64,000 bases of DNA from Pseudorhodoferax soli. Its GTDB lineage: Bacteria; Pseudomonadota; Gammaproteobacteria; Burkholderiales; Burkholderiaceae_C. The translations under genes were made by a program, and so were the position numbers. Below the pieces are notes generated by a model, which did not search any database, was not told where the DNA came from, and worked only from the letters and a program-made list of their open reading frames with translations. The stretch lies in NCBI RefSeq assembly GCF_003337555.1, contig NZ_QPJK01000002.1, positions 372,001 through 436,000 on the forward strand, written 5' to 3'. Positions 1-64,000 of the stretch are shown here, piece after piece (within the stretch, counting starts at the first letter, position 1; every line of letters starts with the position of its first letter).

Positions 1-778
1 GGCGGCGGCATCCCGCGCCCTGCGCGGCGTCTTCACCGACATCGACGACACGCTCACCACCGAGGGCGCCATCACCGCGGACGCGCTGCAGGCCCTGGCC
101 GACCTGCGCGCCGCGGGCCTCGCGGTGGTCGCCATCACGGGCCGCTCCGTCGGCTGGAGCCTGCCGTTCGCAGCAGAGTGGCCGGTCGATGCCATCGTGG
201 CCGAGAACGGTGCCGTGGCGCTGCTGCGCGGGGCCGACGGCGTGGTGGAAAAGCGTTACCTGCAGGACGCTGCCACGCGCGCTGCCAACTTCGCGCGCAT
301 GCAGCAGGTGCTGGCCCAGGTTGAGCACGGCATCCCGGGCGCGTTGCGGGCCGGCGACTCGGCGGGACGCGAGACCGACATCGCCATCGACCACAGCGAG
401 TTCGTGCGATTGGGCCAGGCGCAGATCGATGCCGTCGTGCGGACCATGCGCGAGGCAGGCCTGCATGTCACGGTGTCCTCCATCCATGTGAACGGCTGGT
501 TCGGCGAGCACGACAAGCTCGAGGGCGCGCGCTGGATCCTGCGCGAACTCTGGCAGCGCGACCTGGACGCCGAAATGGCCCACTGGGCCTACGTGGGCGA
601 CTCGACCAACGATGCGCGCATGTTCCAGGCCTTCGAGAACAGCGTGGGCGTGGCCAACATCGCGCGCTTCGTGCCGCAGCTGGCGCACCTGCCGCGCTAT
701 GTGGCGCAAGGCGAACGCGGCGCGGGCTTCGCAGAGTTCGCGGGACTGGTGTTGGCGCAGCGCCGTCCGCAAAGCTGA
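1..778 (+). CDS. HAD-family phosphatase, 5' end outside the window
   Basis: The open frame runs into the left edge, so the true start lies upstream. The visible part begins just before the HAD motif I aspartates (DIDDT, about residue 12). It continues with the motif II-like ITGRS and ends with the motif III metal-binding cluster GDSTND near position 600. This layout, with a cap between motifs II and III, resembles HAD-IIB phosphatases of the sucrose-phosphate or mannosyl-3-phosphoglycerate phosphatase type, which hydrolyse sugar phosphates in the cytoplasm. The substrate cannot be read from the sequence. It has no evident link to the pyridine cluster that follows. A hairpin at 797-824 (CTCGGG...CCCGAG) lies after the stop but lacks a clear T-run. 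Confidence 0.85.
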   Translation, partial: AAASRALRGVFTDIDDTLTTEGAITADALQALADLRAAGLAVVAITGRSVGWSLPFAAEWPVDAIVAENGAVALLRGADGVVEKRYLQDAATRAANFARMQQVLAQVEHGIPGALRAGDSAGRETDIAIDHSEFVRLGQAQIDAVVRTMREAGLHVTVSSIHVNGWFGEHDKLEGARWILRELWQRDLDAEMAHWAYVGDSTNDARMFQAFENSVGVANIARFVPQLAHLPRYVAQGERGAGFAEFAGLVLAQRRPQS

Positions 779-829
779 GTAAAAGGCGGCCAGAGGCTCG
801 GGCGCGATGCCCGCACATCCCGAGATTAG

Positions 830-841
830 TCAGTACACTAG
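830..841 (+). promoter_or_regulatory. Candidate PicR-type operator upstream of the MarR gene
   Basis: The sequence TCAG-TACA-CTAG lies 33 bases before the regulator's ATG. It fits the pattern TCAG-N4-CTNN, which I recall as the reported binding motif of the picolinate repressor PicR of Alcaligenes faecalis. The central TACACT could itself be a -10 box, which would allow autorepression. Two related sites lie at 9154 and 9392. The role is inferred. Confidence 0.5.
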
Positions 842-874
842 CAGTTTCGGGGATTGCGACAAGGCAGGAATTCG

Positions 875-1405
875 ATGGCTACAGAGGGAAAAGAGCCCAA
901 ACCGCAGCGGTCTCAAAAGCGGCCATCCGGTGCACATTTCGACCCGATCCAGCAGGTGCTGTGGGCACGGCCGGGGTTTCTGGTGCGCCGGCTGAACCAG
1001 ATCCACTACGCCTTGTTCGCGGAAGAGTGCAAGACCTACAGCATGACGCCCGTGCAGTTCGGCGTGCTGACGGCCCTGTCGCTGAACCCCTGGCTCGACC
1101 AGACCGCCATCGGCAGTGAACTGGGACTGGACCGCACCACCACCGCCGACGTGCTCAAGCGCCTGGAGGAGAAGAAGCTCATCGAGCGGCGCATCAACCC
1201 GGCCGACCGGCGCTCGCGCCAGTCCATGATCACCGAAGAGGGCTACCACGCCATGAAGTCGCTGCACGAGAGCATGATGGCCGCGCAACAGCGGCTGATG
1301 GCGCCCCTCTCGGCACGCAACCAGGAGATATTCCTGAAGCTGTTGTCCACGCTGGTGGACGGCAACAACGAATACTCGCGCGCCCCGACGCGCGCAGCGC
1401 TGTAG
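875..1405 (+). CDS. picR: MarR-family repressor of the pyridine degradation cluster (PicR/NicR-like)
   Basis: This 176-residue protein has a MarR winged-helix fold. The recognition region is around residues 65-100 (TAIGSELGLDRTTTADVLKRL) and is followed by the wing motif RRINPADRRS. I chose the ATG at 875, which has AGGAA five bases upstream, over an in-frame TTG at 854. MarR proteins of the NicR/PicR type repress nicotinate or picolinate operons and are released by a pathway intermediate such as 6-hydroxynicotinate or 6-hydroxypicolinate. The gene converges on nicF with only 25 bp between the stops. Its promoter region and both catabolic promoters carry the same TCAGTANNCT element, so local repression is the natural reading. 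Ligand identity is inferred. Confidence 0.75.
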   Translation: MATEGKEPKPQRSQKRPSGAHFDPIQQVLWARPGFLVRRLNQIHYALFAEECKTYSMTPVQFGVLTALSLNPWLDQTAIGSELGLDRTTTADVLKRLEEKKLIERRINPADRRSRQSMITEEGYHAMKSLHESMMAAQQRLMAPLSARNQEIFLKLLSTLVDGNNEYSRAPTRAAL

Positions 1406-1430
1406 CGCAGCGCGCGGCAGAGCACGGCGC

Positions 1431-2054
1431 TCAGCCTGCGGTGGCCGCCAGCGCCTGATCGCGGTCCAGCAGGATCGCGTACTTCTGCCCCATGTCGAAC
1501 AGGTTGGCCTCGTGCGGCGCCAGCGCGCGGTCGCCCACGCAGTCCGTCACCACCAGCGGGCGGAAACCCCAGGACATCGCATCGACCACGCTGGCGCGCA
1601 CGCAGCCGCTGGTCACCGCGCCCGCCACCAGCAGCGTCTGCACGCCGCGCTGCGCAAGCCATGGCGTGAGGCCCGTGGCGAAGAAGGCCGAGGGCACGGT
1701 CTTGCGCACCACCAACTCGCCAGCCACGGGCGCGAGCACATCGACGATCTGGCTGGCGGCCAAGTCCTCCTTGAGGCCGAGCATGGTCGGCACCTTGAGC
1801 GAGAAGACGTTGTGGTCGGCGTCGTCGTCCTGGTAGACGATGCGGCTGTGCGCCACCGGCCAGCCGCGCGCGCGTGCCGTGGCCAGCAGTTCGCGCGTGC
1901 GTTCGATGGCCGCCGGAATGTTGCCCCCGCCGAACTGCGCCGGGTCGGCGAAGCCGTTCACAAAGTCGACGATCAGCAGCCCATAGGGTGCCTTGGGCGG
2001 CATGGCCGCACCGAAACCCTGGCGCGCATAGACAGCGCTCTCGGCCTGGCTCAT
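1431..2054 (-). CDS. nicF: Maleamate amidohydrolase (isochorismatase family)
   Basis: This 207-residue cytoplasmic hydrolase converts maleamate to maleate and ammonia, a late step of the 2,5-dihydroxypyridine (maleamate) pathway. The isochorismatase-fold catalytic triad is visible as Asp30 (LLIVDF), Lys118 (VVRKTV) and Cys151 (VTSGCV). The non-prolyl cis peptide region before the cysteine is also conserved. The start at 2054 overlaps the nicX stop as ATGA, so the two are translationally coupled and nicF is the last gene of the operon. Family assignment is firm. The specific substrate follows from the adjacent nicX, nicD and maleate isomerase genes. Confidence 0.9.
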   Translation of the reverse strand: MSQAESAVYARQGFGAAMPPKAPYGLLIVDFVNGFADPAQFGGGNIPAAIERTRELLATARARGWPVAHSRIVYQDDDADHNVFSLKVPTMLGLKEDLAASQIVDVLAPVAGELVVRKTVPSAFFATGLTPWLAQRGVQTLLVAGAVTSGCVRASVVDAMSWGFRPLVVTDCVGDRALAPHEANLFDMGQKYAILLDRDQALAATAG

Positions 2055-3094
2055 GCCGCACCTCCGTCCAGCACCTTGCCTCGGCGCACGACCACCTCGC
2101 CGTCCAGGCTGACGGTGCAATTGCGCAGCGGGATGTCGATGTGGCAGGCCGTGGTGCGCTGGCCGCCGGCCTCGTTGTTCGGCCCCAGGGAGAACAGGAA
2201 GTTGCCCTCGAACGCGCGTGCGTCCATGGCGATGGTCTGCTCCTTGTCGTACATCGCCAGCGTGCTCCAGTGGCAGCGCGGCTGCAGGCCCCAGCCGATG
2301 TGCGACATGGCGTAGGCCTCGGGGTCGCGGAAGGTCGCCATGTACTCGCTCAGCAACTGCGCGTCAATGCCGCCCTCGATGGCGCGGGCGTAGCCCTTCT
2401 CGATCGTCAGGCGGATCGGCGCCGTCGTGTAGCTCTTCTGCGGCAGCACGATGTCGCCCGTGTCGACCACGATGGTGCCGTTGCTGCCGCCTTCGTTGGC
2501 GAAGGTGAAGAGGAAACCGCTGGGCCAGTGGTCCCAGCGGCCCGGCTCGTCCACGAAGCCGTACTCGCAGATGGTCGGGAATTCGCCGAGCTGGAAGGTC
2601 ACGTCGGTGCCTGCTTCGGAGGTGACGTGCATCGTCTTCGCCTTCTTGAGCTTGGTCGATGCGGCGAGCACGCGCGCGCGGTCCGCTTCGGTGGGCACGG
2701 TGCGCACCAGCACTTCGGGGGGCTCCACCGCCAGCAGGATCTTGGTGCCGGATTCCAGGATGTCGATCTGCTCGGGCGAGAACAGCAGCGTCATGAGGTC
2801 CAGCACCAGGTCGCTGGCCTTGAGCGCGGCGATCGCGGCCGGGTTGCCCGTGAGCGGCGTCTCGCCCAGATAGGCCAGCGCGTCGCGGCTCAGCGCCTTG
2901 TCGGCGTTCACGGGCGGCAGGTCGATGCGGCTCACGATGGCGCCCGCCGCCTGGGCTGCCATGGTGGCCGCGCGCAGGGTTTGCGGGTGCGTGGCCGCAC
3001 CGGTCAGGATGGTCACGGCCTGGCCGGGTTGCACCTCGGACAGGCGCAGCACCTCGCTCCAGGCCTGGGTCAATTGGTGGTCGCTGACGGGCAT
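2051..3094 (-). CDS. nicX: 2,5-dihydroxypyridine 5,6-dioxygenase
   Basis: This 347-residue non-haem Fe(II) dioxygenase opens the ring of 2,5-dihydroxypyridine to N-formylmaleamate. Its length and sequence match NicX of the nicotinate pathway and PicD of the picolinate pathway, an enzyme type with an M29-aminopeptidase-like fold. The three iron ligands known in Pseudomonas putida NicX are found at identical numbers: His265 (AMSHIG), His318 and Asp320 (ACHID). Glu177 (CEYG) is also present. It sits 10 bases after nicD and overlaps nicF by four bases. A good AGGAG-type ribosome site precedes the ATG. This is the most diagnostic gene of the cluster, because ring cleavage by this family commits the pathway to the maleamate route. 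Confidence 0.95.
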   Translation of the reverse strand: MPVSDHQLTQAWSEVLRLSEVQPGQAVTILTGAATHPQTLRAATMAAQAAGAIVSRIDLPPVNADKALSRDALAYLGETPLTGNPAAIAALKASDLVLDLMTLLFSPEQIDILESGTKILLAVEPPEVLVRTVPTEADRARVLAASTKLKKAKTMHVTSEAGTDVTFQLGEFPTICEYGFVDEPGRWDHWPSGFLFTFANEGGSNGTIVVDTGDIVLPQKSYTTAPIRLTIEKGYARAIEGGIDAQLLSEYMATFRDPEAYAMSHIGWGLQPRCHWSTLAMYDKEQTIAMDARAFEGNFLFSLGPNNEAGGQRTTACHIDIPLRNCTVSLDGEVVVRRGKVLDGGAA

Positions 3095-3104
3095 GGGTTC
3101 TCCT

Positions 3105-3926
3105 TCAAACGGGGGTGCCCAGGAAGTCGCCGAAGCCGGCGTAGAAGCCGGCCTCGTTGTCCCAGGGGATCATGTGGCCGGCGCCGGGCACGCGGTGGTG
3201 GCGCACGCCGGGCAGCAGTCGCTCGATCTCGGCCACATCGTCTGGCAGGACCACGTCGCCGCGCTCGGCCGTCATGAGCAGCGCCGGCACGCGGATCGCG
3301 GGCAGGCAGGCGTGGATGTCGTCGGTATGGAAGCCGTCGAACGAGCTCTTGATCGCGCGCGGGTCGCAGGTGTGCAGCCACTCGGCGCGCAGGTCGAGCT
3401 GGGCGTCGGTCCACGTGGGGCAGAACTTGCGCATGGCCTCGCGGTCGCAGCCGATGCTGGCGGCCGCGATGGAGTCGGCATACCAGGCGTAGTTGGCCGG
3501 GTAGGCGCGGCGGCCCGGTCCGGAAACGGGCGGGTCGACGATGACCACGCGCGACAGGCCGGCCGGCGCCTGCGCAGCGGCGCGCGCCACGATGCGCCCG
3601 CCCATGGAATGACCGACGAGCGCGAAGCGCGCCAGGCCCAGCGCCTGCACCAGCGCCAGCACGTCGGCCGTCTGCGCTTCGAGCGAATAGTCCAGCGTGT
3701 CGGAGGCTGACGACAGGCCACGCCCCCGCACGTCGAGCACATAGGTGTCGAAGTTGCGGCCCAGCCGCTCGCCGACGAAGCCCCAGGTGATGGCCGGGCT
3801 GGTGACGCCGGGCACCAGCACGACGGTGTCGCGCTCGGTCCGGCCTTCGCCAGAACCGCCGTAGCGCAGCACGTGCTGGCGGATGCCGTTGGCGGCGATG
3901 TTGGCGCCGTACAGGAAGGTGCTCAT
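3105..3926 (-). CDS. nicD: N-formylmaleamate deformylase (alpha/beta hydrolase)
   Basis: From the ATG at 3926 this is a 273-residue alpha/beta hydrolase that removes formate from N-formylmaleamate to give maleamate. The nucleophile elbow is GHSMGG with Ser107. The acid is probably Asp131 in VIVDPP and the histidine is His251 in GAGHMIPW. Length and the conserved GVTSPAITWGF oxyanion region agree with NicD. An in-frame GTG at 3938 would add four residues; I prefer the ATG. It lies 12 bases downstream of the maleate isomerase gene and 10 bases before nicX in the same operon. The substrate assignment rests on family resemblance plus context. Confidence 0.9.
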   Translation of the reverse strand: MSTFLYGANIAANGIRQHVLRYGGSGEGRTERDTVVLVPGVTSPAITWGFVGERLGRNFDTYVLDVRGRGLSSASDTLDYSLEAQTADVLALVQALGLARFALVGHSMGGRIVARAAAQAPAGLSRVVIVDPPVSGPGRRAYPANYAWYADSIAAASIGCDREAMRKFCPTWTDAQLDLRAEWLHTCDPRAIKSSFDGFHTDDIHACLPAIRVPALLMTAERGDVVLPDDVAEIERLLPGVRHHRVPGAGHMIPWDNEAGFYAGFGDFLGTPV

Positions 3927-3938
3927 GGCGGCGCCCAC

Positions 3939-4691
3939 TCAGTAGGCGCCGGAGAGCAGCGCACCGGCACCCGGCACCACGCGATCCAGCCCCAGCGACT
4001 TGAGCATGGCGTAGGTGGTGGCCACCGCGGCCGTGATGACGGGCTTGCCAGTCATCGCCTCGACCTGGGCGATGGCCGGCAGCGAGGGCATCTGTACGCA
4101 GGCCGACAGCACGATGGCGTCGGCGTCGGCATGGTTCAGCGTCTTGACGATCTCGGGCAGGCGCGCCGGGTCGTGGCGGCCCACGTCCAGGTTGTCGGGG
4201 ATCTCCAGCGCGCGGTAGTCCAGCACCTCGTGGCCTTCGCGGCGGATGTAGTCGACCACCAGTTCGGTGAGCGGCAACATGTACGGGGCCACCACCACGA
4301 TCTTCTTCGCGCCGATCACCTTGAGCGCATCCACCAGGGCGCCCGCGCTCGTGATCACCGGGGCCGTCGCGCCGTTCTCCTCGGTGCGCTGGGTCAGGCG
4401 TTGCTGCGAGACGCGGTGGTAGCCGGGCCCCATGGCCATGATGGCGACCAGGCAGGCATAGCCCAGCACGTCCACGCGCGCGTCGCTGAGTTCCACGGCG
4501 CAGCGGTCGGATTCGCCGTCCATGGCCGCCAGTTCCTCCTTCACCACCTTCTTCATGCGCATGCGGCTGGAATGGAAGGTGAAGCGCTCGGGCCGGATCT
4601 GCAGGCGCGCCGTCAGCATCGCCGGGATCTCTGTCTCCATCGTGGTGTTGGAGCTGGGGACGATCTGTCCGATGCGAAAGGTCTTGGTCAT
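3939..4691 (-). CDS. maiA: Maleate cis-trans isomerase (Asp/Glu racemase superfamily)
   Basis: This 250-residue enzyme converts maleate to fumarate and so delivers the pathway product to the TCA cycle. It belongs to the Asp/Glu racemase superfamily. The two catalytic cysteines of maleate isomerases are present at Cys80 (GYACLV) and Cys198 (LSACVQ), and the substrate-binding motif PSSNTTMETE is at residues 12-21. It corresponds to NicE of nicotinate clusters and PicG of picolinate clusters. It follows the decarboxylase gene after nine bases and is followed by nicD. Arylmalonate decarboxylases are related but have only one of the two cysteines, so that alternative is unlikely. Confidence 0.92.
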   Translation of the reverse strand: MTKTFRIGQIVPSSNTTMETEIPAMLTARLQIRPERFTFHSSRMRMKKVVKEELAAMDGESDRCAVELSDARVDVLGYACLVAIMAMGPGYHRVSQQRLTQRTEENGATAPVITSAGALVDALKVIGAKKIVVVAPYMLPLTELVVDYIRREGHEVLDYRALEIPDNLDVGRHDPARLPEIVKTLNHADADAIVLSACVQMPSLPAIAQVEAMTGKPVITAAVATTYAMLKSLGLDRVVPGAGALLSGAY

Positions 4692-4700
4692 GGTCTTGTC

Positions 4701-5663
4701 TCAGAGATTGAACAGTCGGCGGGCGTTGCCGTGGCAGACGAGATCGCGCGTGGCGGCGTCCAGCGGCGCCTGCTCGATGAACTGGCAGGCGTCCACGGTC
4801 GATTCGTAGGGGTAGTCGATCGAGAACAGCACGTTCTCTGCACCCATCTCGCCGATCGCGCCCAGCAGCGAGGGCGCCGAGCACACGCCCGAGGTGGTGA
4901 TGAAGAGGTTGGACTGGAAGTAGGCCGAAGGCGGCTTCTTGAGCGTGATGCCGTGCGGGTAGGCCGCGAAGCGGCTGTCCAGCCGCCAGCGCATGAAGGG
5001 CAGGAACTCGCCCATGTGGCCCAGTACCACCTTGAGGCCGGGGAAGCGGTCGAACACGCCGCCGAACAGCAGGCGCAGCGCATGGCCGCCGGTCTCCATG
5101 GCCCAGCCGAAGGTGGCGCCCTGCAGCACCGGCACGTCGGCCAGCAGGGCCGGCACGGCGCTGAAGTTGGCCGGGTGCAGGTAGATCGGCGCGCCCAGCG
5201 CCTCGGCCCGTTCCCAGAACACGTCGAAGGCCGGATCGTCGTAGTAGCGGCCGCATGTGTGGCCGTTGATCAGCGCACCCTTGAAGCCCAGCTCCGTCAC
5301 CGCGCGCTCGAGCTCGCGCGCCGCCAGCTCCGGCTGGTGCATGGCCAGGTGGGCGAATCCGCCGTAGCGGTCGGGCCGGCGCGCCACGCGCTCGGCCAGG
5401 AAATCGTTGTTCTCGGCCGCGCGGCGCAGGGCCAGCGCCGCATCGGGCTCGGCCTGCATGCCGGGCGCGCTCTGCGACAGGATCACGTACTGCACGTTGC
5501 CGGCGGCCATGTCGTCCAGCCGCGCGTCGTCGAAATCGGCCAGCCGCGTGAGCAGGTCCTTGCGGGCATCGGCGGGCAGGTGCTGGGTGAAGGCCTTGGC
5601 GTACTCGGAGAAGACGGGTACGGAGAAGTGCTCTTCGAAGGCGATCTTGGGTGTGGCGTTCAC
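4701..5663 (-). CDS. picC: Non-oxidative decarboxylase, amidohydrolase-2 family (PicC-like 3,6-dihydroxypicolinate decarboxylase)
   Basis: This 320-residue protein belongs to the metal-dependent decarboxylases related to gamma-resorcylate and 2,3-dihydroxybenzoate decarboxylase. The family's E-x-H metal motif is at Glu10-x-His12 (FEEHF). Other ligand or catalytic residues are His163 (YLHPANF), His216 (LGHMGE) and Asp283 (SIDYPYE). It is encoded between the Rieske oxygenase and the 2,5-dihydroxypyridine genes. The obvious job is therefore removal of CO2 from 3,6-dihydroxypicolinate to give 2,5-dihydroxypyridine, as described for PicC of Alcaligenes faecalis JQ135. A decarboxylase of a benzoate-type acid is the alternative, but the surrounding pathway argues for the pyridine substrate. 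Confidence 0.82.
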   Translation of the reverse strand: MNATPKIAFEEHFSVPVFSEYAKAFTQHLPADARKDLLTRLADFDDARLDDMAAGNVQYVILSQSAPGMQAEPDAALALRRAAENNDFLAERVARRPDRYGGFAHLAMHQPELAARELERAVTELGFKGALINGHTCGRYYDDPAFDVFWERAEALGAPIYLHPANFSAVPALLADVPVLQGATFGWAMETGGHALRLLFGGVFDRFPGLKVVLGHMGEFLPFMRWRLDSRFAAYPHGITLKKPPSAYFQSNLFITTSGVCSAPSLLGAIGEMGAENVLFSIDYPYESTVDACQFIEQAPLDAATRDLVCHGNARRLFNL

Positions 5664-5686
5664 AGGGATGGTTCCGTCAGGGCCGC

Positions 5687-6199
5687 TCAGGCGGGATAGA
5701 CCAGGTCGTTGGCGAGGATGTTGGTGTCGTGCACGACCTGGCGGTCGGCCAGCAGCAGCCGGCCGTCCTGGCGCACGAAGCGGTCGTGGTAGCAGCCGGC
5801 CAGGTGCAGGGTCGAGGGGCCCTCCACCAGCGTCTGCACGAGCATGAAGGGCGTCTGGGCCAGGATGCCGTCGGGCGTTGCCGACTCGACGCGCGTGAGC
5901 CCCAGCAGGTGCAGCATGTAGCGCGGCGCGAACATCTGGGTGCGCGAGATCGCCACGGCGCGGTCGATCATCATGGCGCGGCCTTCGCAGTAGACGAGGC
6001 CGACGGGCAGGTCGAGTTCGGCGTTCTCGCGCGCGGTGACGCGGTACACCGCATCCTCGGTGAAGAAGTCGGGCCAGCGCTCCAGGTCATTGGCATCGAG
6101 CACGGCGCAGTACTCGGCGTTGAACAGCTCGATCTCCTGGCGCAGCGCGATGGCCTGGGCGGGCGCGAGCTGGCAGGGGCGGTAGGCGGTGAGCTTCAT
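5687..6199 (-). CDS. Ring-hydroxylating oxygenase beta subunit
   Basis: This 170-residue protein has the NTF2/SnoaL-like fold of aromatic-ring dioxygenase beta subunits. It shows the typical opening EIELFNAEYCAVLD and the segment RWPDFFTEDAVYRV. Beta subunits pair with the Rieske alpha subunit and are mostly structural. The start at 6199 overlaps the alpha stop (ATGA), so alpha and beta are translationally coupled at equal dosage. I infer it is one of the four parts of a 6-hydroxypicolinate 3-monooxygenase-type system (PicB-like). I do not assign a subunit number because I cannot align it to the reference. Confidence 0.85.
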   Translation of the reverse strand: MKLTAYRPCQLAPAQAIALRQEIELFNAEYCAVLDANDLERWPDFFTEDAVYRVTARENAELDLPVGLVYCEGRAMMIDRAVAISRTQMFAPRYMLHLLGLTRVESATPDGILAQTPFMLVQTLVEGPSTLHLAGCYHDRFVRQDGRLLLADRQVVHDTNILANDLVYPA

Positions 6200-7506
6200 G
6201 CGGCACCCCCTTCCACCGGCAGGCCCATGACCTGCCGGTAGTAGATGTACATGGCGCGGATGGCCGCTTCGGAGATCAGGCTCTCCGAGGTGCCCACGCG
6301 GCCCGGATCGAGCTTGATGTGGTTGATGCCCGTGCTGGAGCGGCGCACTCCCTCCTGCACGAACTTCATGGCCTCGTTGTCCTCCAGCCCCAGGAAGCCG
6401 GCCGGGCCCATCAGGTTGCCCTGGCGCAGCCGGTGGCGCTGCATCTCCGGCGTGTCGTCCTCGTAGCCGAACATGGTCCACTGCATGACCATGCTGTTCG
6501 GGCCGTTGGGGATGATCTGGCGCACGCCCAGCGTGTTCATCTCGCGCTGCACGATGAGGTTGGGCCAAACCGTCATCATGGTCACCGACCAGGGCGAATC
6601 GAACTCGCGCACGAAGTCGAGGAAGCGCTCGTCCTGCAGCCGCAGGCCATCATGGAAGGAGCGCATCTCCTTCTTGTTCTCCTCGCTCACGCTGGCGTAC
6701 TTGTCCTCGGACTTGGCCGAGCCCATGAAGCCGTGCCGGCCGTGCACGGTGTCGGCGAACATGGTCGACTTGTTGCCCGCCACCAGCAGGCCGAACACCA
6801 CGAGGAAGGAGTGCAGCAAGGTCGCGTGGTACGGGTCCTTCAGGTTCTCGTGGTACATCTTCCAGTTGCAGGGCAGCTCGTTGCGGTAGTAGCCCAGCAC
6901 CTTGAGCTTCTTGCCCGTGAACGTGGTGTCGAACTCGTCCAGGATCTCGGGCGTGAGATAGTCCTCCAGCGGCTCCACGGTGTCGGAGTAGGAGGCGAAC
7001 ACCACGCCGTGCCGCGTGGCCACGCGCAGCTGGCGCGTGCCGTGGTCGGCGTTGCGGAAGTCCTTGGGCATGCCGCCGGCCTTGTTCACGCCGCGCTTGA
7101 ACGGCACGCCCTGCAGGTTGCCCTTGAGGTCGTAGGACCACTGGTGGTACGGGCAGACGAACTCCTTGGCATTGCCCTGGTTGTGGCGGCAGAACTCGGC
7201 GCCGCGGTGGGCGCAGCGGTTCTCGAACACGGCGATGCTGCCGTCCTCGGCGCGCGCCACCACCACCGGCGTGGCGCCCACGTAGGAACGCTTGTAGTCG
7301 CCCACGTTCGGGATCTCGGCCTCCAGCGCAACGTAATTCCAGGTGGCGCCGCGGAATATCTTCTCCATCTCGCTGTCGTACAGCGGCTGGCTGGTGTAGA
7401 CCCAGTCGGGAATGGTGTTGAGGGCATCGGCCGGCCAGACGCAGCCGTCCAGCGGCACGTTCTTGGACGCGTCCGTGATGCCGATCACGGTTTGGGATTG
7501 GTACAT
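6196..7506 (-). CDS. Rieske non-haem iron oxygenase alpha subunit (internal start)
   Basis: Read from the ATG at 7506 behind a perfect AGGAGG six bases upstream, this is a normal-length alpha subunit of 436 residues. The Rieske [2Fe-2S] ligands are Cys98-x-His100 and Cys118-x2-His121. The catalytic iron site is in the motif NLKDPYHATLLH, with Asp224, His227 and His232. Such enzymes hydroxylate aromatic rings using electrons passed from the reductase through the ferredoxin. Its position beside the decarboxylase and nicX suggests hydroxylation of 6-hydroxypicolinate at C3. The same residues form the C-terminal half of the fusion frame described in the previous entry. Which product predominates is unknown. 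Confidence 0.85.
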   Translation of the reverse strand: MYQSQTVIGITDASKNVPLDGCVWPADALNTIPDWVYTSQPLYDSEMEKIFRGATWNYVALEAEIPNVGDYKRSYVGATPVVVARAEDGSIAVFENRCAHRGAEFCRHNQGNAKEFVCPYHQWSYDLKGNLQGVPFKRGVNKAGGMPKDFRNADHGTRQLRVATRHGVVFASYSDTVEPLEDYLTPEILDEFDTTFTGKKLKVLGYYRNELPCNWKMYHENLKDPYHATLLHSFLVVFGLLVAGNKSTMFADTVHGRHGFMGSAKSEDKYASVSEENKKEMRSFHDGLRLQDERFLDFVREFDSPWSVTMMTVWPNLIVQREMNTLGVRQIIPNGPNSMVMQWTMFGYEDDTPEMQRHRLRQGNLMGPAGFLGLEDNEAMKFVQEGVRRSSTGINHIKLDPGRVGTSESLISEAAIRAMYIYYRQVMGLPVEGGAA

Positions 7507-8781
7507 GGGTGTTCCTCCTGGAAAGCGCCAGGCCACGGCCTGCGTGGCCTTGACCCAGGCACGCAGCGGGCCCGCATGGGCCACGAACGCATCCGGGTCG
7601 AAGGGAGTGCGGGCGTCGAACAGCGCACGCAGCGCGCGCAGTTCGCCACCGGCGTTGAGGGCGATGCCGTGCACCGGCACGCCGGCGCGGTGGCCGATCC
7701 ACAGGGCCTGTGCATTGGCGGCGGGATCGCCTCGGCGCACATACGCCAGGTCGGGCGCGGCCAGGCCCAGCATCTGCAGGTTGTGCGGGCCCTGGTCTGT
7801 CCAGAACCAGGGGTAAGGCACCACAGGCTGCGGCAGGCCCAGCATGCCGGCCGCGGCGGCGCGCGCCTGCTCGTTGGCGTTCTGCCAGGACTCCAGCCGC
7901 AGCTGCAGGCCCAGGTGCGGGTTGAACTGGCTGGCGCAGTCGCCGGCGGCGAAGACCTGCGGGTCGGAGCTGCGGCACTGCGCGTCCACGGCGATACCGC
8001 CGTTGCGCGCATCGATCTGCAGCCCCGCGGCACGGGCCAGCTCCGTTTCTGGCTCCAGGCCAATGGCCACCAGCACCTCGTCGGCCTGCACCACGGCGCC
8101 ATCGTCCAGCACGAGTTGCACGCCCCGGGCGTCGACCTTCGCCTCGCGCAGGGCACGGCCGAGCCGCAGCGTCACACCGCGCCCACGCGCTGCGTCGGCC
8201 AGCCAGGCCGACGCGTCGGCCGGGAGGAAGCGCGACAACAGGGCCGGCGCACTCTCCACCACGGTGGCCTGCGCGCCGAGCGCCTGTGCCGAAGCCGCCG
8301 CCTCCAGGCCCAGGAAGCCGCCACCGACCACGGCAAGCCGCACACCTGGCGCGAGCGCGCTGCGCAGGCGGCGCGCGTCGTCCAGGCTGCGCAGGTAGTG
8401 CACTCGGGGCGTGCCGGGCGGCAGCGCCGCGAGCACGCGCGCCCGTCCGCCGGTGGCCAGCAGGCATTGCCGGTACGCCAGCACGCGGCCATCGCCCAGG
8501 TGCACGGTGCGCTGCGCCAGGTCCAGCCGCTCGGCGCGCGCGCCGGAGATGAAGGTCAGGCCGCAGCCTTCGAACTGCGCAGGAGCCAGCACGTCCAGCG
8601 CCGGTTCCTGCGCCTCGCACAACACCGCCTTCGACAAGGGCGGGCGCTCGTACGGCCGATGTGCCTCCGCACCGACCACCACCAGCCCGCCGCCGTAGCC
8701 GGCCCCGCGCAGCGCCTGGGCGGCCCGTGCCGCAGCCTGGCCGGCACCGACGACGACGATGGGCGCGTCGGCTGCTGTCAT
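6196..8781 (-). CDS. Ferredoxin reductase fused in frame to Rieske oxygenase alpha subunit
   Basis: One frame of 861 codons covers two enzymes. Residues 1-425 are an FAD-dependent ferredoxin-NAD(P)H reductase. It has an FAD motif VVVGAGQAAARA near residue 8, an NAD-binding VVGGGFLG near residue 150 and the second FAD motif FAAGDC near residue 270. Residues 426-861 are the Rieske oxygenase alpha subunit. No stop codon separates them: the reductase ends TQAVAWRFPGGTP and continues directly into the alpha methionine. A strong ribosome site (AGGAGG, 7512-7517) lies inside the junction, so alpha can also start by itself at 7506. Related systems encode the two separately. The gene starts by ATGA overlap with the ferredoxin gene. 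Either a true fusion with dual products or a lost stop codon (mutation or sequence error) would explain this. Confidence 0.8.
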   Translation of the reverse strand: MTAADAPIVVVGAGQAAARAAQALRGAGYGGGLVVVGAEAHRPYERPPLSKAVLCEAQEPALDVLAPAQFEGCGLTFISGARAERLDLAQRTVHLGDGRVLAYRQCLLATGGRARVLAALPPGTPRVHYLRSLDDARRLRSALAPGVRLAVVGGGFLGLEAAASAQALGAQATVVESAPALLSRFLPADASAWLADAARGRGVTLRLGRALREAKVDARGVQLVLDDGAVVQADEVLVAIGLEPETELARAAGLQIDARNGGIAVDAQCRSSDPQVFAAGDCASQFNPHLGLQLRLESWQNANEQARAAAAGMLGLPQPVVPYPWFWTDQGPHNLQMLGLAAPDLAYVRRGDPAANAQALWIGHRAGVPVHGIALNAGGELRALRALFDARTPFDPDAFVAHAGPLRAWVKATQAVAWRFPGGTPMYQSQTVIGITDASKNVPLDGCVWPADALNTIPDWVYTSQPLYDSEMEKIFRGATWNYVALEAEIPNVGDYKRSYVGATPVVVARAEDGSIAVFENRCAHRGAEFCRHNQGNAKEFVCPYHQWSYDLKGNLQGVPFKRGVNKAGGMPKDFRNADHGTRQLRVATRHGVVFASYSDTVEPLEDYLTPEILDEFDTTFTGKKLKVLGYYRNELPCNWKMYHENLKDPYHATLLHSFLVVFGLLVAGNKSTMFADTVHGRHGFMGSAKSEDKYASVSEENKKEMRSFHDGLRLQDERFLDFVREFDSPWSVTMMTVWPNLIVQREMNTLGVRQIIPNGPNSMVMQWTMFGYEDDTPEMQRHRLRQGNLMGPAGFLGLEDNEAMKFVQEGVRRSSTGINHIKLDPGRVGTSESLISEAAIRAMYIYYRQVMGLPVEGGAA

Positions 8782-9095
8782 GGCGCAGCCGGGTCGACGA
8801 CGTAGATCTCGTCGCCCTCGCGGCGCACGGCGTGCGTGCGCAGGTCGACGGTGGCCGGCGCGCACAGGGCCTTGCCGGTGCGGATGTCGAAGCGCGCCTG
8901 GTGCAGCGGGCACTCGATGCAGCCGTCCTCCAGGTAACCCTCGGACATCGACGCCTCCGCATGGGTGCAGCGGTTGTCGGTGGCGAAGAACTCGCCCGCG
9001 CTGCGGTACAGCGCGATGCGGGCGCTGCCCACGGTGACGGCCATGACCTCGTCGTCCTGCAGGTCTTGGGCAGATGCGATGCGTATCCAGTTCAT
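8778..9095 (-). CDS. Rieske-type [2Fe-2S] ferredoxin
   Basis: This small 105-residue electron carrier has the Rieske cluster ligands Cys43-x-His45 (NRCTHAE) and Cys62-x2-His65 (ECPLHQ). I start it at the ATG at 9095; an upstream in-frame start at 9119 would add eight residues. It is the first gene of the minus-strand operon. It would shuttle electrons from the ferredoxin reductase to the oxygenase encoded by the next genes, with which it overlaps as ATGA. It resembles BphF/NdoA-type ferredoxins of multicomponent oxygenases. Its promoter region carries a candidate repressor site overlapping the start of transcription. Confidence 0.9.
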   Translation of the reverse strand: MNWIRIASAQDLQDDEVMAVTVGSARIALYRSAGEFFATDNRCTHAEASMSEGYLEDGCIECPLHQARFDIRTGKALCAPATVDLRTHAVRREGDEIYVVDPAAP

Positions 9096-9153
9096 CGGGG
9101 CAGCTCGGTTTGGGAACATCGATCGACAGCACGGTTCATGCCATCAAAATTAC

Positions 9154-9165
9154 TCAGTAGGCTTG
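9154..9165 (+). promoter_or_regulatory. Candidate PicR-type operator of the oxygenase/maleamate operon
   Basis: The sequence TCAG-TAGG-CTTG directly abuts the -10 box of the minus-strand promoter on its downstream side. A bound repressor here would cover the transcription start. It shares ATTA(G/C)TCAGTA and CT(A/T)GCA with the site at 830. The binding protein is inferred. Confidence 0.5.
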
Positions 9166-9166
9166 C

Positions 9167-9196
9167 ATATTAAAAGAAATATAGCCTCGCCTGCAA
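9167..9196 (-). promoter_or_regulatory. Sigma70-type promoter of the minus-strand catabolic operon
   Basis: On the minus strand TTGCAG (9191-9196) and TAATAT (9167-9172) are separated by 18 bases. The -10 box is close to consensus and sits in an AT-rich patch. The spacing to the ferredoxin ATG leaves a leader of about 65 bases. Confidence 0.5.
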
Positions 9197-9391
9197 GCCT
9201 GTTCTTCGGTGCAGCGCGGCACCACCGACGAATCCGCCATCGCCATGGGATGCGTGATCGGCTACAGCATCCGCACCGCGCAATGCCCCGTTTCAGTGAG
9301 AGAAATGCGCGCGGATGATGCACGTCCGCACCATATTCGGGCAAACCCCGAGGCTCCGGCGGCCTCCAGGCATTCCACTTCACGGCATAGT

Positions 9392-9403
9392 TCAGTATGC
9401 TGA
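9392..9403 (+). promoter_or_regulatory. Candidate PicR-type operator of the hydroxylase/transport operon
   Basis: The sequence TCAG-TATG-CTGA is a perfect inverted repeat with 4-base half sites and fits TCAG-N4-CTNN. A weak promoter reading TTCCAC (9373-9378), 17 bases, TATGCT (9396-9401) would place the -10 inside the operator. It lies 121 bases before the TRAP binding-protein gene. Confidence 0.45.
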
Positions 9404-9524
9404 CCGATAAATGCGTAGTACCTTCGCTATTTTCCAAATCACCGCGCATCGATGGCATAGCATTTGCTGAACCGAGCAGGTCAGCCTCCCACCCGCCCCA
9501 CCCCTCATTCCGAAGGAACTTCCA

Positions 9525-10613
9525 ATGCAACGTCGTGGTTTTCTGAGTCAGGCCGCCGTCGCCGGCGCCGGAGCCGCCGCCCTCGCCGCCCCGTCCGCAC
9601 AGGCGCAGGCCACCGTGCGCTGGCGCATGTCCACCTCCTGGCCCAAGAGCCTGGACAACATGTATGGATCGGCCGAGCTGCTGTGCAAGCGCGTGGGCGA
9701 GCTGTCGGGCGGCCGCTTCGAGATCCGCGCCTTCCCCGGCGGCGAGATCGTTCCGCCCGCGCAGAACATGGACGCCGTCAGCAACGGCACCGTGGAATGC
9801 AACCACGTGCTGGCCACCTTCCATTTCGGCAAGAACAGCGCGGTGGCGTTCGACACCGGCCTGTCCTTCGGACTCAACGCACGCCAGCACAACGCCTGGG
9901 TCATGCACGGCGGCGGCCTGGCCCACCTGCGCAAGCTCTACAAGCAGTACGGCATCGTCAACTTCACGAGCGGCAACGTGGGGGTGCAGATGGGCGGCTG
10001 GTTCCGCAAGGAGATCAAGTCGGTGGCCGACCTGCAGGGCCTGAAGATGCGCATCGGCGGCATCGGCGGCATGGTGATGTCCAAGCTCGGCGCGCTGCCG
10101 CAGCAGATCCCGCCGGGCGACATCTATCCCTCGCTGGAGAAGGGCGCGATCGATGCGGCCGAGTGGATCGGCCCCTACGACGACCTCAAGCTGGGCCTGA
10201 ACAAGGTGGCGCCCTACTACTACTCGCCCGGCTGGTTCGAGGGCAGCGCGTCCATCACCACCATGGTCAACGAGAAGGCCTGGGCCGCGCTGTCGCCCGA
10301 GTTCAAGGCCATCTTCGAGACCGCCTGCAACGAGCAGACGCTGTCCATGCTGGCGCGCTACGACGCCACCAATCCTGGCGCCCTCAAGCAGCTCATCGCC
10401 GGCGGCGCCAAGCTCGCCTACTTCCCGCGCGACGTGATGGACGCTGCCTACAAGGCCTCGCAGGAAGTCTGGAAAGAGCTGTCCGACAAGAACCCCGACT
10501 TCGCCGCGATCTTCCCGCAGTGGCAGGCGTTCCAGAAGGAGCAGGTGGAGTGGTTCCGCGTGGCCGAAGCCGCGCTGGACGGCTACACCTTCAACGCCGT
10601 TTCCCGCCGCTGA
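9525..10613 (+). CDS. TRAP transporter substrate-binding protein (DctP family, Tat-exported)
   Basis: This 362-residue periplasmic binding protein begins with a twin-arginine signal (MQRRGFLSQ, then a hydrophobic Ala-rich stretch ending in AQA near residue 28). The mature part follows the DctP/TakP pattern, with the arginine-containing GLKMRIGG segment and the substrate-loop motif AAEWIGPYDD, and probably binds a carboxylate. GAAGGA lies seven bases before the ATG. It opens a nine-gene operon whose last two genes encode the TRAP membrane subunits, so its partners lie 7.2 kb downstream. Given the pathway, a pyridine carboxylate such as picolinate is the likely ligand. That is inference. Confidence 0.88.
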   Translation: MQRRGFLSQAAVAGAGAAALAAPSAQAQATVRWRMSTSWPKSLDNMYGSAELLCKRVGELSGGRFEIRAFPGGEIVPPAQNMDAVSNGTVECNHVLATFHFGKNSAVAFDTGLSFGLNARQHNAWVMHGGGLAHLRKLYKQYGIVNFTSGNVGVQMGGWFRKEIKSVADLQGLKMRIGGIGGMVMSKLGALPQQIPPGDIYPSLEKGAIDAAEWIGPYDDLKLGLNKVAPYYYSPGWFEGSASITTMVNEKAWAALSPEFKAIFETACNEQTLSMLARYDATNPGALKQLIAGGAKLAYFPRDVMDAAYKASQEVWKELSDKNPDFAAIFPQWQAFQKEQVEWFRVAEAALDGYTFNAVSRR

Positions 10614-10645
10614 GCCCGCCCTTCTTTTCTCCCCCACGACCGTTC

Positions 10646-13048
10646 ATGGACCACAGTGACAACCCGGGCACCCGGACGAAAGCGCAGGGCATCGGCGCCC
10701 GGGTGCCGCGCAAGGAAGACGCCCGCCACCTGGCGGGCCAGGGCAACTTCGTCGGCGACATGGCCATGCCGGGCCTGTGCGAGGTGGCCTTCCTGCGCAG
10801 CCCGCTCGCGCACGCACGCATCGTCTCGGCCAACGTGCCGGCCGATATCGCCGAACTGGTGGTGCTGCGCGATGCCATGCCCGATGCGCAGGACATCGTC
10901 TCGCCCTCCACGTTGCCGACCTACCAGCCCTCGGCGCAGTCGCCGCTGGCCTCGGGCAAGGTGCGCTTCGTCGGCGAGCCGGTGGCGCTGGCCTTCGCGC
11001 CCACGCGGGCACAGGCCGAAGACCTGGTCGAGCGCGTGGAGGTGGAGTACGCCGAACTGCCGGTCTATGCCAACGTGTGGTCGGCGCTGGACGCCACCGA
11101 GGACTTCGTGCACGAGACCTGGCACGACAACCGCTTCGTGACGCTCAAGGCCGACCGCGACTTCGACCAACTCGCGGCCACGGCCGAAGTCAAGGTCTCG
11201 CGCCGCATCGAGCTGTCGCGCCAGTGCATGGTGCCCATGGAAGGCAAGGCCGTGCTGGCCTACTGGGACTTCCAGGCCGACCAGTTGGTGGTGGTGAGCG
11301 CTACGCAGGTGCCGCACCTGATCCGCACCGGCATCGCCAGCTTCCTCGACCTGCCCGAAGAGCGCGTACGCGTGATCTCGCCCGACGTGGGCGGCGCCTT
11401 CGGCTACAAGTGCGTGCTGCAGCAGGAAGAGCTCTGCGTGGCCTGGCTGGCCAAGACCTACCGGCGCCCGTTCCGCTTCCTCGAAGACCGGCGCGAGCAC
11501 CTGATCGCCGGCGCCAACTCGCGCCAGCACCATTACGAGGTGACGGCCTATGCCGACCGGCGCGGCCGCCTGCTGGCGCTGGACGCGGTCATCACCATCG
11601 ACGGCGGCGCCTACTCGGTCTGGCCCTTCACCGTGGGCCTGGAGCCCGGCCAGGCCGTCGGCAATCTGCCCGGCCCCTACGACTTCCGCGGCTACCGCTG
11701 CGAGACACGCTGCGTGGCCACCAACAAGCCCGGCTTCGTGCCCTACCGCGGCGTGGCGCGCACCGGCGTGTGCTTCGCGCTGGAACTGCTCATGGACGCA
11801 TTGGCCCGCGAGGTCGGCCGCGACCCCTCCGAGGTGCGTCTCGAGAACCTGGTCCGCCCCGAGCAGATGCCCTATGTGAACGTGGCCAACAAGCACTTCG
11901 ACGGTGGCGACTACCCGGCCAGCCTGCGCCGCGCGCTGGAGATGGTCGGTGCCGACGCCGTGCGCGAACGCCAGCGCCGCGGCGAACCCGACGGCCGGCG
12001 CATCGGCCTGGGCTGCGCCACCTACACCGAGCAGTCCGCCCACGGCACCTCGGTGTTCGCCACCTGGGGCACGGCCGTGATCCCCGGCCACGACCAGGCC
12101 ATGGTGCGCATGACGCCGGACGGCGGCCTGGAGCTGCGCGTGGGCGTGCATTCGCACGGCCAGGGCATGGAGACCAGCTTCGCCCAGATCGCCCACGAGG
12201 TGCTGGGCATCGCCGTCGAGCGCATCCGCCTGCTGCATGGCGACACCGGCCAGACCCCCTACTCCACCGGCACCTACGCCTCGCGCTCGCTGGTGATGTC
12301 GGGCGGCGCGGTGTCCATCGCCTGCAAGCAGCTCGCGCCCCGGCTGCGCCACATCGCCGGCCACCTCATGGGCGTGGACCCGGCGGTGGTTGCGCTGGCC
12401 GACGGCCGCGCCTGGGCCGGCGAACAGTCGGTCACGCTGGCCGACGTGGCCAACGCCTGGTACGTGACACCGCAGCGCCTGCCTGCCGACGTGGACCGCG
12501 CGGGCCTGGAGGTGTCGACCGGCTACAAGCCCAAGGTCGACACCGGCGCCTTCACCTACGCCAGCCAGGCCGCCGTGGTGGCGGTCGACCCGGAGACCGG
12601 CGCCATCGAGATCCTGGACTACGTGGTGGTGGAAGACTGCGGCGTGATCGTCAACCCCATGATCGTCGAGGGCCAGACCATCGGCGGCATCGCCCAGGGC
12701 ATCGGCACCGCGCTGTACGAGGAGATGCCGTACGACGAGCAGGGCCAGCCGCTGGCCTCCACGCTGGCCGACTACATCCTGCCGGGCGCCACCGAAGTGC
12801 CGCACATCCGCATCGACCACTTCGAGACGCCCTCGCCGCACACCGAGTTCGGCGCCAAGGGCATGGGCGAAGGCGGCGCCATCGCACCGCCTGCCGTGCT
12901 GTTCAACGCCGTCAACGACGCGCTGCGCGGCACCGGCGCGCCCGAGCTGCTGATGACGCCGCTGACGCCGCGCCGGCTGCTGCAGGCGCTGGCGCAGGGC
13001 CGGGCCGCCGCCACCAGCACGGTCGCGGCCGCGGAGGCCGCGCCATGA
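10646..13048 (+). CDS. Molybdenum hydroxylase large subunit (xanthine dehydrogenase family, PicA-like)
   Basis: This 800-residue molybdopterin-binding subunit belongs to the xanthine oxidase family. The N-terminal a/b hammerhead (about residues 10-130) is followed by the two Mo-cofactor domains. The catalytic base glutamate is in the family motif GMGEGG at Glu742. Such enzymes hydroxylate N-heterocycles next to the ring nitrogen using water. Here the likely reaction is picolinate to 6-hydroxypicolinate, the first step of the pathway. It overlaps the FAD subunit as ATGA and begins 32 bases after dctP. No clear ribosome site precedes the ATG, so translation may depend on coupling to dctP. The family is certain and the substrate inferred. 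Confidence 0.85.
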   Translation: MDHSDNPGTRTKAQGIGARVPRKEDARHLAGQGNFVGDMAMPGLCEVAFLRSPLAHARIVSANVPADIAELVVLRDAMPDAQDIVSPSTLPTYQPSAQSPLASGKVRFVGEPVALAFAPTRAQAEDLVERVEVEYAELPVYANVWSALDATEDFVHETWHDNRFVTLKADRDFDQLAATAEVKVSRRIELSRQCMVPMEGKAVLAYWDFQADQLVVVSATQVPHLIRTGIASFLDLPEERVRVISPDVGGAFGYKCVLQQEELCVAWLAKTYRRPFRFLEDRREHLIAGANSRQHHYEVTAYADRRGRLLALDAVITIDGGAYSVWPFTVGLEPGQAVGNLPGPYDFRGYRCETRCVATNKPGFVPYRGVARTGVCFALELLMDALAREVGRDPSEVRLENLVRPEQMPYVNVANKHFDGGDYPASLRRALEMVGADAVRERQRRGEPDGRRIGLGCATYTEQSAHGTSVFATWGTAVIPGHDQAMVRMTPDGGLELRVGVHSHGQGMETSFAQIAHEVLGIAVERIRLLHGDTGQTPYSTGTYASRSLVMSGGAVSIACKQLAPRLRHIAGHLMGVDPAVVALADGRAWAGEQSVTLADVANAWYVTPQRLPADVDRAGLEVSTGYKPKVDTGAFTYASQAAVVAVDPETGAIEILDYVVVEDCGVIVNPMIVEGQTIGGIAQGIGTALYEEMPYDEQGQPLASTLADYILPGATEVPHIRIDHFETPSPHTEFGAKGMGEGGAIAPPAVLFNAVNDALRGTGAPELLMTPLTPRRLLQALAQGRAAATSTVAAAEAAP

Positions 13049-13911
13049 AGGCCGCTGCATTCGACTACCGCAGCCCCGACAGCCTGCTGGCCGCCACGCA
13101 GCTGCTGGCCGAGCAGGCAGGCCGGGCCAAGCTGATGGCCGGCAGCCAGTCCTTCGGCCCGATGCTGAACCTGCGCCTGACCCGGCCGCAGCTCGTCGTG
13201 GACATCTCGCGCCTGGCCGAACTGGCCGGCGTGCGCGTGGCCGACGGCCAGGTGGAGATCGGCGCCGGCGTCACCCATGCCGCCATCGAGGACGGCCTGC
13301 ACGCGGCGCTGCGCGAGCACCCCATGCGCGAAGTCGCGGCCGGCATCGCCTACCGCGCCGTGCGCAACCGCGGCACGCTGGGCGGCAGCCTGGCGCACGC
13401 CGACCCCGCCGCCGACTGGATCGTCACGCTCACCGCGCTCGGCGCCCGGCTCACGCTGCGCTCGCCGCGCGGCACGCGCAGCATCGCCCTCGAAGAATTC
13501 ATGCACGCCGCCTACACCACCGCGCTGGACGCGGACGAGGCCATCGCCGCCGTCCACGTGCCGCAAGCCACCACCGGCCACCGCTGGGGCTACTACAAGT
13601 TCTGCCGCAAGCCCGGCGAGTTCGCCGAGGCCAGCGCCGCCGTCTGGCAGGGCGCCGGCCAGCCGCAGGCGCGCATCGTGCTCGGCGCGCTGGACGGCGC
13701 GCCGCTGCAGCTGCCGGCCCTGGCCGAGCGCATCGCGGCGCAGGGCGCGGCCGCCGCCACGCGCGAGGCCCTGGCCAGCGCCGTGCACGCCGCCCTGCCC
13801 GGCCGCGATGCGGTCGACCACCAGTTGCACACGGTCTGCCTGGCGCGCGCACTGGCGCAAGCCGGCCTGGCCACCGCGCCGGCCACCCAGCCGGCGGGAG
13901 CACACGCATGA
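13045..13911 (+). CDS. Molybdenum hydroxylase FAD-binding medium subunit
   Basis: This 288-residue subunit has the FAD-binding PCMH-type fold of CoxM/xanthine dehydrogenase medium subunits. The FAD loops are visible as KLMAGSQS (about residues 32-39) and RNRGTLGGSLAHADP (about 108-122). It takes electrons from the Mo centre via the iron-sulfur subunit. It is coupled to the large subunit by an ATGA overlap, with GGAGG nine bases upstream, and to the small subunit by a second ATGA overlap. The gene order L-M-S matches many Burkholderiales N-heterocycle hydroxylases. Confidence 0.9.
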   Translation: MKAAAFDYRSPDSLLAATQLLAEQAGRAKLMAGSQSFGPMLNLRLTRPQLVVDISRLAELAGVRVADGQVEIGAGVTHAAIEDGLHAALREHPMREVAAGIAYRAVRNRGTLGGSLAHADPAADWIVTLTALGARLTLRSPRGTRSIALEEFMHAAYTTALDADEAIAAVHVPQATTGHRWGYYKFCRKPGEFAEASAAVWQGAGQPQARIVLGALDGAPLQLPALAERIAAQGAAAATREALASAVHAALPGRDAVDHQLHTVCLARALAQAGLATAPATQPAGAHA

Positions 13912-15182
13912 ACACCGTGACGCTCGAAGTCAACGGCCGGCCCCTGTCGGCCGAGGTCGAACCGCGCACCCATCTGGGCGACTTCCTGCGCGACACCGTG
14001 CGCCTGACCGGCACCCACCTGGGCTGCGAGCATGGCGTCTGCGGTGCCTGCACGGTGCTGGTGGACGGTGCGCCCACGCGCTCGTGCATCACCTTCGCCG
14101 TGGCCTGCCAGGACCGCTGCGTCACCACCGTCGAAGGCTACGACGGGGATGCGCTGATGGGCCGCCTGCGCGCGGCCTTCACGCAGCACCATGCGCTGCA
14201 GTGCGGCTTCTGCACCCCCGGGATGCTGGCCACGGCACGTGACATCGTGCTGCGCCTGCCCGAGGCCGACGAGGCCCGCGTGCGGCTGGAACTGTCCGGC
14301 AACCTGTGCCGCTGCACGGGCTACATGGGCATCGTCGCCGCCATCCGCGACGTGCTCGGCCAGCTGCAACGCGAGCCCGACCCGGCCATCGCCGCGCTGC
14401 GGGATGCCGCGCGCGCCGGCCGGCCGCTGGTGCCAGCGGCGGCCACCGCCCCGGCCCAAGGTGCAGCCCGGCCCATGCCGGTCTTTCCGATCGCCACCGC
14501 ACGGCCGGCGGCAGCCACGGGCTTGCCCGCGGCGACTGCCGTCGCAACGCCTGCCCAGGCAGCCGCCGTCACGCCACGGGCCGACACCACGCCGCAGCCC
14601 GATGTGCCCGCAGCAGCCATCCGCAAGGGCACGCAGATCGACGCCGCCTTCGAACTGCCGTTCGGCGCCGATGCCGTCTGGGCCTTCATGGGCGACCTGC
14701 CGGCCGTGGCCGGCTGCCTGCCCGGCGCGGTGATCGAGTCCCAGGACGGCGACAAGGTCAAGGGCAGCATCGCCATCAAGTTCGGCCCCATGGCCGCAGC
14801 GTTCGCGGGCGCGGCCCGCCTCGAGCGCGACGACGCGGCACGCCGCGCCGTGCTGCGCGGCGCCGGCAAGGACTCGCTGAGCCAGTCGCGCGCCCAGGGC
14901 GACATCGCCTACCGGCTCGAAGCGCTGTCGCCGCAGCGCACGCGTGTGCATGTGGACATGCTGTACGCGCTGCAGGGCCCGCTGGCGCAGTTCTCGCGCT
15001 CCGGCTTGGTCAAGGACTTCGTGCGCCGCATGGTGGCCGACTTCGGCCAGCAGGTCGCGTTGCGCATGGGCGGCGCCGCCAGCGGCGAAGCCACGCCACC
15101 GCCGGCCGCCGTGAGCCCTGTCGCCATCGTCTGGAGCCTGCTGCTGCAGCGCCTGCGCCGGCTGTTCGGCGGTGGCCGCTGA
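13908..15182 (+). CDS. Molybdenum hydroxylase [2Fe-2S] small subunit fused to a CoxG-type SRPBCC domain
   Basis: This 424-residue protein joins two modules. Residues 1-155 are a standard small subunit with two [2Fe-2S] clusters: a plant-type one (CEHGVCGAC) and a helical one (QCGFC and GNLCRCTGY). A low-complexity Ala/Pro linker of about 80 residues follows. Residues about 240-390 form a CoxG-like SRPBCC domain (AFMGDLPAVAGCLPGA, then IKFGPMAAAFAG), ending in an amphipathic tail. In carbon monoxide dehydrogenase CoxG helps anchor the enzyme to the membrane, so the fusion suggests membrane docking of electron delivery. Small subunits alone are about 160 residues. The fusion occurs elsewhere in the family but is not the usual form. 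Confidence 0.88.
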   Translation: MNTVTLEVNGRPLSAEVEPRTHLGDFLRDTVRLTGTHLGCEHGVCGACTVLVDGAPTRSCITFAVACQDRCVTTVEGYDGDALMGRLRAAFTQHHALQCGFCTPGMLATARDIVLRLPEADEARVRLELSGNLCRCTGYMGIVAAIRDVLGQLQREPDPAIAALRDAARAGRPLVPAAATAPAQGAARPMPVFPIATARPAAATGLPAATAVATPAQAAAVTPRADTTPQPDVPAAAIRKGTQIDAAFELPFGADAVWAFMGDLPAVAGCLPGAVIESQDGDKVKGSIAIKFGPMAAAFAGAARLERDDAARRAVLRGAGKDSLSQSRAQGDIAYRLEALSPQRTRVHVDMLYALQGPLAQFSRSGLVKDFVRRMVADFGQQVALRMGGAASGEATPPPAAVSPVAIVWSLLLQRLRRLFGGGR

Positions 15183-15217
15183 CCCGCCGGTTTCGTCATC
15201 AACTTTCGAGGCCTCGC

Positions 15218-16246
15218 ATGTCCCATCCTTCCGCACGCCGTCACCTGCTGGCGGCCGCCGCCATCGCCCTGGCCACGCTGCTGGGCGCCGCGCCTGCCGC
15301 CGCCCAGGCCCTGGAACCCGTCAAGGTCCGCCTGGACTGGACGCCCTGGGCCAACCACGCCGCGTTGCACCTGGCCCAGCAAAAGGGCTGGTACCGCCAG
15401 TCCGGCCTGGATGTGACGCTGGAGGACGGCAACGGCTCCGTCACCACGGTGCAGATCGTCGGCTCCAGCAACGCCTTCGACATCGGCCACGCCGCGCTCG
15501 CGCCGGCCATGATCGCGCGCGACAAGGGCCTGCCCGTCAAGGCGCTGGCGGTGTTCCTGCGCAAGAACGACATCGGCATGCTGGTGCCGGTCGACTCCGG
15601 CATCACCGGCCCGGCCCAGCTCAAGGGCAAGAAGATCGGCTACACCGCCGGTTCGCTCGAAGCCCCGTTCGTCGACGCCTTCCTGGCAGCCGGCAAGCTC
15701 AAGCGCGACGACGTGGAACTCGTCAACTTCGATGCCGCCAGCAAGGCGACCAACTACGCCGTGGGCCGCACCGACGTGGTGTTCTCCACCATCCCGTTCG
15801 TGCTGCCGACCACGAGCAAGGCGCGGCCCTCGCGCGCCATCCCGTTCGCGGACTTCGGCCTGAACATGCCGAGCTTCGGCCTGGTCGTCAGCGAAGCCAA
15901 GTTCGCCGAGCGTGGCGAGGTGCTCGCCAAGTTCGCCTCCATCGTCGCGCGCACGTGGGAGTACATCTACGCCGGCCACGAGGACGAAGCGGTGGACGCC
16001 ATCGTCGCCCAGCGCCCGCAGGCCCGGCTCGACCGCGCCGTGCTGCGCGCCCAGCTCGACACGCTCAAGCTGTTTTTCGACAACAAGCCGGGCGAGCGCG
16101 TCGGCGTGCCGCAGCCGGCCGACTGGGAAGCCGCCGTCAAGACGCTTTCTTCCGTGCAGCTCATCGGCACCAGCCGCCCCGCCAGCGACTACTACGTGCC
16201 CGGCCGCGTGAACCCGGCCGCCTTTGACGCCCTGGTCGCAAAGTAA
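15218..16246 (+). CDS. ABC transporter substrate-binding protein (NMT1/THI5-like)
   Basis: This 342-residue periplasmic protein has a Sec signal peptide (residues 1-30, ending AAAQA). The mature domain opens with VRLDWTPWANHAALHLAQQKGWY, the hallmark of NMT1/THI5-like binding proteins for pyrimidines, riboflavin, sulfonates and aromatic acids. CGAGG precedes the ATG. It lies 35 bases after the molybdenum hydroxylase genes and three bases before its ATPase gene. Because the N-heterocycle binders of this family fit a pyridine ring well, uptake of the pathway substrate or of a related ring compound is plausible. The ligand is not determinable here. Confidence 0.87.
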   Translation: MSHPSARRHLLAAAAIALATLLGAAPAAAQALEPVKVRLDWTPWANHAALHLAQQKGWYRQSGLDVTLEDGNGSVTTVQIVGSSNAFDIGHAALAPAMIARDKGLPVKALAVFLRKNDIGMLVPVDSGITGPAQLKGKKIGYTAGSLEAPFVDAFLAAGKLKRDDVELVNFDAASKATNYAVGRTDVVFSTIPFVLPTTSKARPSRAIPFADFGLNMPSFGLVVSEAKFAERGEVLAKFASIVARTWEYIYAGHEDEAVDAIVAQRPQARLDRAVLRAQLDTLKLFFDNKPGERVGVPQPADWEAAVKTLSSVQLIGTSRPASDYYVPGRVNPAAFDALVAK

Positions 16247-16249
16247 GCC

Positions 16250-17041
16250 ATGCAGCCATCCAGTGTCTTGGCCAAGGGGGTCAGGAAGCAGTACCCAGGG
16301 CCGCGCGGCGTGCAGGCGCTGCAAGGCGTCGACGCAGAGATCGGCGCAGGCCGCTTCGTCAGCATCCTCGGCCCGAGCGGCTGCGGCAAAAGCACGCTGC
16401 TGCGCTGCATCGCCGGGCTCGAGGACATCAGCGAAGGGACCCTGACGGTTGGCGGCCGCGCCGTCGACGGCCCGCCGGACGGCGTGGGCATCGTGTTCCA
16501 GCACCATGCCCTGCTCGACTGGCGCAGCATCCGCGACAACATCCTGCTGCCCATCGAGTTCGCCGGCAAGCGCGTGGCCGACTACACCGCCAAGGTCGAG
16601 CACCTGCTGCGCATGACCGGCCTGCAGGACTTCGCCGACAGCTACCCGCGCGAGCTCTCGGGCGGCATGCGCCAGCGCGCCGCAATCTGCCGCGCGCTGG
16701 TGGACGACCCGCCGCTGCTGCTCATGGACGAGCCCTTCGGCGCGCTGGACGCGCTCACGCGCGACCAGATGAACGCCGAGCTGCAGCGCATCTGGATGGA
16801 GACGCGCAACACCGTGGTCTTCGTCACGCACGGCATCGCCGAGGCGGTGTTCCTGGGCGACGAGGTGCTGGTGTTCTCGCCGCGGCCCGGCCGCGTGGCG
16901 CACCGGTTCGTGGTCGACCTGCCGCGACCGCGCCCGCTGGCGGTGCGCGAGACGCCGCAGTTCGGCCAGTACGTCGGCGAGATCCGCCGGCTCTTCGGCC
17001 AGATGGGCCTGCTCGACGAGACCGGGGTGGCCACGGCATGA
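16250..17041 (+). CDS. ABC transporter ATP-binding protein (SsuB/TauB type)
   Basis: This 263-residue ATPase has Walker A GPSGCGKST (about residue 42), the Q-loop GIVFQHHALLDW, the signature LSGGMRQR, Walker B LLLMDEPF and the H-loop VTHGIAEA. It belongs to the nitrate/sulfonate/taurine/thiamine-precursor importer class and energises import with the preceding binding protein and following permease. Its stop overlaps the permease start as ATGA, indicating fixed stoichiometry. It lies within the nine-gene operon that also carries the molybdenum hydroxylase and TRAP subunits. Confidence 0.93.
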   Translation: MQPSSVLAKGVRKQYPGPRGVQALQGVDAEIGAGRFVSILGPSGCGKSTLLRCIAGLEDISEGTLTVGGRAVDGPPDGVGIVFQHHALLDWRSIRDNILLPIEFAGKRVADYTAKVEHLLRMTGLQDFADSYPRELSGGMRQRAAICRALVDDPPLLLMDEPFGALDALTRDQMNAELQRIWMETRNTVVFVTHGIAEAVFLGDEVLVFSPRPGRVAHRFVVDLPRPRPLAVRETPQFGQYVGEIRRLFGQMGLLDETGVATA

Positions 17042-17802
17042 AGCATCCCGTCGTCTCCTCCATCCTTGCCGGCCTGGCTTCGAGCGTGGTGCTGCTGGTG
17101 CTGTGGGAAGTGCTGGCCCGCGCCTCGGGCGTGCGGCCCATCGTGCTGCCGCTGCCCAGCGCGGTGCTGGTCGAGCTCGGTGCCGAATGGCGCTGGTACC
17201 TCGGCCATGCCGGCTACACCACGATGACCACGCTGGCCGGCTTCGCGCTGTCGGTGGTCGGTGGCGTGCTGATCGGCACGGCCGTGGCCAGCTCGCGCCG
17301 CTGCGAGCGCTTCGTCTACCCGCTGGTGGTGGCGCTCAACAGCGTGCCCAAGGTGGCCGTGGCCCCGCTGTTCGTGATCTGGATGGGCACGGGCGCCGAG
17401 CCCAAGATCGCCATCGCCTTCCTGATCGCCGTGTTCGCCATCATCGTCGACACGCTGCACGGGCTGCGCTCGGTGCCGCAGGACGTGCTGGACGTGGCCC
17501 GCGTGCTCAAGGGCCGCCCGCTGGCGGTCTTCTGGAAGGTGCGGCTGCCGGGCGCGCTGCCGTCGATCGCGGCCGGCATGAAGGTGGCCGTCTCGCTGGC
17601 CCTGGTGGGTGCCATCGTGGGCGAATTCGTCTCGTCCCAGCGCGGCCTGGGCTACGTGATCATGAGCGCGCAGGGCACCTTCGACACGGTGCGCGTGTTC
17701 GCCGCGCTGCTGCTGCTCGCACTGATCGGCCTGCTGCTGTATGGCGCCCTGGTCTGGGCCGAACGCGCGCTCACGCCCTGGCGCGCCAACGACAAGCACT
17801 GA
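17038..17802 (+). CDS. ABC transporter permease (SsuC/TauC type)
   Basis: This 254-residue inner-membrane permease has about six transmembrane segments. The cytoplasmic EAA-type loop RVLKGRPLAVFWKVRLPGALPSI at about residues 155-177 contacts the ATPase. It has the BPD_transp_1 fold used by sulfonate, nitrate and pyrimidine-precursor importers. It starts inside the ATPase stop codon and ends 13 bases before dctQ, so the ABC and TRAP genes appear co-transcribed. Substrate specificity comes from the binding protein at 15218. Confidence 0.92.
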   Translation: MKHPVVSSILAGLASSVVLLVLWEVLARASGVRPIVLPLPSAVLVELGAEWRWYLGHAGYTTMTTLAGFALSVVGGVLIGTAVASSRRCERFVYPLVVALNSVPKVAVAPLFVIWMGTGAEPKIAIAFLIAVFAIIVDTLHGLRSVPQDVLDVARVLKGRPLAVFWKVRLPGALPSIAAGMKVAVSLALVGAIVGEFVSSQRGLGYVIMSAQGTFDTVRVFAALLLLALIGLLLYGALVWAERALTPWRANDKH

Positions 17803-17815
17803 CATCGGAGTTTCA

Positions 17816-18436
17816 ATGGGTGCACTTCTCTCGCTTTCCAGGCTGATCGATGCCATCAACCTGTTCGTCGGCCGCTGGATCTCCTGGACGGTGCTGGCCG
17901 TCGTGGTGGTCAGCGCGCTCAACGCGCTGGCCCGCAAGTTCCTGCACGGTGGCTCCAACGCCTGGCTGGAGCTGCAGTGGTACCTGTTCGGCGCGCTGTT
18001 CCTGCTGGCCTCGGGCTACACCTTGCTCAAGAACGGCCACGTGCGCGTGGACGTGCTGTCGTCCAGGCTCTCCAAGCGCAAGCAGATCGGCATCGAGATC
18101 GCCGGCACGCTGTTGTTCCTGATGCCGGCCGCCGTGCTCATCATGGTGCTGGCCTGGCCGATGTTCTGGGACGCCTGGGTCACGCAGGAGGCCTCGCCGA
18201 ACGCGGGCGGCCTGATCCGCTGGCCCGCCAAGCTGCTGGTGCCGGTCGGCTTCTCGTTGCTGATCGCGGCCGGCGTGTCGCACCTGATCAAGTGCGCGGG
18301 CTTCCTCATGGGCCGCTGCCCCGACCCGACTGCGCGCGACTCGGCCAAGACCGAGGAAGAGAAGCTGGCCGAGGAACTCAAGGCGCGGCTGGATGCCGAA
18401 GCCGCCGCGGCGCACGCCGCCGCCCGGGAGCGTTGA
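17816..18436 (+). CDS. TRAP transporter small membrane subunit (DctQ)
   Basis: This 206-residue protein has four predicted membrane helices and the DctQ signature around WLELQWYLFGALFLLASGY. I start it at 17816, where CGGAG lies five bases upstream. The C-terminus carries a charged, Ala/Glu-rich tail (about residues 180-206). It pairs with DctM one base downstream and with the DctP protein encoded at 9525. DctQ is essential for TRAP transport although its exact role is scaffold-like. The split of the P gene from QM by seven other genes is unusual. Confidence 0.9.
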   Translation: MGALLSLSRLIDAINLFVGRWISWTVLAVVVVSALNALARKFLHGGSNAWLELQWYLFGALFLLASGYTLLKNGHVRVDVLSSRLSKRKQIGIEIAGTLLFLMPAAVLIMVLAWPMFWDAWVTQEASPNAGGLIRWPAKLLVPVGFSLLIAAGVSHLIKCAGFLMGRCPDPTARDSAKTEEEKLAEELKARLDAEAAAAHAAARER

Positions 18437-18437
18437 G

Positions 18438-20108
18438 ATGGAATTCCTGATCGCCAACCTGGCGCCCATCATGTTCGCGACGCTGGTCGTGCTGTTGTTG
18501 TTCGGCTACCCGGTCGCCTTCGCACTGGCGGCCAACGGCATTCTGTTCGGGGTCATCGGCATCGAGCTAGGCCTTCTCACGCCAGCGCTGTTCCAGGCGC
18601 TGCCGCAGCGCGTGTTCGGCATCATCATGAACGACACGCTGCTGGCCCTGCCGTTCTTCACCTTCATGGGGCTGATCCTCGAACGTTCCGGCATGGCCGA
18701 GGACCTGCTCGAAACCGTGGGCCAGCTGTTCGGCCCCATGCGCGGCGGCCTGGCCTTCGCGGTGGTGGCGGTCGGTGCGCTGCTGGCGGCCACCACGGGC
18801 GTGGTGTCGGCCTCGGTCATCTCCATGGGGCTGATCTCGCTGCCCATCATGCTGCGCTACGGCTACGACCGGCGGCTGGCCACGGGCGTGATCGCGGCCT
18901 CGGGCACGTTGTCGCAGATCATCCCGCCCTCGCTGACGCTGATCATCCTGGCCGACCAGCTCGGCCGCTCGGTCGGCGACATGTACCGCGGCGCGCTGTT
19001 GCCGGGCCTGGTGCTGACCGGCCTGTACCTGGCCTATGTGGCGGGCCTGGCCATCGTCAGCCCCAAGCAGGTGCCGGCGCTGCCGCCCGAAGCGCGGGCG
19101 TTCCGCGAGGCCAACGGCAATTCCGGCGCGCGCTCGCTGGTGGTGCTGATGACCATGGCGCTCGGCTTCGCGATCGGCACCATGGAACTCGTGGTCGGCC
19201 CGGACGCTCCGGTGGACGAGCAGTTCGTGGTCGGCATGCTGCTGTGGGGCGGCTTCGCCTTCGCCGCCGCCACGGCCAACCGCGTGTTCAAGCTGGGCTG
19301 GCTGTCTGCCGTGGCCGAGCGCGTCACCTTCGTGATGATCCCGCCGCTGGCGCTGGTGTTCCTGGTGCTGGGCACCATCTTCATCGGCGTGGCAACGCCG
19401 ACCGAGGGCGGCGCCATGGGCGCGGTCGGCGCGCTCATCCTGGCGCTGGTGCGCCGGCGCATGAACCTGACACTGCTGCAGCAGGCGATGGACTCGACCA
19501 CGCGGCTGACCTGCTTCGCGCTGTTCATCCTGATCGGCTCCACGGTGTTCGCGCTGACCTTCCGTGCCGTCAACGGCGACCTGTGGGTCGAGCACCTGCT
19601 GACCAACCTGCCGGGCGGGCACTGGGGCTTCCTGGTCTTCGTGAGCCTGTTCGTGTTCGTGGCCGCGTTCTTCCTCGACTTCTTCGAATTGGCCTTCATC
19701 ATCATCCCGCTGCTGGGCCCGGTGGCGGACAAGATGGGCATCGACCTGGTCTGGTTCGGCATCCTGATCGCGGTGAACATGCAGACCTCGTTCATGCACC
19801 CGCCGTTCGGGCTGGCACTGTTCTACCTGCGCTCCGTGGCGCCGCACGACGACTACCGCGACCGCGTGACCGGCACCACCGTGGCCGGTGTGCGCACCAG
19901 CCAGATCTACTGGGGCTCGGTGCCCTTCATCGTGATCCAGCTGGCGATGGTGGTGATCGTGATGACGTTCCCGGGCCTGGTCATGCACTACAAGGACGGA
20001 GAATCCAAGATCGACCCGAGCAGCGTCAAGATCGAGGTGCAGGGCGGCGGTGCCGGCTTCAACCCCTACGACAACGGCGAGCCGCCGGCCATGCCCACGG
20101 CGCCCTGA
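18438..20108 (+). CDS. TRAP transporter large membrane subunit (DctM)
   Basis: This 556-residue protein is the sodium-coupled transport subunit of a TRAP system. Recognisable are GVVSASVISMGLISLP, the TLSQIIPPSLTLIILADQLG repeat region and the matching late segments around FLDFFELAFIIIPLLGP and NMQTSFMHPPFGLALFYLR. It is longer than the usual roughly 430 residues, with a longer central linker and a C-terminal extension, as seen in the larger DctM subgroup. It is the last gene of the operon that started with dctP, and it ends three bases before the convergent LysR gene. Confidence 0.9.
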   Translation: MEFLIANLAPIMFATLVVLLLFGYPVAFALAANGILFGVIGIELGLLTPALFQALPQRVFGIIMNDTLLALPFFTFMGLILERSGMAEDLLETVGQLFGPMRGGLAFAVVAVGALLAATTGVVSASVISMGLISLPIMLRYGYDRRLATGVIAASGTLSQIIPPSLTLIILADQLGRSVGDMYRGALLPGLVLTGLYLAYVAGLAIVSPKQVPALPPEARAFREANGNSGARSLVVLMTMALGFAIGTMELVVGPDAPVDEQFVVGMLLWGGFAFAAATANRVFKLGWLSAVAERVTFVMIPPLALVFLVLGTIFIGVATPTEGGAMGAVGALILALVRRRMNLTLLQQAMDSTTRLTCFALFILIGSTVFALTFRAVNGDLWVEHLLTNLPGGHWGFLVFVSLFVFVAAFFLDFFELAFIIIPLLGPVADKMGIDLVWFGILIAVNMQTSFMHPPFGLALFYLRSVAPHDDYRDRVTGTTVAGVRTSQIYWGSVPFIVIQLAMVVIVMTFPGLVMHYKDGESKIDPSSVKIEVQGGGAGFNPYDNGEPPAMPTAP

Positions 20109-20111
20109 AGA

Positions 20112-21002
20112 TCAGGCCACGACCGCCTGCTGCAACACGCCGCGCACGGTGTCGGCCACCACGTGCCGGCTCTGGGCGCGCCAGGCCAGGTGCAGTTCGG
20201 CATGCAGGCCGGCCGGTTCGCGCAGCGGCCGGAAGGCGACATGCGCATAACCCAGGCGCTGGGCCGATGCGGGCACAAGCGCCACACCCCACCCTGCATC
20301 GACCATGGCCAGGATGGAGTGGGTGTGGCTCAGCGTCAGCACGGTGTCGGGCGCCACGTCCTCGGCGCGCAGCCGGCCTGCGATGAGCTCGTAGATGTAG
20401 CGCGTGTCCGACGGGCAGTAGGCAATGAAGGGCTGGCCCTGCAGCTCCGCCAGCGCCATGGCGTCGACGCTGGCCAGTGCGTGGCCGGCGGGGGCCGCCA
20501 GCAGCAGCGGCTCGCGCAGCAGCATGCACGAGGCCGCGAAGCTGCGCGGCGCGAATGGCCGCACGATGCCCAGGTCGATGCGGCCTGCGGCCAGTGCGTC
20601 GAGCTGGTCCACCGTCTGCAGCTCGCGCGGCACGACTTCCACATCGGGCAAGGCCGTGCGGATCGCGCCCAGCACCTGCGGCAGCAGCGCGAAGCTGGCC
20701 GCGGCGATGAAGCCCAGCGTGACGGTGCCGGCATCGGCCCGCATGGCGCGGCGCGCGGCCAGCATGGCCGCCTGGCTGCGGCGCAGGATGTCCTCGGCCT
20801 CGCGCAGGAAGCTGGTGCCGGCCGGCGTCAGCCGCACCGTGCCACCGGCACGCTCGAGCAGCTGCACGCCCAACTCGTGCTCCAGCAGCTGGATCTGGCG
20901 CGTGAGCGGCGGCTGCGTCATGTGCAGCATGGCAGCCGCGCGGCCGAAATGGAGTTCGGTGGCGACGGCGACGAAGCAACGCAGTTGCGAGAGCTGGAAC
21001 AC
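20112..21002 (-). CDS. LysR-family transcriptional regulator
   Basis: This 296-residue regulator has the LysR helix-turn-helix at residues 1-60 (FVAVATELHFGRAAAMLHMT, then LTRQIQLLEHELG). A periplasmic-binding-type effector domain of the LTTR group follows from about residue 90. It is divergent from the DapA-family lyase gene, with 102 bp between them. LysR proteins usually control the divergent unit, so the lyase and the Bug binding protein are the likely targets. It could also respond to the pyridine operon, which converges on it, but nothing in the sequence shows this. The effector is unknown. Confidence 0.9.
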   Translation of the reverse strand: MFQLSQLRCFVAVATELHFGRAAAMLHMTQPPLTRQIQLLEHELGVQLLERAGGTVRLTPAGTSFLREAEDILRRSQAAMLAARRAMRADAGTVTLGFIAAASFALLPQVLGAIRTALPDVEVVPRELQTVDQLDALAAGRIDLGIVRPFAPRSFAASCMLLREPLLLAAPAGHALASVDAMALAELQGQPFIAYCPSDTRYIYELIAGRLRAEDVAPDTVLTLSHTHSILAMVDAGWGVALVPASAQRLGYAHVAFRPLREPAGLHAELHLAWRAQSRHVVADTVRGVLQQAVVA

Positions 21003-21104
21003 GATTCAGAACTTGGATGGCGGGATCGACGGATTGGATTGGACGGCGCGGCGGCCGCTTTCTAGAGTAGCACCCCGTTTCACCGCTTCCTGGAGTTCTT
21101 CCCC

Positions 21105-22022
21105 ATGCCTTCGTTCCAAGGTCCCGCGCTGCGCCAGGCGCTCAACGGCATCTCCGGCATCCTGGTCACGCCCTTCGACGCGCAGGACCGCGTGGTCGCC
21201 GCGCCGCTCAAGCCCGTGGTCGACCGCGCCGTGCAGGCCGGCGTGCAGGTGCTGGTGGCCAACGGCAACACCAGCGAGTTCTATGGGCTGCAGGCGGCCG
21301 AGGCCGAGCGTGCCGTCGCCATCGCCGCCGACTGCGTGGCCGGCCGCGTGCCACTGCTGGCCGGCGTGGGCCGCAGCGTGGGCGAGGCCTGCGCGCTGGC
21401 ACGCGTCTCGCGCGACGCCGGCGCCGACGCGCTGATGGTGCACCAGCCGCCGGACCCCTTCGTCTCGCCGCGCGGCGTGCTCGCCTACGTGCAGCGCATC
21501 GCCGAGGCCGGCGCCGGCCTGCCGCTGGTGCTGTACCTGCGCAACGAGAACATCGGCCTGGACGCGATCGAGGCGCTGTGCCGCATCCCCGAGGTCGTAG
21601 GCATCAAGTGGGCATCGCCCACGCCGCTGGTGCTAGCCGCCGCCATGCGCCGCACGGCCGACCGGCAGCTGGCCTGGGTCGGCGGCCTGGCCGAGGTGTG
21701 GGCGCCGCCGTTCTACGCGGTCGGTGCGCGCGGTTTCACCTCGGGCCTCATCAACGTGCTGCCCGAGCGCTCCGTCGCGATCTACAACGCGCTCGAGGCA
21801 GCCGACCAGCCACTGGCCATGCGCCTGATCGAGGAGATGCTGCCGTTCGAGGAACTGCGCGCACAGGAGAACAACGGCACCAACGTGACCGTGGTCAAGA
21901 GCGCGCTGCAACTCATGGGCCACGACTGCGGCGCCACCCGCGCGCCCTCGGCCTGGCCGCTCACCGACAGGCAGCAGCAACAGCTGCGGGCACTGCTCAA
22001 CGGCTGGAACCTGCTGCGCTGA
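21105..22022 (+). CDS. DapA/NAL-family lyase or dehydratase of unknown substrate
   Basis: This 305-residue TIM-barrel protein belongs to the dihydrodipicolinate synthase/N-acetylneuraminate lyase family. The Schiff-base lysine is in VVGIKWAS (about residue 168) and the helper tyrosine in VLYLRNEN. The usual GTTGE pyruvate-binding loop is changed to GNTSEFYG, and the tyrosine motif is not the DapA-type YNVP. This argues against lysine biosynthesis and for a catabolic aldolase or dehydratase acting on a sugar acid or other keto acid. It follows a divergent LysR gene and precedes a Bug binding protein by 45 bases. This looks like a small uptake-and-degradation module. Confidence 0.82.
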   Translation: MPSFQGPALRQALNGISGILVTPFDAQDRVVAAPLKPVVDRAVQAGVQVLVANGNTSEFYGLQAAEAERAVAIAADCVAGRVPLLAGVGRSVGEACALARVSRDAGADALMVHQPPDPFVSPRGVLAYVQRIAEAGAGLPLVLYLRNENIGLDAIEALCRIPEVVGIKWASPTPLVLAAAMRRTADRQLAWVGGLAEVWAPPFYAVGARGFTSGLINVLPERSVAIYNALEAADQPLAMRLIEEMLPFEELRAQENNGTNVTVVKSALQLMGHDCGATRAPSAWPLTDRQQQQLRALLNGWNLLR

Positions 22023-22067
22023 AGCGCACGCCCCCCTTTTCCCTTTTCCACTTCGAGGAGACATCCC

Positions 22068-23033
22068 ATGCGCATTCGCCGCGCGCTGATCGCGCTCGCC
22101 TGCACGGCAGCCATCGCCCCCCTGGCTTCGGCCCAGCCACCGGCCTTCCCGGCCAAGCCCATCACCATCGTCATCGGCTCCACGCCCGGCAGCGCAACCG
22201 ATGGCCTCACGCGCGCCGTGGGCGCCGAGATCACCCGGCGTACGGGCCAGGCCGTCATCGTCGAGAGCCGTGCCGGCGCCTTCGGCAGCATCGCCGCGCA
22301 GTACGTGGCCAAGGCCCAGCCGGACGGCTACACGCTGTTCATGACGACCAACACCACGCAGTCGGCCAACCCGCACCTGCTGCGCAAGATCGCCTACGAC
22401 CCGATCAAGGACTTCGCACCGGTCTCGCTGCTGGCACGCGGCTACCTGGCGCTGGTGGTGAACCCCCAGATCAAGGCCACCAACGTGGCCGAACTCGTGG
22501 CCCTGGCCAAGGCCCAGCCGGGCAAGCTCAACTACGGCTCGGGCAGCTCGTCGGCGCAGATCGCGACCGAGCTGTTCCAGCAGGCCACGGGCACCAAGTT
22601 CAACTACGTGCCCTACAAGGCCAACCCGCCGGCCGTGCTGGACCTCGTGGGCGGGCAGATCGACCTCATGATCGTGGACCTCACGACCAGCCTGCCGCAG
22701 GTCAAGGCCGGCAAGCTGCGTGCGCTGGGGATGAGCAGCCCCAAGCGCTCGCCGCTGGTGCCCGAGGTTCCGGCCATCAGCGAGTCGCTGCCAGGCTACG
22801 AATTCGGATACTGGAACGCGCTCTACGCGCCGGCCGGCACGCCAGCGCCGGTGGTGCAGCAACTGGCCGGCCTGGTGCGCGAGGCGCTGGCCGCGCCCGC
22901 GGTGCAGCAGGTCATCGAGAAGACCGGGCAGGAGGCCGCGTTCATGGGGCCGGAGGAACTGGGCAAGTTCCAGCTCGGCGAACTGGAACGTTGGGGCAAG
23001 ATCATCCGCGCGGCGGGGATCGAGGCGGAGTGA
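22068..23033 (+). CDS. Bug-family (TctC) periplasmic binding protein
   Basis: This 321-residue protein has a Sec signal peptide (residues 1-23, ending ASA) and the Bug fold. The family motifs are FPAKPITIVIGSTPGSATDG, QPDGYTLFMTTN and the VPYKANPPAVLDLVGGQIDLM loop. Bug proteins bind carboxylates, amides or aromatic acids and mostly lack dedicated TctAB partners, as here. It is preceded by GAGGAGA and follows the DapA-family gene in one transcription unit, so the pair probably act on the same compound. Its 3' end overlaps the convergent Cys-rich gene by 32 bases. Confidence 0.92.
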   Translation: MRIRRALIALACTAAIAPLASAQPPAFPAKPITIVIGSTPGSATDGLTRAVGAEITRRTGQAVIVESRAGAFGSIAAQYVAKAQPDGYTLFMTTNTTQSANPHLLRKIAYDPIKDFAPVSLLARGYLALVVNPQIKATNVAELVALAKAQPGKLNYGSGSSSAQIATELFQQATGTKFNYVPYKANPPAVLDLVGGQIDLMIVDLTTSLPQVKAGKLRALGMSSPKRSPLVPEVPAISESLPGYEFGYWNALYAPAGTPAPVVQQLAGLVREALAAPAVQQVIEKTGQEAAFMGPEELGKFQLGELERWGKIIRAAGIEAE

Positions 23034-23361
23034 CTTCCTCTGCATCGGATGCGATGCTGAAGCGCGCATCGCAGCCGATCCCCGCTGCGATCCAGCGCCG
23101 GGCCAGCGGCGCCAGCCAGCGCGCGCCCAGCACCTCGGCCGGCGCGCTCAGTGCGCCACACAGGTAGCGGCTCTCCGCCTCGCTCCAGCGCAGCGCGCTG
23201 CAAGCACCGCGCCTGCGCCGCGAGAGCAGCATGCCCAGGGGGCACGGCTCCAGCAGGCAGCACATGCCGCAGCCGTTGCACGGCGCGCCATGCGCGGGCT
23301 TGGCCGGCGCATGCGGGTGCACGTGCACGACCTGCCAATCAGGGGAATCGGAACGGGGCAT
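23002..23361 (-). CDS. Small Cys-rich putative metal-binding protein
   Basis: I read a 119-residue protein whose only clear feature is a compact cysteine cluster, CNGCGMCCLLEPC at about residues 28-40, with two further cysteines downstream (at about residues 54 and 68). This resembles the CxxCxxCC arrangement of the YkgJ-type zinc/iron-chelating family but is shorter. The N-terminus is His-rich (VHVHPHAP). It has no apparent signal peptide. It overlaps the 3' end of the plus-strand Bug gene by 32 bases and is separated from the downstream Bug gene by 31 bases. Function unknown; a cluster-binding or metal-sensing role is a guess. Confidence 0.65.
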   Translation of the reverse strand: MPRSDSPDWQVVHVHPHAPAKPAHGAPCNGCGMCCLLEPCPLGMLLSRRRRGACSALRWSEAESRYLCGALSAPAEVLGARWLAPLARRWIAAGIGCDARFSIASDAEEVTPPRSPPRG

Positions 23362-23392
23362 GGCGCGATGATGCCGCGTCCGGCCCGAGGGG

Positions 23393-24373
23393 TCACTGCG
23401 GCTTGGCCAGCCCCAGCTTCTCGATGACGACCTTCTCACGCGCCACCGTGTCCTGCGCGAATTTGGTGTAGTCGGCCGTGCTCTTGTAGTCGGGCAGCAT
23501 GTCGTACTTGGCCAGCGTGGCCACGTAGCTGGGCTCTTCCATGGCCTTCTTGAACGCGTCGTGCAGGCGCTTGACGACCTCAGGTGGCGTGCCCTTGGGC
23601 GCACCGATGCCGAAGGGCGAGTTCTGCACGATGTCGTAGCCGAGCTCCTTGAGCGTGGGCGCATCGGGAAACTTGGGCAGGCGCTTCTCGCCCCAGGTGT
23701 TGAGCACGCGCAGCTTGCCGGCCTCGACCTGCGGCGCAAATCCGGTGGAATCCACCGCCGCCATGAGCTGGCCGCTGACCACGGCCAGCATGAGGTCGGC
23801 GCTGCCCTTGTAGGGCACGTGCTGCAGTTCGATGCCGGCCTGCTGCGCGAGGATCTCGGTCGTCAGGTGCGGGCTGGTCAGCGTGCCGGTGGAGCCGTAG
23901 GTCAGCTTGCCGGGGTTGGCCTTGGCGTAGGCCACGAAGTCGGCCCAGGTCTTGAACGGGCTGTTGGACGGCACCACGACACCGAAGGCATAGCCCGTGA
24001 CGTTGATCACGTAGCTGATGTCCTTGATCGGGTCCCAATTGATCTTGGTGGTGTAGCCCAGGCGGAACACGCCCAGCGGGATCTGCGCGATGGTGTAGCC
24101 GTCGGGCTGCGCGATCTGCAGCGCCTGCGCGGGCAGCGTGCCGCCTGCGCCAGGCTTGTTCTCGATGATCACGGGGTGGCCGAGCACCTTGGCCGCGTTG
24201 TCGGCCAGCGAGCGCATGGTGATGTCGGTGGGCCCACCGGCGGGAAAGGCGATGACCAGCTTGATGGGCTTGCTGGGGAAGTTCTTCCAGGCCTGCGCCT
24301 GGGCGGTGAGGGGGGCCACGAGCGTGGTCAGCGAGGCGAGCGCGGCAGCGCCCAGCAGGGAACGGCGGAACAT
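23393..24373 (-). CDS. Bug-family (TctC) periplasmic binding protein
   Basis: This 326-residue protein carries a signal peptide (MFRRSLLGAAALASL to AQAQA, residues 1-28) and the Bug motifs FPSKPIKLVIAFPAGGPTDI, ENKPGAGGTLPA, QPDGYTIAQIP and VPYKGSADLMLAVVSGQL. It is a second, distinct member of the same family as the gene at 22068, in the opposite direction. An upstream in-frame ATG at 24388 would add only five residues. No partner enzyme is adjacent on the same strand. Ligand unknown; small organic acids are usual for the family. Confidence 0.92.
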   Translation of the reverse strand: MFRRSLLGAAALASLTTLVAPLTAQAQAWKNFPSKPIKLVIAFPAGGPTDITMRSLADNAAKVLGHPVIIENKPGAGGTLPAQALQIAQPDGYTIAQIPLGVFRLGYTTKINWDPIKDISYVINVTGYAFGVVVPSNSPFKTWADFVAYAKANPGKLTYGSTGTLTSPHLTTEILAQQAGIELQHVPYKGSADLMLAVVSGQLMAAVDSTGFAPQVEAGKLRVLNTWGEKRLPKFPDAPTLKELGYDIVQNSPFGIGAPKGTPPEVVKRLHDAFKKAMEEPSYVATLAKYDMLPDYKSTADYTKFAQDTVAREKVVIEKLGLAKPQ

Positions 24374-24639
24374 GGAACGGTCTCTCATCGTGGCGGGTGC
24401 AAAGCGGACCATTGGACACGAGCCGCCGCGGGGGCGCATCGGTGATGTCCCGGGGCGCGCGCTGCCGCGCCAGCGACCCGGGCGACACCGGTGGGAATGG
24501 CCGGGGCACGAACGCCCTGACATGCAGAAACAGCGCGCCCTGCTCTCCGCGTTTCCGCCGTGGACGGTATGCAGGCGCGCTGCTAGGGTCGTATCGCACC
24601 AGGAGTGCATGCAGAACAACCTTTTCGACGGCCCACCAC

Positions 24640-25542
24640 ATGAACACACTTCACCGCACAGCGGTTTCCATCACCCTCGCCACCCTCGCCTGCGCGGCCG
24701 CCAGCCAGGGCACTCCCGCAACCAGCACCATGGACAAGATCAAGGCCACCGGCGCCGTGGTGCTGGGTGTGCGCGAAGCCTCCGCGCCCATGGCCTATGC
24801 GCTCGGCGCCCACGACAAGTTCGTCGGCTACCACGTCGAACTGTGCGAGCACGTGCTCAGGGAGATCGCGCCCGGCGCCCGCTTCGACTACAAGGTCCTG
24901 ACCGCGCAGAACACCATGTCGCTGGTGCAGAACGGCACGGTGGACATCGGCTGCGGACCGACCACCAACAACCTCACGCGACAGCAGCAGGTGGCGTTCG
25001 CGCTGACGAGCTACGTGAGCCAGGTGCGCATGGCGGTGCGGGCCGACTCAGGCATCACCTCGTTCGAGCAATTGGCCGGGCGCAGCGTGGCGGCGTCGAC
25101 CGGCACGACGGCCGTGCTGCTGCTGCGCAGCTACGCCAAGACAAAGAACATCGAGATCCCGACCGTGCTCGGCAAGGACCATTTCGACAGCTTCCTGATG
25201 CTGGAATCGGGCCGGGCCGACGCCTTCGTGCTCGACGACAACCTGCTGGCGGGCCTGATTGCCAATGGCCGCAACCCCACGGGCTTTCGCATCGTCGGAG
25301 AGGCCCTGGCATCCGAACCGATCGCGCTGCTGTTCCGCAAGGACGACCCCGCGTTCAAGAAGGCGGTCGACGACGCACTGCGCAGGTACATGCTGTCGGG
25401 CGAGGCAGCCAAGCTCTACGCCAAGTGGTTCCTGTCGCCGATCCCGCCGAAAAACGCCAACCTGAACCTCGCCATGAGCGAGACGCTGCAGCAGCTGTTC
25501 CGCGAGCCCAACGACAAGCCGCTGGAGTCCTACGCCAAGTAG
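24640..25542 (+). CDS. Amino-acid ABC transporter substrate-binding protein (GltI-like)
   Basis: This 300-residue protein belongs to the family 3 solute-binding proteins. A signal peptide covers about residues 1-22. The core motifs are GVREASAPMAYA, YHVELCEHVLREI, NGTVDIGCGPTTNN and the hinge segment AASTGTTAVLLLR. Such proteins deliver glutamate, aspartate or similar amino acids to an ABC permease. No permease or ATPase gene is adjacent, so it is an orphan binding protein using a distant transporter, or a receptor. It ends three bases before the convergent UvrA-like gene. The upstream 266 bases (24374-24639) show no gene. Confidence 0.88.
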   Translation: MNTLHRTAVSITLATLACAAASQGTPATSTMDKIKATGAVVLGVREASAPMAYALGAHDKFVGYHVELCEHVLREIAPGARFDYKVLTAQNTMSLVQNGTVDIGCGPTTNNLTRQQQVAFALTSYVSQVRMAVRADSGITSFEQLAGRSVAASTGTTAVLLLRSYAKTKNIEIPTVLGKDHFDSFLMLESGRADAFVLDDNLLAGLIANGRNPTGFRIVGEALASEPIALLFRKDDPAFKKAVDDALRRYMLSGEAAKLYAKWFLSPIPPKNANLNLAMSETLQQLFREPNDKPLESYAK

Positions 25543-25545
25543 CCG

Positions 25546-28500
25546 TCAGCGCGCGAGCACCGGGGCCAGTGCCTTGCCCGTCGCCGTGCCCAGTCGCACC
25601 AGTTCTTCCGGCGGCGCCGCGCCGACGATGCGGCCACCGCCATCGCCGCCCTCGGGGCCCAGGTCCAGCACCCAGTCGGCCTCGGCGATCAGGTCCAGGT
25701 CGTGCTCGATCACGACCACGCTGTGGCCGCCATCGACCAGCCGGTGCAGCACACGGATCAGCTTCTCGACGTCGGCCATGTGCAGGCCCACGGTCGGCTC
25801 GTCCAGCACATACAGCGTGTGCGGCGCCTTCTGGCCGCGGCGGCCTACGTCGTCGCGCACCTTGCTGAGTTCGGTGACGAGCTTGATGCGCTGCGCCTCG
25901 CCACCCGACAGCGTGGGCGAGGGCTGGCCCAGCGTCAGGTAGCCCAGGCCCACGTCCTTCAGCAACTGCAAGGGGTGGGCGATGTTGGGCATGCTGGCGA
26001 AGAACTCGACCGCCTCGTCGACCTCCATCTGCAGCACCTCGCCGATGCTCTTGCCGCGCCAGCTGACGGCGAGCGTCTCGGGGTTGAAGCGTGCGCCGTG
26101 GCAGCTCTCGCAGGGCACCTTCACGTCGGGCAGGAAGCTCATCGCGATGGTGCGAATGCCTTGGCCTTCACAAGTCGGGCAGCGGCCCTCGCCGGTGTTG
26201 AACGAGAAGCGGCCGGGGCCGTAGCCGCGGGCCTTGGCCTCCAGCGTCTCGGCGAACAGCTTGCGGATGGTGTCCCAAAAGCCGATGTAGGTGGCCGGGC
26301 AGCTGCGCGGCGTCTTGCCGATCGGGGTCTGGTCGACCTCGAGCACGCGGTCGATCTGCTCGTAGCCGCGCACCTCGGTGCAGCCCGTCCAGCTGGCCCC
26401 ATGCAGCGCCAGCGCCGCAAGGCCGGCCTGGGTGGACTTCTGTGCCACGACGGTCTGCACGTTGGACAGCAGCACGTCGCGCGCCAGCGTGGACTTGCCC
26501 GATCCGCTGACGCCGGTCACCACCACCAGGCGCTTGAGCGGCACGTCGGCGTCCACGTTCTGCAGGTTGTGCTCGCGTGCGCCGCGCACCGAGAGCCAGC
26601 TGGTGCCCGGCTCGGTGCCGCGGCGGGCCTTGAGCGGATGGCGCATGGCATCGCGCAGGTAGCGGCCGGTGACCGAGTCCTCGGCATTGGCCAGATCCTG
26701 CGCACTGCCTTGCGCCACGAGCCGGCCGCCGCGCTTGCCGGCGCCGGGGCCGATGTCGATCAGGTGGTCGGCACGGCGGATGGTGTCCTCGTCGTGCTCG
26801 ACCACGACCAGCGTGTTGCCCTTGTCGCCGAGCTTGTGCAGCGCGTTGAGCAGGATGTGGTTGTCGCGCGCGTGCAGGCCGATGGTGGGCTCGTCCAGGA
26901 TGTAGCAGACGCCCTGCAGGTTGCTGCCCAGCTGCGCGGCCAGGCGGATGCGCTGCGCCTCGCCACCGGACAGCGTGGGCGCACCCCGGTCCAGCGTCAG
27001 GTAGCCCAGGCCCACTTCTTCCAGAAACTCGAGCCGGCTGGCGATCTCGGGCAGCAGGTCGCGTGCGATGTCGGCCTCGCGGGCCGACAGCCGGCCACCG
27101 GCCAACAGCGCCTGCACCCAGGTGCGGACCTGCGCGACGGACATGCGCGCGATGTCGGTGATCGAGCGGCCGTCGAAGCGCACGGCGCGTGCCGTGGCGT
27201 TCAGCCGCGTGCCGGCACAGGCCGGGCAGGCGTGCTCGCCCACATCGTCGGCTTCCGGCTCGGCGAAGGTCTGTTCACGGCCCTTGTTGTCGTCGTCACG
27301 CACCGAGTCGTCGTAGACGGCGCGCTGCTCCTTCGAGAGCTTGACGCCCGTGCCCACGCAGTCGGGGCACCAGCCGTGCTTGCTGTTGTAGGAGAACAGG
27401 CGCGGATCGAGCTCGGCGTACGAGGTGGCGCATACCGGGCAGGCGCGCCGGGCCGAGAACGCCAGCAGCGCGCCGATGTGGGCCGTGGGCTGCCCATCGG
27501 CCAATGCGCCGCGCAAGCCGTCGAGCTCGCTCAGCACATGCACTACGCCTTTGCCGTGCTCCAGCGCCTGGGCCAGTGCGTCGCGCAGCCGGCCCTCGTT
27601 GGCGGGCGTCACGTCCAGGCTGGCCACCGGCAGCTCGATGGTGTGTTCCTTGAAACGGTCGATGCGCGGGAAGCCCGTGGTCGGCAGAAAGTTGCCGTCC
27701 ACGCGCAGGTGGGTGTAGCCGCGCGGGCGCGCCCAGTCGGCCAGCTCGGTGTAGACGCCCTTGCGGTTCATCACCAGCGGTGCCAGCAGGCCCACGTGCT
27801 GGTCGCGGAACTGGCGCATCAGCTGGGCGGCGATGCTGTCCGGCGTCTGTGGCTGCACCGGTGCGCCGTCCTTGGTGCAGTGCTGCACGCCCAGCTTGAC
27901 GTACAGCAACCGCAGGAAGTGCCAGACCTCGGTGGTAGTGCCGACCGTGGACTTGCGGCCACCGCGCGACAGCCGCTGCTCGATGGCCACCGTCGGCGGA
28001 ATGCCGTAGACCGCGTCGACCTCGGGCCGGCCGGCCGGCTGCACGATGCTGCGCGCGTAGGCGTTCAGCGATTCGAGGTAGCGGCGCTGGCCTTCGTTGA
28101 ACAGGATGTCGAAGGCGAGCGTGGACTTGCCGGAGCCGCTGACGCCGGTGACCACGTTGAAGCTGCCGCGCGGAATCTTCACCGAGAGCGACTTGAGGTT
28201 GTGCTCCTTGGCGTTGACGATCTCGATGGCGTCGGGCGCAGCCGCCGCGTAGCGCGGTGCCGGCTCGTGCACGGCCAGCGCCTGGCCCGGCTCCATCGCG
28301 GTCTCGTACGCGCGCAACGCGGCGCCGGTGTGCGAAGAAGCGTGCTCGCGCACCTGCTCGGGCGTGCCGGTGGCCACGAGCAGGCCACCGCCGTCGCCGC
28401 CCTCGGGGCCCATGTCGATCAGCCAGTCGCTGGCGCGGATCACGTCGAGGTTGTGCTCGATCACGACCAGCGAATGCCCGGCATCGAGCAGCTTGCGCAG

Positions 28501-31257
28501 CGCACGCATGAGCTTGGCGATGTCGTCGAAGTGCAGGCCCGTGGTGGGCTCGTCGAACAGGAACAGCGTGCCCTTGCGTGCCAGGCTCTGGCGCGAGGAG
28601 GCGCCGCTTTTGGCGGCCTCGGCGAGGAAGCCTGCGAGCTTGAGCCGCTGCGATTCGCCGCCCGACAGCGTGGGCACGGGCTGGCCAAGCTTCACATATT
28701 CCAGGCCCACGTCGACGATGGGCTGCAATGCGCGCACCACCTCGCGGTCGTTCTCGAACACCAGCACGGCCTCCGAGACAGTCAGATCGAGCACGTCGGC
28801 CACGCTGAACTGGCGGCGCTTCGCGCTCGCCACGTCGCGGCGTTCGATCGGCACCTCCAGGATCTCCGGGCGGTAGCGCTTGCCGTCGCAGTCCGGGCAG
28901 CGCAGGTAAACGTCGGACAGGAACTGCATCTCCACATGCTCGAAGCCGGAGCCGCCGCAGGTCGGGCAACGGCCGTCGCCGCTGTTGAAGCTGAACTTCG
29001 ACGCGGTGTAGCCGCGCTGGCGCGCGAGCGGGGCATCTGCGAACAGCGCGCGGATGGCGTCCCACGCACCCACGTAGCTGGCCGGGTTGGAGCGCGCGGT
29101 CTTGCCGATGGGCGATTGGTCGACGTACACCACGTCGGCCAGGTGGTCGGCACCGAGCAGGCGGTCGTGCAGGCCGGGCGAATCGGTGGCGCGGCCGAAG
29201 TGGCGCAGCAGTGCCGGCGCCAGCACGTCCTGGATCAACGTGGACTTGCCCGACCCGCTGACGCCGGTCACGCAGACCAGGCGCTGCAGAGGGATGTCGA
29301 CCGTCACATCGCGCAAGTTGTGCTCGCGCGCACCTTCGAGGATCAAGCGTGGTGTGTTCTCGCCGACAGGGCGGCGCTGGCCGATGCCGATCTGCTTGCG
29401 CCCGCCCAGATACTGGCCAGTCAGCGTATCGGCGTGGCGCAGCTGCGCCGTGCTGCCGTCGAACACGATCTGGCCCCCGCGCTCTCCGGGGCCCGGGCCC
29501 ATGTCGATCATGCGGTCGGCCGCGAACATGACGGCCGGGTCGTGCTCGACCACGACCAGCGTGTTGCCCGCATCGCGCAGGCGCTGCATGGCCTCAATGA
29601 TGCGGTGCATGTCGCGCGGGTGCAGCCCGATGCTGGGCTCGTCGAGCACGAACAGCGTGTTGACCAGCGAGGTGCCGAGCGCCGTCGTGAGGTTGATGCG
29701 CTGCACCTCGCCGCCCGACAGCGTACGGCTCTGGCGGTCCAGCGTGAGGTAGCCGATGCCCACGTCGCAGAGGTAGCGCAGCCGCGTGGTGATCTCCTCG
29801 AACAGCAGGCGCAGGGCCTGGGCCTCGCCCTGCCCTGCCGTAGGCGTGCCGGTGGAAAGCCGGTCGAAGAAGCGGCGTAGCCGGTCGATGGGCAGCAGCA
29901 TGAGGTCGTGCAGCGTGAGGCCCGGCAAGGTTTCGAGTTGCGGGCGCGTCCACTGCACGCCTTGCGGCATGAAACGCTTGGCCGGTTCGAGTACGGCGTC
30001 CGCATCGTCCTTGCTGCCAAGGCGCCAGAGCAGGCTTTCGGTCTTGAGCCGTGCGCCGCCGCAGGTCTCGCATGGCGTGTAGCTGCGGTACTTGGACAGC
30101 AAGACGCGGATGTGCATCTTGTAGGCCTTGCTCTCCAGGTACTCGAAGAAGCGCTTCACGCCGAACCAGTGCTGGTTCCACTTGCCGTTCCAGTTGGGCG
30201 AGCCGTGGATCACCCAATGTTTCTGCTCGGGCGTCAGCTGCTTGTAGGGCGTGTCGCGCGGGATGCCGGCGGCCTCGGCATGGCGCATGAGGTCGTCCTG
30301 GGCTTCCTGCCAGGCCGGTGTCTGCATGGGCTTGATGGCGCCGGCACGCAGCGTCATCTTGTCGTTCGGAATGACCAGGTCGTAGTCCACGCCGATCACG
30401 CGGCCGAAGCCGCGGCAGACCTCACATGCGCCGACCGGCGAGTTGAACGAGAACATCGACGGGATCGGGTCGGCGTAGCGCAGGTCGCTGTCGGGGCAGT
30501 GCAGGCCCGTGGAGAAGCGCCAGATCTCGGGCGCGGCGTCGGGCTCGGCCGCGAGCGCGTAGACGTTGAGCCTGCCGGCGCCACGCTTGAGCGCGGTCTC
30601 GATGGCCTCGACCGCACGCACGCGCTCGGTGCCGGCCAGGCGGAAGCGGTCGGCCACCACATCGAGCAGCTTGCGCGGACCGGCGGGCGTGGCCACCTCG
30701 CGCTCGGCCTGGATGCGCGTGAAGCCGCTGGCCAACAGCCATTCGGCCACCTGCTCGCCCGACGTGCCGGCCGGCAGTTCCACCGGAAAGGTCAGCACCA
30801 GCCGCGGATCGTTCTGCTCCGCGGCGCGCCGTTGCAATTGGGCATAGATGCTGTCGGGCGAATCGTGGCGCACGGGCTGTGCCGTCACCTTGTCGAACAG
30901 CTGGCCCGCGCGCGCGAACAAGAGCTTCAGATGGTCGTTGAGCTCGGTCATCGTGCCCACCGTGGAGCGCGAAGACCGCACCGGGTTGGTCTGGTCGATG
31001 GCGATTGCCGGCGGCACCCCTTCCACGCGGTCCACGGCCGGCTTGTCCATGCGGTCCAGGAACTGGCGCGCGTAGGCCGAAAAAGTCTCGACATAGCGGC
31101 GCTGGCCTTCGGCGTAGAGCGTGTCGAACACCAGGCTGGACTTGCCCGAGCCGCTGGGCCCGGTCACCACCGTCAACTCGCCCGTGCGGATGTCGAGGTC
31201 CAGGTTCTTGAGGTTGTGCTGACGCGCGCCACGGATGGCGATGGTTCCATGGGGCAT
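25546..31257 (-). CDS. Double-length UvrA-family ATPase
   Basis: This 1903-residue protein is about twice the length of UvrA (about 940-1000). It contains two UvrA units in tandem, giving four ABC ATPase modules. Walker A motifs fall at residue 33 (GPSGSGKSS) and near 660, 1035 and 1575 (each GVSGSGKST), with LSGGE signatures in each half. UvrA-type zinc modules occur in both halves (CPTCGGSG...CPDCDGKRY and CPTCEGQG...CESCHGARF). I start it at the ATG at 31257, where [21 protein letters not shown] fits the UvrA N-terminus. UvrA works as a dimer that finds DNA lesions, so this looks like a covalent dimer. Whether it loads UvrB is unknown. Such proteins occur in other proteobacteria beside a normal uvrA. 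Confidence 0.9.
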
Positions 31258-31479
31258 GGCTTGGGTGGGGGTGCAGACGTGAAAGGCGGGGAATTGTAGG
31301 GAGAGGCATGTAGCCGCGCTGGGAAGCGTGCAAATGTTCACAAAGACGTTCCAGGGCTAGTCGCTGACGCGTCGCCGGCAACACAGCGTGGCCCCCTTAC
31401 GTCGACTTCTTCACAGGGCGATTTCTCAGAAGTTTCCACAATTCATTGCATACAAACCAACCGTCACTAGGCACTGAAT

Positions 31480-32415
31480 ATGAGCAAATCCATCCTCCGC
31501 CTGCAGCTGTCCACGCTCGCTCTTCTGTGCGCAGGCGTGGTTCTCTCATCTGCCGCTGCGGCGACCACCGTCACGCTGAATCCGCTCACCACTGGCAGCG
31601 TGCCCACTGGAAGCGCGGCGGGCGGTCTGTCCAGCACCTGGTACAAAGTGCAGAACGATGCGCGCTTCAGCAACCAGGTCTACACCGACGAAACCGGCAC
31701 CACGCAGGCCATCAGCGCCTACAGCTGGGGCACGGGCATCTGGTCGACGAGCGACATCCCGGGCATCGCCTCGGGCAGCAACCCCTATGTGACCAAGACC
31801 GCCACCACCACGGGCCAAGTCAGCTACGCCAACAACATCTACAACAACACCCAGGCCAGCGGCGCCTACGGTGTCTGGGGCGAGGACTATCAACGCGCGC
31901 TGGCGCCAATCGTCGGCGGCGCGAACGGCTGCCCGCTGCAAACGGAGGCCCAGAGCCTTGCGCATTGCGGCGGCGAGTTCAACTACGCTGCCGTGTTTTC
32001 CGGCTACCTCTACGTCGGCGTTGCAGGTGTTTACGATTTCGGCGTGTTCGCCGATGATGGCTTCACCTTCACATTGACGGGCCTGAACGCCAGTCTCGGC
32101 ATGGCGCACGAAACCCTGGCAGGCAGCAGCGGGCGCGGCCTGTACGAACTGCTGGCCATGAATGGCATCGACGAGTTGTACCTGGAACAGGGCTACTACG
32201 GCATCGACATGACCTATTTCAACCGCCTGGAAGCCGGCGTGATCGACCTGGGCTGGCGCGGCCCCGGTGCAACCGCCTGGACGAGCATCGACGAAGGCAG
32301 CCTGTACAACCAGGTGCCGGAACCCACCTCGGTGGCCCTTTTCAGCGCCGCCTTGCTGGGCCTGTGGGGCATTCGCCGGCGCAGCCTGTCGGCGGCCGTG
32401 CGGTCAGCCGCATGA
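31480..32415 (+). CDS. PEP-CTERM sorted exoprotein with PA14-like domain
   Basis: This 311-residue secreted protein has a signal peptide (residues 1-27, ending SAAAA). At the C-terminus it has a PEP-CTERM signal: the PEP motif at about 280-282 in VPEPTS, a hydrophobic stretch and the basic cluster GIRRRS. Exosortases recognise such tails. Residues about 165-275 (VAGVYDFGVFADDGFTFTLTG, later GYYGIDMTYFN and IDLGWRGPG) follow the pattern of PA14 domains, which often bind carbohydrate. Its stop overlaps the pgaA start as ATGA, so it is the first gene of the exopolysaccharide operon. No exosortase gene is in the window. The PA14 call is by eye. Confidence 0.82.
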   Translation: MSKSILRLQLSTLALLCAGVVLSSAAAATTVTLNPLTTGSVPTGSAAGGLSSTWYKVQNDARFSNQVYTDETGTTQAISAYSWGTGIWSTSDIPGIASGSNPYVTKTATTTGQVSYANNIYNNTQASGAYGVWGEDYQRALAPIVGGANGCPLQTEAQSLAHCGGEFNYAAVFSGYLYVGVAGVYDFGVFADDGFTFTLTGLNASLGMAHETLAGSSGRGLYELLAMNGIDELYLEQGYYGIDMTYFNRLEAGVIDLGWRGPGATAWTSIDEGSLYNQVPEPTSVALFSAALLGLWGIRRRSLSAAVRSAA

Positions 32416-34868
32416 CGCGAGCGCCTGGCCAGCGCCACGCCCGCACGCGCCTGCAGGCTTGCCTCACAGCGCTGTTGCTGGCCAGTTGCGCGTTGCCCAG
32501 TTGGGCGGACCGCTACGGACAAGCCATCGCGGAAGCGCGCGCCGGCAAGTACGACAGTGCCCTTGCCACGCTGCAGGATCTGCTGGCGCAGAACCCGCGT
32601 CGCCTCGATGTGCGGCACGACCTCATCGCTGTTCAAAGCTGGGCCGAACGGCACGAAGAGGCCATGGCCAGCAGCCGCTCGCTGCGCCTGGGCACCTCCA
32701 CGCCGGACTATGTGCTGGCCGCCATCGGCAAGTCGGCGTTGAGCCGGAACGACGGGGCTCGTGCAGCCCAGGCCTATGGGTTGCTGGCACAACGCCGTCC
32801 ACGCAGCGCCGATGCCGCACTGGGCGCTGGGCTGGCACTGCTCGCCGACGGCAAGCCTTCCGCCGCTGACGCGCAGTTGCGCCGAGCGCTGTTGCTGGCG
32901 CGGCAGGACGTACCTATGCTGCAGTCGGCACTCGCGGCCTTGCAGGCACGCGATGAAGACCAGCGCGCCCGGCCCTTCGGGGAACGTCTGCTGGCCTTGG
33001 GCGTGCAGACGCCAGCAGCGCTTGCATCTGCTCCAGTGGCCATGCCGGCAGCGCCCACTCCTGTGGCAGTTGCTGCACCAGCTCCGGCACCAGCTCCGGT
33101 ATCAGCACCGACGCTGGCCGACGCCCAGGCCACGAACGGCCGTCATATCCGCGAAGCCATCGAGGTGCTGGACCGCGACTTCACGCCGGCGCGCTACGCG
33201 CCCATGGACGCAGCGCTCGTTGAAAACGCCCAGCTCATCGATGAAGCGCGCCAGCAGAAAGCCAACGACGTGCTGCTTCGCCTGCGCCGCGACCGCACCG
33301 TCGCGCTGCGCCAGCGTGGCCACGCGGAAGAAGCCCTTGCGCTGTTCCGTGAACTCGAGACCAACGGCGCTCAGCCGAACTATGTCGTGCTGGCCGCGGC
33401 AGACGCACAACTGCAATTGCGTCAACCAGCGCAAGCGCGCGCGCTGTACCGCCGCGTGCTGCAGCAGGAACCGACCAGCGCCGCTGCCCGGTCCGGCCTG
33501 ATTTTCGCGGAGGTCGAGGCCGAGAACTTTCCCGCCGCCGAAGCAGTGTCGCAAGACCAACTGCGCGACAGCGGTGCCAGCGTATCGGCACGCCGCACCG
33601 ACATCATGCTGCTGCGTTTCGCCGACCGACTGAACGAAGCCGAGGCGGCGCTGAGTGTCCTGCAGGCCGAACTGCCCGACGACGCCGGCCTGTGGCTTGA
33701 TCAGGGCGAACTGCTGGCGCGGCGTGGCTCTCCCCGCGCAGCCGCAGAACGCTTCGAGGCCGTGCTGAACCGGTCGCCCGACAATATCCGCGCGCGCGTG
33801 GGGCTCGCTGACGCCATCTGGGCCCAGGGCGATATCGCCCAGGCCCGCACAGCCATCGAAGATCTGCAACGCAGCGCGCCAGAACACCCCGCCGTGCAAC
33901 GCCTGGTGCGCGCGTGGGAGCGCAGCAAGCGCCCCCTCCTGGTCAGCGGCGCCACGCGCGGCCTGGGTCAGGGCCACGTGGCCGGCAACAACGATCTGAT
34001 CTGGGAATCCACGCTGTACAGCGGCATGCTCGGTGACGGCCAGCGTGTCTACGCCAACCACCATCTGGCGCGCGCGAGCTTCGACGACAACTCGGCCAAG
34101 CACGAACGCGCCGGCATGGGCATTGAGATCACGCGCCGCGACTGGCAGGCCAGCATGGAAGTGGGCCAGGACCTGCGCAACGGCGAAGACGCCTATTGGG
34201 CCATCAGCGGCAGCCGCCAGGTCGGCGACCATTTCTCGGTGCGCGCGCGACACGAGAGCCAGACCAACGACTTCCCGCTCAAGGGCCGTATGCCGGATGC
34301 GGAGAACTACCTGAACGCGCCCCGACACCTGCACGCGAGCAAGAGCCTGGTCGGTGCCGCCTACCAGTGGAACGAGTCGCGCCGCATCGCGGCCGACCTG
34401 GCCTACTACGACTTCAACGACGGCAACCGCCGCAAGTCCTTCGCGGCCAGCTGGACCGAGCGGCTCTACAGCGGCTACGGCAGGACGCTGGACCTGCAGC
34501 CAGCGTTCTACGCCAGCGCCAACACGCTGCGCGACGCGATCTACTTCAACCCGGCGCGCGACATGGCGCTGTCGGTCACGCTGGCCGGCGACTGACTGAC
34601 CTGGCGACGCTACGACAAGAGCTTCAACCAGCGCGCCGCCATCACCATCGGCAGCTACAAGCAATTCAGCGATGTGCATGCCCCGGGTGGCGGCTGGATG
34701 CGCGAGGACTACGGCTGGAACTTCTTCCACGACCTGCGCTACGAGCACGAGTGGAACATCGGCCCTGACTTCTCGACCCGCTATGGCGTCGGCACGCGCC
34801 GCTTCCCGTACGACGGCGTCTACGAAACCAAGGGCTACATCTACCTGCACGCCACCTGGCGCTTCTGA
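32412..34868 (+). pseudogene. pgaA: pgaA, poly-GlcNAc outer-membrane export porin, interrupted by an in-frame TGA
   Basis: The frame encodes a signal peptide (residues 1-31), a periplasmic tetratricopeptide-repeat region (to about 500) and an outer-membrane beta barrel, as in PgaA (about 807 residues in E. coli). At codon 728 (34593-34595) the reading frame meets TGA. The same frame continues for 90 residues with normal barrel sequence (LTWRRYDKSFNQR... ending in the C-terminal Phe of LHATWRF). A single TGG to TGA change would restore a continuous 818-residue protein. The truncated product would lack the last strands and the C-terminal Phe needed for barrel assembly. So this is a recent pseudogene, a sequencing error or a readthrough case. 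The start overlaps the PEP-CTERM gene stop. Confidence 0.85.
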
Positions 34869-34886
34869 CCCACTGGAGAGACCAAC

Positions 34887-36152
34887 ATGGACTTCGACCT
34901 GGGCCGCAGCATCGGCTGGCTGTTCGACTTCACCTTCTACTACCCGCTGTTCATGTCCTATGTGTGGATGTGCGGCGGCCTGTACTACTACTTCCACTAC
35001 GAGCGCAAGGACCCGGCCTTCGACCAGCCACCGCCGTTGCCGTCCTACCCGCCGGTCAGCGTGTTCGTGCCTTGCCACAACGAGGCGGCCAACCTGCACG
35101 AGACCGTGGCCGCCCTGCGTGCACTGAACTACCCCGAGTTCGAAATCCTGCTGATCGACGATGGCAGCACCGATGCCACGCCAGCCCTGATCGACCGCTA
35201 TGCGCGCGAAGACAGCCGCATCCGCGCGATCCACCTGGCCGCCAACCAGGGCAAGGCCGTGGGGCTCAACACCGCGGCCGCGCTGGCCCGCCACGACTAC
35301 TTCCTGTGCATCGATGGCGATTCCATCGTCGACCCGCACTGTCTGCAATGGATGATGCGCCAGTTGCTGTCCAGCCCGCGCGTGGGCGCCGTGAGCGGCA
35401 ACCCGCGGATCCGTACGCGCTCCACGCTGTTGGGCCGCATCCAGGTCGGCGAGTTCTCGTCCATCATCGGCCTCATCAAGCGCGCCCAGCGCACCTACGG
35501 CAAGGTGTTCACGGTGTCCGGCGTGATGGTGTGCTTCCGCCGCGCAGCGCTGCACGATGCCGGCTATTGGAACCCTGATGCGCTGACCGAGGACATCGAC
35601 ATCAGCTGGCGCCTGCAATTGCGCCACTGGGACGTGCGCTTCGAGCCCGCCGCGCTGTGCTGGATCCTGATGCCCGAAACCTTCCGCGGGCTGTGGCGCC
35701 AACGCCTGCGCTGGTCAATGGGGGGCACGCAGGTGCTCTTCGGCCGGCGCGCCGTGTTTGGCCAGTGGCGGCACCGCCGCATGATCCCCGTCTACATCGA
35801 GTACTTCACGAGCGTGCTGTGGGCCTACACCATGGCCGCAGTGATTCTGCTTTGGATCGCGGGCCAGTTCGTACACATCCCTGCGCCATGGCACGTCAAC
35901 ACACTGATTCCGGGCTGGCATGGTGTCGTGATCGGCACCACCTGTCTGCTCCAGTTCGCGGTGTCCATGTTCCTCGATCGCCGCTACGAGAAGGGCCTGG
36001 GCCGCAACTACTACTGGATGATCTGGTATCCGCTGGCGTTCTGGATTCTCAACGTCTTCACCACCTTGGTGGCTGTGCCGCGCGTGATCCTGCGCGGCAG
36101 CAAGCGTGCCACCTGGGTCAGCCCGGACCGCGGCATCCGGGCACAACCCTGA
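34887..36152 (+). CDS. pgaC: Poly-beta-1,6-N-acetylglucosamine synthase
   Basis: This 421-residue family 2 glycosyltransferase of the inner membrane polymerises UDP-GlcNAc. An N-terminal membrane helix (residues about 10-35) is followed by the GT2 catalytic core with IDDGST, DGDS, TEDID and the processivity motif QRLRW, then two or more C-terminal membrane segments. Length and the opening FTFYYPLFMSYVWM match PgaC/IcaA. It starts 18 bases after the end of pgaA behind GGAGAG, and pgaD follows after 17 bases. The synthase is intact even though the export porin gene upstream is interrupted. Confidence 0.95.
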   Translation: MDFDLGRSIGWLFDFTFYYPLFMSYVWMCGGLYYYFHYERKDPAFDQPPPLPSYPPVSVFVPCHNEAANLHETVAALRALNYPEFEILLIDDGSTDATPALIDRYAREDSRIRAIHLAANQGKAVGLNTAAALARHDYFLCIDGDSIVDPHCLQWMMRQLLSSPRVGAVSGNPRIRTRSTLLGRIQVGEFSSIIGLIKRAQRTYGKVFTVSGVMVCFRRAALHDAGYWNPDALTEDIDISWRLQLRHWDVRFEPAALCWILMPETFRGLWRQRLRWSMGGTQVLFGRRAVFGQWRHRRMIPVYIEYFTSVLWAYTMAAVILLWIAGQFVHIPAPWHVNTLIPGWHGVVIGTTCLLQFAVSMFLDRRYEKGLGRNYYWMIWYPLAFWILNVFTTLVAVPRVILRGSKRATWVSPDRGIRAQP

Positions 36153-36169
36153 CACAAGAAGAGCCAGAC

Positions 36170-36640
36170 ATGAGCAGTCTTTCCATTGAATTGAGCCACC
36201 GCCCCGCCAACCCGCTCATCATCGAGCGCCCGGACCTGCAGAGCGGCAACCAGCGCGCGGTCTTCGGCTTGCTGACGGCCGTGTTCTGGCTGCTGTGGGT
36301 GGTGCTGTGGTTACCGCTGATCACGGTGTTCGGCTGGGCCTTCTTCGGCTACCAGTTCAAGTTCCACGTCATCGACATGCAAGGCTATGCCGGCTTCCTC
36401 GGCGTGCTGGGCGTCTACGCCCTGGTCATTGTGCTGCTGGGCGGCAGCCTGCTGGCCTGGGCCAAGTACAACCACCTGCGCTTTCGTGGCGTGGACCGGC
36501 GCAAGGGCTTCGAGCCGCCCACGCCGGCAGATCTGGCCGCCATCCATGGGCGCCTTCCGGAAGAAGTCGCGCAATGGCAGCAGATGAACATCGTCACCGT
36601 GCACCACGACAGCGAAGGGCGCATCGCGCGCGTGGAATGA
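36170..36640 (+). CDS. pgaD: PgaD-like subunit of poly-GlcNAc synthase
   Basis: This 156-residue inner-membrane protein has two predicted helices (residues about 30-60 and 75-100) and a cytoplasmic C-terminal domain. PgaD binds PgaC and is needed for activation by cyclic di-GMP. The position directly after pgaC and the two-helix architecture support the name, since the sequence itself is poorly conserved in the family. A perfect hairpin just after the stop closes the operon. Confidence 0.85.
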   Translation: MSSLSIELSHRPANPLIIERPDLQSGNQRAVFGLLTAVFWLLWVVLWLPLITVFGWAFFGYQFKFHVIDMQGYAGFLGVLGVYALVIVLLGGSLLAWAKYNHLRFRGVDRRKGFEPPTPADLAAIHGRLPEEVAQWQQMNIVTVHHDSEGRIARVE

Positions 36641-36643
36641 AAG

Positions 36644-36664
36644 AGGCCCGGGTGACCCGGGCCT
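36644..36664. terminator. Palindromic hairpin between convergent pgaD and MHS transporter
   Basis: AGGCCCGGGT-G-ACCCGGGCCT is a perfect 10-bp inverted repeat between the two convergent genes. It is followed by a short TT on the plus strand and preceded by AAAG, so it could act as a modest terminator in both directions. Confidence 0.6.
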
Positions 36665-36688
36665 TCTCACATGGGGCGCGGCGCGCCC

Positions 36689-38368
<1,680 letters not shown>

Positions 38369-38519
38369 GCGTTTGTCTCCTGTTGTAGCCGGCCCCCGGA
38401 CGGGAGCCTAGGCGCATTCTTGGAGCGCGCACTGACCCATCTCTGACACCGGGCCAACGGATTCTTACAACTCGGGTACTAACCCGCAGAGTCCGTTTCA
38501 GGATGTGGGTTGTCAGACC

Positions 38520-39812
38520 TCAATGGCTGAACATCCGCCGGTGCAGTTGCCGCAGCGACCACCACACCGTGCCTGCAACCAGCGGAATCGCCAGCGCCGC
38601 CGTGCTCTCGGCCGACCAGGGCCAACCGAGCTTCTGTGCACCCTTGGCCAGGTAGCTGACCAGACCGACGATGTAGTAGGTGATGGCTGCGACCGACAAA
38701 CCCTCGACCGTGGACTGCAGCTTGAGCTGCAGGTCTTGCCGCGTATTCATGGTCGCCAGCAGCGCCTGGCTGCTTTGCTGCTGCTCAATCTCCACGCGCG
38801 TGCGCAACAGGTTGCTGATGCGCGAGACGCGCTGCGACAGCGCATCCTGCCGGCGCACCGCCCATTCGCAGGTCTTGCGGGCGGGCGTGAGCCGCCGGTC
38901 CATGAACTCGGCAATCGTCTGCAGGCCTGCGCGGCGCACCTCGGCGATGTCGGCGATGCGGCTGTCCATGAGTTCGAAGTAGGCGCTGCTGGCCGAGAAG
39001 CGCGAGTGCGTGGCCGCGTGCTGGCTTTCGACCTGGCCGGCCAAGCGCGTCAGGCGGTCCAGCAACGCGGGTTCGGCATCGCGGTCGGCGCTGCGGATGG
39101 CTTCGGCCAGGGCCGCCAGTTCGCCTTCGGCGCTGGCCAGCACGGCGCTGGCACGGCGTGCCGCAGGCAGGCCGAGCATCGCCACCATGCGGTAGGTCTC
39201 GATCTCCAGCAGCCGCTGCACGAGCCGGCCCAGCCGGCGTGTAGACAGGCTGCCCACGCGCAGCAACATGCGCGAGCCACCGTCGGCGTGGATCGTGAAG
39301 TCGGTGTAGACCTCGGCCAGCCCGCCCGCGACGCTGGCGCCGACCTGCGGGTCCTCGTGCAGCCAGTGGCGCGCGAGCGCCTCGACCTCGCCGTCGCGCG
39401 CGGACAGCACCCACAGGTTCAGCTGCGACAGGCATTGGCCCGGCAGCGCGGACAGCCAGTCCTGCGGCACTTCGGAGGCGGCGCTGTCTGCCACGCGCTC
39501 GGCGGCGGGCGGCGCCGTCATCGGCAGCATGAAGGTCCAGGTCACGAACTCGGTGTGCAGCTCCCAGCGCAGGCGCAGCGGTCCCAGGCTCGCGCGCAGG
39601 TGCGTGGTGTTGTCGTCGGGCGGCGGCTGGTGGTGGTCGCGCAGCAGGGCCGCCAGGTGGGCACGGCTCGCGGTCCGTCCCTCTGCATCGGCCAGCATGA
39701 CCACATGGGTGATGGCCAGCGGCGCCGCCAAGGCCTCCGGCGGCCGGGCATGGACTTCGTTGTGCAGCAGAGCCCGGTCGGGGTGCTGGTGGAGCGCGGT
39801 GGAAGGCAGCAT
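38520..39812 (-). CDS. DUF3422 family membrane protein
   Basis: This 430-residue protein matches the DUF3422 family, with the opening LLHNEVHARPPEAL and a long helical middle part. The C-terminus has two membrane segments (about residues 365-385 and 400-420). No enzyme motif is visible and the family has no established function. The helical region (about 215-350) looks coiled-coil-like. I start it at the ATG at 39812. The frame is open further upstream, but that part is a shadow of the next gene. A 151-bp gap separates it from the MHS transporter start at 38368. Confidence 0.85.
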   Translation of the reverse strand: MLPSTALHQHPDRALLHNEVHARPPEALAAPLAITHVVMLADAEGRTASRAHLAALLRDHHQPPPDDNTTHLRASLGPLRLRWELHTEFVTWTFMLPMTAPPAAERVADSAASEVPQDWLSALPGQCLSQLNLWVLSARDGEVEALARHWLHEDPQVGASVAGGLAEVYTDFTIHADGGSRMLLRVGSLSTRRLGRLVQRLLEIETYRMVAMLGLPAARRASAVLASAEGELAALAEAIRSADRDAEPALLDRLTRLAGQVESQHAATHSRFSASSAYFELMDSRIADIAEVRRAGLQTIAEFMDRRLTPARKTCEWAVRRQDALSQRVSRISNLLRTRVEIEQQQSSQALLATMNTRQDLQLKLQSTVEGLSVAAITYYIVGLVSYLAKGAQKLGWPWSAESTAALAIPLVAGTVWWSLRQLHRRMFSH

Positions 39813-39846
39813 CGTGGCGCGATTCTGCCCGCGCCCGGCGGCAGGA

Positions 39847-40488
39847 CTATGGCTTGCGGTCGAGCGCCGAGGGCCGCCGGGGCGCCTCATCCCAGGCGCT
39901 TGTGGCGAACCAGGCGTCGCCTTCCAGGTAGGCGCGCAACATGGGCAGTGCGTCCAGGCCCCAGAACACGCGGCCATCCACGACCAGCGCGGGCACGCCG
40001 AACACGCCCGCGGCCGTGGCCTCCTCGGTGTTGGCGCGCAACTGGGCCTTCGCGGCCTCGCCGGACGGATCGCGCGGCGGCGCCAGTTCCGCGGCCAGCT
40101 GCTGCAGCCGCTCCGGCGCGCTGGCGTCGGCACCGCCGCGCCAGACATGGCGGAACACGGTCTCGCAGATGTAGCGGTTGGGCTGCGGACCGGCACCGCA
40201 GGCCAGCGCCAGACGCAGCAGCGGCAGCGGCGCGAACGGGTGTTCTGCCGGCAGGTCCATGGGCACGCCATGCTCGTGGGCCAGCCACAGCACCTGGCGG
40301 TAGATGAAGGCGCGCTTGGCCGGGATCTCCGCAGGGCCGCGCAGGCCGTGCTCGCGCAGCACGGCGCCCAGCAGCACGGGCTTGTACCGCACCTGGACGC
40401 TGAGGCCCTGAAGCGCCACGGGCAGCGTCTCGAACGCCAGGTAGGCGTAGGGCGAGAGGAAGTCCAGATAGAAGTCGATCTGCTTCAT
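39847..40488 (-). CDS. DsbA-fold isomerase, 2-hydroxychromene-2-carboxylate isomerase/GST-kappa type
   Basis: This 213-residue protein has the thioredoxin-like DsbA fold without the CxxC centre. Instead it has the family serine in FYLDFLSPYAYLAF at residues 5-18. The C-terminal motif GVFGVPALVVDGRVFWG (about 165-181) contains the cis-proline region. Members use glutathione to isomerise aromatic degradation intermediates or act as kappa-type glutathione transferases. There is no naphthalene pathway nearby, so the substrate is open. It lies 34 bases upstream of the DUF3422 gene and may be co-transcribed with it. Confidence 0.87.
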   Translation of the reverse strand: MKQIDFYLDFLSPYAYLAFETLPVALQGLSVQVRYKPVLLGAVLREHGLRGPAEIPAKRAFIYRQVLWLAHEHGVPMDLPAEHPFAPLPLLRLALACGAGPQPNRYICETVFRHVWRGGADASAPERLQQLAAELAPPRDPSGEAAKAQLRANTEEATAAGVFGVPALVVDGRVFWGLDALPMLRAYLEGDAWFATSAWDEAPRRPSALDRKP

Positions 40489-40570
40489 GTGCGCCGCCCG
40501 GCCTCCCGAAGGCGCAGGTGCGCCCCCTCGGGAGGCAGCGATACGCGAAGCGATGAGCGTGGGGGCCTTG

Positions 40571-40795
40571 TCATGCCACAGCCTCGCCTGCGCGTTCCAG
40601 CACCAGCCGCCATACCGCACGGCGCGCGGCATCGTCCATGCGCGACCAGCCTGCGATCTCTTCGAGCCGGCGCAGGCAGCCTTCGCACAGCCCATCGGCG
40701 CCCATACGGCAGACCGAGACGCAGGGCGAGCCCACGTCGCCGGCCGCTGCCAGCGTGCGCGGGCCGCGCCGCAGCAGGGCCTGGGCCGGGGTCAT
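40571..40795 (-). CDS. DUF1289 family small protein
   Basis: This 74-residue protein has the DUF1289 signature SPCVSVCRMG...LCEGCLRRLEEIAGW, with four cysteines in CxxxC and CxxC pairs that suggest an iron-sulfur or zinc site. The family is widespread in proteobacteria and its function is unknown. The start overlaps the YbaK stop (ATGA), so the two are coupled. Confidence 0.85.
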   Translation of the reverse strand: MTPAQALLRRGPRTLAAAGDVGSPCVSVCRMGADGLCEGCLRRLEEIAGWSRMDDAARRAVWRLVLERAGEAVA

Positions 40796-41289
40796 AGCGT
40801 CTGCACCACGTCGGCAACGGGCGCGCCGGTCAAGGCTTCCAGGTCCTGCGGGCGCAGCTTGAACACGCCGTGCGGATGGCCGGCCGCGGCCCAGATCTCC
40901 TCGAAGCGGAACAGTTCGCGGTCGATCAGCGTGACCGGCGGCGTGGCGTGCGCCAACGGCGCCACCCCGCCGATGGAAAAGCCGGTCCGGCTCTTGACGA
41001 ACTCGGCGTCGGCGCGTCCCGTCTTGCCGACCAGCGCATCGACCTTCTTCTCGTCCACACGCCGGTCGCCCGAGGTCACGACCAGCACGGCCGCGTCGTC
41101 GCTCTTGCGCCGGAAGATGATGCTCTTGGCGATCTGCCCGACCGCGATGCCCAGCGCATCGGCCGCCTGCTGGGCCGTGCGCGCGGCATCGTCCAGCATC
41201 TGCGGCGCATGCGGGTGCGCCTTGTCCTGCAAGGCGCGCGCCACGCGCTGCACGCCCTCGGGCAGCGCCGTCAATTCAGCTCCACACAC
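40792..41289 (-). CDS. YbaK/EbsC-type aminoacyl-tRNA deacylase
   Basis: This 165-residue protein has the YbaK/ProX editing fold. The conserved lysine is in QIAKSIIFR (about residue 55), followed by VLVVTSGDRRVDEKK and the GFSIGGVAPLAH motif. Such enzymes hydrolyse mischarged tRNA such as Cys-tRNA(Pro) in trans in the cytoplasm. It is coupled to the DUF1289 gene downstream and follows the LysE exporter gene by nine bases, so the three probably form one unit. Confidence 0.88.
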   Translation of the reverse strand: MCGAELTALPEGVQRVARALQDKAHPHAPQMLDDAARTAQQAADALGIAVGQIAKSIIFRRKSDDAAVLVVTSGDRRVDEKKVDALVGKTGRADAEFVKSRTGFSIGGVAPLAHATPPVTLIDRELFRFEEIWAAAGHPHGVFKLRPQDLEALTGAPVADVVQTL

Positions 41290-41298
41290 GGTGATTCC

Positions 41299-41937
41299 TC
41301 AGTTCGAAACACGTTTGACCAGGAACAGGCTGGCGCCCATGGCCATCAACACGCCGCCGAACACGCGGTTCTGCGAACGGCGCGCCCGCGCGCTGCGCAG
41401 CAGGCGCTGCAGCCGCGAGGCCAGCCAGGCGTAGCCGTGCATGACCACCATGTCGACCGTCACCGTGGTGGCCAGCAGCACCAGCAGCTGCAGCCACAGC
41501 GGGCGTGCCGGGTCGATGAACTGCGGCAACACGGCCACCATGAACACGATGCCCTTGGGATTGGTCATGTTGGTCAGCGCGCCGCGCAGCACGCGCTGGC
41601 GCACCGACAGCGCGGCCTCGCTCAGCACCACGCCGGTGGCTGCATCGCCGTGCACCGGCGCGCGCCACTGGCGCCAGCCCAGCCACAGCAGGTAGCCCGC
41701 GCCCAGCACCTTGACCACTGTGAACGCCACGGCCGAGGCCATCAGCACAGCGCCGATGCCCGCCCCTGCGACCAGCAGCACCACGGCCAGCCCGATCTGC
41801 AGGCCGACGATGGTGGCCGTGGTGCTGCGCACACCGTACGAAAGGCCGTGGCTCATGCTCAGCACGGCCCCCGAGCCGGGCGACAGCGCGATCACCCAGG
41901 CCGCCACGCAGTAGGCCAACCAGACATGCAGTTCCAT
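41299..41937 (-). CDS. LysE/RhtB-family amino-acid exporter
   Basis: This 212-residue inner-membrane protein has about six helices and the family pattern ALSPGSGAVLSMSHGLSYG near residue 18, GAGYLLWLGW in the middle and TNMTNPKGIVFMVAVLPQF near 125. LysE/RhtB proteins export amino acids or derivatives such as homoserine lactone. It starts 13 bases after the HMG-CoA lyase stop and is likely transcribed with it. A specific substrate cannot be read. Confidence 0.9.
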   Translation of the reverse strand: MELHVWLAYCVAAWVIALSPGSGAVLSMSHGLSYGVRSTTATIVGLQIGLAVVLLVAGAGIGAVLMASAVAFTVVKVLGAGYLLWLGWRQWRAPVHGDAATGVVLSEAALSVRQRVLRGALTNMTNPKGIVFMVAVLPQFIDPARPLWLQLLVLLATTVTVDMVVMHGYAWLASRLQRLLRSARARRSQNRVFGGVLMAMGASLFLVKRVSN

Positions 41938-41950
41938 CTCGTCTCTCCGT

Positions 41951-42871
41951 TCAGCCGCAGCGCTTGGTGCGGATGGCCTTGGACACGCGCGAATGCGGCT
42001 CGCGGCCCAGCACCTCGCTGATGTAAACGCCAGCGTCGATCAGTTTGTCCAGATCGATGCCGGTCTCGATGCCCATGCCGTGCAGCAGATAGACCACGTC
42101 CTCGGTCGCCACGTTGCCGGTGGCGCCCTTGGCATAAGGGCAGCCGCCCAGCCCAGCCACCGACGACTGGAAGTTCCACACGCCCAACTCCAGGCTGGCC
42201 AGCGTGTTCGACAAGGCCTGGCCATAGGTGTCGTGGAAGTGGCCCGAGATGGCGTCGATGCCGTAGTGCGCCAGTGTCGCCTCGATGGCGCGCTGCACCT
42301 TGCCCGGCGTGCCCACGCCGATGGTGTCGGCCACGTCCACGCGCTGCACGCCGATGCCCTTCATGAGCCCGGCCAGATAGCCCACCTTCTCGGGCGCGAT
42401 GTCGCCTTCATAAGGGCAGCCCACCGTGCACGACATGGCGCCGCGCACGGCGATGCCCTTGGCGCGTGCCGCCTCCACCACGGGCGCGAAACGCTCGATG
42501 CTTTCGGCGATCGAGCAGTTGATGTTCTTCTGGCTGAAGGCCTCGCTGGCAGCGCCGAAGACCACGATCTCGTCGGGCCACTCGTCGCGCGGCGCGGCGA
42601 TGGCCGCCTCGAAACCCTTGAGGTTGGGCGTCAGCACCGAGTAGCGCACGCCGCCCTGGCGCTGGATGCCGTGCATGACCTCGGCGTTGTCCGCCATCTG
42701 CGGCACCCACTTGGGGCTCACGAAGCTGGTCACCTCGATCTCGCGCAGGCCGGCCTCCTGCAGGCGTTGCACGAGGCCGATCTTGGCCTCGGCCGACACC
42801 GGCTGCTTCTCGTTCTGCAGGCCGTCGCGCGGGCCGACATCGACGATCTTCACGCGGGTGGGGAGCTTCAT
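41951..42871 (-). CDS. liuE: Hydroxymethylglutaryl-CoA lyase
   Basis: This 306-residue TIM-barrel enzyme cleaves HMG-CoA to acetoacetate and acetyl-CoA, the last step of leucine degradation. Visible are the metal and substrate motif VGPRDGLQNEK (about residue 12), the metal-binding His pair in SGHFHDTYGQA and the active-site loop cysteine in GLGGCPYAKGATGN. It lies downstream of the carboxylase and hydratase genes on the same strand, separated by the GhrA-type gene and a 230-bp gap (42872-43101) with no visible gene. I start at the ATG at 42871. Confidence 0.95.
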   Translation of the reverse strand: MKLPTRVKIVDVGPRDGLQNEKQPVSAEAKIGLVQRLQEAGLREIEVTSFVSPKWVPQMADNAEVMHGIQRQGGVRYSVLTPNLKGFEAAIAAPRDEWPDEIVVFGAASEAFSQKNINCSIAESIERFAPVVEAARAKGIAVRGAMSCTVGCPYEGDIAPEKVGYLAGLMKGIGVQRVDVADTIGVGTPGKVQRAIEATLAHYGIDAISGHFHDTYGQALSNTLASLELGVWNFQSSVAGLGGCPYAKGATGNVATEDVVYLLHGMGIETGIDLDKLIDAGVYISEVLGREPHSRVSKAIRTKRCG

Positions 42872-43101
42872 GGTGTGTCTCTCGGGTTGCTGCGGGCAAG
42901 CCCGCAAGCCTAGCGCATTGCGCGACAGCGTGTCGGCCAGCCTGGTATCGGATCGTGCCAGCCGGCCGGGCGCGCTGCACGAAGGCCGTCGGCTCCGCCA
43001 TGTGGCCCGGTGCCGCCCGGCGCAACCGCTCCAGCGGCGCCAGCGCCAGTGCATCTGCGCCATGTCGTCCCGGCACAGGGGCGATGGCCGTCTTCAGGGC
43101 C

Positions 43102-44019
43102 TCAGTAGCCGCGCTCCAGATCCACCACGCCAGCCACCGCCTCGCCGCGCGCCAGCGCGCGGATCTTGCCGGCGATCTGCGCGATCGACTCGCGCCGCAG
43201 CGTGCGCGCCGAGCCGTGCGGCGTGATGCTGATCTTGGGGTGTTGCCAGAACGGGTGGGCGGCCGGCAGCGGCTCTGTCTGGAACACGTCCAGCGTGGCA
43301 CCGGCCAGCTGGCCGCTGTCGAGCAGCGGGATCAGGTCGTCTTCGACCAAGTGGCCGCCGCGCGCGATGTTGATCAGGTAACCGCCCTTCTGGAGTGCCG
43401 ACAGCGTGGTCTTGTTCAGGATGCCGCGTGTGGCATCGGTCAGCGGCAGCAGGTTGACCAGCACGCGCGTGCCGACCAGGAAGTCGCCCAGCCGCGCCTC
43501 GCCCGCGAAGCTGCGCACCCCCTCGATGTCCTTGCGCGAGCGGCTCCAGCCCAGCACGGGGAACTCGAACTGCGCCACGGCCTTGGCCACGCGCTCGCCG
43601 AGCACGCCCATGCCCAGGATGCCGACCGGGAAATCGGCCCGCTCGCGCGGCTTGCGGTAGACCCAGCGGCCGGCCCGCGCCTCGGCCTCGTAGACGTCGA
43701 ACTCGCGGAAATGCCGGATCAGCGCATGGCACACGTACTCGGCCATCTGCACCGACATGCCCGCGTCGTCCAGCCGCACGACGCGCGTGGTGGCCGGGAT
43801 GTCGAGTTGCATGAGCGCGTCCACGCCCGCGCCGATGTTGAACAACGTCTGCAGCTTGGGCTGTGCGTCGATGAAGGACTGCGGCGGTGCCCAGACCACG
43901 GCGTGGTCGGCGGCCGGCTGGCCCGGCTCCCAGGCGAATACCTCGGCGTCGGGCAGTTCGGCCTGCAGGCCTTGGACCCAGGGCTCGGGCTTCTCGGGGA
44001 GGCAGACGGCAATGCGCAT
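43102..44019 (-). CDS. ghrA: Glyoxylate/hydroxypyruvate reductase A (GhrA type)
   Basis: This 305-residue D-2-hydroxyacid dehydrogenase reduces glyoxylate or hydroxypyruvate with NADPH. The nucleotide-binding motif is GILGMGVLG (about 133-141) and Arg159-161 after the second strand fits NADP preference. The catalytic triad is Arg220 (NIARGG), Glu249 (FQTEPL) and His268 (TPHGSA). It sits between the HMG-CoA lyase and carboxylase genes, but no leucine step needs it. The link may be only shared transcription. Confidence 0.88.
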   Translation of the reverse strand: MRIAVCLPEKPEPWVQGLQAELPDAEVFAWEPGQPAADHAVVWAPPQSFIDAQPKLQTLFNIGAGVDALMQLDIPATTRVVRLDDAGMSVQMAEYVCHALIRHFREFDVYEAEARAGRWVYRKPRERADFPVGILGMGVLGERVAKAVAQFEFPVLGWSRSRKDIEGVRSFAGEARLGDFLVGTRVLVNLLPLTDATRGILNKTTLSALQKGGYLINIARGGHLVEDDLIPLLDSGQLAGATLDVFQTEPLPAAHPFWQHPKISITPHGSARTLRRESIAQIAGKIRALARGEAVAGVVDLERGY

Positions 44020-44064
44020 GGCGATCGGACCTTTGGCAGCAAAAGGCCCGATCCTAACGGCGTG

Positions 44065-46080
44065 CTACGACGCCGCCAGCTTGAGCAGCTCCGCCCCCTC
44101 GGCCACCTGATCGCCCGGCGCATAGAGCAGTTCGGCCACGGTGCCGTCCGCCGGCGCGGCGATGGTGTGTTCCATCTTCATGGCCTCCATCACCGCGAGG
44201 GCCTGGCCCTTGGCGACCTTGTCGCCGGCCTTGACCGAGAACGAGACGACCTTGCCCGGCATCGGTGCCGTGAGCCGGCCGCCCTCGGACTGGTGCTCGC
44301 CGGCATGGGCCAGCGCATCGACGAGCAGCACTTGCGTGGCGCCCTGCGGCGCGAACAGGTGCACGGTCTCGCCCTGGCGCACGCAGCCCAGCACCACGCG
44401 CCGGCCGGCGAATTGCAGGTCGATGCGCCCGTCGGCACGCGTGCTGGAGGCCAGAACGCCGGTGGTCTCGCCCACGCGCAGCTGCAGTGCGCCGTCGTGC
44501 AGCACACGCAGTTCGGCCGCACCCTCCTCCCCGTGGAACTGGTAGTCGATGCGCCGCAGCATGGGTGTGTAGGCGCGCCAACCGTCGCGCCGGCTCCAGG
44601 GATCGGCCCAGCTGCCGGGGGCCGGTGCAGCCGCCGATCGCTCGGATTGCAGCAGCTGCGCCACGGCACCGGCCACGGCCAGCTCGCGCCCGAGCGGCTC
44701 CTGGTGGAACAGCACGGCCTGCTCGCGCTGGATCAGTGCGGTGTCCAGGTCGGCCTGGGCGAATGAGCGGCTGGCCAGCACATGGCGCAGGAACTGCACG
44801 TTGTTCTGCACGCCCACCACACGCATGGCGGCCAGCGCCTGGTCCAGCCGTGCCAGCGCCTCTTCGCGCGTGTCGCCGTGCACGATCAGCTTGGCGATCA
44901 TGGAGTCGTAGAACGGCGAGATGGCGTCGCCCTCGCGCACGCCGGAGTCCACGCGCACGGGGCCGCGTTCGAAGCGCACGCAGTCGGGCAGCTGGTAGGC
45001 GTGCAGCGTGCCCGTGGCGGGCAGGAACTGCTTGTCGGGGTTCTCGGCGCAAATCCGCGCCTCGATCGCATGGCCGTGGATGCGCAGCTGGTCCTGGCGC
45101 AGCGGCAGCGGCTCGCCGCTGGCCACGCGCAACTGCCACTCCACGAGGTCCAGGCCCGTGATGGCTTCGGTCACCGGGTGCTCCACCTGCAGCCGCGTGT
45201 TCATCTCCATGAAGAAGAAGTTCATCGTGCCGTCGGGCCGCTGCTCGACGATGAACTCCACCGTGCCTGCACCCACATAGTTCACGGCACGGGCGGCGGC
45301 CACGGCCGCCTCGCCCATCTGCTGGCGCATGGCCGGCGGCATGCCGGGCGCAGGCGCCTCCTCCAGAACCTTCTGGTGGCGGCGCTGCACCGAGCAATCG
45401 CGCTCGAACAGGTAGACGGCGTTGCCCTGGGTGTCGCCGAAGACCTGGATCTCGATGTGGCGGGGACGCTGCACGTACTTCTCGACCAGCACCGCATCGT
45501 CGCCGAAGCTGTTGATGGCCTCGCGCTTGCACGAGGCCAGCGCGGCCGCGAAGTCCTCCGCCTTGTCGACCGCGCGCATGCCCTTGCCACCCCCACCGGC
45601 GCTGGCCTTGATCAACACCGGGTAACCGATGCGGTCGGCCTCGCGCGCCAGCAGAGCCGGGTCCTGGTCGCTGCCGTGGTAGCCCGGCACCAGCGGCACG
45701 CCGGCCTTCTCCATGAGCTGCTTGGATTCGGCCTTCAGGCCCATGGCCTGGATCGCCGATGCGGGCGGGCCGATGAAGACCAGGCCGGCGGCGGCGCAAG
45801 CCTGCGCGAATTTGTCGTTCTCGCTCAGGAAGCCGTAGCCCGGGTGGATGGCCTGTGCGCCCGTGGCCTTGGCGGCTTCGAGGACGCGCTCCCAGCGCAG
45901 GTAGCTGTCCTTGGGCGCGCTGCCACCGATGTGCACGGCCTCGTCGCAGGCCTGCACATGCTGGGCGTCGGCATCGGCGTCGGAGTAGACGGCGACGGTC
46001 TGCACGCCCATGCGGCGCGCTGTGGCGGCCACGCGGCAGGCAATCTCTCCACGGTTGGCGATCAGGATCTTCTTGAACAT
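44065..46080 (-). CDS. liuD: Methylcrotonyl-CoA carboxylase, biotin-carrying alpha subunit
   Basis: This 671-residue protein carries the biotin carboxylase domain (residues 1-450), with the ATP-grasp loop KASAGGGGKGMR and FMEMNTRLQVEHPVTE. A BT domain follows. The C-terminal biotinyl domain has Lys635 in EAMKMEHT. With the beta subunit encoded at 47610 it carboxylates 3-methylcrotonyl-CoA in leucine catabolism. The neighbouring hydratase and HMG-CoA lyase favour methylcrotonyl-CoA over propionyl- or acetyl-CoA. It starts three bases after the DUF4126 gene ends. Confidence 0.93.
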   Translation of the reverse strand: MFKKILIANRGEIACRVAATARRMGVQTVAVYSDADADAQHVQACDEAVHIGGSAPKDSYLRWERVLEAAKATGAQAIHPGYGFLSENDKFAQACAAAGLVFIGPPASAIQAMGLKAESKQLMEKAGVPLVPGYHGSDQDPALLAREADRIGYPVLIKASAGGGGKGMRAVDKAEDFAAALASCKREAINSFGDDAVLVEKYVQRPRHIEIQVFGDTQGNAVYLFERDCSVQRRHQKVLEEAPAPGMPPAMRQQMGEAAVAAARAVNYVGAGTVEFIVEQRPDGTMNFFFMEMNTRLQVEHPVTEAITGLDLVEWQLRVASGEPLPLRQDQLRIHGHAIEARICAENPDKQFLPATGTLHAYQLPDCVRFERGPVRVDSGVREGDAISPFYDSMIAKLIVHGDTREEALARLDQALAAMRVVGVQNNVQFLRHVLASRSFAQADLDTALIQREQAVLFHQEPLGRELAVAGAVAQLLQSERSAAAPAPGSWADPWSRRDGWRAYTPMLRRIDYQFHGEEGAAELRVLHDGALQLRVGETTGVLASSTRADGRIDLQFAGRRVVLGCVRQGETVHLFAPQGATQVLLVDALAHAGEHQSEGGRLTAPMPGKVVSFSVKAGDKVAKGQALAVMEAMKMEHTIAAPADGTVAELLYAPGDQVAEGAELLKLAAS

Positions 46081-46083
46081 GTC

Positions 46084-46791
46084 TCAGGTACCTTGTGATG
46101 CAGTGTTCGACAACAGGGAAGTCAGCTTGCGCGCCAGGAGGCGCAGGAACTTGAACAGCACCACCAGCAGCAGCACGCTCAGCACGAGCACGAGCAGCAG
46201 GCAGATGCCGAAGGCGACCGGATGGTGGGTGGCCAGCCAGACGGCGGCCACCACGAGGCCGTCTTCCAGCAGGCTCAGGCCCAGGTTGGAGAACGGCTCG
46301 GGCGAGGTGTTGGCGGCGGCGCGTGCGGTGGCCTTGGTGGCGAATGCGGTGGCCGCGAGCGAGCCGCCCAGCAGGCCGGCCACGGCAGCCATGGTTCCGC
46401 TGTCGGCCCCGAACACGCCGGCCGCCAGCGCTGCACCGGCCGGGATGCGGATCACCGAATGCAGCAGGTCCCACACCGAGTCCAGCCCCGGAATCTTGTC
46501 GGCGAAGAACTCCACGAACAGCATAAAGCCGCTCGCCGCGAGCATGGCCGGGTGCTGCAGCACCTGCAGCCCGGCGGGCAGCGGGAACCACCCCAGCCAG
46601 CCCGACATGCCGACCAGGAACACCACGGCATACAGCCGGATGCCGCTGGCCCAGCCCAGCACGCCGGCCAGGGCCAGCAGCTGCGCCATGTCCAGCCTGC
46701 TCGCGCCCGCCTGCGCGACGCTGCCGGCCTGGCCCGCCGCCACGCCGAGCCAGGCGGCGACCGTGCTCCAGAACTGGGCGAGCGAGTCCAT
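46084..46791 (-). CDS. DUF4126 family membrane protein
   Basis: This 235-residue protein has about five to six membrane segments and the DUF4126 pattern ALAGVLGWASGIRLYAVVFLVG near residue 40, then FVEFFADKIPGLDSVWDLLHS and a Gly/Ala-rich stretch. The family has no known function. It is inserted between the hydratase and the carboxylase alpha genes of leucine degradation, only three bases before the alpha gene, so it is transcribed with the pathway. Whether it takes part (for example in uptake or protein anchoring) is unknown. Confidence 0.85.
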   Translation of the reverse strand: MDSLAQFWSTVAAWLGVAAGQAGSVAQAGASRLDMAQLLALAGVLGWASGIRLYAVVFLVGMSGWLGWFPLPAGLQVLQHPAMLAASGFMLFVEFFADKIPGLDSVWDLLHSVIRIPAGAALAAGVFGADSGTMAAVAGLLGGSLAATAFATKATARAAANTSPEPFSNLGLSLLEDGLVVAAVWLATHHPVAFGICLLLVLVLSVLLLVVLFKFLRLLARKLTSLLSNTASQGT

Positions 46792-46812
46792 GGCGCGCAG
46801 GGCCTGTGGTGT

Positions 46813-47598
46813 TCAGCGCGCCGGCAGCCAGGCCGGGGTGCGCTTGTTCAGGAAGGACTGCACGCCCTCGCGGCCCTCGGCGCTGGCACGGATGTCGGCG
46901 ATGCCTTCCACCGTCGCCGCAATGAGCTCGGCGTCGATGGCGCGTTCTGCCACGTCCTGCACCAGCTTCTTGCAGGCCTTGACGGCCTCGGGGCCCGCGT
47001 TCACGAGTGCCTGCGCGAGCTCGGCGACTTTGGTGTCCAGCGCGTCGGTGGGCACCACGGCGTGGACGAAACCGATGCGCAGCGCCTCGGCTGCGTCGAA
47101 GCGCTCGGCCGTCAGGAAGTAGCGGTGCGCGGCACGCGGCCCCATGGCGCGGATCACGTAGGGGCTGATGGTGGCCGGGATCAGCCCCAGCTTGACCTCT
47201 GACAGGCAGTAGCCGGCCGTGTCGGCCGAGACCGCGATGTCGCAGGCCGCCACCAGGCCCGTGCCGCCGGCGTAGGCGTCGCCCTGCACACGCGCGATGG
47301 TGGGCTTGGGGCAGGTGTAGATCACGCGCAGCATCTCGGCGAGCTTGCCGGCATCGGCCAGGTTCTCGGCGCGCGTGTAGTCGGCCATGCGGCGCATCCA
47401 GTTCAGGTCTGCGCCGGCGCAGAAGGACTTGCCCTCGGCCGCCAGCACGATGCAGCGCACGTCGGCGCGCGCGCCGAGCGCGCTGAAGGCCTGGGTCAGT
47501 TCCGCAATCAGTTCGTCGTTGAAGGCATTGCGCACCTCGGCCCGGGTGAGCGTGACGGTGGCGACGTGGTTCTGGACGGTGGTGGTGAGCATGGCCAT
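46813..47598 (-). CDS. liuC: Enoyl-CoA hydratase family, probable methylglutaconyl-CoA hydratase
   Basis: This 261-residue crotonase-fold enzyme hydrates 3-methylglutaconyl-CoA to HMG-CoA. The oxyanion-hole segments are AEGKSFCAGADL (about residue 58) and GDAYAGGTGLVAACDI (about 105). I start at 47598, where AAGGAGG is seven bases upstream; the next in-frame ATG (47592) is also possible. It lies 11 bases after the carboxylase beta gene. The substrate follows from this context because crotonase sequences do not reveal it reliably. Confidence 0.9.
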   Translation of the reverse strand: MAMLTTTVQNHVATVTLTRAEVRNAFNDELIAELTQAFSALGARADVRCIVLAAEGKSFCAGADLNWMRRMADYTRAENLADAGKLAEMLRVIYTCPKPTIARVQGDAYAGGTGLVAACDIAVSADTAGYCLSEVKLGLIPATISPYVIRAMGPRAAHRYFLTAERFDAAEALRIGFVHAVVPTDALDTKVAELAQALVNAGPEAVKACKKLVQDVAERAIDAELIAATVEGIADIRASAEGREGVQSFLNKRTPAWLPAR

Positions 47599-47609
47599 GG
47601 CGGGCCTCC

Positions 47610-49241
47610 TTACATGCGGAAGACGCCGAACTTCGGCTCGGGAATCGGCGCGTTCAGCGCAGCCGACAGGCCCAGCGCCAGCACGCGGCGCGTGTCGGCC
47701 GGGTCGATCACGCCGTCGTCCCAGAGCCGGGCCGTGGCGTAGTAGGGATGCCCCTGGTGTTCGTACTGTTCGCGGATCGGCGCCTTGAAGGCGGCTTCTT
47801 CCTCGGCGCTCCACTGCCCGCCCCTGGCCTCGATGCCGTCGCGCTTGACGGTGGCCAGCACGCTGGCGGCCTGCTCGCCGCCCATCACGCTGATGCGCGC
47901 GTTGGGCCACATCCACAGGAAGCGCGGCGAGTAGGCACGGCCGCACATGCCGTAGTTGCCGGCACCGAAGCTGCCACCGATGACCACCGTGAACTTGGGC
48001 ACGTTGACCGTGGCCACGGCCGTGACCATCTTGGCGCCGTGGCGCGCGATGCCCTCGTTCTCGTAGCGCTTGCCGACCATGAAGCCGGTGATGTTCTGCA
48101 GGAAGACCAGGGGGATCTTGCGCTGGCCGCACAGCTCGATGAAGTGCGCGCCCTTCTGCGCCGACTCGGCGAACAGCACACCCTGGTTGGCGACGATGCC
48201 CACCGGCATGCCCTCGATGTGGGCGAAACCGCAGACCAGTGTGGTGCCGAAGCGCGCCTTGAACTCGGCGAAGGCACTGTCGTCCACGATGCGGGCGATG
48301 ACCTCGCGCACGTCGTAAGGCTTGCGCGTGTCCGCCGGGATCACGCCGTACAGCTCCTCGGGGGCATGGCGTGGCGGGCGGCTGGCTTGCAGCGCCAACT
48401 GCGCCAGTTGCGGCACCTTGCTGCGGTTCAGGTGGGCCACGGCCTGGCGCGCCAGCGCGAGCGCGTGCGCGTCGTCCTGGGCCAGGTGGTCGGCCACGCC
48501 GGACAGGCGCGTGTGCACATCGCCACCGCCCAGGTCTTCGGCCGAGACCACCTCGCCGGTGGCCGCCTTCACGAGCGGCGGGCCGGCCAGGAAGATGGTG
48601 CCCTGCTCCTTGACGATGATGGATTCATCGCTCATGGCCGGCACATAGGCGCCGCCCGCCGTGCACGAGCCCATCACGACGGCGACCTGGGCAATGCCCT
48701 GGGCGCTCATGTTGGCCTGGTTGTAGAAGATGCGGCCGAAGTGCTCTCGGTCGGGGAACACGTCGTCCTGGTTCGGCAGGTTGGCGCCGCCCGAGTCGAC
48801 GAGGTAGATGCAGGGCAGCTGGTTCTGCTGCGCGATCTCTTGCGCGCGCAGGTGCTTCTTGACCGTCATCGGGTAGTACGTGCCGCCCTTGACCGTGGCG
48901 TCGTTGCACACCACGACGCAGTCCACGCCGCTGACGCGGCCGATGCCACAAATGATGCCGGCGCAGGGTGCGCTGTCGGTGCCGTCGCGGTCGGGGTACA
49001 TGGCCAGCGCGGCCAGCGGCGAGAACTCGAGGAAGGGCGTGCCGGGATCCAGCAGCATCTGCACGCGTTCGCGCGGCAGCAGCTTGCCGCGCGCCTGGTG
49101 CTTGGCACGCGCGGCAGGGCCACCGCCCTCCGCCGTTTGCGCCAGCTTGGCGTTCAGGTCGGCGACCGCCGCGCGCAGCACCTCGGCGTTGGCCTGGAAC
49201 TCCGCGGAGCGGACGTTGAGCTTGGTTTCCAGAACGGGCAT
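47610..49241 (-). CDS. liuB: Methylcrotonyl-CoA carboxylase beta subunit
   Basis: This 543-residue carboxyltransferase subunit has the family halves with [35 protein letters not shown] and [16 protein letters not shown]. The motif SGGANLPNQ is typical of the methylcrotonyl-CoA enzymes. It transfers CO2 from the biotin of the alpha subunit. I start at the ATG at 49241, which matches the usual length of about 535; an open extension to 49304 looks non-coding. It heads the minus-strand leucine block visible here. No isovaleryl-CoA dehydrogenase gene precedes it in this window. Confidence 0.94.
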
Positions 49242-49362
49242 GGGGGTCTTGTCTCCAGGAAGAGACCCCGAGGGTACCCGTTGCGGCCGTGCAATTGCGG
49301 CCACAAGGGTTGCAGATCGTGCCAGCGCCCTGCCCGCGGACGGCCGCCCGCGCCCCGCCGTT

Positions 49363-49572
49363 TCAGGCCGGAGCGGGCACAGGCTGGGCGCGCATCAGCA
49401 CGTTCAGCGCGTGCGTGCCTGCAGCCAGAGCAGCCTCGTAGCTGTCCGCGGGCTCGGGCGCACGGCGCGCCACCTTGGTCGGGCGGCCGCGTGCGTCGGT
49501 CTCGGCAAGGGTCCACACGAAGGCGCCCGGCACGGGCTCCTCCACCAGAAGTTGCATGGATGGGTGTGTCAT
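49363..49572 (-). CDS. Small hypothetical protein
   Basis: A 69-residue frame from the ATG at 49572 encodes a soluble protein ([20 protein letters not shown]...) with a beta-rich start and a helical end ([17 protein letters not shown]). I recognise no family. It has coding-like composition and lies between the leucine block and the divergent TRIC-type gene. It may be transcribed with the carboxylase gene 121 bases downstream. Confidence 0.5.
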
Positions 49573-49647
49573 GGCGCCATGCTGCGCCGCCTGCCGGCCG
49601 AGCGGTGTCGGACAAGTGCGCATCCGTGCCCGCTACCATCCTGCGCC

Positions 49648-50319
49648 ATGCAAGCCCTTCCGCTGGCGCAAGTACTGACGCTGTCGAACGCCCAGATCGT
49701 GATCGAGGCAGCCGCCACGCTCGCCTTCGCGGCCTCTGGCCTGCTGGCGGCGGCGCGCAAGCGGCTCGACGCCGTCGGCGTGTGCATCGTCTCCGGCCTC
49801 GCAGCCTTCGGCGGCGGCACGCTGCGCGATGTGCTGCTGGACCGCCGGCCATTCTTCTGGGTGGAGCACGCGGGCTGGCTCTGGGCGCTGCTGGTGCTGT
49901 GCGTGGCGGCCATGCTGTTCCTGCGCACGCGCCACTTCGCGGCCACCGAACGCGCCATGCAATGGCCTGACGCGTTCGGCCTGGGGCTCTTCGCGGCCAG
50001 CGGCACACAGATCGCGCTGCAGGCCGATTCGCCGGCCGTGGTGGCCGTGCTGATGGGCACGATGACGGCGGTGTTCGGCGGCGTGCTGCGTGACATCGTC
50101 TGCAACGAGGTCCCGCGCGCCTTCAGCGACCACCAGCCCTATGCCGTCTGCGCCTTCACGGGCGCGTGGGTGGTGGTGCTGGGGCACCGGCTCGGCATGG
50201 ACGACTGGCTCGGCATGGTGGCGGGCGCCAGCTGCGCGCTGCTGCTGCGCGCCATCGCCCTGTGGACAGGCTGGCAGCTGCCCGCCTGGCACACCGACGA
50301 AGCGCCGCCGCGCGAATGA
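49648..50319 (+). CDS. TRIC-type cation channel family protein (UPF0126/YicG-like)
   Basis: This 223-residue membrane protein has two repeated three-helix units and a seventh helix. The family glycine motifs are present in each repeat: SGLAAFGGGTLRDVLLDRRPFFW and GTMTAVFGGVLRDIVCNEVP. Prokaryotic TRIC proteins form trimeric potassium or sodium channels. It is divergent from the small protein at 49363 and ends three bases before the convergent EF-hand gene. Confidence 0.9.
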   Translation: MQALPLAQVLTLSNAQIVIEAAATLAFAASGLLAAARKRLDAVGVCIVSGLAAFGGGTLRDVLLDRRPFFWVEHAGWLWALLVLCVAAMLFLRTRHFAATERAMQWPDAFGLGLFAASGTQIALQADSPAVVAVLMGTMTAVFGGVLRDIVCNEVPRAFSDHQPYAVCAFTGAWVVVLGHRLGMDDWLGMVAGASCALLLRAIALWTGWQLPAWHTDEAPPRE

Positions 50320-50322
50320 CCG

Positions 50323-52461
50323 TCAGGCCGCCGGCAGCCACGCCGCGAAGAGCCCCCAGCGCCACGCCGCCAGGCCCAGTGCCAGCACCAGCAGCACGGC
50401 CAGCCACGGCGTGGCGCTGCGCGGCGCGAAGGGGTCGCGCAGCCGGCGCGTGCCGGGCGGCAGTTGCGCCGTCTGCGACAGCGAAGCGCCCAGCCGGACG
50501 TTGAGCCGCATGCGGCCGTTGATGGCCCAGCCGCTGGCGTCCAGGATGGGGCCCAGGCTGCGCTGGCGCAGCTTGAGCCAGGCGATGAGCATGCTCGGAC
50601 CGGATATCGACAGCACGATGCCCAGCACCCCCATCGGGATCCACCAGCCCAAATCGACGAACTTGGTGAAGAGGCCCACCATGACGGCGCTGATGCTGCC
50701 CAGCGCGACGCCCAGGGCCGCCACGGTGCCGACATCGAAGCGCCCGCGCCCGCTGGCGGCGGCCGCGCCCGGCACCGCCGCAGTCGGCGCGGCCTTGTCC
50801 ACCGTGGCCAACTGGCCCGCCAGGTTGCCCAGGCCCTTCTGCTGCATCGCGTCCCCGGCGGCGGCGCGCTTGGCGACCTGCTCCTCGATCATGCGCAGGA
50901 ACTTCTTGTACGGGGACATGAAGGCCTGGCCGATGCTGATCGGGTTCTCGATGACCTTGACGATGCGGGCGTCCCAGTCGCGCCCCTCGCGGTCGTAGAA
51001 CAGGCCGTTGCGGCCCACGAACAGGAAGTCCACGTCGCCGGCGGTGAACGCGGCGGCGATCGTCATCTTCTCCTTGCCGCGCTGGCATTCGCAGTACGCG
51101 AGATAGGTCTTGGCCAACCCGGCGACCACGGCGTGCTTGGCGGCGTCGGCCACCTGGACCGTCAGCTCGCAGCTGCGCCCGTCCAGGAACAGGCGTCCGG
51201 CCTGGAACACGGCGCCCTCGCGGTGGTAGAAGGCCTCGAACGAGACGAAATTGCGCACCAGGACGACCAGGTCGCGCTGCAGCCGCAAGAGTTTTTCCAG
51301 CGCGTTCACACGGCCCTGCTGGCCCCCGGCGGCCACGTCTTGCGCGATCAGGTCGAGTACGCGGGCCTGGGCGGCAGCGGCGGCATCGCCCACCAGTGCG
51401 CGCAGCTTCTCGCTGCCCAGCGCCGCCACCGCGCCCGGCGGGCGCCGCAGCAGCCAGGCGCGACAGGGCGCCACATGCGCCTTCAGGCGCTGCCAGCCGG
51501 CCTCGTCCAGCGCATCGCCCGCCGGCACGCCAAGCAGGGGCAGCACAGCGTGGTCGCGCAGCGTGCGCAGGGCAACCTGCCAGGCCGGATGTGCCAGGGC
51601 GTCCAGCGGCAACGCGCGGCCGGCCGCCACGGGTGCCAGCGGCAACTGCGCCAGCGGTTCCGCATCCACCGCCAGTGGCTGCAGCGCGTGGCTGCGCAGT
51701 TGCTCTGGCGTGGGCACGCTCAGCGCGGCGGCCGCCGCCGGGTCGTAGCTGGCCAGGCGGCAGCGCGCGAAAAAGTCCTCGACCTTCGCATACACGGCTT
51801 CGACCGCCTGCGCCGCCGTCCGCAGCGTGCCGCAATCGCGCTCGCCCTGGGCATGCCAGGCGAACAGCGCCTCGGCCTCGGAGAAGAAGGCCTTGACGCG
51901 CGCTTCGTCCACGCCCGGCGTTCCGCCCGCATCGGCCACGCCACCCTGCGTCGCCACGATCTGCTCGATGAGCGCGCGCAACGCTTCGTCGTCCTGTGCC
52001 GTGGACGGCACAACGATGCCGTCGCCGTTGAACCGCTCGCCGGCCAGGTGCTTCTGCCGTTCCGCGAGTTCGGCCAGGCCGATATCGGCAGCATCGGCCT
52101 GGCCCTGGCCGGCCAATGTGCGCCGCGCCTCGGCAGCCAGTGCCTGGCCCTCCTCGCTCTCGGAGAGATCCGCGAGGGCAAGCCGGTCGCCGCCACGCAG
52201 CAGGCGCTCTGGGTCACGCAGGCGGGCACAGGCCCATTCGCAGGCGTCGATCAACTCGGGCGCGCGGATGCGGCCATCGTTGTCGGTGTCGATGAGGTCC
52301 AGCGTGCGCGCATCGAAGTGCAGGCCGCGCGTGGGGCAGGCGAGCGCCACCCAGAGCTTTTGGTCGAGCTCGCGCAAATGAAGGAGATCAGCGCCGCGGG
52401 CGATCAGTACCTGATCGACGCCACCGGCGCGAAAGAACTGCCAGGCATGGGACATGGACAT
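50323..52461 (-). CDS. Large membrane protein with an N-terminal EF-hand
   Basis: This 712-residue protein is mostly soluble and helical (about residues 80-600) and ends with about three membrane segments (around 620-645, 650-670 and the last 25 residues). Near the start a canonical 12-residue EF-hand loop runs from Asp58 to Glu69 (DTDNDGRIRAPE), with acidic residues at positions 1, 3, 5 and 12, so calcium binding is expected. No catalytic motif is visible. Starts at 52461 and 52455 are both possible. The 273 bases to the divergent gene at 52735 hold no other gene. Function unknown; similar long EF-hand proteins occur in related bacteria, as far as I recall. Confidence 0.8.
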   Translation of the reverse strand: MSMSHAWQFFRAGGVDQVLIARGADLLHLRELDQKLWVALACPTRGLHFDARTLDLIDTDNDGRIRAPELIDACEWACARLRDPERLLRGGDRLALADLSESEEGQALAAEARRTLAGQGQADAADIGLAELAERQKHLAGERFNGDGIVVPSTAQDDEALRALIEQIVATQGGVADAGGTPGVDEARVKAFFSEAEALFAWHAQGERDCGTLRTAAQAVEAVYAKVEDFFARCRLASYDPAAAAALSVPTPEQLRSHALQPLAVDAEPLAQLPLAPVAAGRALPLDALAHPAWQVALRTLRDHAVLPLLGVPAGDALDEAGWQRLKAHVAPCRAWLLRRPPGAVAALGSEKLRALVGDAAAAAQARVLDLIAQDVAAGGQQGRVNALEKLLRLQRDLVVLVRNFVSFEAFYHREGAVFQAGRLFLDGRSCELTVQVADAAKHAVVAGLAKTYLAYCECQRGKEKMTIAAAFTAGDVDFLFVGRNGLFYDREGRDWDARIVKVIENPISIGQAFMSPYKKFLRMIEEQVAKRAAAGDAMQQKGLGNLAGQLATVDKAAPTAAVPGAAAASGRGRFDVGTVAALGVALGSISAVMVGLFTKFVDLGWWIPMGVLGIVLSISGPSMLIAWLKLRQRSLGPILDASGWAINGRMRLNVRLGASLSQTAQLPPGTRRLRDPFAPRSATPWLAVLLVLALGLAAWRWGLFAAWLPAA

Positions 52462-52734
52462 CGGCCTGCGGCTGCCGCGCGCTGCAGGCAAGGAAGGATG
52501 AGACAGGGCGAGCACCGAGCTTGCCTGGCGATCTCTCGCGCGGCCATCGCCCGAGCGCCGCCCTGCAAGTAGGACAAGGCCACAGGCGCGCCTCGCATCG
52601 CGCCGGGTTCGGCACAAAAGCAACCCAACAGCCCGGCCCGCCACATGCACAGATGTGACGCATGAAACTCCCCGTTGCACCATTGGCAGGTGCAGGCACC
52701 GCCCCGCTCGCTAAATTCTGTGCCGGGAGACACC

Positions 52735-53118
52735 ATGGCGCGCAGGACCTATTCGGCAGTCGTTGCAGGCACCGCCCTGGGAGGGCGGTCGGACCTGATC
52801 AAGGCCTTCGCGCGCCAGGGTGCCGAGGTGCAGTTGCGCCGTGAAGCCGCCAGCAAGCACCCCGAAGCCATCGGCGTCTGGCTGCGCTGCCCTCGCTTCT
52901 GGGGCTTGTGGAAGACCTGGGCGCACATCGGCTTCATCGAACACGACGGCGAGCAGCACTGGGCCCACAAGATGGACACCGGGCGCCTGCGCGTGGTCAA
53001 GGCCTGGGTGCACAGCGCCCATGCGCCGCTGGAGCACCATCGCCCAAGGGTGCTGCTGCGGGTGACTTTCGAGGGAGACGACACGCGCGAGGAAATGGTC
53101 TCGCGACCGATGGCGTAG
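52735..53118 (+). CDS. Small HIRAN-like domain protein
   Basis: This 127-residue protein, started at 52735 behind GGGAGA, reads like a lone HIRAN domain: VVAGTALGGRSDL, QGAEVQLRREAASKHPEAIGVWL, WAHIGFIEHDGEQHWAHKMDTG. In HIRAN proteins the strand order VxG...VxLxxEPxNxxDxxAIxV...IGYI binds 3'-ended or damaged DNA. The usual Asp before AI is Glu here. The identification is by pattern only. It is divergent from the EF-hand gene. Stand-alone HIRAN proteins exist, and their role is unclear. Confidence 0.6.
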   Translation: MARRTYSAVVAGTALGGRSDLIKAFARQGAEVQLRREAASKHPEAIGVWLRCPRFWGLWKTWAHIGFIEHDGEQHWAHKMDTGRLRVVKAWVHSAHAPLEHHRPRVLLRVTFEGDDTREEMVSRPMA

Positions 53119-53404
53119 CACGCCGGGCCCGCAGGGGCGGCGTCAGCTGGGTCGCGTCGGTATTCGCACGTCCGTCCGGGTCAAGCGCGCCACCTGCAGC
53201 GGCGGCATTCCGAGTTGCTTGCACAGCCTGCGCTGGAACAGCGTCAGGCGCGGGATTCGGCTCTGCGATTCAGCGGGCAACGAAACCTCCTGGGACGGAT
53301 GCCACAGCATAGCGGCGCTCCATGCAACCCGCATCCATCGGGCCAAGGCCTGTTGCTTTGCTCCAAATCCGAACCTGCCACCGGTCCACGACAGTCCCGC
53401 ACCG

Positions 53405-53600
53405 GCATGAAAAAGCCCGCACGGCGGCGGGCTTCGGAATTGGTCGTGGACTCTTGCGCGGTTCACGTTTACGACCCTCTGGGGAGTTCTCCCCGATGCG
53501 CTCGGGTGGGGCGGGAGAAGCCTGATCTCCAGCAGCCCACACTTCCTAGTGGACAGGGGCGCAAGCGCCAACGAACGAGATGGTAGGTGCCTCGCATGAC
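53405..53600 (-). ncRNA. Candidate phage C4-type antisense RNA
   Basis: On the minus strand this stretch contains consecutive hairpins: GGCGC-TT-GCGCC, CCACT...AGTG, GGAGA-TCAGGCT-TCTCC and GGGGA...TCCCC. It ends in an intrinsic terminator (GCCCGC loop GCGGGC then TTTTT). The segment GATCAGGCTTCTC and the translation-like string CGLLEIRLLPPHPS remind me of the C4 RNA/Icd region of P1-like phages and of many proteobacterial prophages. C4 RNA silences an antirepressor message. An XRE repressor-like gene lies just upstream on the same strand. The family call is from memory and needs a covariance search. Confidence 0.4.
53409..53434 (-). terminator. Intrinsic terminator of the candidate RNA/XRE unit
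   Basis: On the minus strand a 7-bp stem AGCCCGC/GCGGGCT (53414-53433) is followed by TTTTTC. It would end minus-strand transcription coming from the XRE gene and the structured region. Confidence 0.75.
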
Positions 53601-53653
53601 GATTCGGCGACTGCCAGGCGCATGCGGCTGTAGGACAAAGCCGCATCGCGTGA

Positions 53654-54130
53654 TCAAGGCGGCCGTGCGCCGGTTGGTTGCTGCGCGGGACGGTCCGAAC
53701 GCGCAATGGCGCCGGCGAGTTCCGCCGCATGCGCAGCAAGCGAGGGGTCGTTCGCGATCTGGAGAACCAAGGGCGCGATGCTGGCACGGGCCAGTGGGCT
53801 CAGCGTGGAAAGCAGCGCGCCGAGTTCCACGATGGCCTGGCCCACACTCTCGGCCGTGTGGGTGCGGGCCAGCCGGCTCGCCGCAGAGTCAAGCTGGAGG
53901 GCTTCGCTGCCCGGCCGCCCCTCCTTCCATTCGCCCTTGCCTTCCTCCAGCCACGCCGGGCGGACGCCGAGGGCCGCGGCCAGGCTTGTCAGATCGCGCG
54001 GCCTGTCGCGCACGCCCGCCTCCAGGTCGGCGATCGCACTCGTCAACATGCAAGCGGCCTTGGCCAGCGCGGCCTGCGTGAGACCGCGCAGTTCGCGCGC
54101 CCACTTCACTCGTGCACCGATGGATTCCAT
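53654..54130 (-). CDS. XRE-family transcriptional regulator, phage-repressor-like
   Basis: This 158-residue protein has an N-terminal helix-turn-helix of the Cro/CI type (residues 4-60): IGARVKWARELRGLTQAALA, then SAIADLEAGVRDRP and LGVRPAWLEEGKGEW. The C-terminal part (about 85-145) is helical and lacks the Ser-Lys peptidase residues of LexA-type repressors, so it would not self-cleave. It lies between tRNA-Thr and a structured RNA candidate, a location typical of phage-derived immunity genes. Target unknown. I start at the ATG at 54130 because that places the HTH at the usual distance from the N-terminus. Confidence 0.8.
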   Translation of the reverse strand: MESIGARVKWARELRGLTQAALAKAACMLTSAIADLEAGVRDRPRDLTSLAAALGVRPAWLEEGKGEWKEGRPGSEALQLDSAASRLARTHTAESVGQAIVELGALLSTLSPLARASIAPLVLQIANDPSLAAHAAELAGAIARSDRPAQQPTGARPP

Positions 54131-54243
54131 GGAGCGATTACAGCGGAAGTTGCCGCTGGCTTGCAGTCGGAAGCAGCGCAAGGTCCGGGTGAAGCGCGGT
54201 CAAAGCGTCGGCATGCATGGCCCGCGCGAAACCCTCGGACAAG

Positions 54244-54275
54244 AAAAAACCCGCGATGCCTTGGAGGCATGCGGG
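54244..54275 (-). terminator. Intrinsic terminator after tRNA-Thr
   Basis: On the minus strand GCATGCC...GGCATCGCGGG forms a stem of about ten pairs (54250-54275) with one bulged base, followed by TTTTTT. It lies 27 bases after the tRNA 3' end. Confidence 0.85.
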
Positions 54276-54301
54276 CTTCGAGACGTCCTAGGACTGTCCA
54301 G

Positions 54302-54377
54302 TGGTGCCGATTGTCGGAATCGAACTGACGACCGTCCGCTTACAAGGCGGGTGCTCTACCAACTGAGCTAAATCGGC
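54302..54377 (-). tRNA. tRNA-Thr (anticodon UGU)
   Basis: The 76-base minus-strand sequence folds into a complete cloverleaf: acceptor GCCGATT/AATCGGC, D-arm GCTC/GAGC, anticodon loop CTTGTAA with TGT at positions 34-36, TTCGATT T-loop and encoded CCA. One T-stem pair (52-62) is A-C, which E. coli tRNA-Thr(UGU) shares as I recall it. A promoter lies just upstream and a strong terminator downstream, so it is an independent unit. Confidence 0.97.
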
Positions 54378-54392
54378 GAAAAACCAGCGGCG

Positions 54393-54421
54393 ATTCTACG
54401 CGGTCACTTGACGCGCTTCAG
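54393..54421 (-). promoter_or_regulatory. Promoter of tRNA-Thr
   Basis: On the minus strand CTGAAG (54416-54421), a 17-base spacer and TAGAAT (54393-54398) lie about 16 bases before the tRNA. The -35 half overlaps the last codons of sspB. Confidence 0.5.
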
Positions 54422-54913
54422 CGCCGGGCGGGGTGCGCCACCACCCGGCCTGGGTGGCTCGGGCTCGGCGCCTTCATCGGCGGATTCGACGGGTGCCAGC
54501 TGCAACACCTTGGGTGCGGCCTTGTCGTCAGGCATCTCCGCCGGCAACGGCACGCCGGCAGGTGCTGGCGCAGCCTCGGACGAGGCAGCGGCCACCGGCG
54601 AGGGGAAGGCCATGCCCTGCCCGTTCTCACGGGCGTAGATGGCGATCACGCGCCCGATGGGCACGAGGATCTCGCGGGCGGTGCCCGCGAAGCGCGCCTT
54701 GAACTCGATGAAGTCATTGCCGAGCTTGAGCGCGCTGGTGGCGTCGAAGCTCACGTTCAGCACGATCTCGCCGTCCTTCACGTATTCGCGCGGCACCTGC
54801 ACCGTCTCGTCCACCAGCACCGCGATATACGGTGTAAAGCCGTTGTCGGTGCACCATTCGTACAGCGCCCGGATCAGGTACGGGCGGGTGGAAGTGGCGT
54901 CGAGCGCGTTCAT
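54404..54913 (-). CDS. sspB: ClpXP protease specificity-enhancing factor SspB
   Basis: This 169-residue adaptor delivers ssrA-tagged proteins to ClpXP. The folded substrate-binding domain (residues 1-110) shows RPYLIRALYEWCTDNGFTPY, IVLNVSFDATSALKLGND and ARFAGTAREILVPI. A flexible acidic and Pro-rich linker follows, then a short basic C-terminal tail (RPALKRVK) that docks to the ClpX N-domain. It follows sspA after 19 bases, the standard order. Confidence 0.95.
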   Translation of the reverse strand: MNALDATSTRPYLIRALYEWCTDNGFTPYIAVLVDETVQVPREYVKDGEIVLNVSFDATSALKLGNDFIEFKARFAGTAREILVPIGRVIAIYARENGQGMAFPSPVAAASSEAAPAPAGVPLPAEMPDDKAAPKVLQLAPVESADEGAEPEPPRPGGGAPRPALKRVK

Positions 54914-54932
54914 CCGGTCCGGTTCTCCGCGC

Positions 54933-55544
54933 TTACTTGCGCATGACCTTTTCGGACGGCGTCAGCGCTTCGATGTAGGCCGGCCGCGAGAAGATGCGCT
55001 CGGCGTACTTGAGCAGCGGCGCCGCGTTCTTGCTGAGGTCGATGCCGTAGAAGTCCAGGCGCCACAGCAGCGGTGCGATGGCCACGTCCAGCATCGAGAA
55101 GTTCTCGCCCAGCATGTACTTGTTCTTGAGGAACACCGGCGCCAGCTGCGTCAGGCGGTCGCGGATGTGGGCACGGGCCTTTTCCAGCGCTTTCTCGTTG
55201 CCCTTGGAGGCACGGTTCTCGAGCAGGCTGACGTGCACGAACAGTTCCTTCTCGAAGTTGAGCAGGAACAGGCGCACACGGGCGCGGTCGACCGGGTCGC
55301 CGGGCATCAGCTGGGGATGCGGGAAGCGCTCGTCGATGTACTCGTTGATGATGTTCGACTCGTACAGGATCAGATCGCGCTCGACCAGGATGGGCACCTG
55401 GCCATACGGGTTCATGACGCTGATGTCTTCCGGCTTGTTGTAGAGATCGACGTCGCGGATTTCGAAATCCATGCCCTTTTCGAACAACACGAAGCGGCAA
55501 CGGTGGGAGAAGGGGCAGGTCGTTCCCGAGTACAAGACCATCAT
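54933..55544 (-). CDS. sspA: Stringent starvation protein A (GST fold)
   Basis: This 203-residue protein has a glutathione-transferase fold with an N-terminal thioredoxin-like domain (MVLYSGTTCPFSHRCRFVLF) and a helical C-terminal domain (DRARVRLFLLNFEKEL...). SspA binds RNA polymerase holoenzyme during starvation and alters promoter use. It is encoded between the cytochrome bc1 operon and sspB, an arrangement common in beta- and gammaproteobacteria. A strong terminator separates it from petC. Confidence 0.95.
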   Translation of the reverse strand: MMVLYSGTTCPFSHRCRFVLFEKGMDFEIRDVDLYNKPEDISVMNPYGQVPILVERDLILYESNIINEYIDERFPHPQLMPGDPVDRARVRLFLLNFEKELFVHVSLLENRASKGNEKALEKARAHIRDRLTQLAPVFLKNKYMLGENFSMLDVAIAPLLWRLDFYGIDLSKNAAPLLKYAERIFSRPAYIEALTPSEKVMRK

Positions 55545-55559
55545 GAGAGAAGACTCCTA

Positions 55560-55599
55560 AAAAACCAAAAAGAGTGGGTGCGGCATCCGCACCCACTCT
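55560..55599 (-). terminator. Intrinsic terminator of the petABC operon
   Basis: A perfect 13-bp stem AGAGTGGGTGCGG/CCGCACCCACTCT with the loop CAT (55571-55599) is followed on the minus strand by TTTTGGTTTTTT. It lies 40 bases after the petC stop and just before sspA. Confidence 0.92.
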
Positions 55600-55638
55600 G
55601 ATCACGCCCGCAGCCTGCTGCTGCCGGGCATGGACTGC

Positions 55639-56409
55639 TTACTTGACGTCTTTCCAGAACGCAGCGTTCAGGCGCCAGGTGATGAGCGAGAAGACCGCGA
55701 GGAACAGCAGCACCCACACACCGACGCGCACGCGCGTGTTCTGTGCGGGTTCGGCCATCCAGGCCATGAAGCTGACCAGATCACCGACGGCCTGATCGTA
55801 TTGCAGGGGCGTCATTGTGCCCGGCTTCACCTGCTCCCAGCCTTTGAACACGGCAGTGGCATGGCCATGGCTCTGGATTTCCTCGAAGACAGGCTTGCGC
55901 TCGCCCTGCAGTTCCCACAGCACATGGGGCATGCCGACGCTGGGGAAGGCGAGGTTGTTCCAGCCCGTGGCCTTGGTCTCGTCGCGGTAGTAGGTGCGCA
56001 GGTAGGTGTACAGGTAGTCCGCACCCGTGCCGCCGTGGCCGGAACGCGAGCGCGTCATCAGCGTGAGGTCGGGCGGGTTGCCACCGAACCATTCCTTGGC
56101 CTGGCGCGGGTCGATGGCGGCCTTCATCGTCTCGCCGACCCTGTCGGTCGTGAACAGCAGGTTGTCCTTGATCTGCTGCTCGGTCAGGCCAATGTCCTGG
56201 AGCCGGTTGAAGCGCATGAACGCGGCCGAGTGGCAGTTCAGGCAGTAGTTGACGAACAGCTTGGCGCCGTTCTGCAGCGCCACCATGTCGTTGGTCTTGA
56301 CGGGCGCCTTGTCCCAGGCGATGCCGCCTTCGGCGGCGTGTGCGCTGCCGGCGGCCAGGCCCAGCGACAGCAGCAGGCCAGCGATGAAACCGTGGAGATT
56401 CTTTTTCAT
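55639..56409 (-). CDS. petC: Cytochrome c1 of the bc1 complex
   Basis: This 256-residue membrane-anchored c-type cytochrome is a subunit of ubiquinol:cytochrome c reductase. It has a signal peptide (residues 1-26, AHA). The haem-binding motif is Cys56-x2-Cys59-His60 (NYCLNCH) and a C-terminal membrane anchor covers about residues 225-248. It is the last gene of petABC, 21 bases after petB, and is followed by a strong terminator. Confidence 0.96.
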   Translation of the reverse strand: MKKNLHGFIAGLLLSLGLAAGSAHAAEGGIAWDKAPVKTNDMVALQNGAKLFVNYCLNCHSAAFMRFNRLQDIGLTEQQIKDNLLFTTDRVGETMKAAIDPRQAKEWFGGNPPDLTLMTRSRSGHGGTGADYLYTYLRTYYRDETKATGWNNLAFPSVGMPHVLWELQGERKPVFEEIQSHGHATAVFKGWEQVKPGTMTPLQYDQAVGDLVSFMAWMAEPAQNTRVRVGVWVLLFLAVFSLITWRLNAAFWKDVK

Positions 56410-56430
56410 GATCTGCGTCTGTTCCGTGGC

Positions 56431-57834
56431 TCAGTGCGGGTTGAATGTCACGCGCGCGGGCACCGGCTTGGGATCGCCCAGGCGGCTCCACCAGGGCATC
56501 AGCAGGAAGAAGCCGAAATAGAACAGCGTGCCGACTTGCGAGACGCGCTCGCCGATCGGCGACGGGGCCTGCACGCCCAGGTAGCCCAGAACCAGGAAGT
56601 TCAACACGAACACGCCATAGACGTACTTGTGCCAGTCAGGCCGGTAGCGGATCGATTTGACGGGGCTGTAATCCAGCCAGGGCAGGAAGAACAGGATGAT
56701 GACCGCGCCGCCCATGACGACCACGCCCCAGAACTTGGCGTCGATCGACATCATCAACGCGACGGCAACCACTGCGGCCACGACGATGAAGGCCTTCACG
56801 AAGCCCGGCAGGCGCAGCTTGAGCGCCATGAAGCCGGCACCGAGCACCACGCAGGCGACCAGCACATACATCATCTCGCTGGTGATGGCACGCAGCATCG
56901 AATAGAAGGGCGTGAAGTACCACACCGGGGCGATGTGCGAAGGCGTCTTCAGCGGATCGGCCGGGATGAAGTTGTTGTACTCGAGGAAGTAGCCGCCGGC
57001 CTCAGGGGCGAAGAAGATCACCGCCGTGAACGCCATCAGGAACACGCACACGCCGAAGATGTCGTGCACGGTGTAGTAGGGATGGAACGGGATGCCGTCC
57101 AGCGGCTTGCCGTCGGCGCCCTTGGTGGCCTTGATCTCGATGCCGTCGGGGTTGTTGGAACCGACGTCGTGCAACGCCAGCAGATGCGCCACGACCAGGC
57201 CCAGCAGCACCAGCGGCACGGCGATCACGTGGAAGCTGAAGAAGCGGTTCAGCGTGGCGTCGCCCACCACATAGTCGCCGCGGATCAGCAGTGCCAGGTC
57301 GGGGCCGATGAAGGGGATCGCCGCGAACAGGTTCACGATCACCTGGGCGCCCCAGTACGACATCTGGCCCCAGGGCAGCAGGTAGCCCATGAAGGCCTCG
57401 GCCATGAGGCACAGGAAGATCGCGCAACCGAACACCCAGACCAGCTCGCGCGGCTTGCGGTACGAGCCGTACAGGAGGCCGCGGAACATGTGCAGGTAGA
57501 CCACCACGAAGAACGCGGAGGCGCCCGTGGAGTGCATGTAGCGGATCAGCCAGCCCCAGGGCACGTCGCGCATGATGTACTCGACCGAGGCGAACGCGAG
57601 GTTCGCATCGGGCTTGTAGTGCATCACGAGGAAGATGCCGGTGACGATCTGGATCACGAGGACCAGCAGCGCCAGCGAGCCGAAGATGTACCAGAAGTTG
57701 AAGTTCTTCGGCGCGTAGTAGTCCGACATGTGGACGCGGTAGGCGTCGAACGCGGTCGGGAACCGGTTCTCCAGCCAGTTGGTCACATGCGCACCGATTG
57801 GTGCGTTGGGCGAGATTTCCTTGAATTCAGCCAT
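56431..57834 (-). CDS. petB: Cytochrome b of the bc1 complex
   Basis: This 467-residue integral membrane protein carries haems bL and bH and the quinone sites of complex III. It has eight or more helices, paired haem histidines in the helices around YMHSTGASAFFVVVYLHMFRG and FFSFHVIAVPLVLLGLVVAH, and the PEWY-like Qo region of the family. Its length, over 420, includes the C-terminal extra helices typical of proteobacterial cytochrome b. It follows petA by 12 bases. Confidence 0.96.
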   Translation of the reverse strand: MAEFKEISPNAPIGAHVTNWLENRFPTAFDAYRVHMSDYYAPKNFNFWYIFGSLALLVLVIQIVTGIFLVMHYKPDANLAFASVEYIMRDVPWGWLIRYMHSTGASAFFVVVYLHMFRGLLYGSYRKPRELVWVFGCAIFLCLMAEAFMGYLLPWGQMSYWGAQVIVNLFAAIPFIGPDLALLIRGDYVVGDATLNRFFSFHVIAVPLVLLGLVVAHLLALHDVGSNNPDGIEIKATKGADGKPLDGIPFHPYYTVHDIFGVCVFLMAFTAVIFFAPEAGGYFLEYNNFIPADPLKTPSHIAPVWYFTPFYSMLRAITSEMMYVLVACVVLGAGFMALKLRLPGFVKAFIVVAAVVAVALMMSIDAKFWGVVVMGGAVIILFFLPWLDYSPVKSIRYRPDWHKYVYGVFVLNFLVLGYLGVQAPSPIGERVSQVGTLFYFGFFLLMPWWSRLGDPKPVPARVTFNPH

Positions 57835-57846
57835 TGCCAGTGTCCC

Positions 57847-58446
57847 TCAAGCCTTCTTGTCGTCGCCGATCAGCAGGCGCGTATCCGACAGGTACTGGTG
57901 CGGTGGCACCTCGAGGTTGTCGGGCGCGGGCTTGTTGGCGAACACGCGGCCCGCCAGGTCGAAGGTCGAACCGTGGCAGGGGCACAGAAAGCCGCCTTCC
58001 CAGTTGTCCGGCAGGGAAGGCTGGGGGCCAGGGGTGAACTTGTCGACCGGAGAGCAACCCAGGTGGGTACAGATGCCGACCACGACGAGCACATCGGGCT
58101 TGATCGAGCGGCCTTCGTTGCGGGCGTATTCGGGCGTCAGCTCCGAGGGCTTGCGCAGCGACTTGGGATCGGCCAGCTGGCTGTCGAGCTTTGGCAGTTC
58201 TGCCAGCTGCTCGGGCGTGCGCTTGATGATCCAGACGGGCTTTCCCCGCCATTCCACGGTGACCTTTTCGCCGGGCTTGAGCGCGGAGATGTCGACCTCG
58301 ACCGCGGCGCCTGCCGCCTTGGCGCGCTCCGAGGGCTGAAACGTGCTCACGAACGGAACTGCGGTCGCCACACCACCTACCGCCCCCGCGCAACCGGAGG
58401 CGATCAGCCACGTCCGCTTGCTACGGTCGACTGGAATGTCACTCAT
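57847..58446 (-). CDS. petA: Rieske iron-sulfur subunit of the bc1 complex
   Basis: This 199-residue protein has an N-terminal Tat-type anchor (RSKRTWLIASGCAGAVGG, residues 8-25). The Rieske cluster ligands are Cys126-x-His128 and Cys155-x2-His158, with Cys131 and Cys157 available for the stabilising disulfide (CTHLGC and CPCHGS). It passes electrons from ubiquinol to cytochrome c1. I start at the ATG at 58446; a TTG at 58458 would add four residues. It is the first gene of the operon. Confidence 0.96.
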   Translation of the reverse strand: MSDIPVDRSKRTWLIASGCAGAVGGVATAVPFVSTFQPSERAKAAGAAVEVDISALKPGEKVTVEWRGKPVWIIKRTPEQLAELPKLDSQLADPKSLRKPSELTPEYARNEGRSIKPDVLVVVGICTHLGCSPVDKFTPGPQPSLPDNWEGGFLCPCHGSTFDLAGRVFANKPAPDNLEVPPHQYLSDTRLLIGDDKKA

Positions 58447-58484
58447 GGGGTTCCTCAATAGTCTCTTATTGGAGTCAACAAAAG

Positions 58485-58514
58485 ATTGTAGCGGACAGGG
58501 TTATTCGCTCTCAA
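58485..58514 (-). promoter_or_regulatory. Sigma70 promoter of petABC
   Basis: On the minus strand TTGAGA (58509-58514), an 18-base spacer and TACAAT (58485-58490) are close to consensus. The ATG follows about 39 bases after the -10 box. Confidence 0.65.
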
Positions 58515-58602
58515 GGCGGACCGATGCCGCCTGTGCCCCCTAAGCGACAGGTGTTTACAGCGAGAATGCGCGGGTTTTTCATTCAGCAAAGCGAGGATTG
58601 CC

Positions 58603-59031
58603 ATGGGGATGATGCAGGAGTTCAAGGAATTCGCCGTCAAGGGCAACGTCATCGACCTCGCGGTCGGCGTGATCATCGGTGGCGCCTTCGGCAAGATCGT
58701 CGACTCGGTCGTGGCCGACCTCATCATGCCCGTCGTGGGCCTGGTGTTCGGCCGGTTGGACTTTTCCAATCTGTTCGTGGTCCTGGGCACGGTGCCCGCA
58801 GGCGTGCCGAACACGCTGGACGCGCTGCGCAAGGCCGGTGTGCCGGTGCTGGCCTATGGCAACTTCATCACCATCGCGGTGAACTTCGCGATCCTGGCCT
58901 TCATCATCTTCATGATGGTCAAGCAGATCAACCGCCTCAAGCGCTCGGAACCCGCCCCGGCCCCGGCCGCGCCCGCGACGCCAGAAGACGTCATGTTGCT
59001 GCGCGAGATCCGCGACAGCCTGAAGAAGTAA
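58603..59031 (+). CDS. mscL: Large-conductance mechanosensitive channel
   Basis: This 142-residue protein is the homopentameric MscL channel that opens under membrane tension in hypo-osmotic shock. The N-terminal amphipathic helix is followed by the pore helix [25 protein letters not shown], a short periplasmic loop, the second helix ([23 protein letters not shown]) and the cytoplasmic helix [15 protein letters not shown] lies eight bases before the ATG. It is divergent from petABC and ends seven bases before the convergent pdxA stop. Confidence 0.97.
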
Positions 59032-59038
59032 CGGGCGT

Positions 59039-60052
59039 TCAGGCGCGCGCCAACTGGCGCGCCATGCGCAAGGCCTCGATCAGGCTGCGCGCATCCGCCT
59101 GGCCGGTGCCGGCGATGTCGAACGCGGTGCCATGGTCCGGGCTGGTGCGCACCAGCGGCAGGCCCAGGGTCACGTTGACACCCTGCTCCACGCCCAGGTA
59201 CTTCACCGGGATCAGGCCCTGGTCGTGGTACATGGCCACGACCACGTCGAACGCGCCGGTCCGGGCCCGCATGAACACCGTGTCGGGCGCATAAGGCCCC
59301 TGGGCATCGATGCCTTCGGTGCGCGCCGCAGCCATGGCCGGGGCAATGGTGTCGATCTCTTCGCGGCCGAACAGGCCGCCCTCGCCCGCATGCGGGTTCA
59401 GGCCTGCCACGCCGATGCGCGGCACCCGGCCCAGCACGGCCGCCAACGCGGCATGCGTGATGCGCAGCGTCTGCAGCACGTTATCGAAGGTCACGGCGTC
59501 CAGCGCGGCGCGCAGCGACACATGGATGCTGACCAGCACGGTGCGCAGCTCCGGATTGGCCAGCATCATGCGCACCGGCATCTCGGCCACCGGCCGGCCG
59601 GCATGGGCCGCGGCCTCGGCCTGCAGCAACTCGGTGTGGCCCGGATAGGGCACGCCCGCAGCAGACAGCGCCTCCTTGTGCACCGGCGCCGTGACCAGCG
59701 CTGCCACCTCGCCGCGCAAGGCCGCACGCGCACCCCATTCCACGCAGTCGGTAGCCAGGCGGCCAGCCACGCCGCTGACTGCGCCATAGGGCATGGCGGG
59801 CGTGTCGGGGCCCGGCTGCAGCACCGCCATGCAACGCAGTGGCACCTGCCCGACCTGCTGGGGTGCTGCGATCGGCGCCAGTGCCGGTGGGACGCCCGAG
59901 AGCAGCGCCAGCGCACGCCGCATGAGTCCGATATCGCCCACGACGAAGCAGCCCTGCAGCAACGCAGGCTCGGCCTGAAAAGCCTTGGCAATGATCTCAG
60001 GGCCGATGCCAGCGGCATCGCCCATGCTGATGGCGATCGGCAGCTTGGCCAT
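59039..60052 (-). CDS. pdxA: 4-hydroxythreonine-4-phosphate dehydrogenase
   Basis: This 337-residue NAD-dependent enzyme acts in vitamin B6 synthesis. The family motifs are SMGDAAGIGPEIIAKAF near the start, TAPVHKEAL (about residue 140), GHTELL with a metal histidine, LNPHAGEGGLFG (second metal His) and AMYHDQGLIPVK (third metal His). I start at 60052, where TGATG overlaps the Nif3 stop. The same fold serves in some aromatic pathways, but this full set of motifs and the location favour PdxA. Confidence 0.94.
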   Translation of the reverse strand: MAKLPIAISMGDAAGIGPEIIAKAFQAEPALLQGCFVVGDIGLMRRALALLSGVPPALAPIAAPQQVGQVPLRCMAVLQPGPDTPAMPYGAVSGVAGRLATDCVEWGARAALRGEVAALVTAPVHKEALSAAGVPYPGHTELLQAEAAAHAGRPVAEMPVRMMLANPELRTVLVSIHVSLRAALDAVTFDNVLQTLRITHAALAAVLGRVPRIGVAGLNPHAGEGGLFGREEIDTIAPAMAAARTEGIDAQGPYAPDTVFMRARTGAFDVVVAMYHDQGLIPVKYLGVEQGVNVTLGLPLVRTSPDHGTAFDIAGTGQADARSLIEALRMARQLARA

Positions 60053-60810
60053 CAGGCAGGGTTCTCGATCTCGATGAAGCGGTGCGCGATGCCCATTTGG
60101 CCCGCGACTCGGGCAGCCACCGCCGGCGCGCCGTAGCGCTCGGTGGCGTGGTGGCCGCAGGCCAGGAAGGCGACGCCGCATTCGCGCGCCAGATGGGCTT
60201 GCGGCTCGGAGATCTCACCGGTGATGAACGCATCCGCACCGGCAGCGATGGCCGCCTCGAAGTACGACTGCGCCCCGCCAGTGCACCAGGCGATGCGTCG
60301 CAGCGGCCGGCCGTGGCCGGGATCGACCAGGGTCACGCTGCGGCCGAGGCGCTGCTCCACATGCCGGGCCAGTGCCTGTGCATCGGCGAAGGCGCCCTGC
60401 CCCAGGAAGCCGAGGTCCTGCTCGCCGAAGCGTGTCGGTTCCAACGGAAGTTCCAGCACACGACCCAGCTGCGCGTTGTTGCCCAGTTCGGGGTGCGCGT
60501 CCAGCGGCAGGTGGTAGGCCAGCAGGCTGATGTCGTGCGCGAGCAGCAGCGCCAGGCGCTGCTTCATCCAACCGGTGACGGTGCCGCTCTGGCCGCGCCA
60601 GAACAAGCCGTGGTGCACGAAGATGGCATCGGCGCCCTCGGCGATCGCGGCCTCGATCAGCGCCCGGCTGGCCGTGACGCCGCTGACGAGCTGGCGGATC
60701 TGCACCTTGCCCTCCACCTGCAGGCCGTTCGGCCCGTAATCCTTGAAACGGGCCGGCTGCAGCAGTGCATCGCAGGCCTGCAGCAATTCGTCGCGCGTGG
60801 TGGTGTCCAT
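60052..60810 (-). CDS. Nif3-like dinuclear metal-centre protein
   Basis: This 252-residue protein matches the NIF3/YbgI family: YGPNGLQVEGK near residue 25, the metal-binding FVHHGLFWRG (about residue 63), AYHLPLDAHPELGNN (about 97) and the C-terminal CGHHATERYG. Members form hexameric toroids with two metal ions per subunit. Annotations such as GTP cyclohydrolase type 2 are not well supported in bacteria. It overlaps pdxA by one base. Similar genes beside petABC are common in Burkholderiales. Confidence 0.92.
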   Translation of the reverse strand: MDTTTRDELLQACDALLQPARFKDYGPNGLQVEGKVQIRQLVSGVTASRALIEAAIAEGADAIFVHHGLFWRGQSGTVTGWMKQRLALLLAHDISLLAYHLPLDAHPELGNNAQLGRVLELPLEPTRFGEQDLGFLGQGAFADAQALARHVEQRLGRSVTLVDPGHGRPLRRIAWCTGGAQSYFEAAIAAGADAFITGEISEPQAHLARECGVAFLACGHHATERYGAPAVAARVAGQMGIAHRFIEIENPA

Positions 60811-60839
60811 GGCGGAATTGTCTCAGGCGACGCGGCCCA

Positions 60840-62156
60840 TCAGGCGCGCGGCTGCCACCCCCGCGAAGCGAAGGGCCACAGGCCGATCAGGAAGCCCAGT
60901 ACCGCGATCCCGGCCACGTAGTGGGCCGGGGCCATCACGTCGACTTTCTGCCAGACGCTGATCAACACCGGCGTGAGGCCGCCGAAGACCGCATAGGCCA
61001 TGTTGTAGGCGAACGAGAGCCCGGAGAAACGCACGGCCGGGGGGAAGGCGCGCACGCCCACGATGGGCAAGAGCGCGATGGAGCCGACGAAAAAGCCGAC
61101 GAGCGCGTAGCTCCACACCAGCGACTCGGGCGTGCCCGGCAGGCCCAGGTAGAACAGGTAGGTGGTGGCGAACAGGCCGCCCCAGCCGACCAGCATCACG
61201 GCCCTGGTGCCGAACCTGTCCGATGCCCAGCCCACCACTGCGCAGCCGAGGGTCAGCGTGAAGGTCGCGGCCAGGTTGGCCTGCAGCGAGAGCTTGGCCG
61301 GAATCTCGAACACCTTCTGCAGGTAGGCCGGCGTGAACAGGATCACCACCACGATGGCCGTCGACAGCACCCAGGTCATGAGCGCGACCAGCACGATGGC
61401 AGCCCGGTGTTCGCGCAGCACGGTCTTCACGGGCAGTTCGCGCGCGACCTTCTTGCGCTCGGCCAACTCCTGGAACACTGGCGTTTCCTCGAGGAAGCGG
61501 CGCAGGTACACCGAGACCAGGCCGAACACGCCCCCGAGGATGAACGGGATGCGCCAGGCCCAGTCATGGATCTCAGCCGGCGCGTAGTGGGTGTTGAGCG
61601 CCACTGCGACCAGCGAACCCAGCAGGATGCCGCCCGTGATGCCGGCGGTCAGCGTGCCCACGGCCATGCCGTAGTGGCGCTGTGGCACGTGTTCGGCCAC
61701 GAAGACCCAGGCACCCGGCATCTCGCCGCCGATGGCCGCGCCCTGCAGGATGCGCATGGCCAGCAGCAGCAGCGGCGCGGCGATGCCGATGGACGCATAG
61801 GTCGGCAGCAGGCCGATCACCAGCGTCGGCACCGACATCAGGAAGATCGACAGCGTGAACATGCGCTTGCGGCCCAGGATGTCGCCGAAGTGCGCGATGA
61901 CGATCCCGCCGACCGGCCGCGCCAGGTAGCCGGCCGCGAAAATGCCCAGCGTCTGCAGTTGGCGCAGCCAGTCCGGCATGTCGGCAGGGAAGAACAGCGC
62001 GCCCAGCACGTTGGCGAAGAACACGAAGACGACGAAGTCGTAGAACTCCAGCGTGCCGCCCAGGGCCGACAGGCCGAGGGTGCGCAGGTCGCGACGGGTG
62101 AGCGGTCGGCGGAGTGCGGCGTCCGGCAGGGACGGCGCCGAAACGGTGGTGGTCAT
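60840..62156 (-). CDS. MFS transporter, metabolite:H+ symporter (MHS) family
   Basis: This 438-residue permease has twelve helices and the MHS motifs TLEFYDFVVFVFFANVLG, RPVGGIVIAHFGDILGRKR and QGAAIGGEMPGAWVFVAEHVP. It lacks the long insert of the other MHS gene at 36689. I start at the ATG at 62156. An open frame continues upstream to 62372 but its translation is not family-like. The substrate is probably an organic acid. The 287 bases to the divergent protease gene hold no clear gene. Confidence 0.92.
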   Translation of the reverse strand: MTTTVSAPSLPDAALRRPLTRRDLRTLGLSALGGTLEFYDFVVFVFFANVLGALFFPADMPDWLRQLQTLGIFAAGYLARPVGGIVIAHFGDILGRKRMFTLSIFLMSVPTLVIGLLPTYASIGIAAPLLLLAMRILQGAAIGGEMPGAWVFVAEHVPQRHYGMAVGTLTAGITGGILLGSLVAVALNTHYAPAEIHDWAWRIPFILGGVFGLVSVYLRRFLEETPVFQELAERKKVARELPVKTVLREHRAAIVLVALMTWVLSTAIVVVILFTPAYLQKVFEIPAKLSLQANLAATFTLTLGCAVVGWASDRFGTRAVMLVGWGGLFATTYLFYLGLPGTPESLVWSYALVGFFVGSIALLPIVGVRAFPPAVRFSGLSFAYNMAYAVFGGLTPVLISVWQKVDVMAPAHYVAGIAVLGFLIGLWPFASRGWQPRA

Positions 62157-62443
62157 AGAGGCTTTTCCGGAAACGGCAGGCAGGATCGCGTCTGCGCAGG
62201 ACGCGGCCGCGGGGTGGGCGGCACGCAGTGGATCGTTCGACGAGAGGGTCCGGATGGGGCCTGGGCCCATGCACGCGACCGGGGTGGCCGGTCCGGCATG
62301 GCAGTGAACGCAGCGGCTGACGCAGGCCTGCAATTCTAAGGGTTTACCCGATGATGTGCTGCGCAGGGGCAAGCCAGCGGGCGGCGAGAGCCGCGGCCGC
62401 CATGGCAGACAATGCGCGCTTTCCCGGATACTTTCTTGCCACC

Positions 62444-63589
62444 ATGAAGCGCTTCTGGCTGCTCTTTTCCCAATCCGTGACGGTGCTGCTCGCGGCCTAC
62501 TTTGTGGTCGCCACCTTGAAGCCCGAGTGGCTGGGCAAGCGCGGCTTCACGGGCAGCAGCATCTCGGTCGTCGAAGCACCCGCGGTGCCGCCCGGCACCG
62601 TGGCGGCTGGCAGCTTCGCCCCGGCGGCCAAGCGCGCCGCACCCGCCGTGGTCAGCATCAACACCAGCACAGCGGCCCAACCCCATCCCAACAGCAACGA
62701 CCCGTGGTTCCGCTTCTTCTTCGGTGACCGCGGCGGCGAGGCGCGCGCCGGCCTGGGCAGCGGCGTGATCGTCAGTGCCGAAGGCTATGTGCTGACCAAC
62801 AACCATGTGGTGGAGGGCGCCGACGTGATCGAGGTGATCCTCAACGACGCACGGCGCACGCAGGCCAAGGTGATCGGCACCGACCCCGAGACCGACCTGG
62901 CCATCCTCAAGATCGACCTGGACAAGCTGCCTGTCATGGTGCTGGGCAGCTCGGACGCCCTGCAGGTCGGCGACCAGGTGCTGGCCATCGGCAACCCCTT
63001 CGGCGTGGGCCAGACGGTCACCAGCGGCATCATCAGCGCGCTCGGCCGCAACCAGCTGGGCATGAGCCCGTTGCAGGAATTCATCCAGACGGATGCGGCT
63101 ATCAACCCCGGCAACTCGGGCGGCGCGCTGGTCGACACGGCCGGCAACCTGCTGGGCATCAACACCGCGATCTACTCGCGCTCGGGCGGCAGCATGGGCA
63201 TCGGCTTCGCGGTCCCGGTGTCCACGGCCAAGCTGGTGCTCGAAGGCATCGTGCGCGATGGCCAGGTCCGGCGCGGCTGGATCGGCGTCGAACCCAACGA
63301 CCTCTCGCCCGAACTGGCCGAAACCTTCGGCGTGAAGACCACGGCCGGCGTGATCATCACCGGCGTGCTGCAGAACGGCCCGGCCGCCCAAGCTGGCGTG
63401 CGGCCCGGCGACGTGATCGCCGCGGTCTCCGGCAAACCCATCGGCAACGTGACGGAGCTGCTCTCTTCCGTGGCCGCGCTCAAGCCAGGCGAGGCTTCGG
63501 AATTCGAGGTGCTGCGGCGCGAGGAGCGTTTGCGCCTGCAGGTCACGCCGGGTGTGCGGCCCAAGCCGCAGCGCGCGCAGCGGCCCTGA
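62444..63589 (+). CDS. DegS-like periplasmic serine protease, membrane anchored with one PDZ domain
   Basis: This 381-residue S1C protease has an uncleaved N-terminal membrane helix (residues about 5-24). The trypsin-like domain has His121 (TNNHVV), Asp151 (ETDLAI) and Ser225 (GNSGGA), and a single PDZ domain covers about 280-370. One PDZ plus an anchor is the DegS plan, which cleaves the anti-sigma factor RseA; DegP/DegQ have two PDZ domains. I start at 62444, the ATG closest to the anchor. It ends one base before the convergent tatC stop. Confidence 0.92.
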   Translation: MKRFWLLFSQSVTVLLAAYFVVATLKPEWLGKRGFTGSSISVVEAPAVPPGTVAAGSFAPAAKRAAPAVVSINTSTAAQPHPNSNDPWFRFFFGDRGGEARAGLGSGVIVSAEGYVLTNNHVVEGADVIEVILNDARRTQAKVIGTDPETDLAILKIDLDKLPVMVLGSSDALQVGDQVLAIGNPFGVGQTVTSGIISALGRNQLGMSPLQEFIQTDAAINPGNSGGALVDTAGNLLGINTAIYSRSGGSMGIGFAVPVSTAKLVLEGIVRDGQVRRGWIGVEPNDLSPELAETFGVKTTAGVIITGVLQNGPAAQAGVRPGDVIAAVSGKPIGNVTELLSSVAALKPGEASEFEVLRREERLRLQVTPGVRPKPQRAQRP

Positions 63590-64000
63590 TCAGTTGCCGC
63601 TGGCCTCGGCTTCGGTTTCTTCCGGGGCCTTGGTGTGCTTGATGAACAGCTGCGCCGCCCAGATCCCCACCTCGTACAGGATGCACATGGGAATGGCCAG
63701 AGCCAGCTGCGACACCACGTCGGGCGGCGTCACGATGGCGGCCACGACGAAGGCCACCACGATGAAGTAACCGCGAAAGCTCTTGAGCTTGTCAACCGTG
63801 ACGATGCCCACGCGCGCCAGCACGACCACGGCGATCGGCACCTCAAAGGCCAGGCCGAACGCCAGGAACATGCTCAGCGCAAAGCCGAGATAGGCCTCGA
63901 TGTCAGGCGCGGCCGTGATGCTCTTGGGTGCAAAGCTCTGGATGAACTTGAACACCTGGCCGAACACGAAGTAATAGCAGAACGCCACGCCGATCAGGAA
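63590..64000 (-). CDS. tatC: TatC, twin-arginine translocase subunit (N-terminal part outside the window)
   Basis: The last roughly 136 residues of TatC are present and the frame continues past the right edge. Recognisable are the segment FLIGVAFCYYFVF, the FGLAFEVPIAVVVLARVG helix with its conserved Glu and YFIVVAFVVAAIVTPPDVVSQ. TatC recognises twin-arginine signal peptides. The Tat-type signals of the TRAP binding protein (9525) and of the bc1 Rieske subunit (57847) would use this system. A 25-residue hydrophilic tail ends the protein. Confidence 0.95.
   Translation of the reverse strand, partial: FLIGVAFCYYFVFGQVFKFIQSFAPKSITAAPDIEAYLGFALSMFLAFGLAFEVPIAVVVLARVGIVTVDKLKSFRGYFIVVAFVVAAIVTPPDVVSQLALAIPMCILYEVGIWAAQLFIKHTKAPEETEAEASGN

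Follow-up and report, generated by a model that had tools for sequence, protein, structure and literature searches.

Can one stretch of DNA supply an oxygenase subunit both tethered to its electron donor and free? A locus of Pseudorhodoferax soli raises the question: a ferredoxin reductase runs in frame into the alpha subunit of a Rieske oxygenase, and a strong start for alpha lies inside the junction. The answer has practical weight, since dependence on loose redox partners restricts what Rieske oxygenases can be used for. The window analysed here is the whole stretch of 64,000 nucleotides around this locus, and all coordinates are window positions. We think it rather probable that a pic-type cluster here carries a PicB-like oxygenase that has lost a stop codon, yields two alpha products that assemble into mixed oligomers, and retains its ferredoxin.

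The minus strand from 8781 to 6196 translates as a single open frame of 861 amino acids with its lone stop at the end. Four Pfam domains lie along it: Pyr_redox_2 (residues 8-306), Reductase_C (325-408), Rieske (480-565) and Ring_hydroxyl_A (626-852). The initial annotation had described just such a reductase-alpha frame without an intervening stop, and the translation bears it out. It was also right about an embedded AGGAGG and ATG for alpha: on the minus strand the Shine-Dalgarno sequence occupies 7514-7519 (cctcct on the plus strand) and is followed, after 7 nt, by the ATG at 7504-7506. The duplex energy of this site with the anti-Shine-Dalgarno sequence is -10.3 kcal/mol; among 72 distinct separate-gene relatives, the assumed alpha starts reach -9.1 kcal/mol at best, with a median of -6.6. 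One frame with a strong embedded ribosome-binding site and ATG supports, as a possibility, the further suggestion that the cell may make both an 861-residue fusion and free alpha. Residues 417-437 (7471..7533, minus strand) are predicted to form a flexible linker, with pLDDT below 50; the reductase part of the fusion model is mostly above 85, and the alpha part is mixed, with 10-residue means of 37-97. Linkers are of low confidence in both predicted structures.

How did the two genes come to share a frame? Reductase and alpha lie in the same frame with a stop between them in 28 of the 72 distinct separate-gene relatives. A plain four-gene operon with coincident frames is rejected for the window, where the frame holds no stop between the two. 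The fusion is thus more than two genes that share a frame by chance: what the window has lost is the stop codon. The codon TGG at 7530-7528 on the minus strand is one base from TAG or TGA and lies near the position where the relatives' reductases stop; a single substitution, whether real or a base-call error, would therefore explain the fusion.

The window's closest relatives keep reductase and alpha as separate genes, as do all 72 distinct reductase-bearing relatives outside one clade. In that sister clade (Alphaproteobacteria, Alcanivoracaceae and Saccharospirillum), ferredoxin, reductase and alpha form one frame of ~940-1000 aa. The fused loci besides the window are all triple fusions (44 of 44 distinct loci, with 12 more of identical DNA), and they include one on a complete Paracoccus seriniphilus plasmid; Bradyrhizobium and Alloalcanivorax are among the other carriers of the triple-fusion gene. 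A match to beta lies downstream of alpha in 28 of 28 triple loci of the first set, and the cofactor ligands are invariant in all 26 aligned triple fusions. On the alpha tree, made by a quick method with SH-aLRT as its only support measure, the fused clade forms a single group with all of its 41 rows (SH-aLRT 99); the window falls in a 57-row group (SH-aLRT 98) with 54 separate-gene and 2 reductase-less rows. This placement rejects the window as a member of the old fused clade. The tree is best read as two changes of state: the triple fusion apparently arose once and was then kept, and the window's fusion is a private stop loss inside a separate-gene clade. Among the other betaproteobacterial relatives examined, the comparison that the initial annotation had proposed for related genomes, we found no window-type fusion. 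Nor was a second copy of the junction found in samples at the genus, family and order level, the plasmid sample being three records from the best 25 of 75. One separate-gene relative (L020) has a stop at alpha codon 24, where the others have Trp. A literature search found no mention of the fusion, which may in part reflect annotation that starts alpha at the internal ATG; in at least one public annotation alpha is begun there, and the reductase part of the frame has no listed protein.

Might a base-calling or assembly error, either at a true reductase stop around 7528-7530 or as an indel of one base, have made an ordinary four-gene operon look fused? Such an error is easy to picture when TGG is one base from two stops, when the fusion is known from a single sequence beside those 72 separate relatives, and when the like Trp/stop difference in the L020 alpha indicates that the data set is not free of single-base defects or errors. 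It would, however, have had to strike one particular codon, in a window that begins 372 kb from the start of its contig, in an assembly of 30 contigs. An indel fits poorly: no homopolymer longer than 3 nt was found in the last 78 nt at the junction, and a one-base shift of the reductase frame would meet a stop inside alpha at 19 nt (shift 1) or 854 nt (shift 2). We regard an error as unlikely.

Does the fusion allow electrons to skip the ferredoxin, as the initial annotation proposed? This part of the proposal is not supported. A gene for a Rieske [2Fe-2S] ferredoxin (9119-8778, minus strand; Pfam Rieske 1.1e-21, with CTH and CPLH ligands) adjoins the fusion, its stop overlapping the reductase ATG (ATGA), and the sister clade includes the ferredoxin in its chain; ferredoxin-independent transfer is thus rejected as the default reading. 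The true start of the ferredoxin is likely Met9 (about 9095), because its relatives align with it from residue 9 onward. Against NCBIfam it scores 113.5 bits with PRK09965, just above the cut-off of 113, and falls below the cut-offs of the HcaC and AndAb models. The remaining parts of the operon are all on the minus strand as well. The ferredoxin--NAD(+) reductase part (7507..8781; 425 codons, no stop; Pyr_redox_2 4.6e-64, Reductase_C 4.5e-16) has GxGxxG-type motifs at residues 12 and 153. Alpha (6196..7506; 436 aa; Rieske 1.6e-18, Ring_hydroxyl_A 1.2e-16) has the Rieske ligands CxH...CxxH and two His of the iron triad, at CAHR 523, CPYH 543 and DPYHATLLH 649 in fusion numbering. Beta (5687..6199; SnoaL_4 and Ring_hydroxyl_B in Pfam) begins in an ATGA overlap with the alpha stop, and its AndAd-like NCBIfam match (1.2e-35) is below cut-off.

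What the enzyme oxidizes is suggested by its neighbours, whose content marks the locus as a pic-type (picolinate) degradation cluster. The minus strand encodes a PicC-like 3,6-dihydroxypicolinate decarboxylase of the amidohydrolase family (4701..5663; Amidohydro_2 1.7e-39), a maleate isomerase-like protein (3939..4691; Amdase 6.7e-20, EutA-like below cut-off), an N-formylmaleamate deformylase-like alpha/beta hydrolase (3105..3938; Abhydrolase_1), a 2,5-dihydroxypyridine 5,6-dioxygenase-like protein (2051..3094; no Pfam match) and a maleamate amidohydrolase-like protein (1431..2054; Isochorismatase 7.6e-37). The dioxygenase is named by its likeness (72% identity over 343 aa) to a so-annotated gene of L122, a Variovorax VAI-C plasmid; the isomerase, deformylase and amidohydrolase take their names from their place in the cluster. 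On the plus strand are a PicR-like MarR regulator (854..1405; MarR_2 1.1e-12), a TRAP-type solute-binding protein whose gene points away from the oxygenase operon (9525..10613; DctP 4e-56) and a PicA-like molybdenum hydroxylase of three subunits (10646..15182). Its large (10646-13048) and FAD-binding (13045-13911) subunits are named from annotated genes at the like place in relatives; the small [2Fe-2S] subunit (13908-15182) matches Fer2, Fer2_2 and COXG in Pfam, so that a CoxG domain is present. The company expected of a pic cluster (PicC-like, 2,5-dihydroxypyridine lower-pathway and MarR genes) is therefore there, under enzyme names that come partly from place. In the first locus set, 25 of the 28 triple-fusion loci and 50 of the 51 separate ones have at least one pic-type neighbour in the fetched flanks; lower-pathway genes turn up in 14 of the former and 33 of the latter. 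The flanks of 3 of the 28 triple loci showed none of the pic neighbours tested.

We take PicB to be made up of the same four gene types, in line with general knowledge and with the syntenic locus L018 of Alcaligenes faecalis. That locus is from strain AU14, not JQ135, and compared with it the window's alpha is 79% identical and the reductase 42%. We consider the oxygenase a probable counterpart of PicB, the 6-hydroxypicolinate monooxygenase, and its alpha a probable PicB-type alpha, with 6-hydroxypicolinate as the presumed substrate. The available part of the source whose picolinate pathway scheme we use names picB1B2B3B4 as the PicB genes and gives PicC as the amidohydrolase-family member of pic clusters (PMC10142695).

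Is the start inside the fused frame more than a leftover? A strong in-frame Shine-Dalgarno sequence with ATG or GTG (-6.5 kcal/mol or better) occurs in the alpha linker of 37 of 43 distinct fused ORFs, and all 43 have one at -5.9 kcal/mol or better, the weak motifs (-5.9) being those of L042, L047, L055, L056, L084 and L120. The same search succeeds in 11.4% of same-size background windows and in 7 of 40 ferredoxin-reductase linkers, so such sites are over-represented at the alpha linker; that they are a general feature of these ORFs is rejected. Under one search rule for distinct loci with the -6.5 cut, separate-gene relatives, in which alpha has a genuine start of its own, score 41/72 (median -6.6) and the triple set 38/44 (median -8.7). 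Synonymous-codon shuffles give a Fisher p of 2e-4 for 27 mutually related representatives and 0.0026 for 20; the signal per ORF is modest (median p 0.20; 7/27 below 0.1), since the acidic residues of these linkers (EE, ED) often give rise to GAGGA in any case.

These sites could be relics of formerly separate genes, in which case only the long chain would be made and free alpha would be negligible. Separate-gene relatives have their alpha start in the same place, and elongating ribosomes may hide internal initiation sites. But the old fused clade has linkers of divergent sequence, and its start lies at a varying distance (7-32 codons) ahead of the WP anchor, yet the strong site is kept in 37 of 43 ORFs; this counts against a relic, since neutral relics should have decayed, and we hold that account to be quite unlikely. 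Both the long chain and free alpha are most likely made and assemble with beta.

In that preferred reading, initiation at the reductase ATG (8781) would yield the 861-aa chain of FAD/NADH reductase, flexible linker of about 20 residues and Rieske/mononuclear-iron alpha, and initiation at the strong internal site (7506) would yield free alpha. Both forms of alpha would join beta in mixed oligomers to which a single reductase or a few would be tethered. Electrons would pass from NADH through FAD to the separate Rieske ferredoxin, then to the Rieske cluster of alpha and on to iron; the tether would raise the local concentration of reductase and not eliminate the ferredoxin. The sister clade of the same oxygenase would represent a further step, with ferredoxin, reductase and alpha in one chain and the internal alpha start retained. 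It is improbable that the fusion is instead a tolerated accident in an ordinary multicomponent Rieske oxygenase, its linker cleaved or its tether catalytically worthless: the linkers are predicted to be disordered, and the window's fusion is peculiar to it and perhaps recent, but all 41 sister-clade tree rows retain the fusion and the 26 aligned triple fusions keep every cofactor ligand.

How does this compare with known systems? Models of anthranilate 1,2-dioxygenase (AndAa/Ab/Ac/Ad) rank first in NCBIfam against the window's alpha and beta, second against its reductase, where HcaD leads, and third against its ferredoxin, all short of their equivalog cut-offs (alpha 437.1/750, reductase 323/650, ferredoxin 110.9/150, beta 122.4/230 bits); the AndA components are encoded by separate genes. 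The nearest solved alpha by sequence is the large subunit of salicylate 5-hydroxylase (PDB 7c8z; E 3.3e-120), an enzyme that likewise has separate components. PicB of Alcaligenes faecalis JQ135 and Bordetella (picB1B2B3B4) has the window's ferredoxin-reductase-alpha-beta order beside pic-type genes. It is built from four separate genes, whereas three frames encode the four components in the window, reductase and alpha sharing one. In the sister clade the whole chain lies in one polypeptide at the ORF level (44 distinct loci); in the window the ferredoxin is separate. The initial annotation's view that the layout is unusual for the class holds in stronger form: the accessible part of a 2025 review states that self-sufficient Rieske oxygenase systems have yet to be identified, and names one-chain enzymes as a goal with none known in nature (PMC12445004). 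The chances seem to us even that the alpha/gammaproteobacterial clade, with one gene for ferredoxin, reductase and alpha, holds the first natural self-sufficient Rieske oxygenases, that translation from a conserved internal start, by supplying extra free alpha, sets the number of electron arms per alpha-beta oligomer, and that the window, with reductase and alpha only, is a second, independent and partial step towards this design. The retention of the internal start before alpha hints at a simple genetic means of adjusting how many subunits are tethered and how many free, and the natural three-part frames and the independent fusion in the window offer ready-made designs and linkers. A programmed internal start of this kind is described, in the available part of PMC11899642, for cas8b/Cas11b, where one gene gives both a long protein and, as a free subunit, the C-terminal part of it; that system is non-redox, and its short form was shown by experiment, whereas here the short form is a prediction. 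The other parallel is with self-sufficient cytochrome P450s such as CYP116B, enzymes unrelated to Rieske oxygenases and said in the accessible part of the review to have no known Rieske counterpart (PMC12445004), in which, as here, electron-transfer parts and oxygenase are joined in one natural chain.

On the minus strand of the window, a ferredoxin reductase and the alpha subunit of a Rieske oxygenase share a single frame of 861 residues, from an ATG at 8781 to a stop at 6196. Translation and Pfam matches bear out the initial annotation, which had placed both proteins in one frame with an AGGAGG and an ATG at their junction. A pyridine-nucleotide oxidoreductase domain (residues 8-306) and the C-terminal domain of the oxidoreductase (325-408) precede a Rieske domain (480-565) and the ring-hydroxylating alpha catalytic domain (626-852). 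The AGGAGG (7514-7519) is set off from the ATG (7504-7506) by a 7-base spacer, and alpha read from this ATG matches the separate alphas of relatives in length and N-terminus. A Rieske ferredoxin (9119-8778) lies upstream and a beta subunit downstream, both on the minus strand, with ATGA overlaps at the reductase start and the alpha end. The duplex energy at the internal Shine-Dalgarno (SD) sequence is -10.3 kcal/mol; in 72 distinct relatives with separate genes no assumed start of alpha is as strong, the best reaching -9.1.

How common is this arrangement among relatives? In the best 80 of at least 557 confirmed loci in a large genome collection, both genes are present in 79, in one open frame in 28 and not in 51. 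The full set of 143 loci (142 fetched plus the window) comprises, besides the window, 44 distinct fused (and 12 of identical DNA), 72 distinct separate (and 10) and 4 that lack an adjacent reductase; these counts are not prevalences, since similarity to the queries decided which loci were included. The one-frame layout recurs in a sister clade. In the window's own closest relatives among the best 80 of at least 557 (L009 and L010), a stop lies 39 bases upstream of alpha. In four Pseudomonas and Caballeronia loci (L082, L085, L087, L088) the reductase frame leaves no gap and runs past the start of alpha to a stop at +5 or +11. Four alpha relatives (L038, L117, L119, L092) have no adjacent reductase that we could find; L038 has beta and pic lower-pathway genes and no ferredoxin or reductase match, and may draw its electrons from another source.

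All fused loci other than the window carry the ferredoxin in frame as well, giving a ferredoxin-reductase-alpha chain of about 940-1000 codons, a few being longer by upstream extension (44 distinct; 51 loci at an earlier stage, 50 from searches plus L120). Across 26 aligned triple fusions, CxH/CxxH of both ferredoxin and alpha, H-x4-H and the principal glycines of the two nucleotide-binding motifs are invariant, and the expected Pfam domains are matched in all 26. Among the first 28 triple loci (from the best 80 of at least 557), beta matches downstream of alpha in 28, at least one pic-type neighbour lies within the fetched flanks in 25 and a lower-pathway gene in 14. Searches with fused proteins, each count including the query's own genome, gave matches in 16/195 sampled Bradyrhizobium genomes, 5/248 of a Rhodobacterales family sample and 5/46 sampled Alcanivoracaceae, all stop-free. 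Variovorax, the genus of L023, had matches in 21/101 genomes, fused in 0 of 23 places. One triple fusion, from a record titled Mesoflavibacter (Bacteroidota; L044), clusters with Alphaproteobacteria in the alpha tree; this MAG may be misnamed.

On an alpha tree built by a quick method, with SH-aLRT support only and a very long outgroup branch, 41 fused-clade rows form one group (support 99). The window belongs to another group, with 57 rows (98), where it stands beside 54 rows with separate genes and 2 with no reductase; the fused label takes two changes of state. The window fusion is therefore a second one, independent of that in the fused clade. Its gene was absent from 5 of 5 other genomes of its genus at the cut-off used. 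The TGG codon at 7530-7528 (minus), a single base from both TAG and TGA, lies near where the old reductase stop may have been, and one substitution would be the simplest origin. The main doubt is that this single base is a sequencing error; a Cupriavidus alpha (L020) has a stop where other alphas have Trp. That in-frame stop, at codon 24 (L020:6285-6356), marks either a pseudogene or a sequencing error.

Is the internal start retained in the fused clade? Within the 40 codons preceding the alpha core of each distinct fused ORF, we picked the in-frame ATG or GTG with the best anti-SD match upstream of it. The duplex energy reached at least -6.5 kcal/mol in 37/43 and at least -5.9 in 43/43, the start lying 7 to 32 codons from the core; other same-size windows of these ORFs reach -6.5 in 11.4%, and the ferredoxin-reductase linker does so in 7/40. 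The same rule gave 38/44 for the triple set (median -8.7) versus 41/72 for separate-gene relatives, where a start is needed (median -6.6). At the alpha junction the start is therefore kept (in L029-L037, L039-L047, L052, L055, L056, L058, L064, L067, L069, L072, L073, L084 and others), no weaker than real ones, and at the other junction mostly not. Synonymous codon shuffling of 27 representatives gave a weaker excess (median p 0.20, 7/27 below 0.1), because acidic linkers favour such motifs; the Fisher p of 2e-4 is generous because the rows are related. On a complete Paracoccus seriniphilus plasmid (NZ_CP067132.1), the listed alpha CDS of a triple fusion (L120:3003-5852), WP_272850375.1, has the internal ATG 4605 as its first codon. 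The source gene table, known to be incomplete, lists no CDS over the upstream ferredoxin-reductase part of that frame.

We propose that the long chain and free alpha are probably both translated and would probably co-assemble with beta, the tethered reductase probably feeding electrons to Rieske centres within its own oligomer; in the triple-fusion clade the tethered ferredoxin would probably share in this feed. Single-chain AlphaFold models give the linkers low confidence. In the model of the window fusion (mean pLDDT 82.7, pTM 0.53; reductase good, alpha in parts below 60) the linker covers 417-437. For the L043 triple fusion (mean 72.3, pTM 0.51) the linkers cover 108-120 and 525-566; here the alignment is thin and several further alpha stretches fall below 50.

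Downstream of beta lie, in order, genes for an amidohydrolase, a racemase-type enzyme of the Amdase family, an alpha/beta hydrolase, an enzyme resembling 2,5-dihydroxypyridine dioxygenase (72% identity to a gene so annotated), an isochorismatase-type amidohydrolase and a MarR regulator. Beyond the ferredoxin, in divergent orientation, are genes for a TRAP-type binding protein and a molybdenum hydroxylase, whose [2Fe-2S] subunit (13908-15182, plus strand) has a C-terminal CoxG domain (PF06240), another joining of usually separate parts. Picolinate (pic) clusters combine PicA, PicB and PicC with a 2,5-dihydroxypyridine branch (PMC10142695). The window gene set fits these clusters, and its oxygenase is thus most likely PicB, 6-hydroxypicolinate monooxygenase, with 6-hydroxypicolinate as the putative substrate. 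NCBIfam AndA models rank top for alpha and beta, yet under cut-off, and the ferredoxin narrowly exceeds that of PRK09965. PicB is presumably itself a Rieske system with the same four components, judging from synteny with the separate-gene locus of Alcaligenes faecalis AU14 (L018).

The claim that a reductase-oxygenase chain is not the known layout of this class agrees with a 2025 review, according to which self-sufficient Rieske oxygenase systems have yet to be identified (PMC12445004); passages of PMC9508527 mention self-sufficiency for a P450 only. Among the matches listed, no open-access title or abstract opening reported such a natural fusion. Internal initiation yielding two products per gene is established elsewhere, for example for Cas11 (PMC11899642). 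What is known is the kind of enzyme; what is new is its one-frame architecture with an embedded start.
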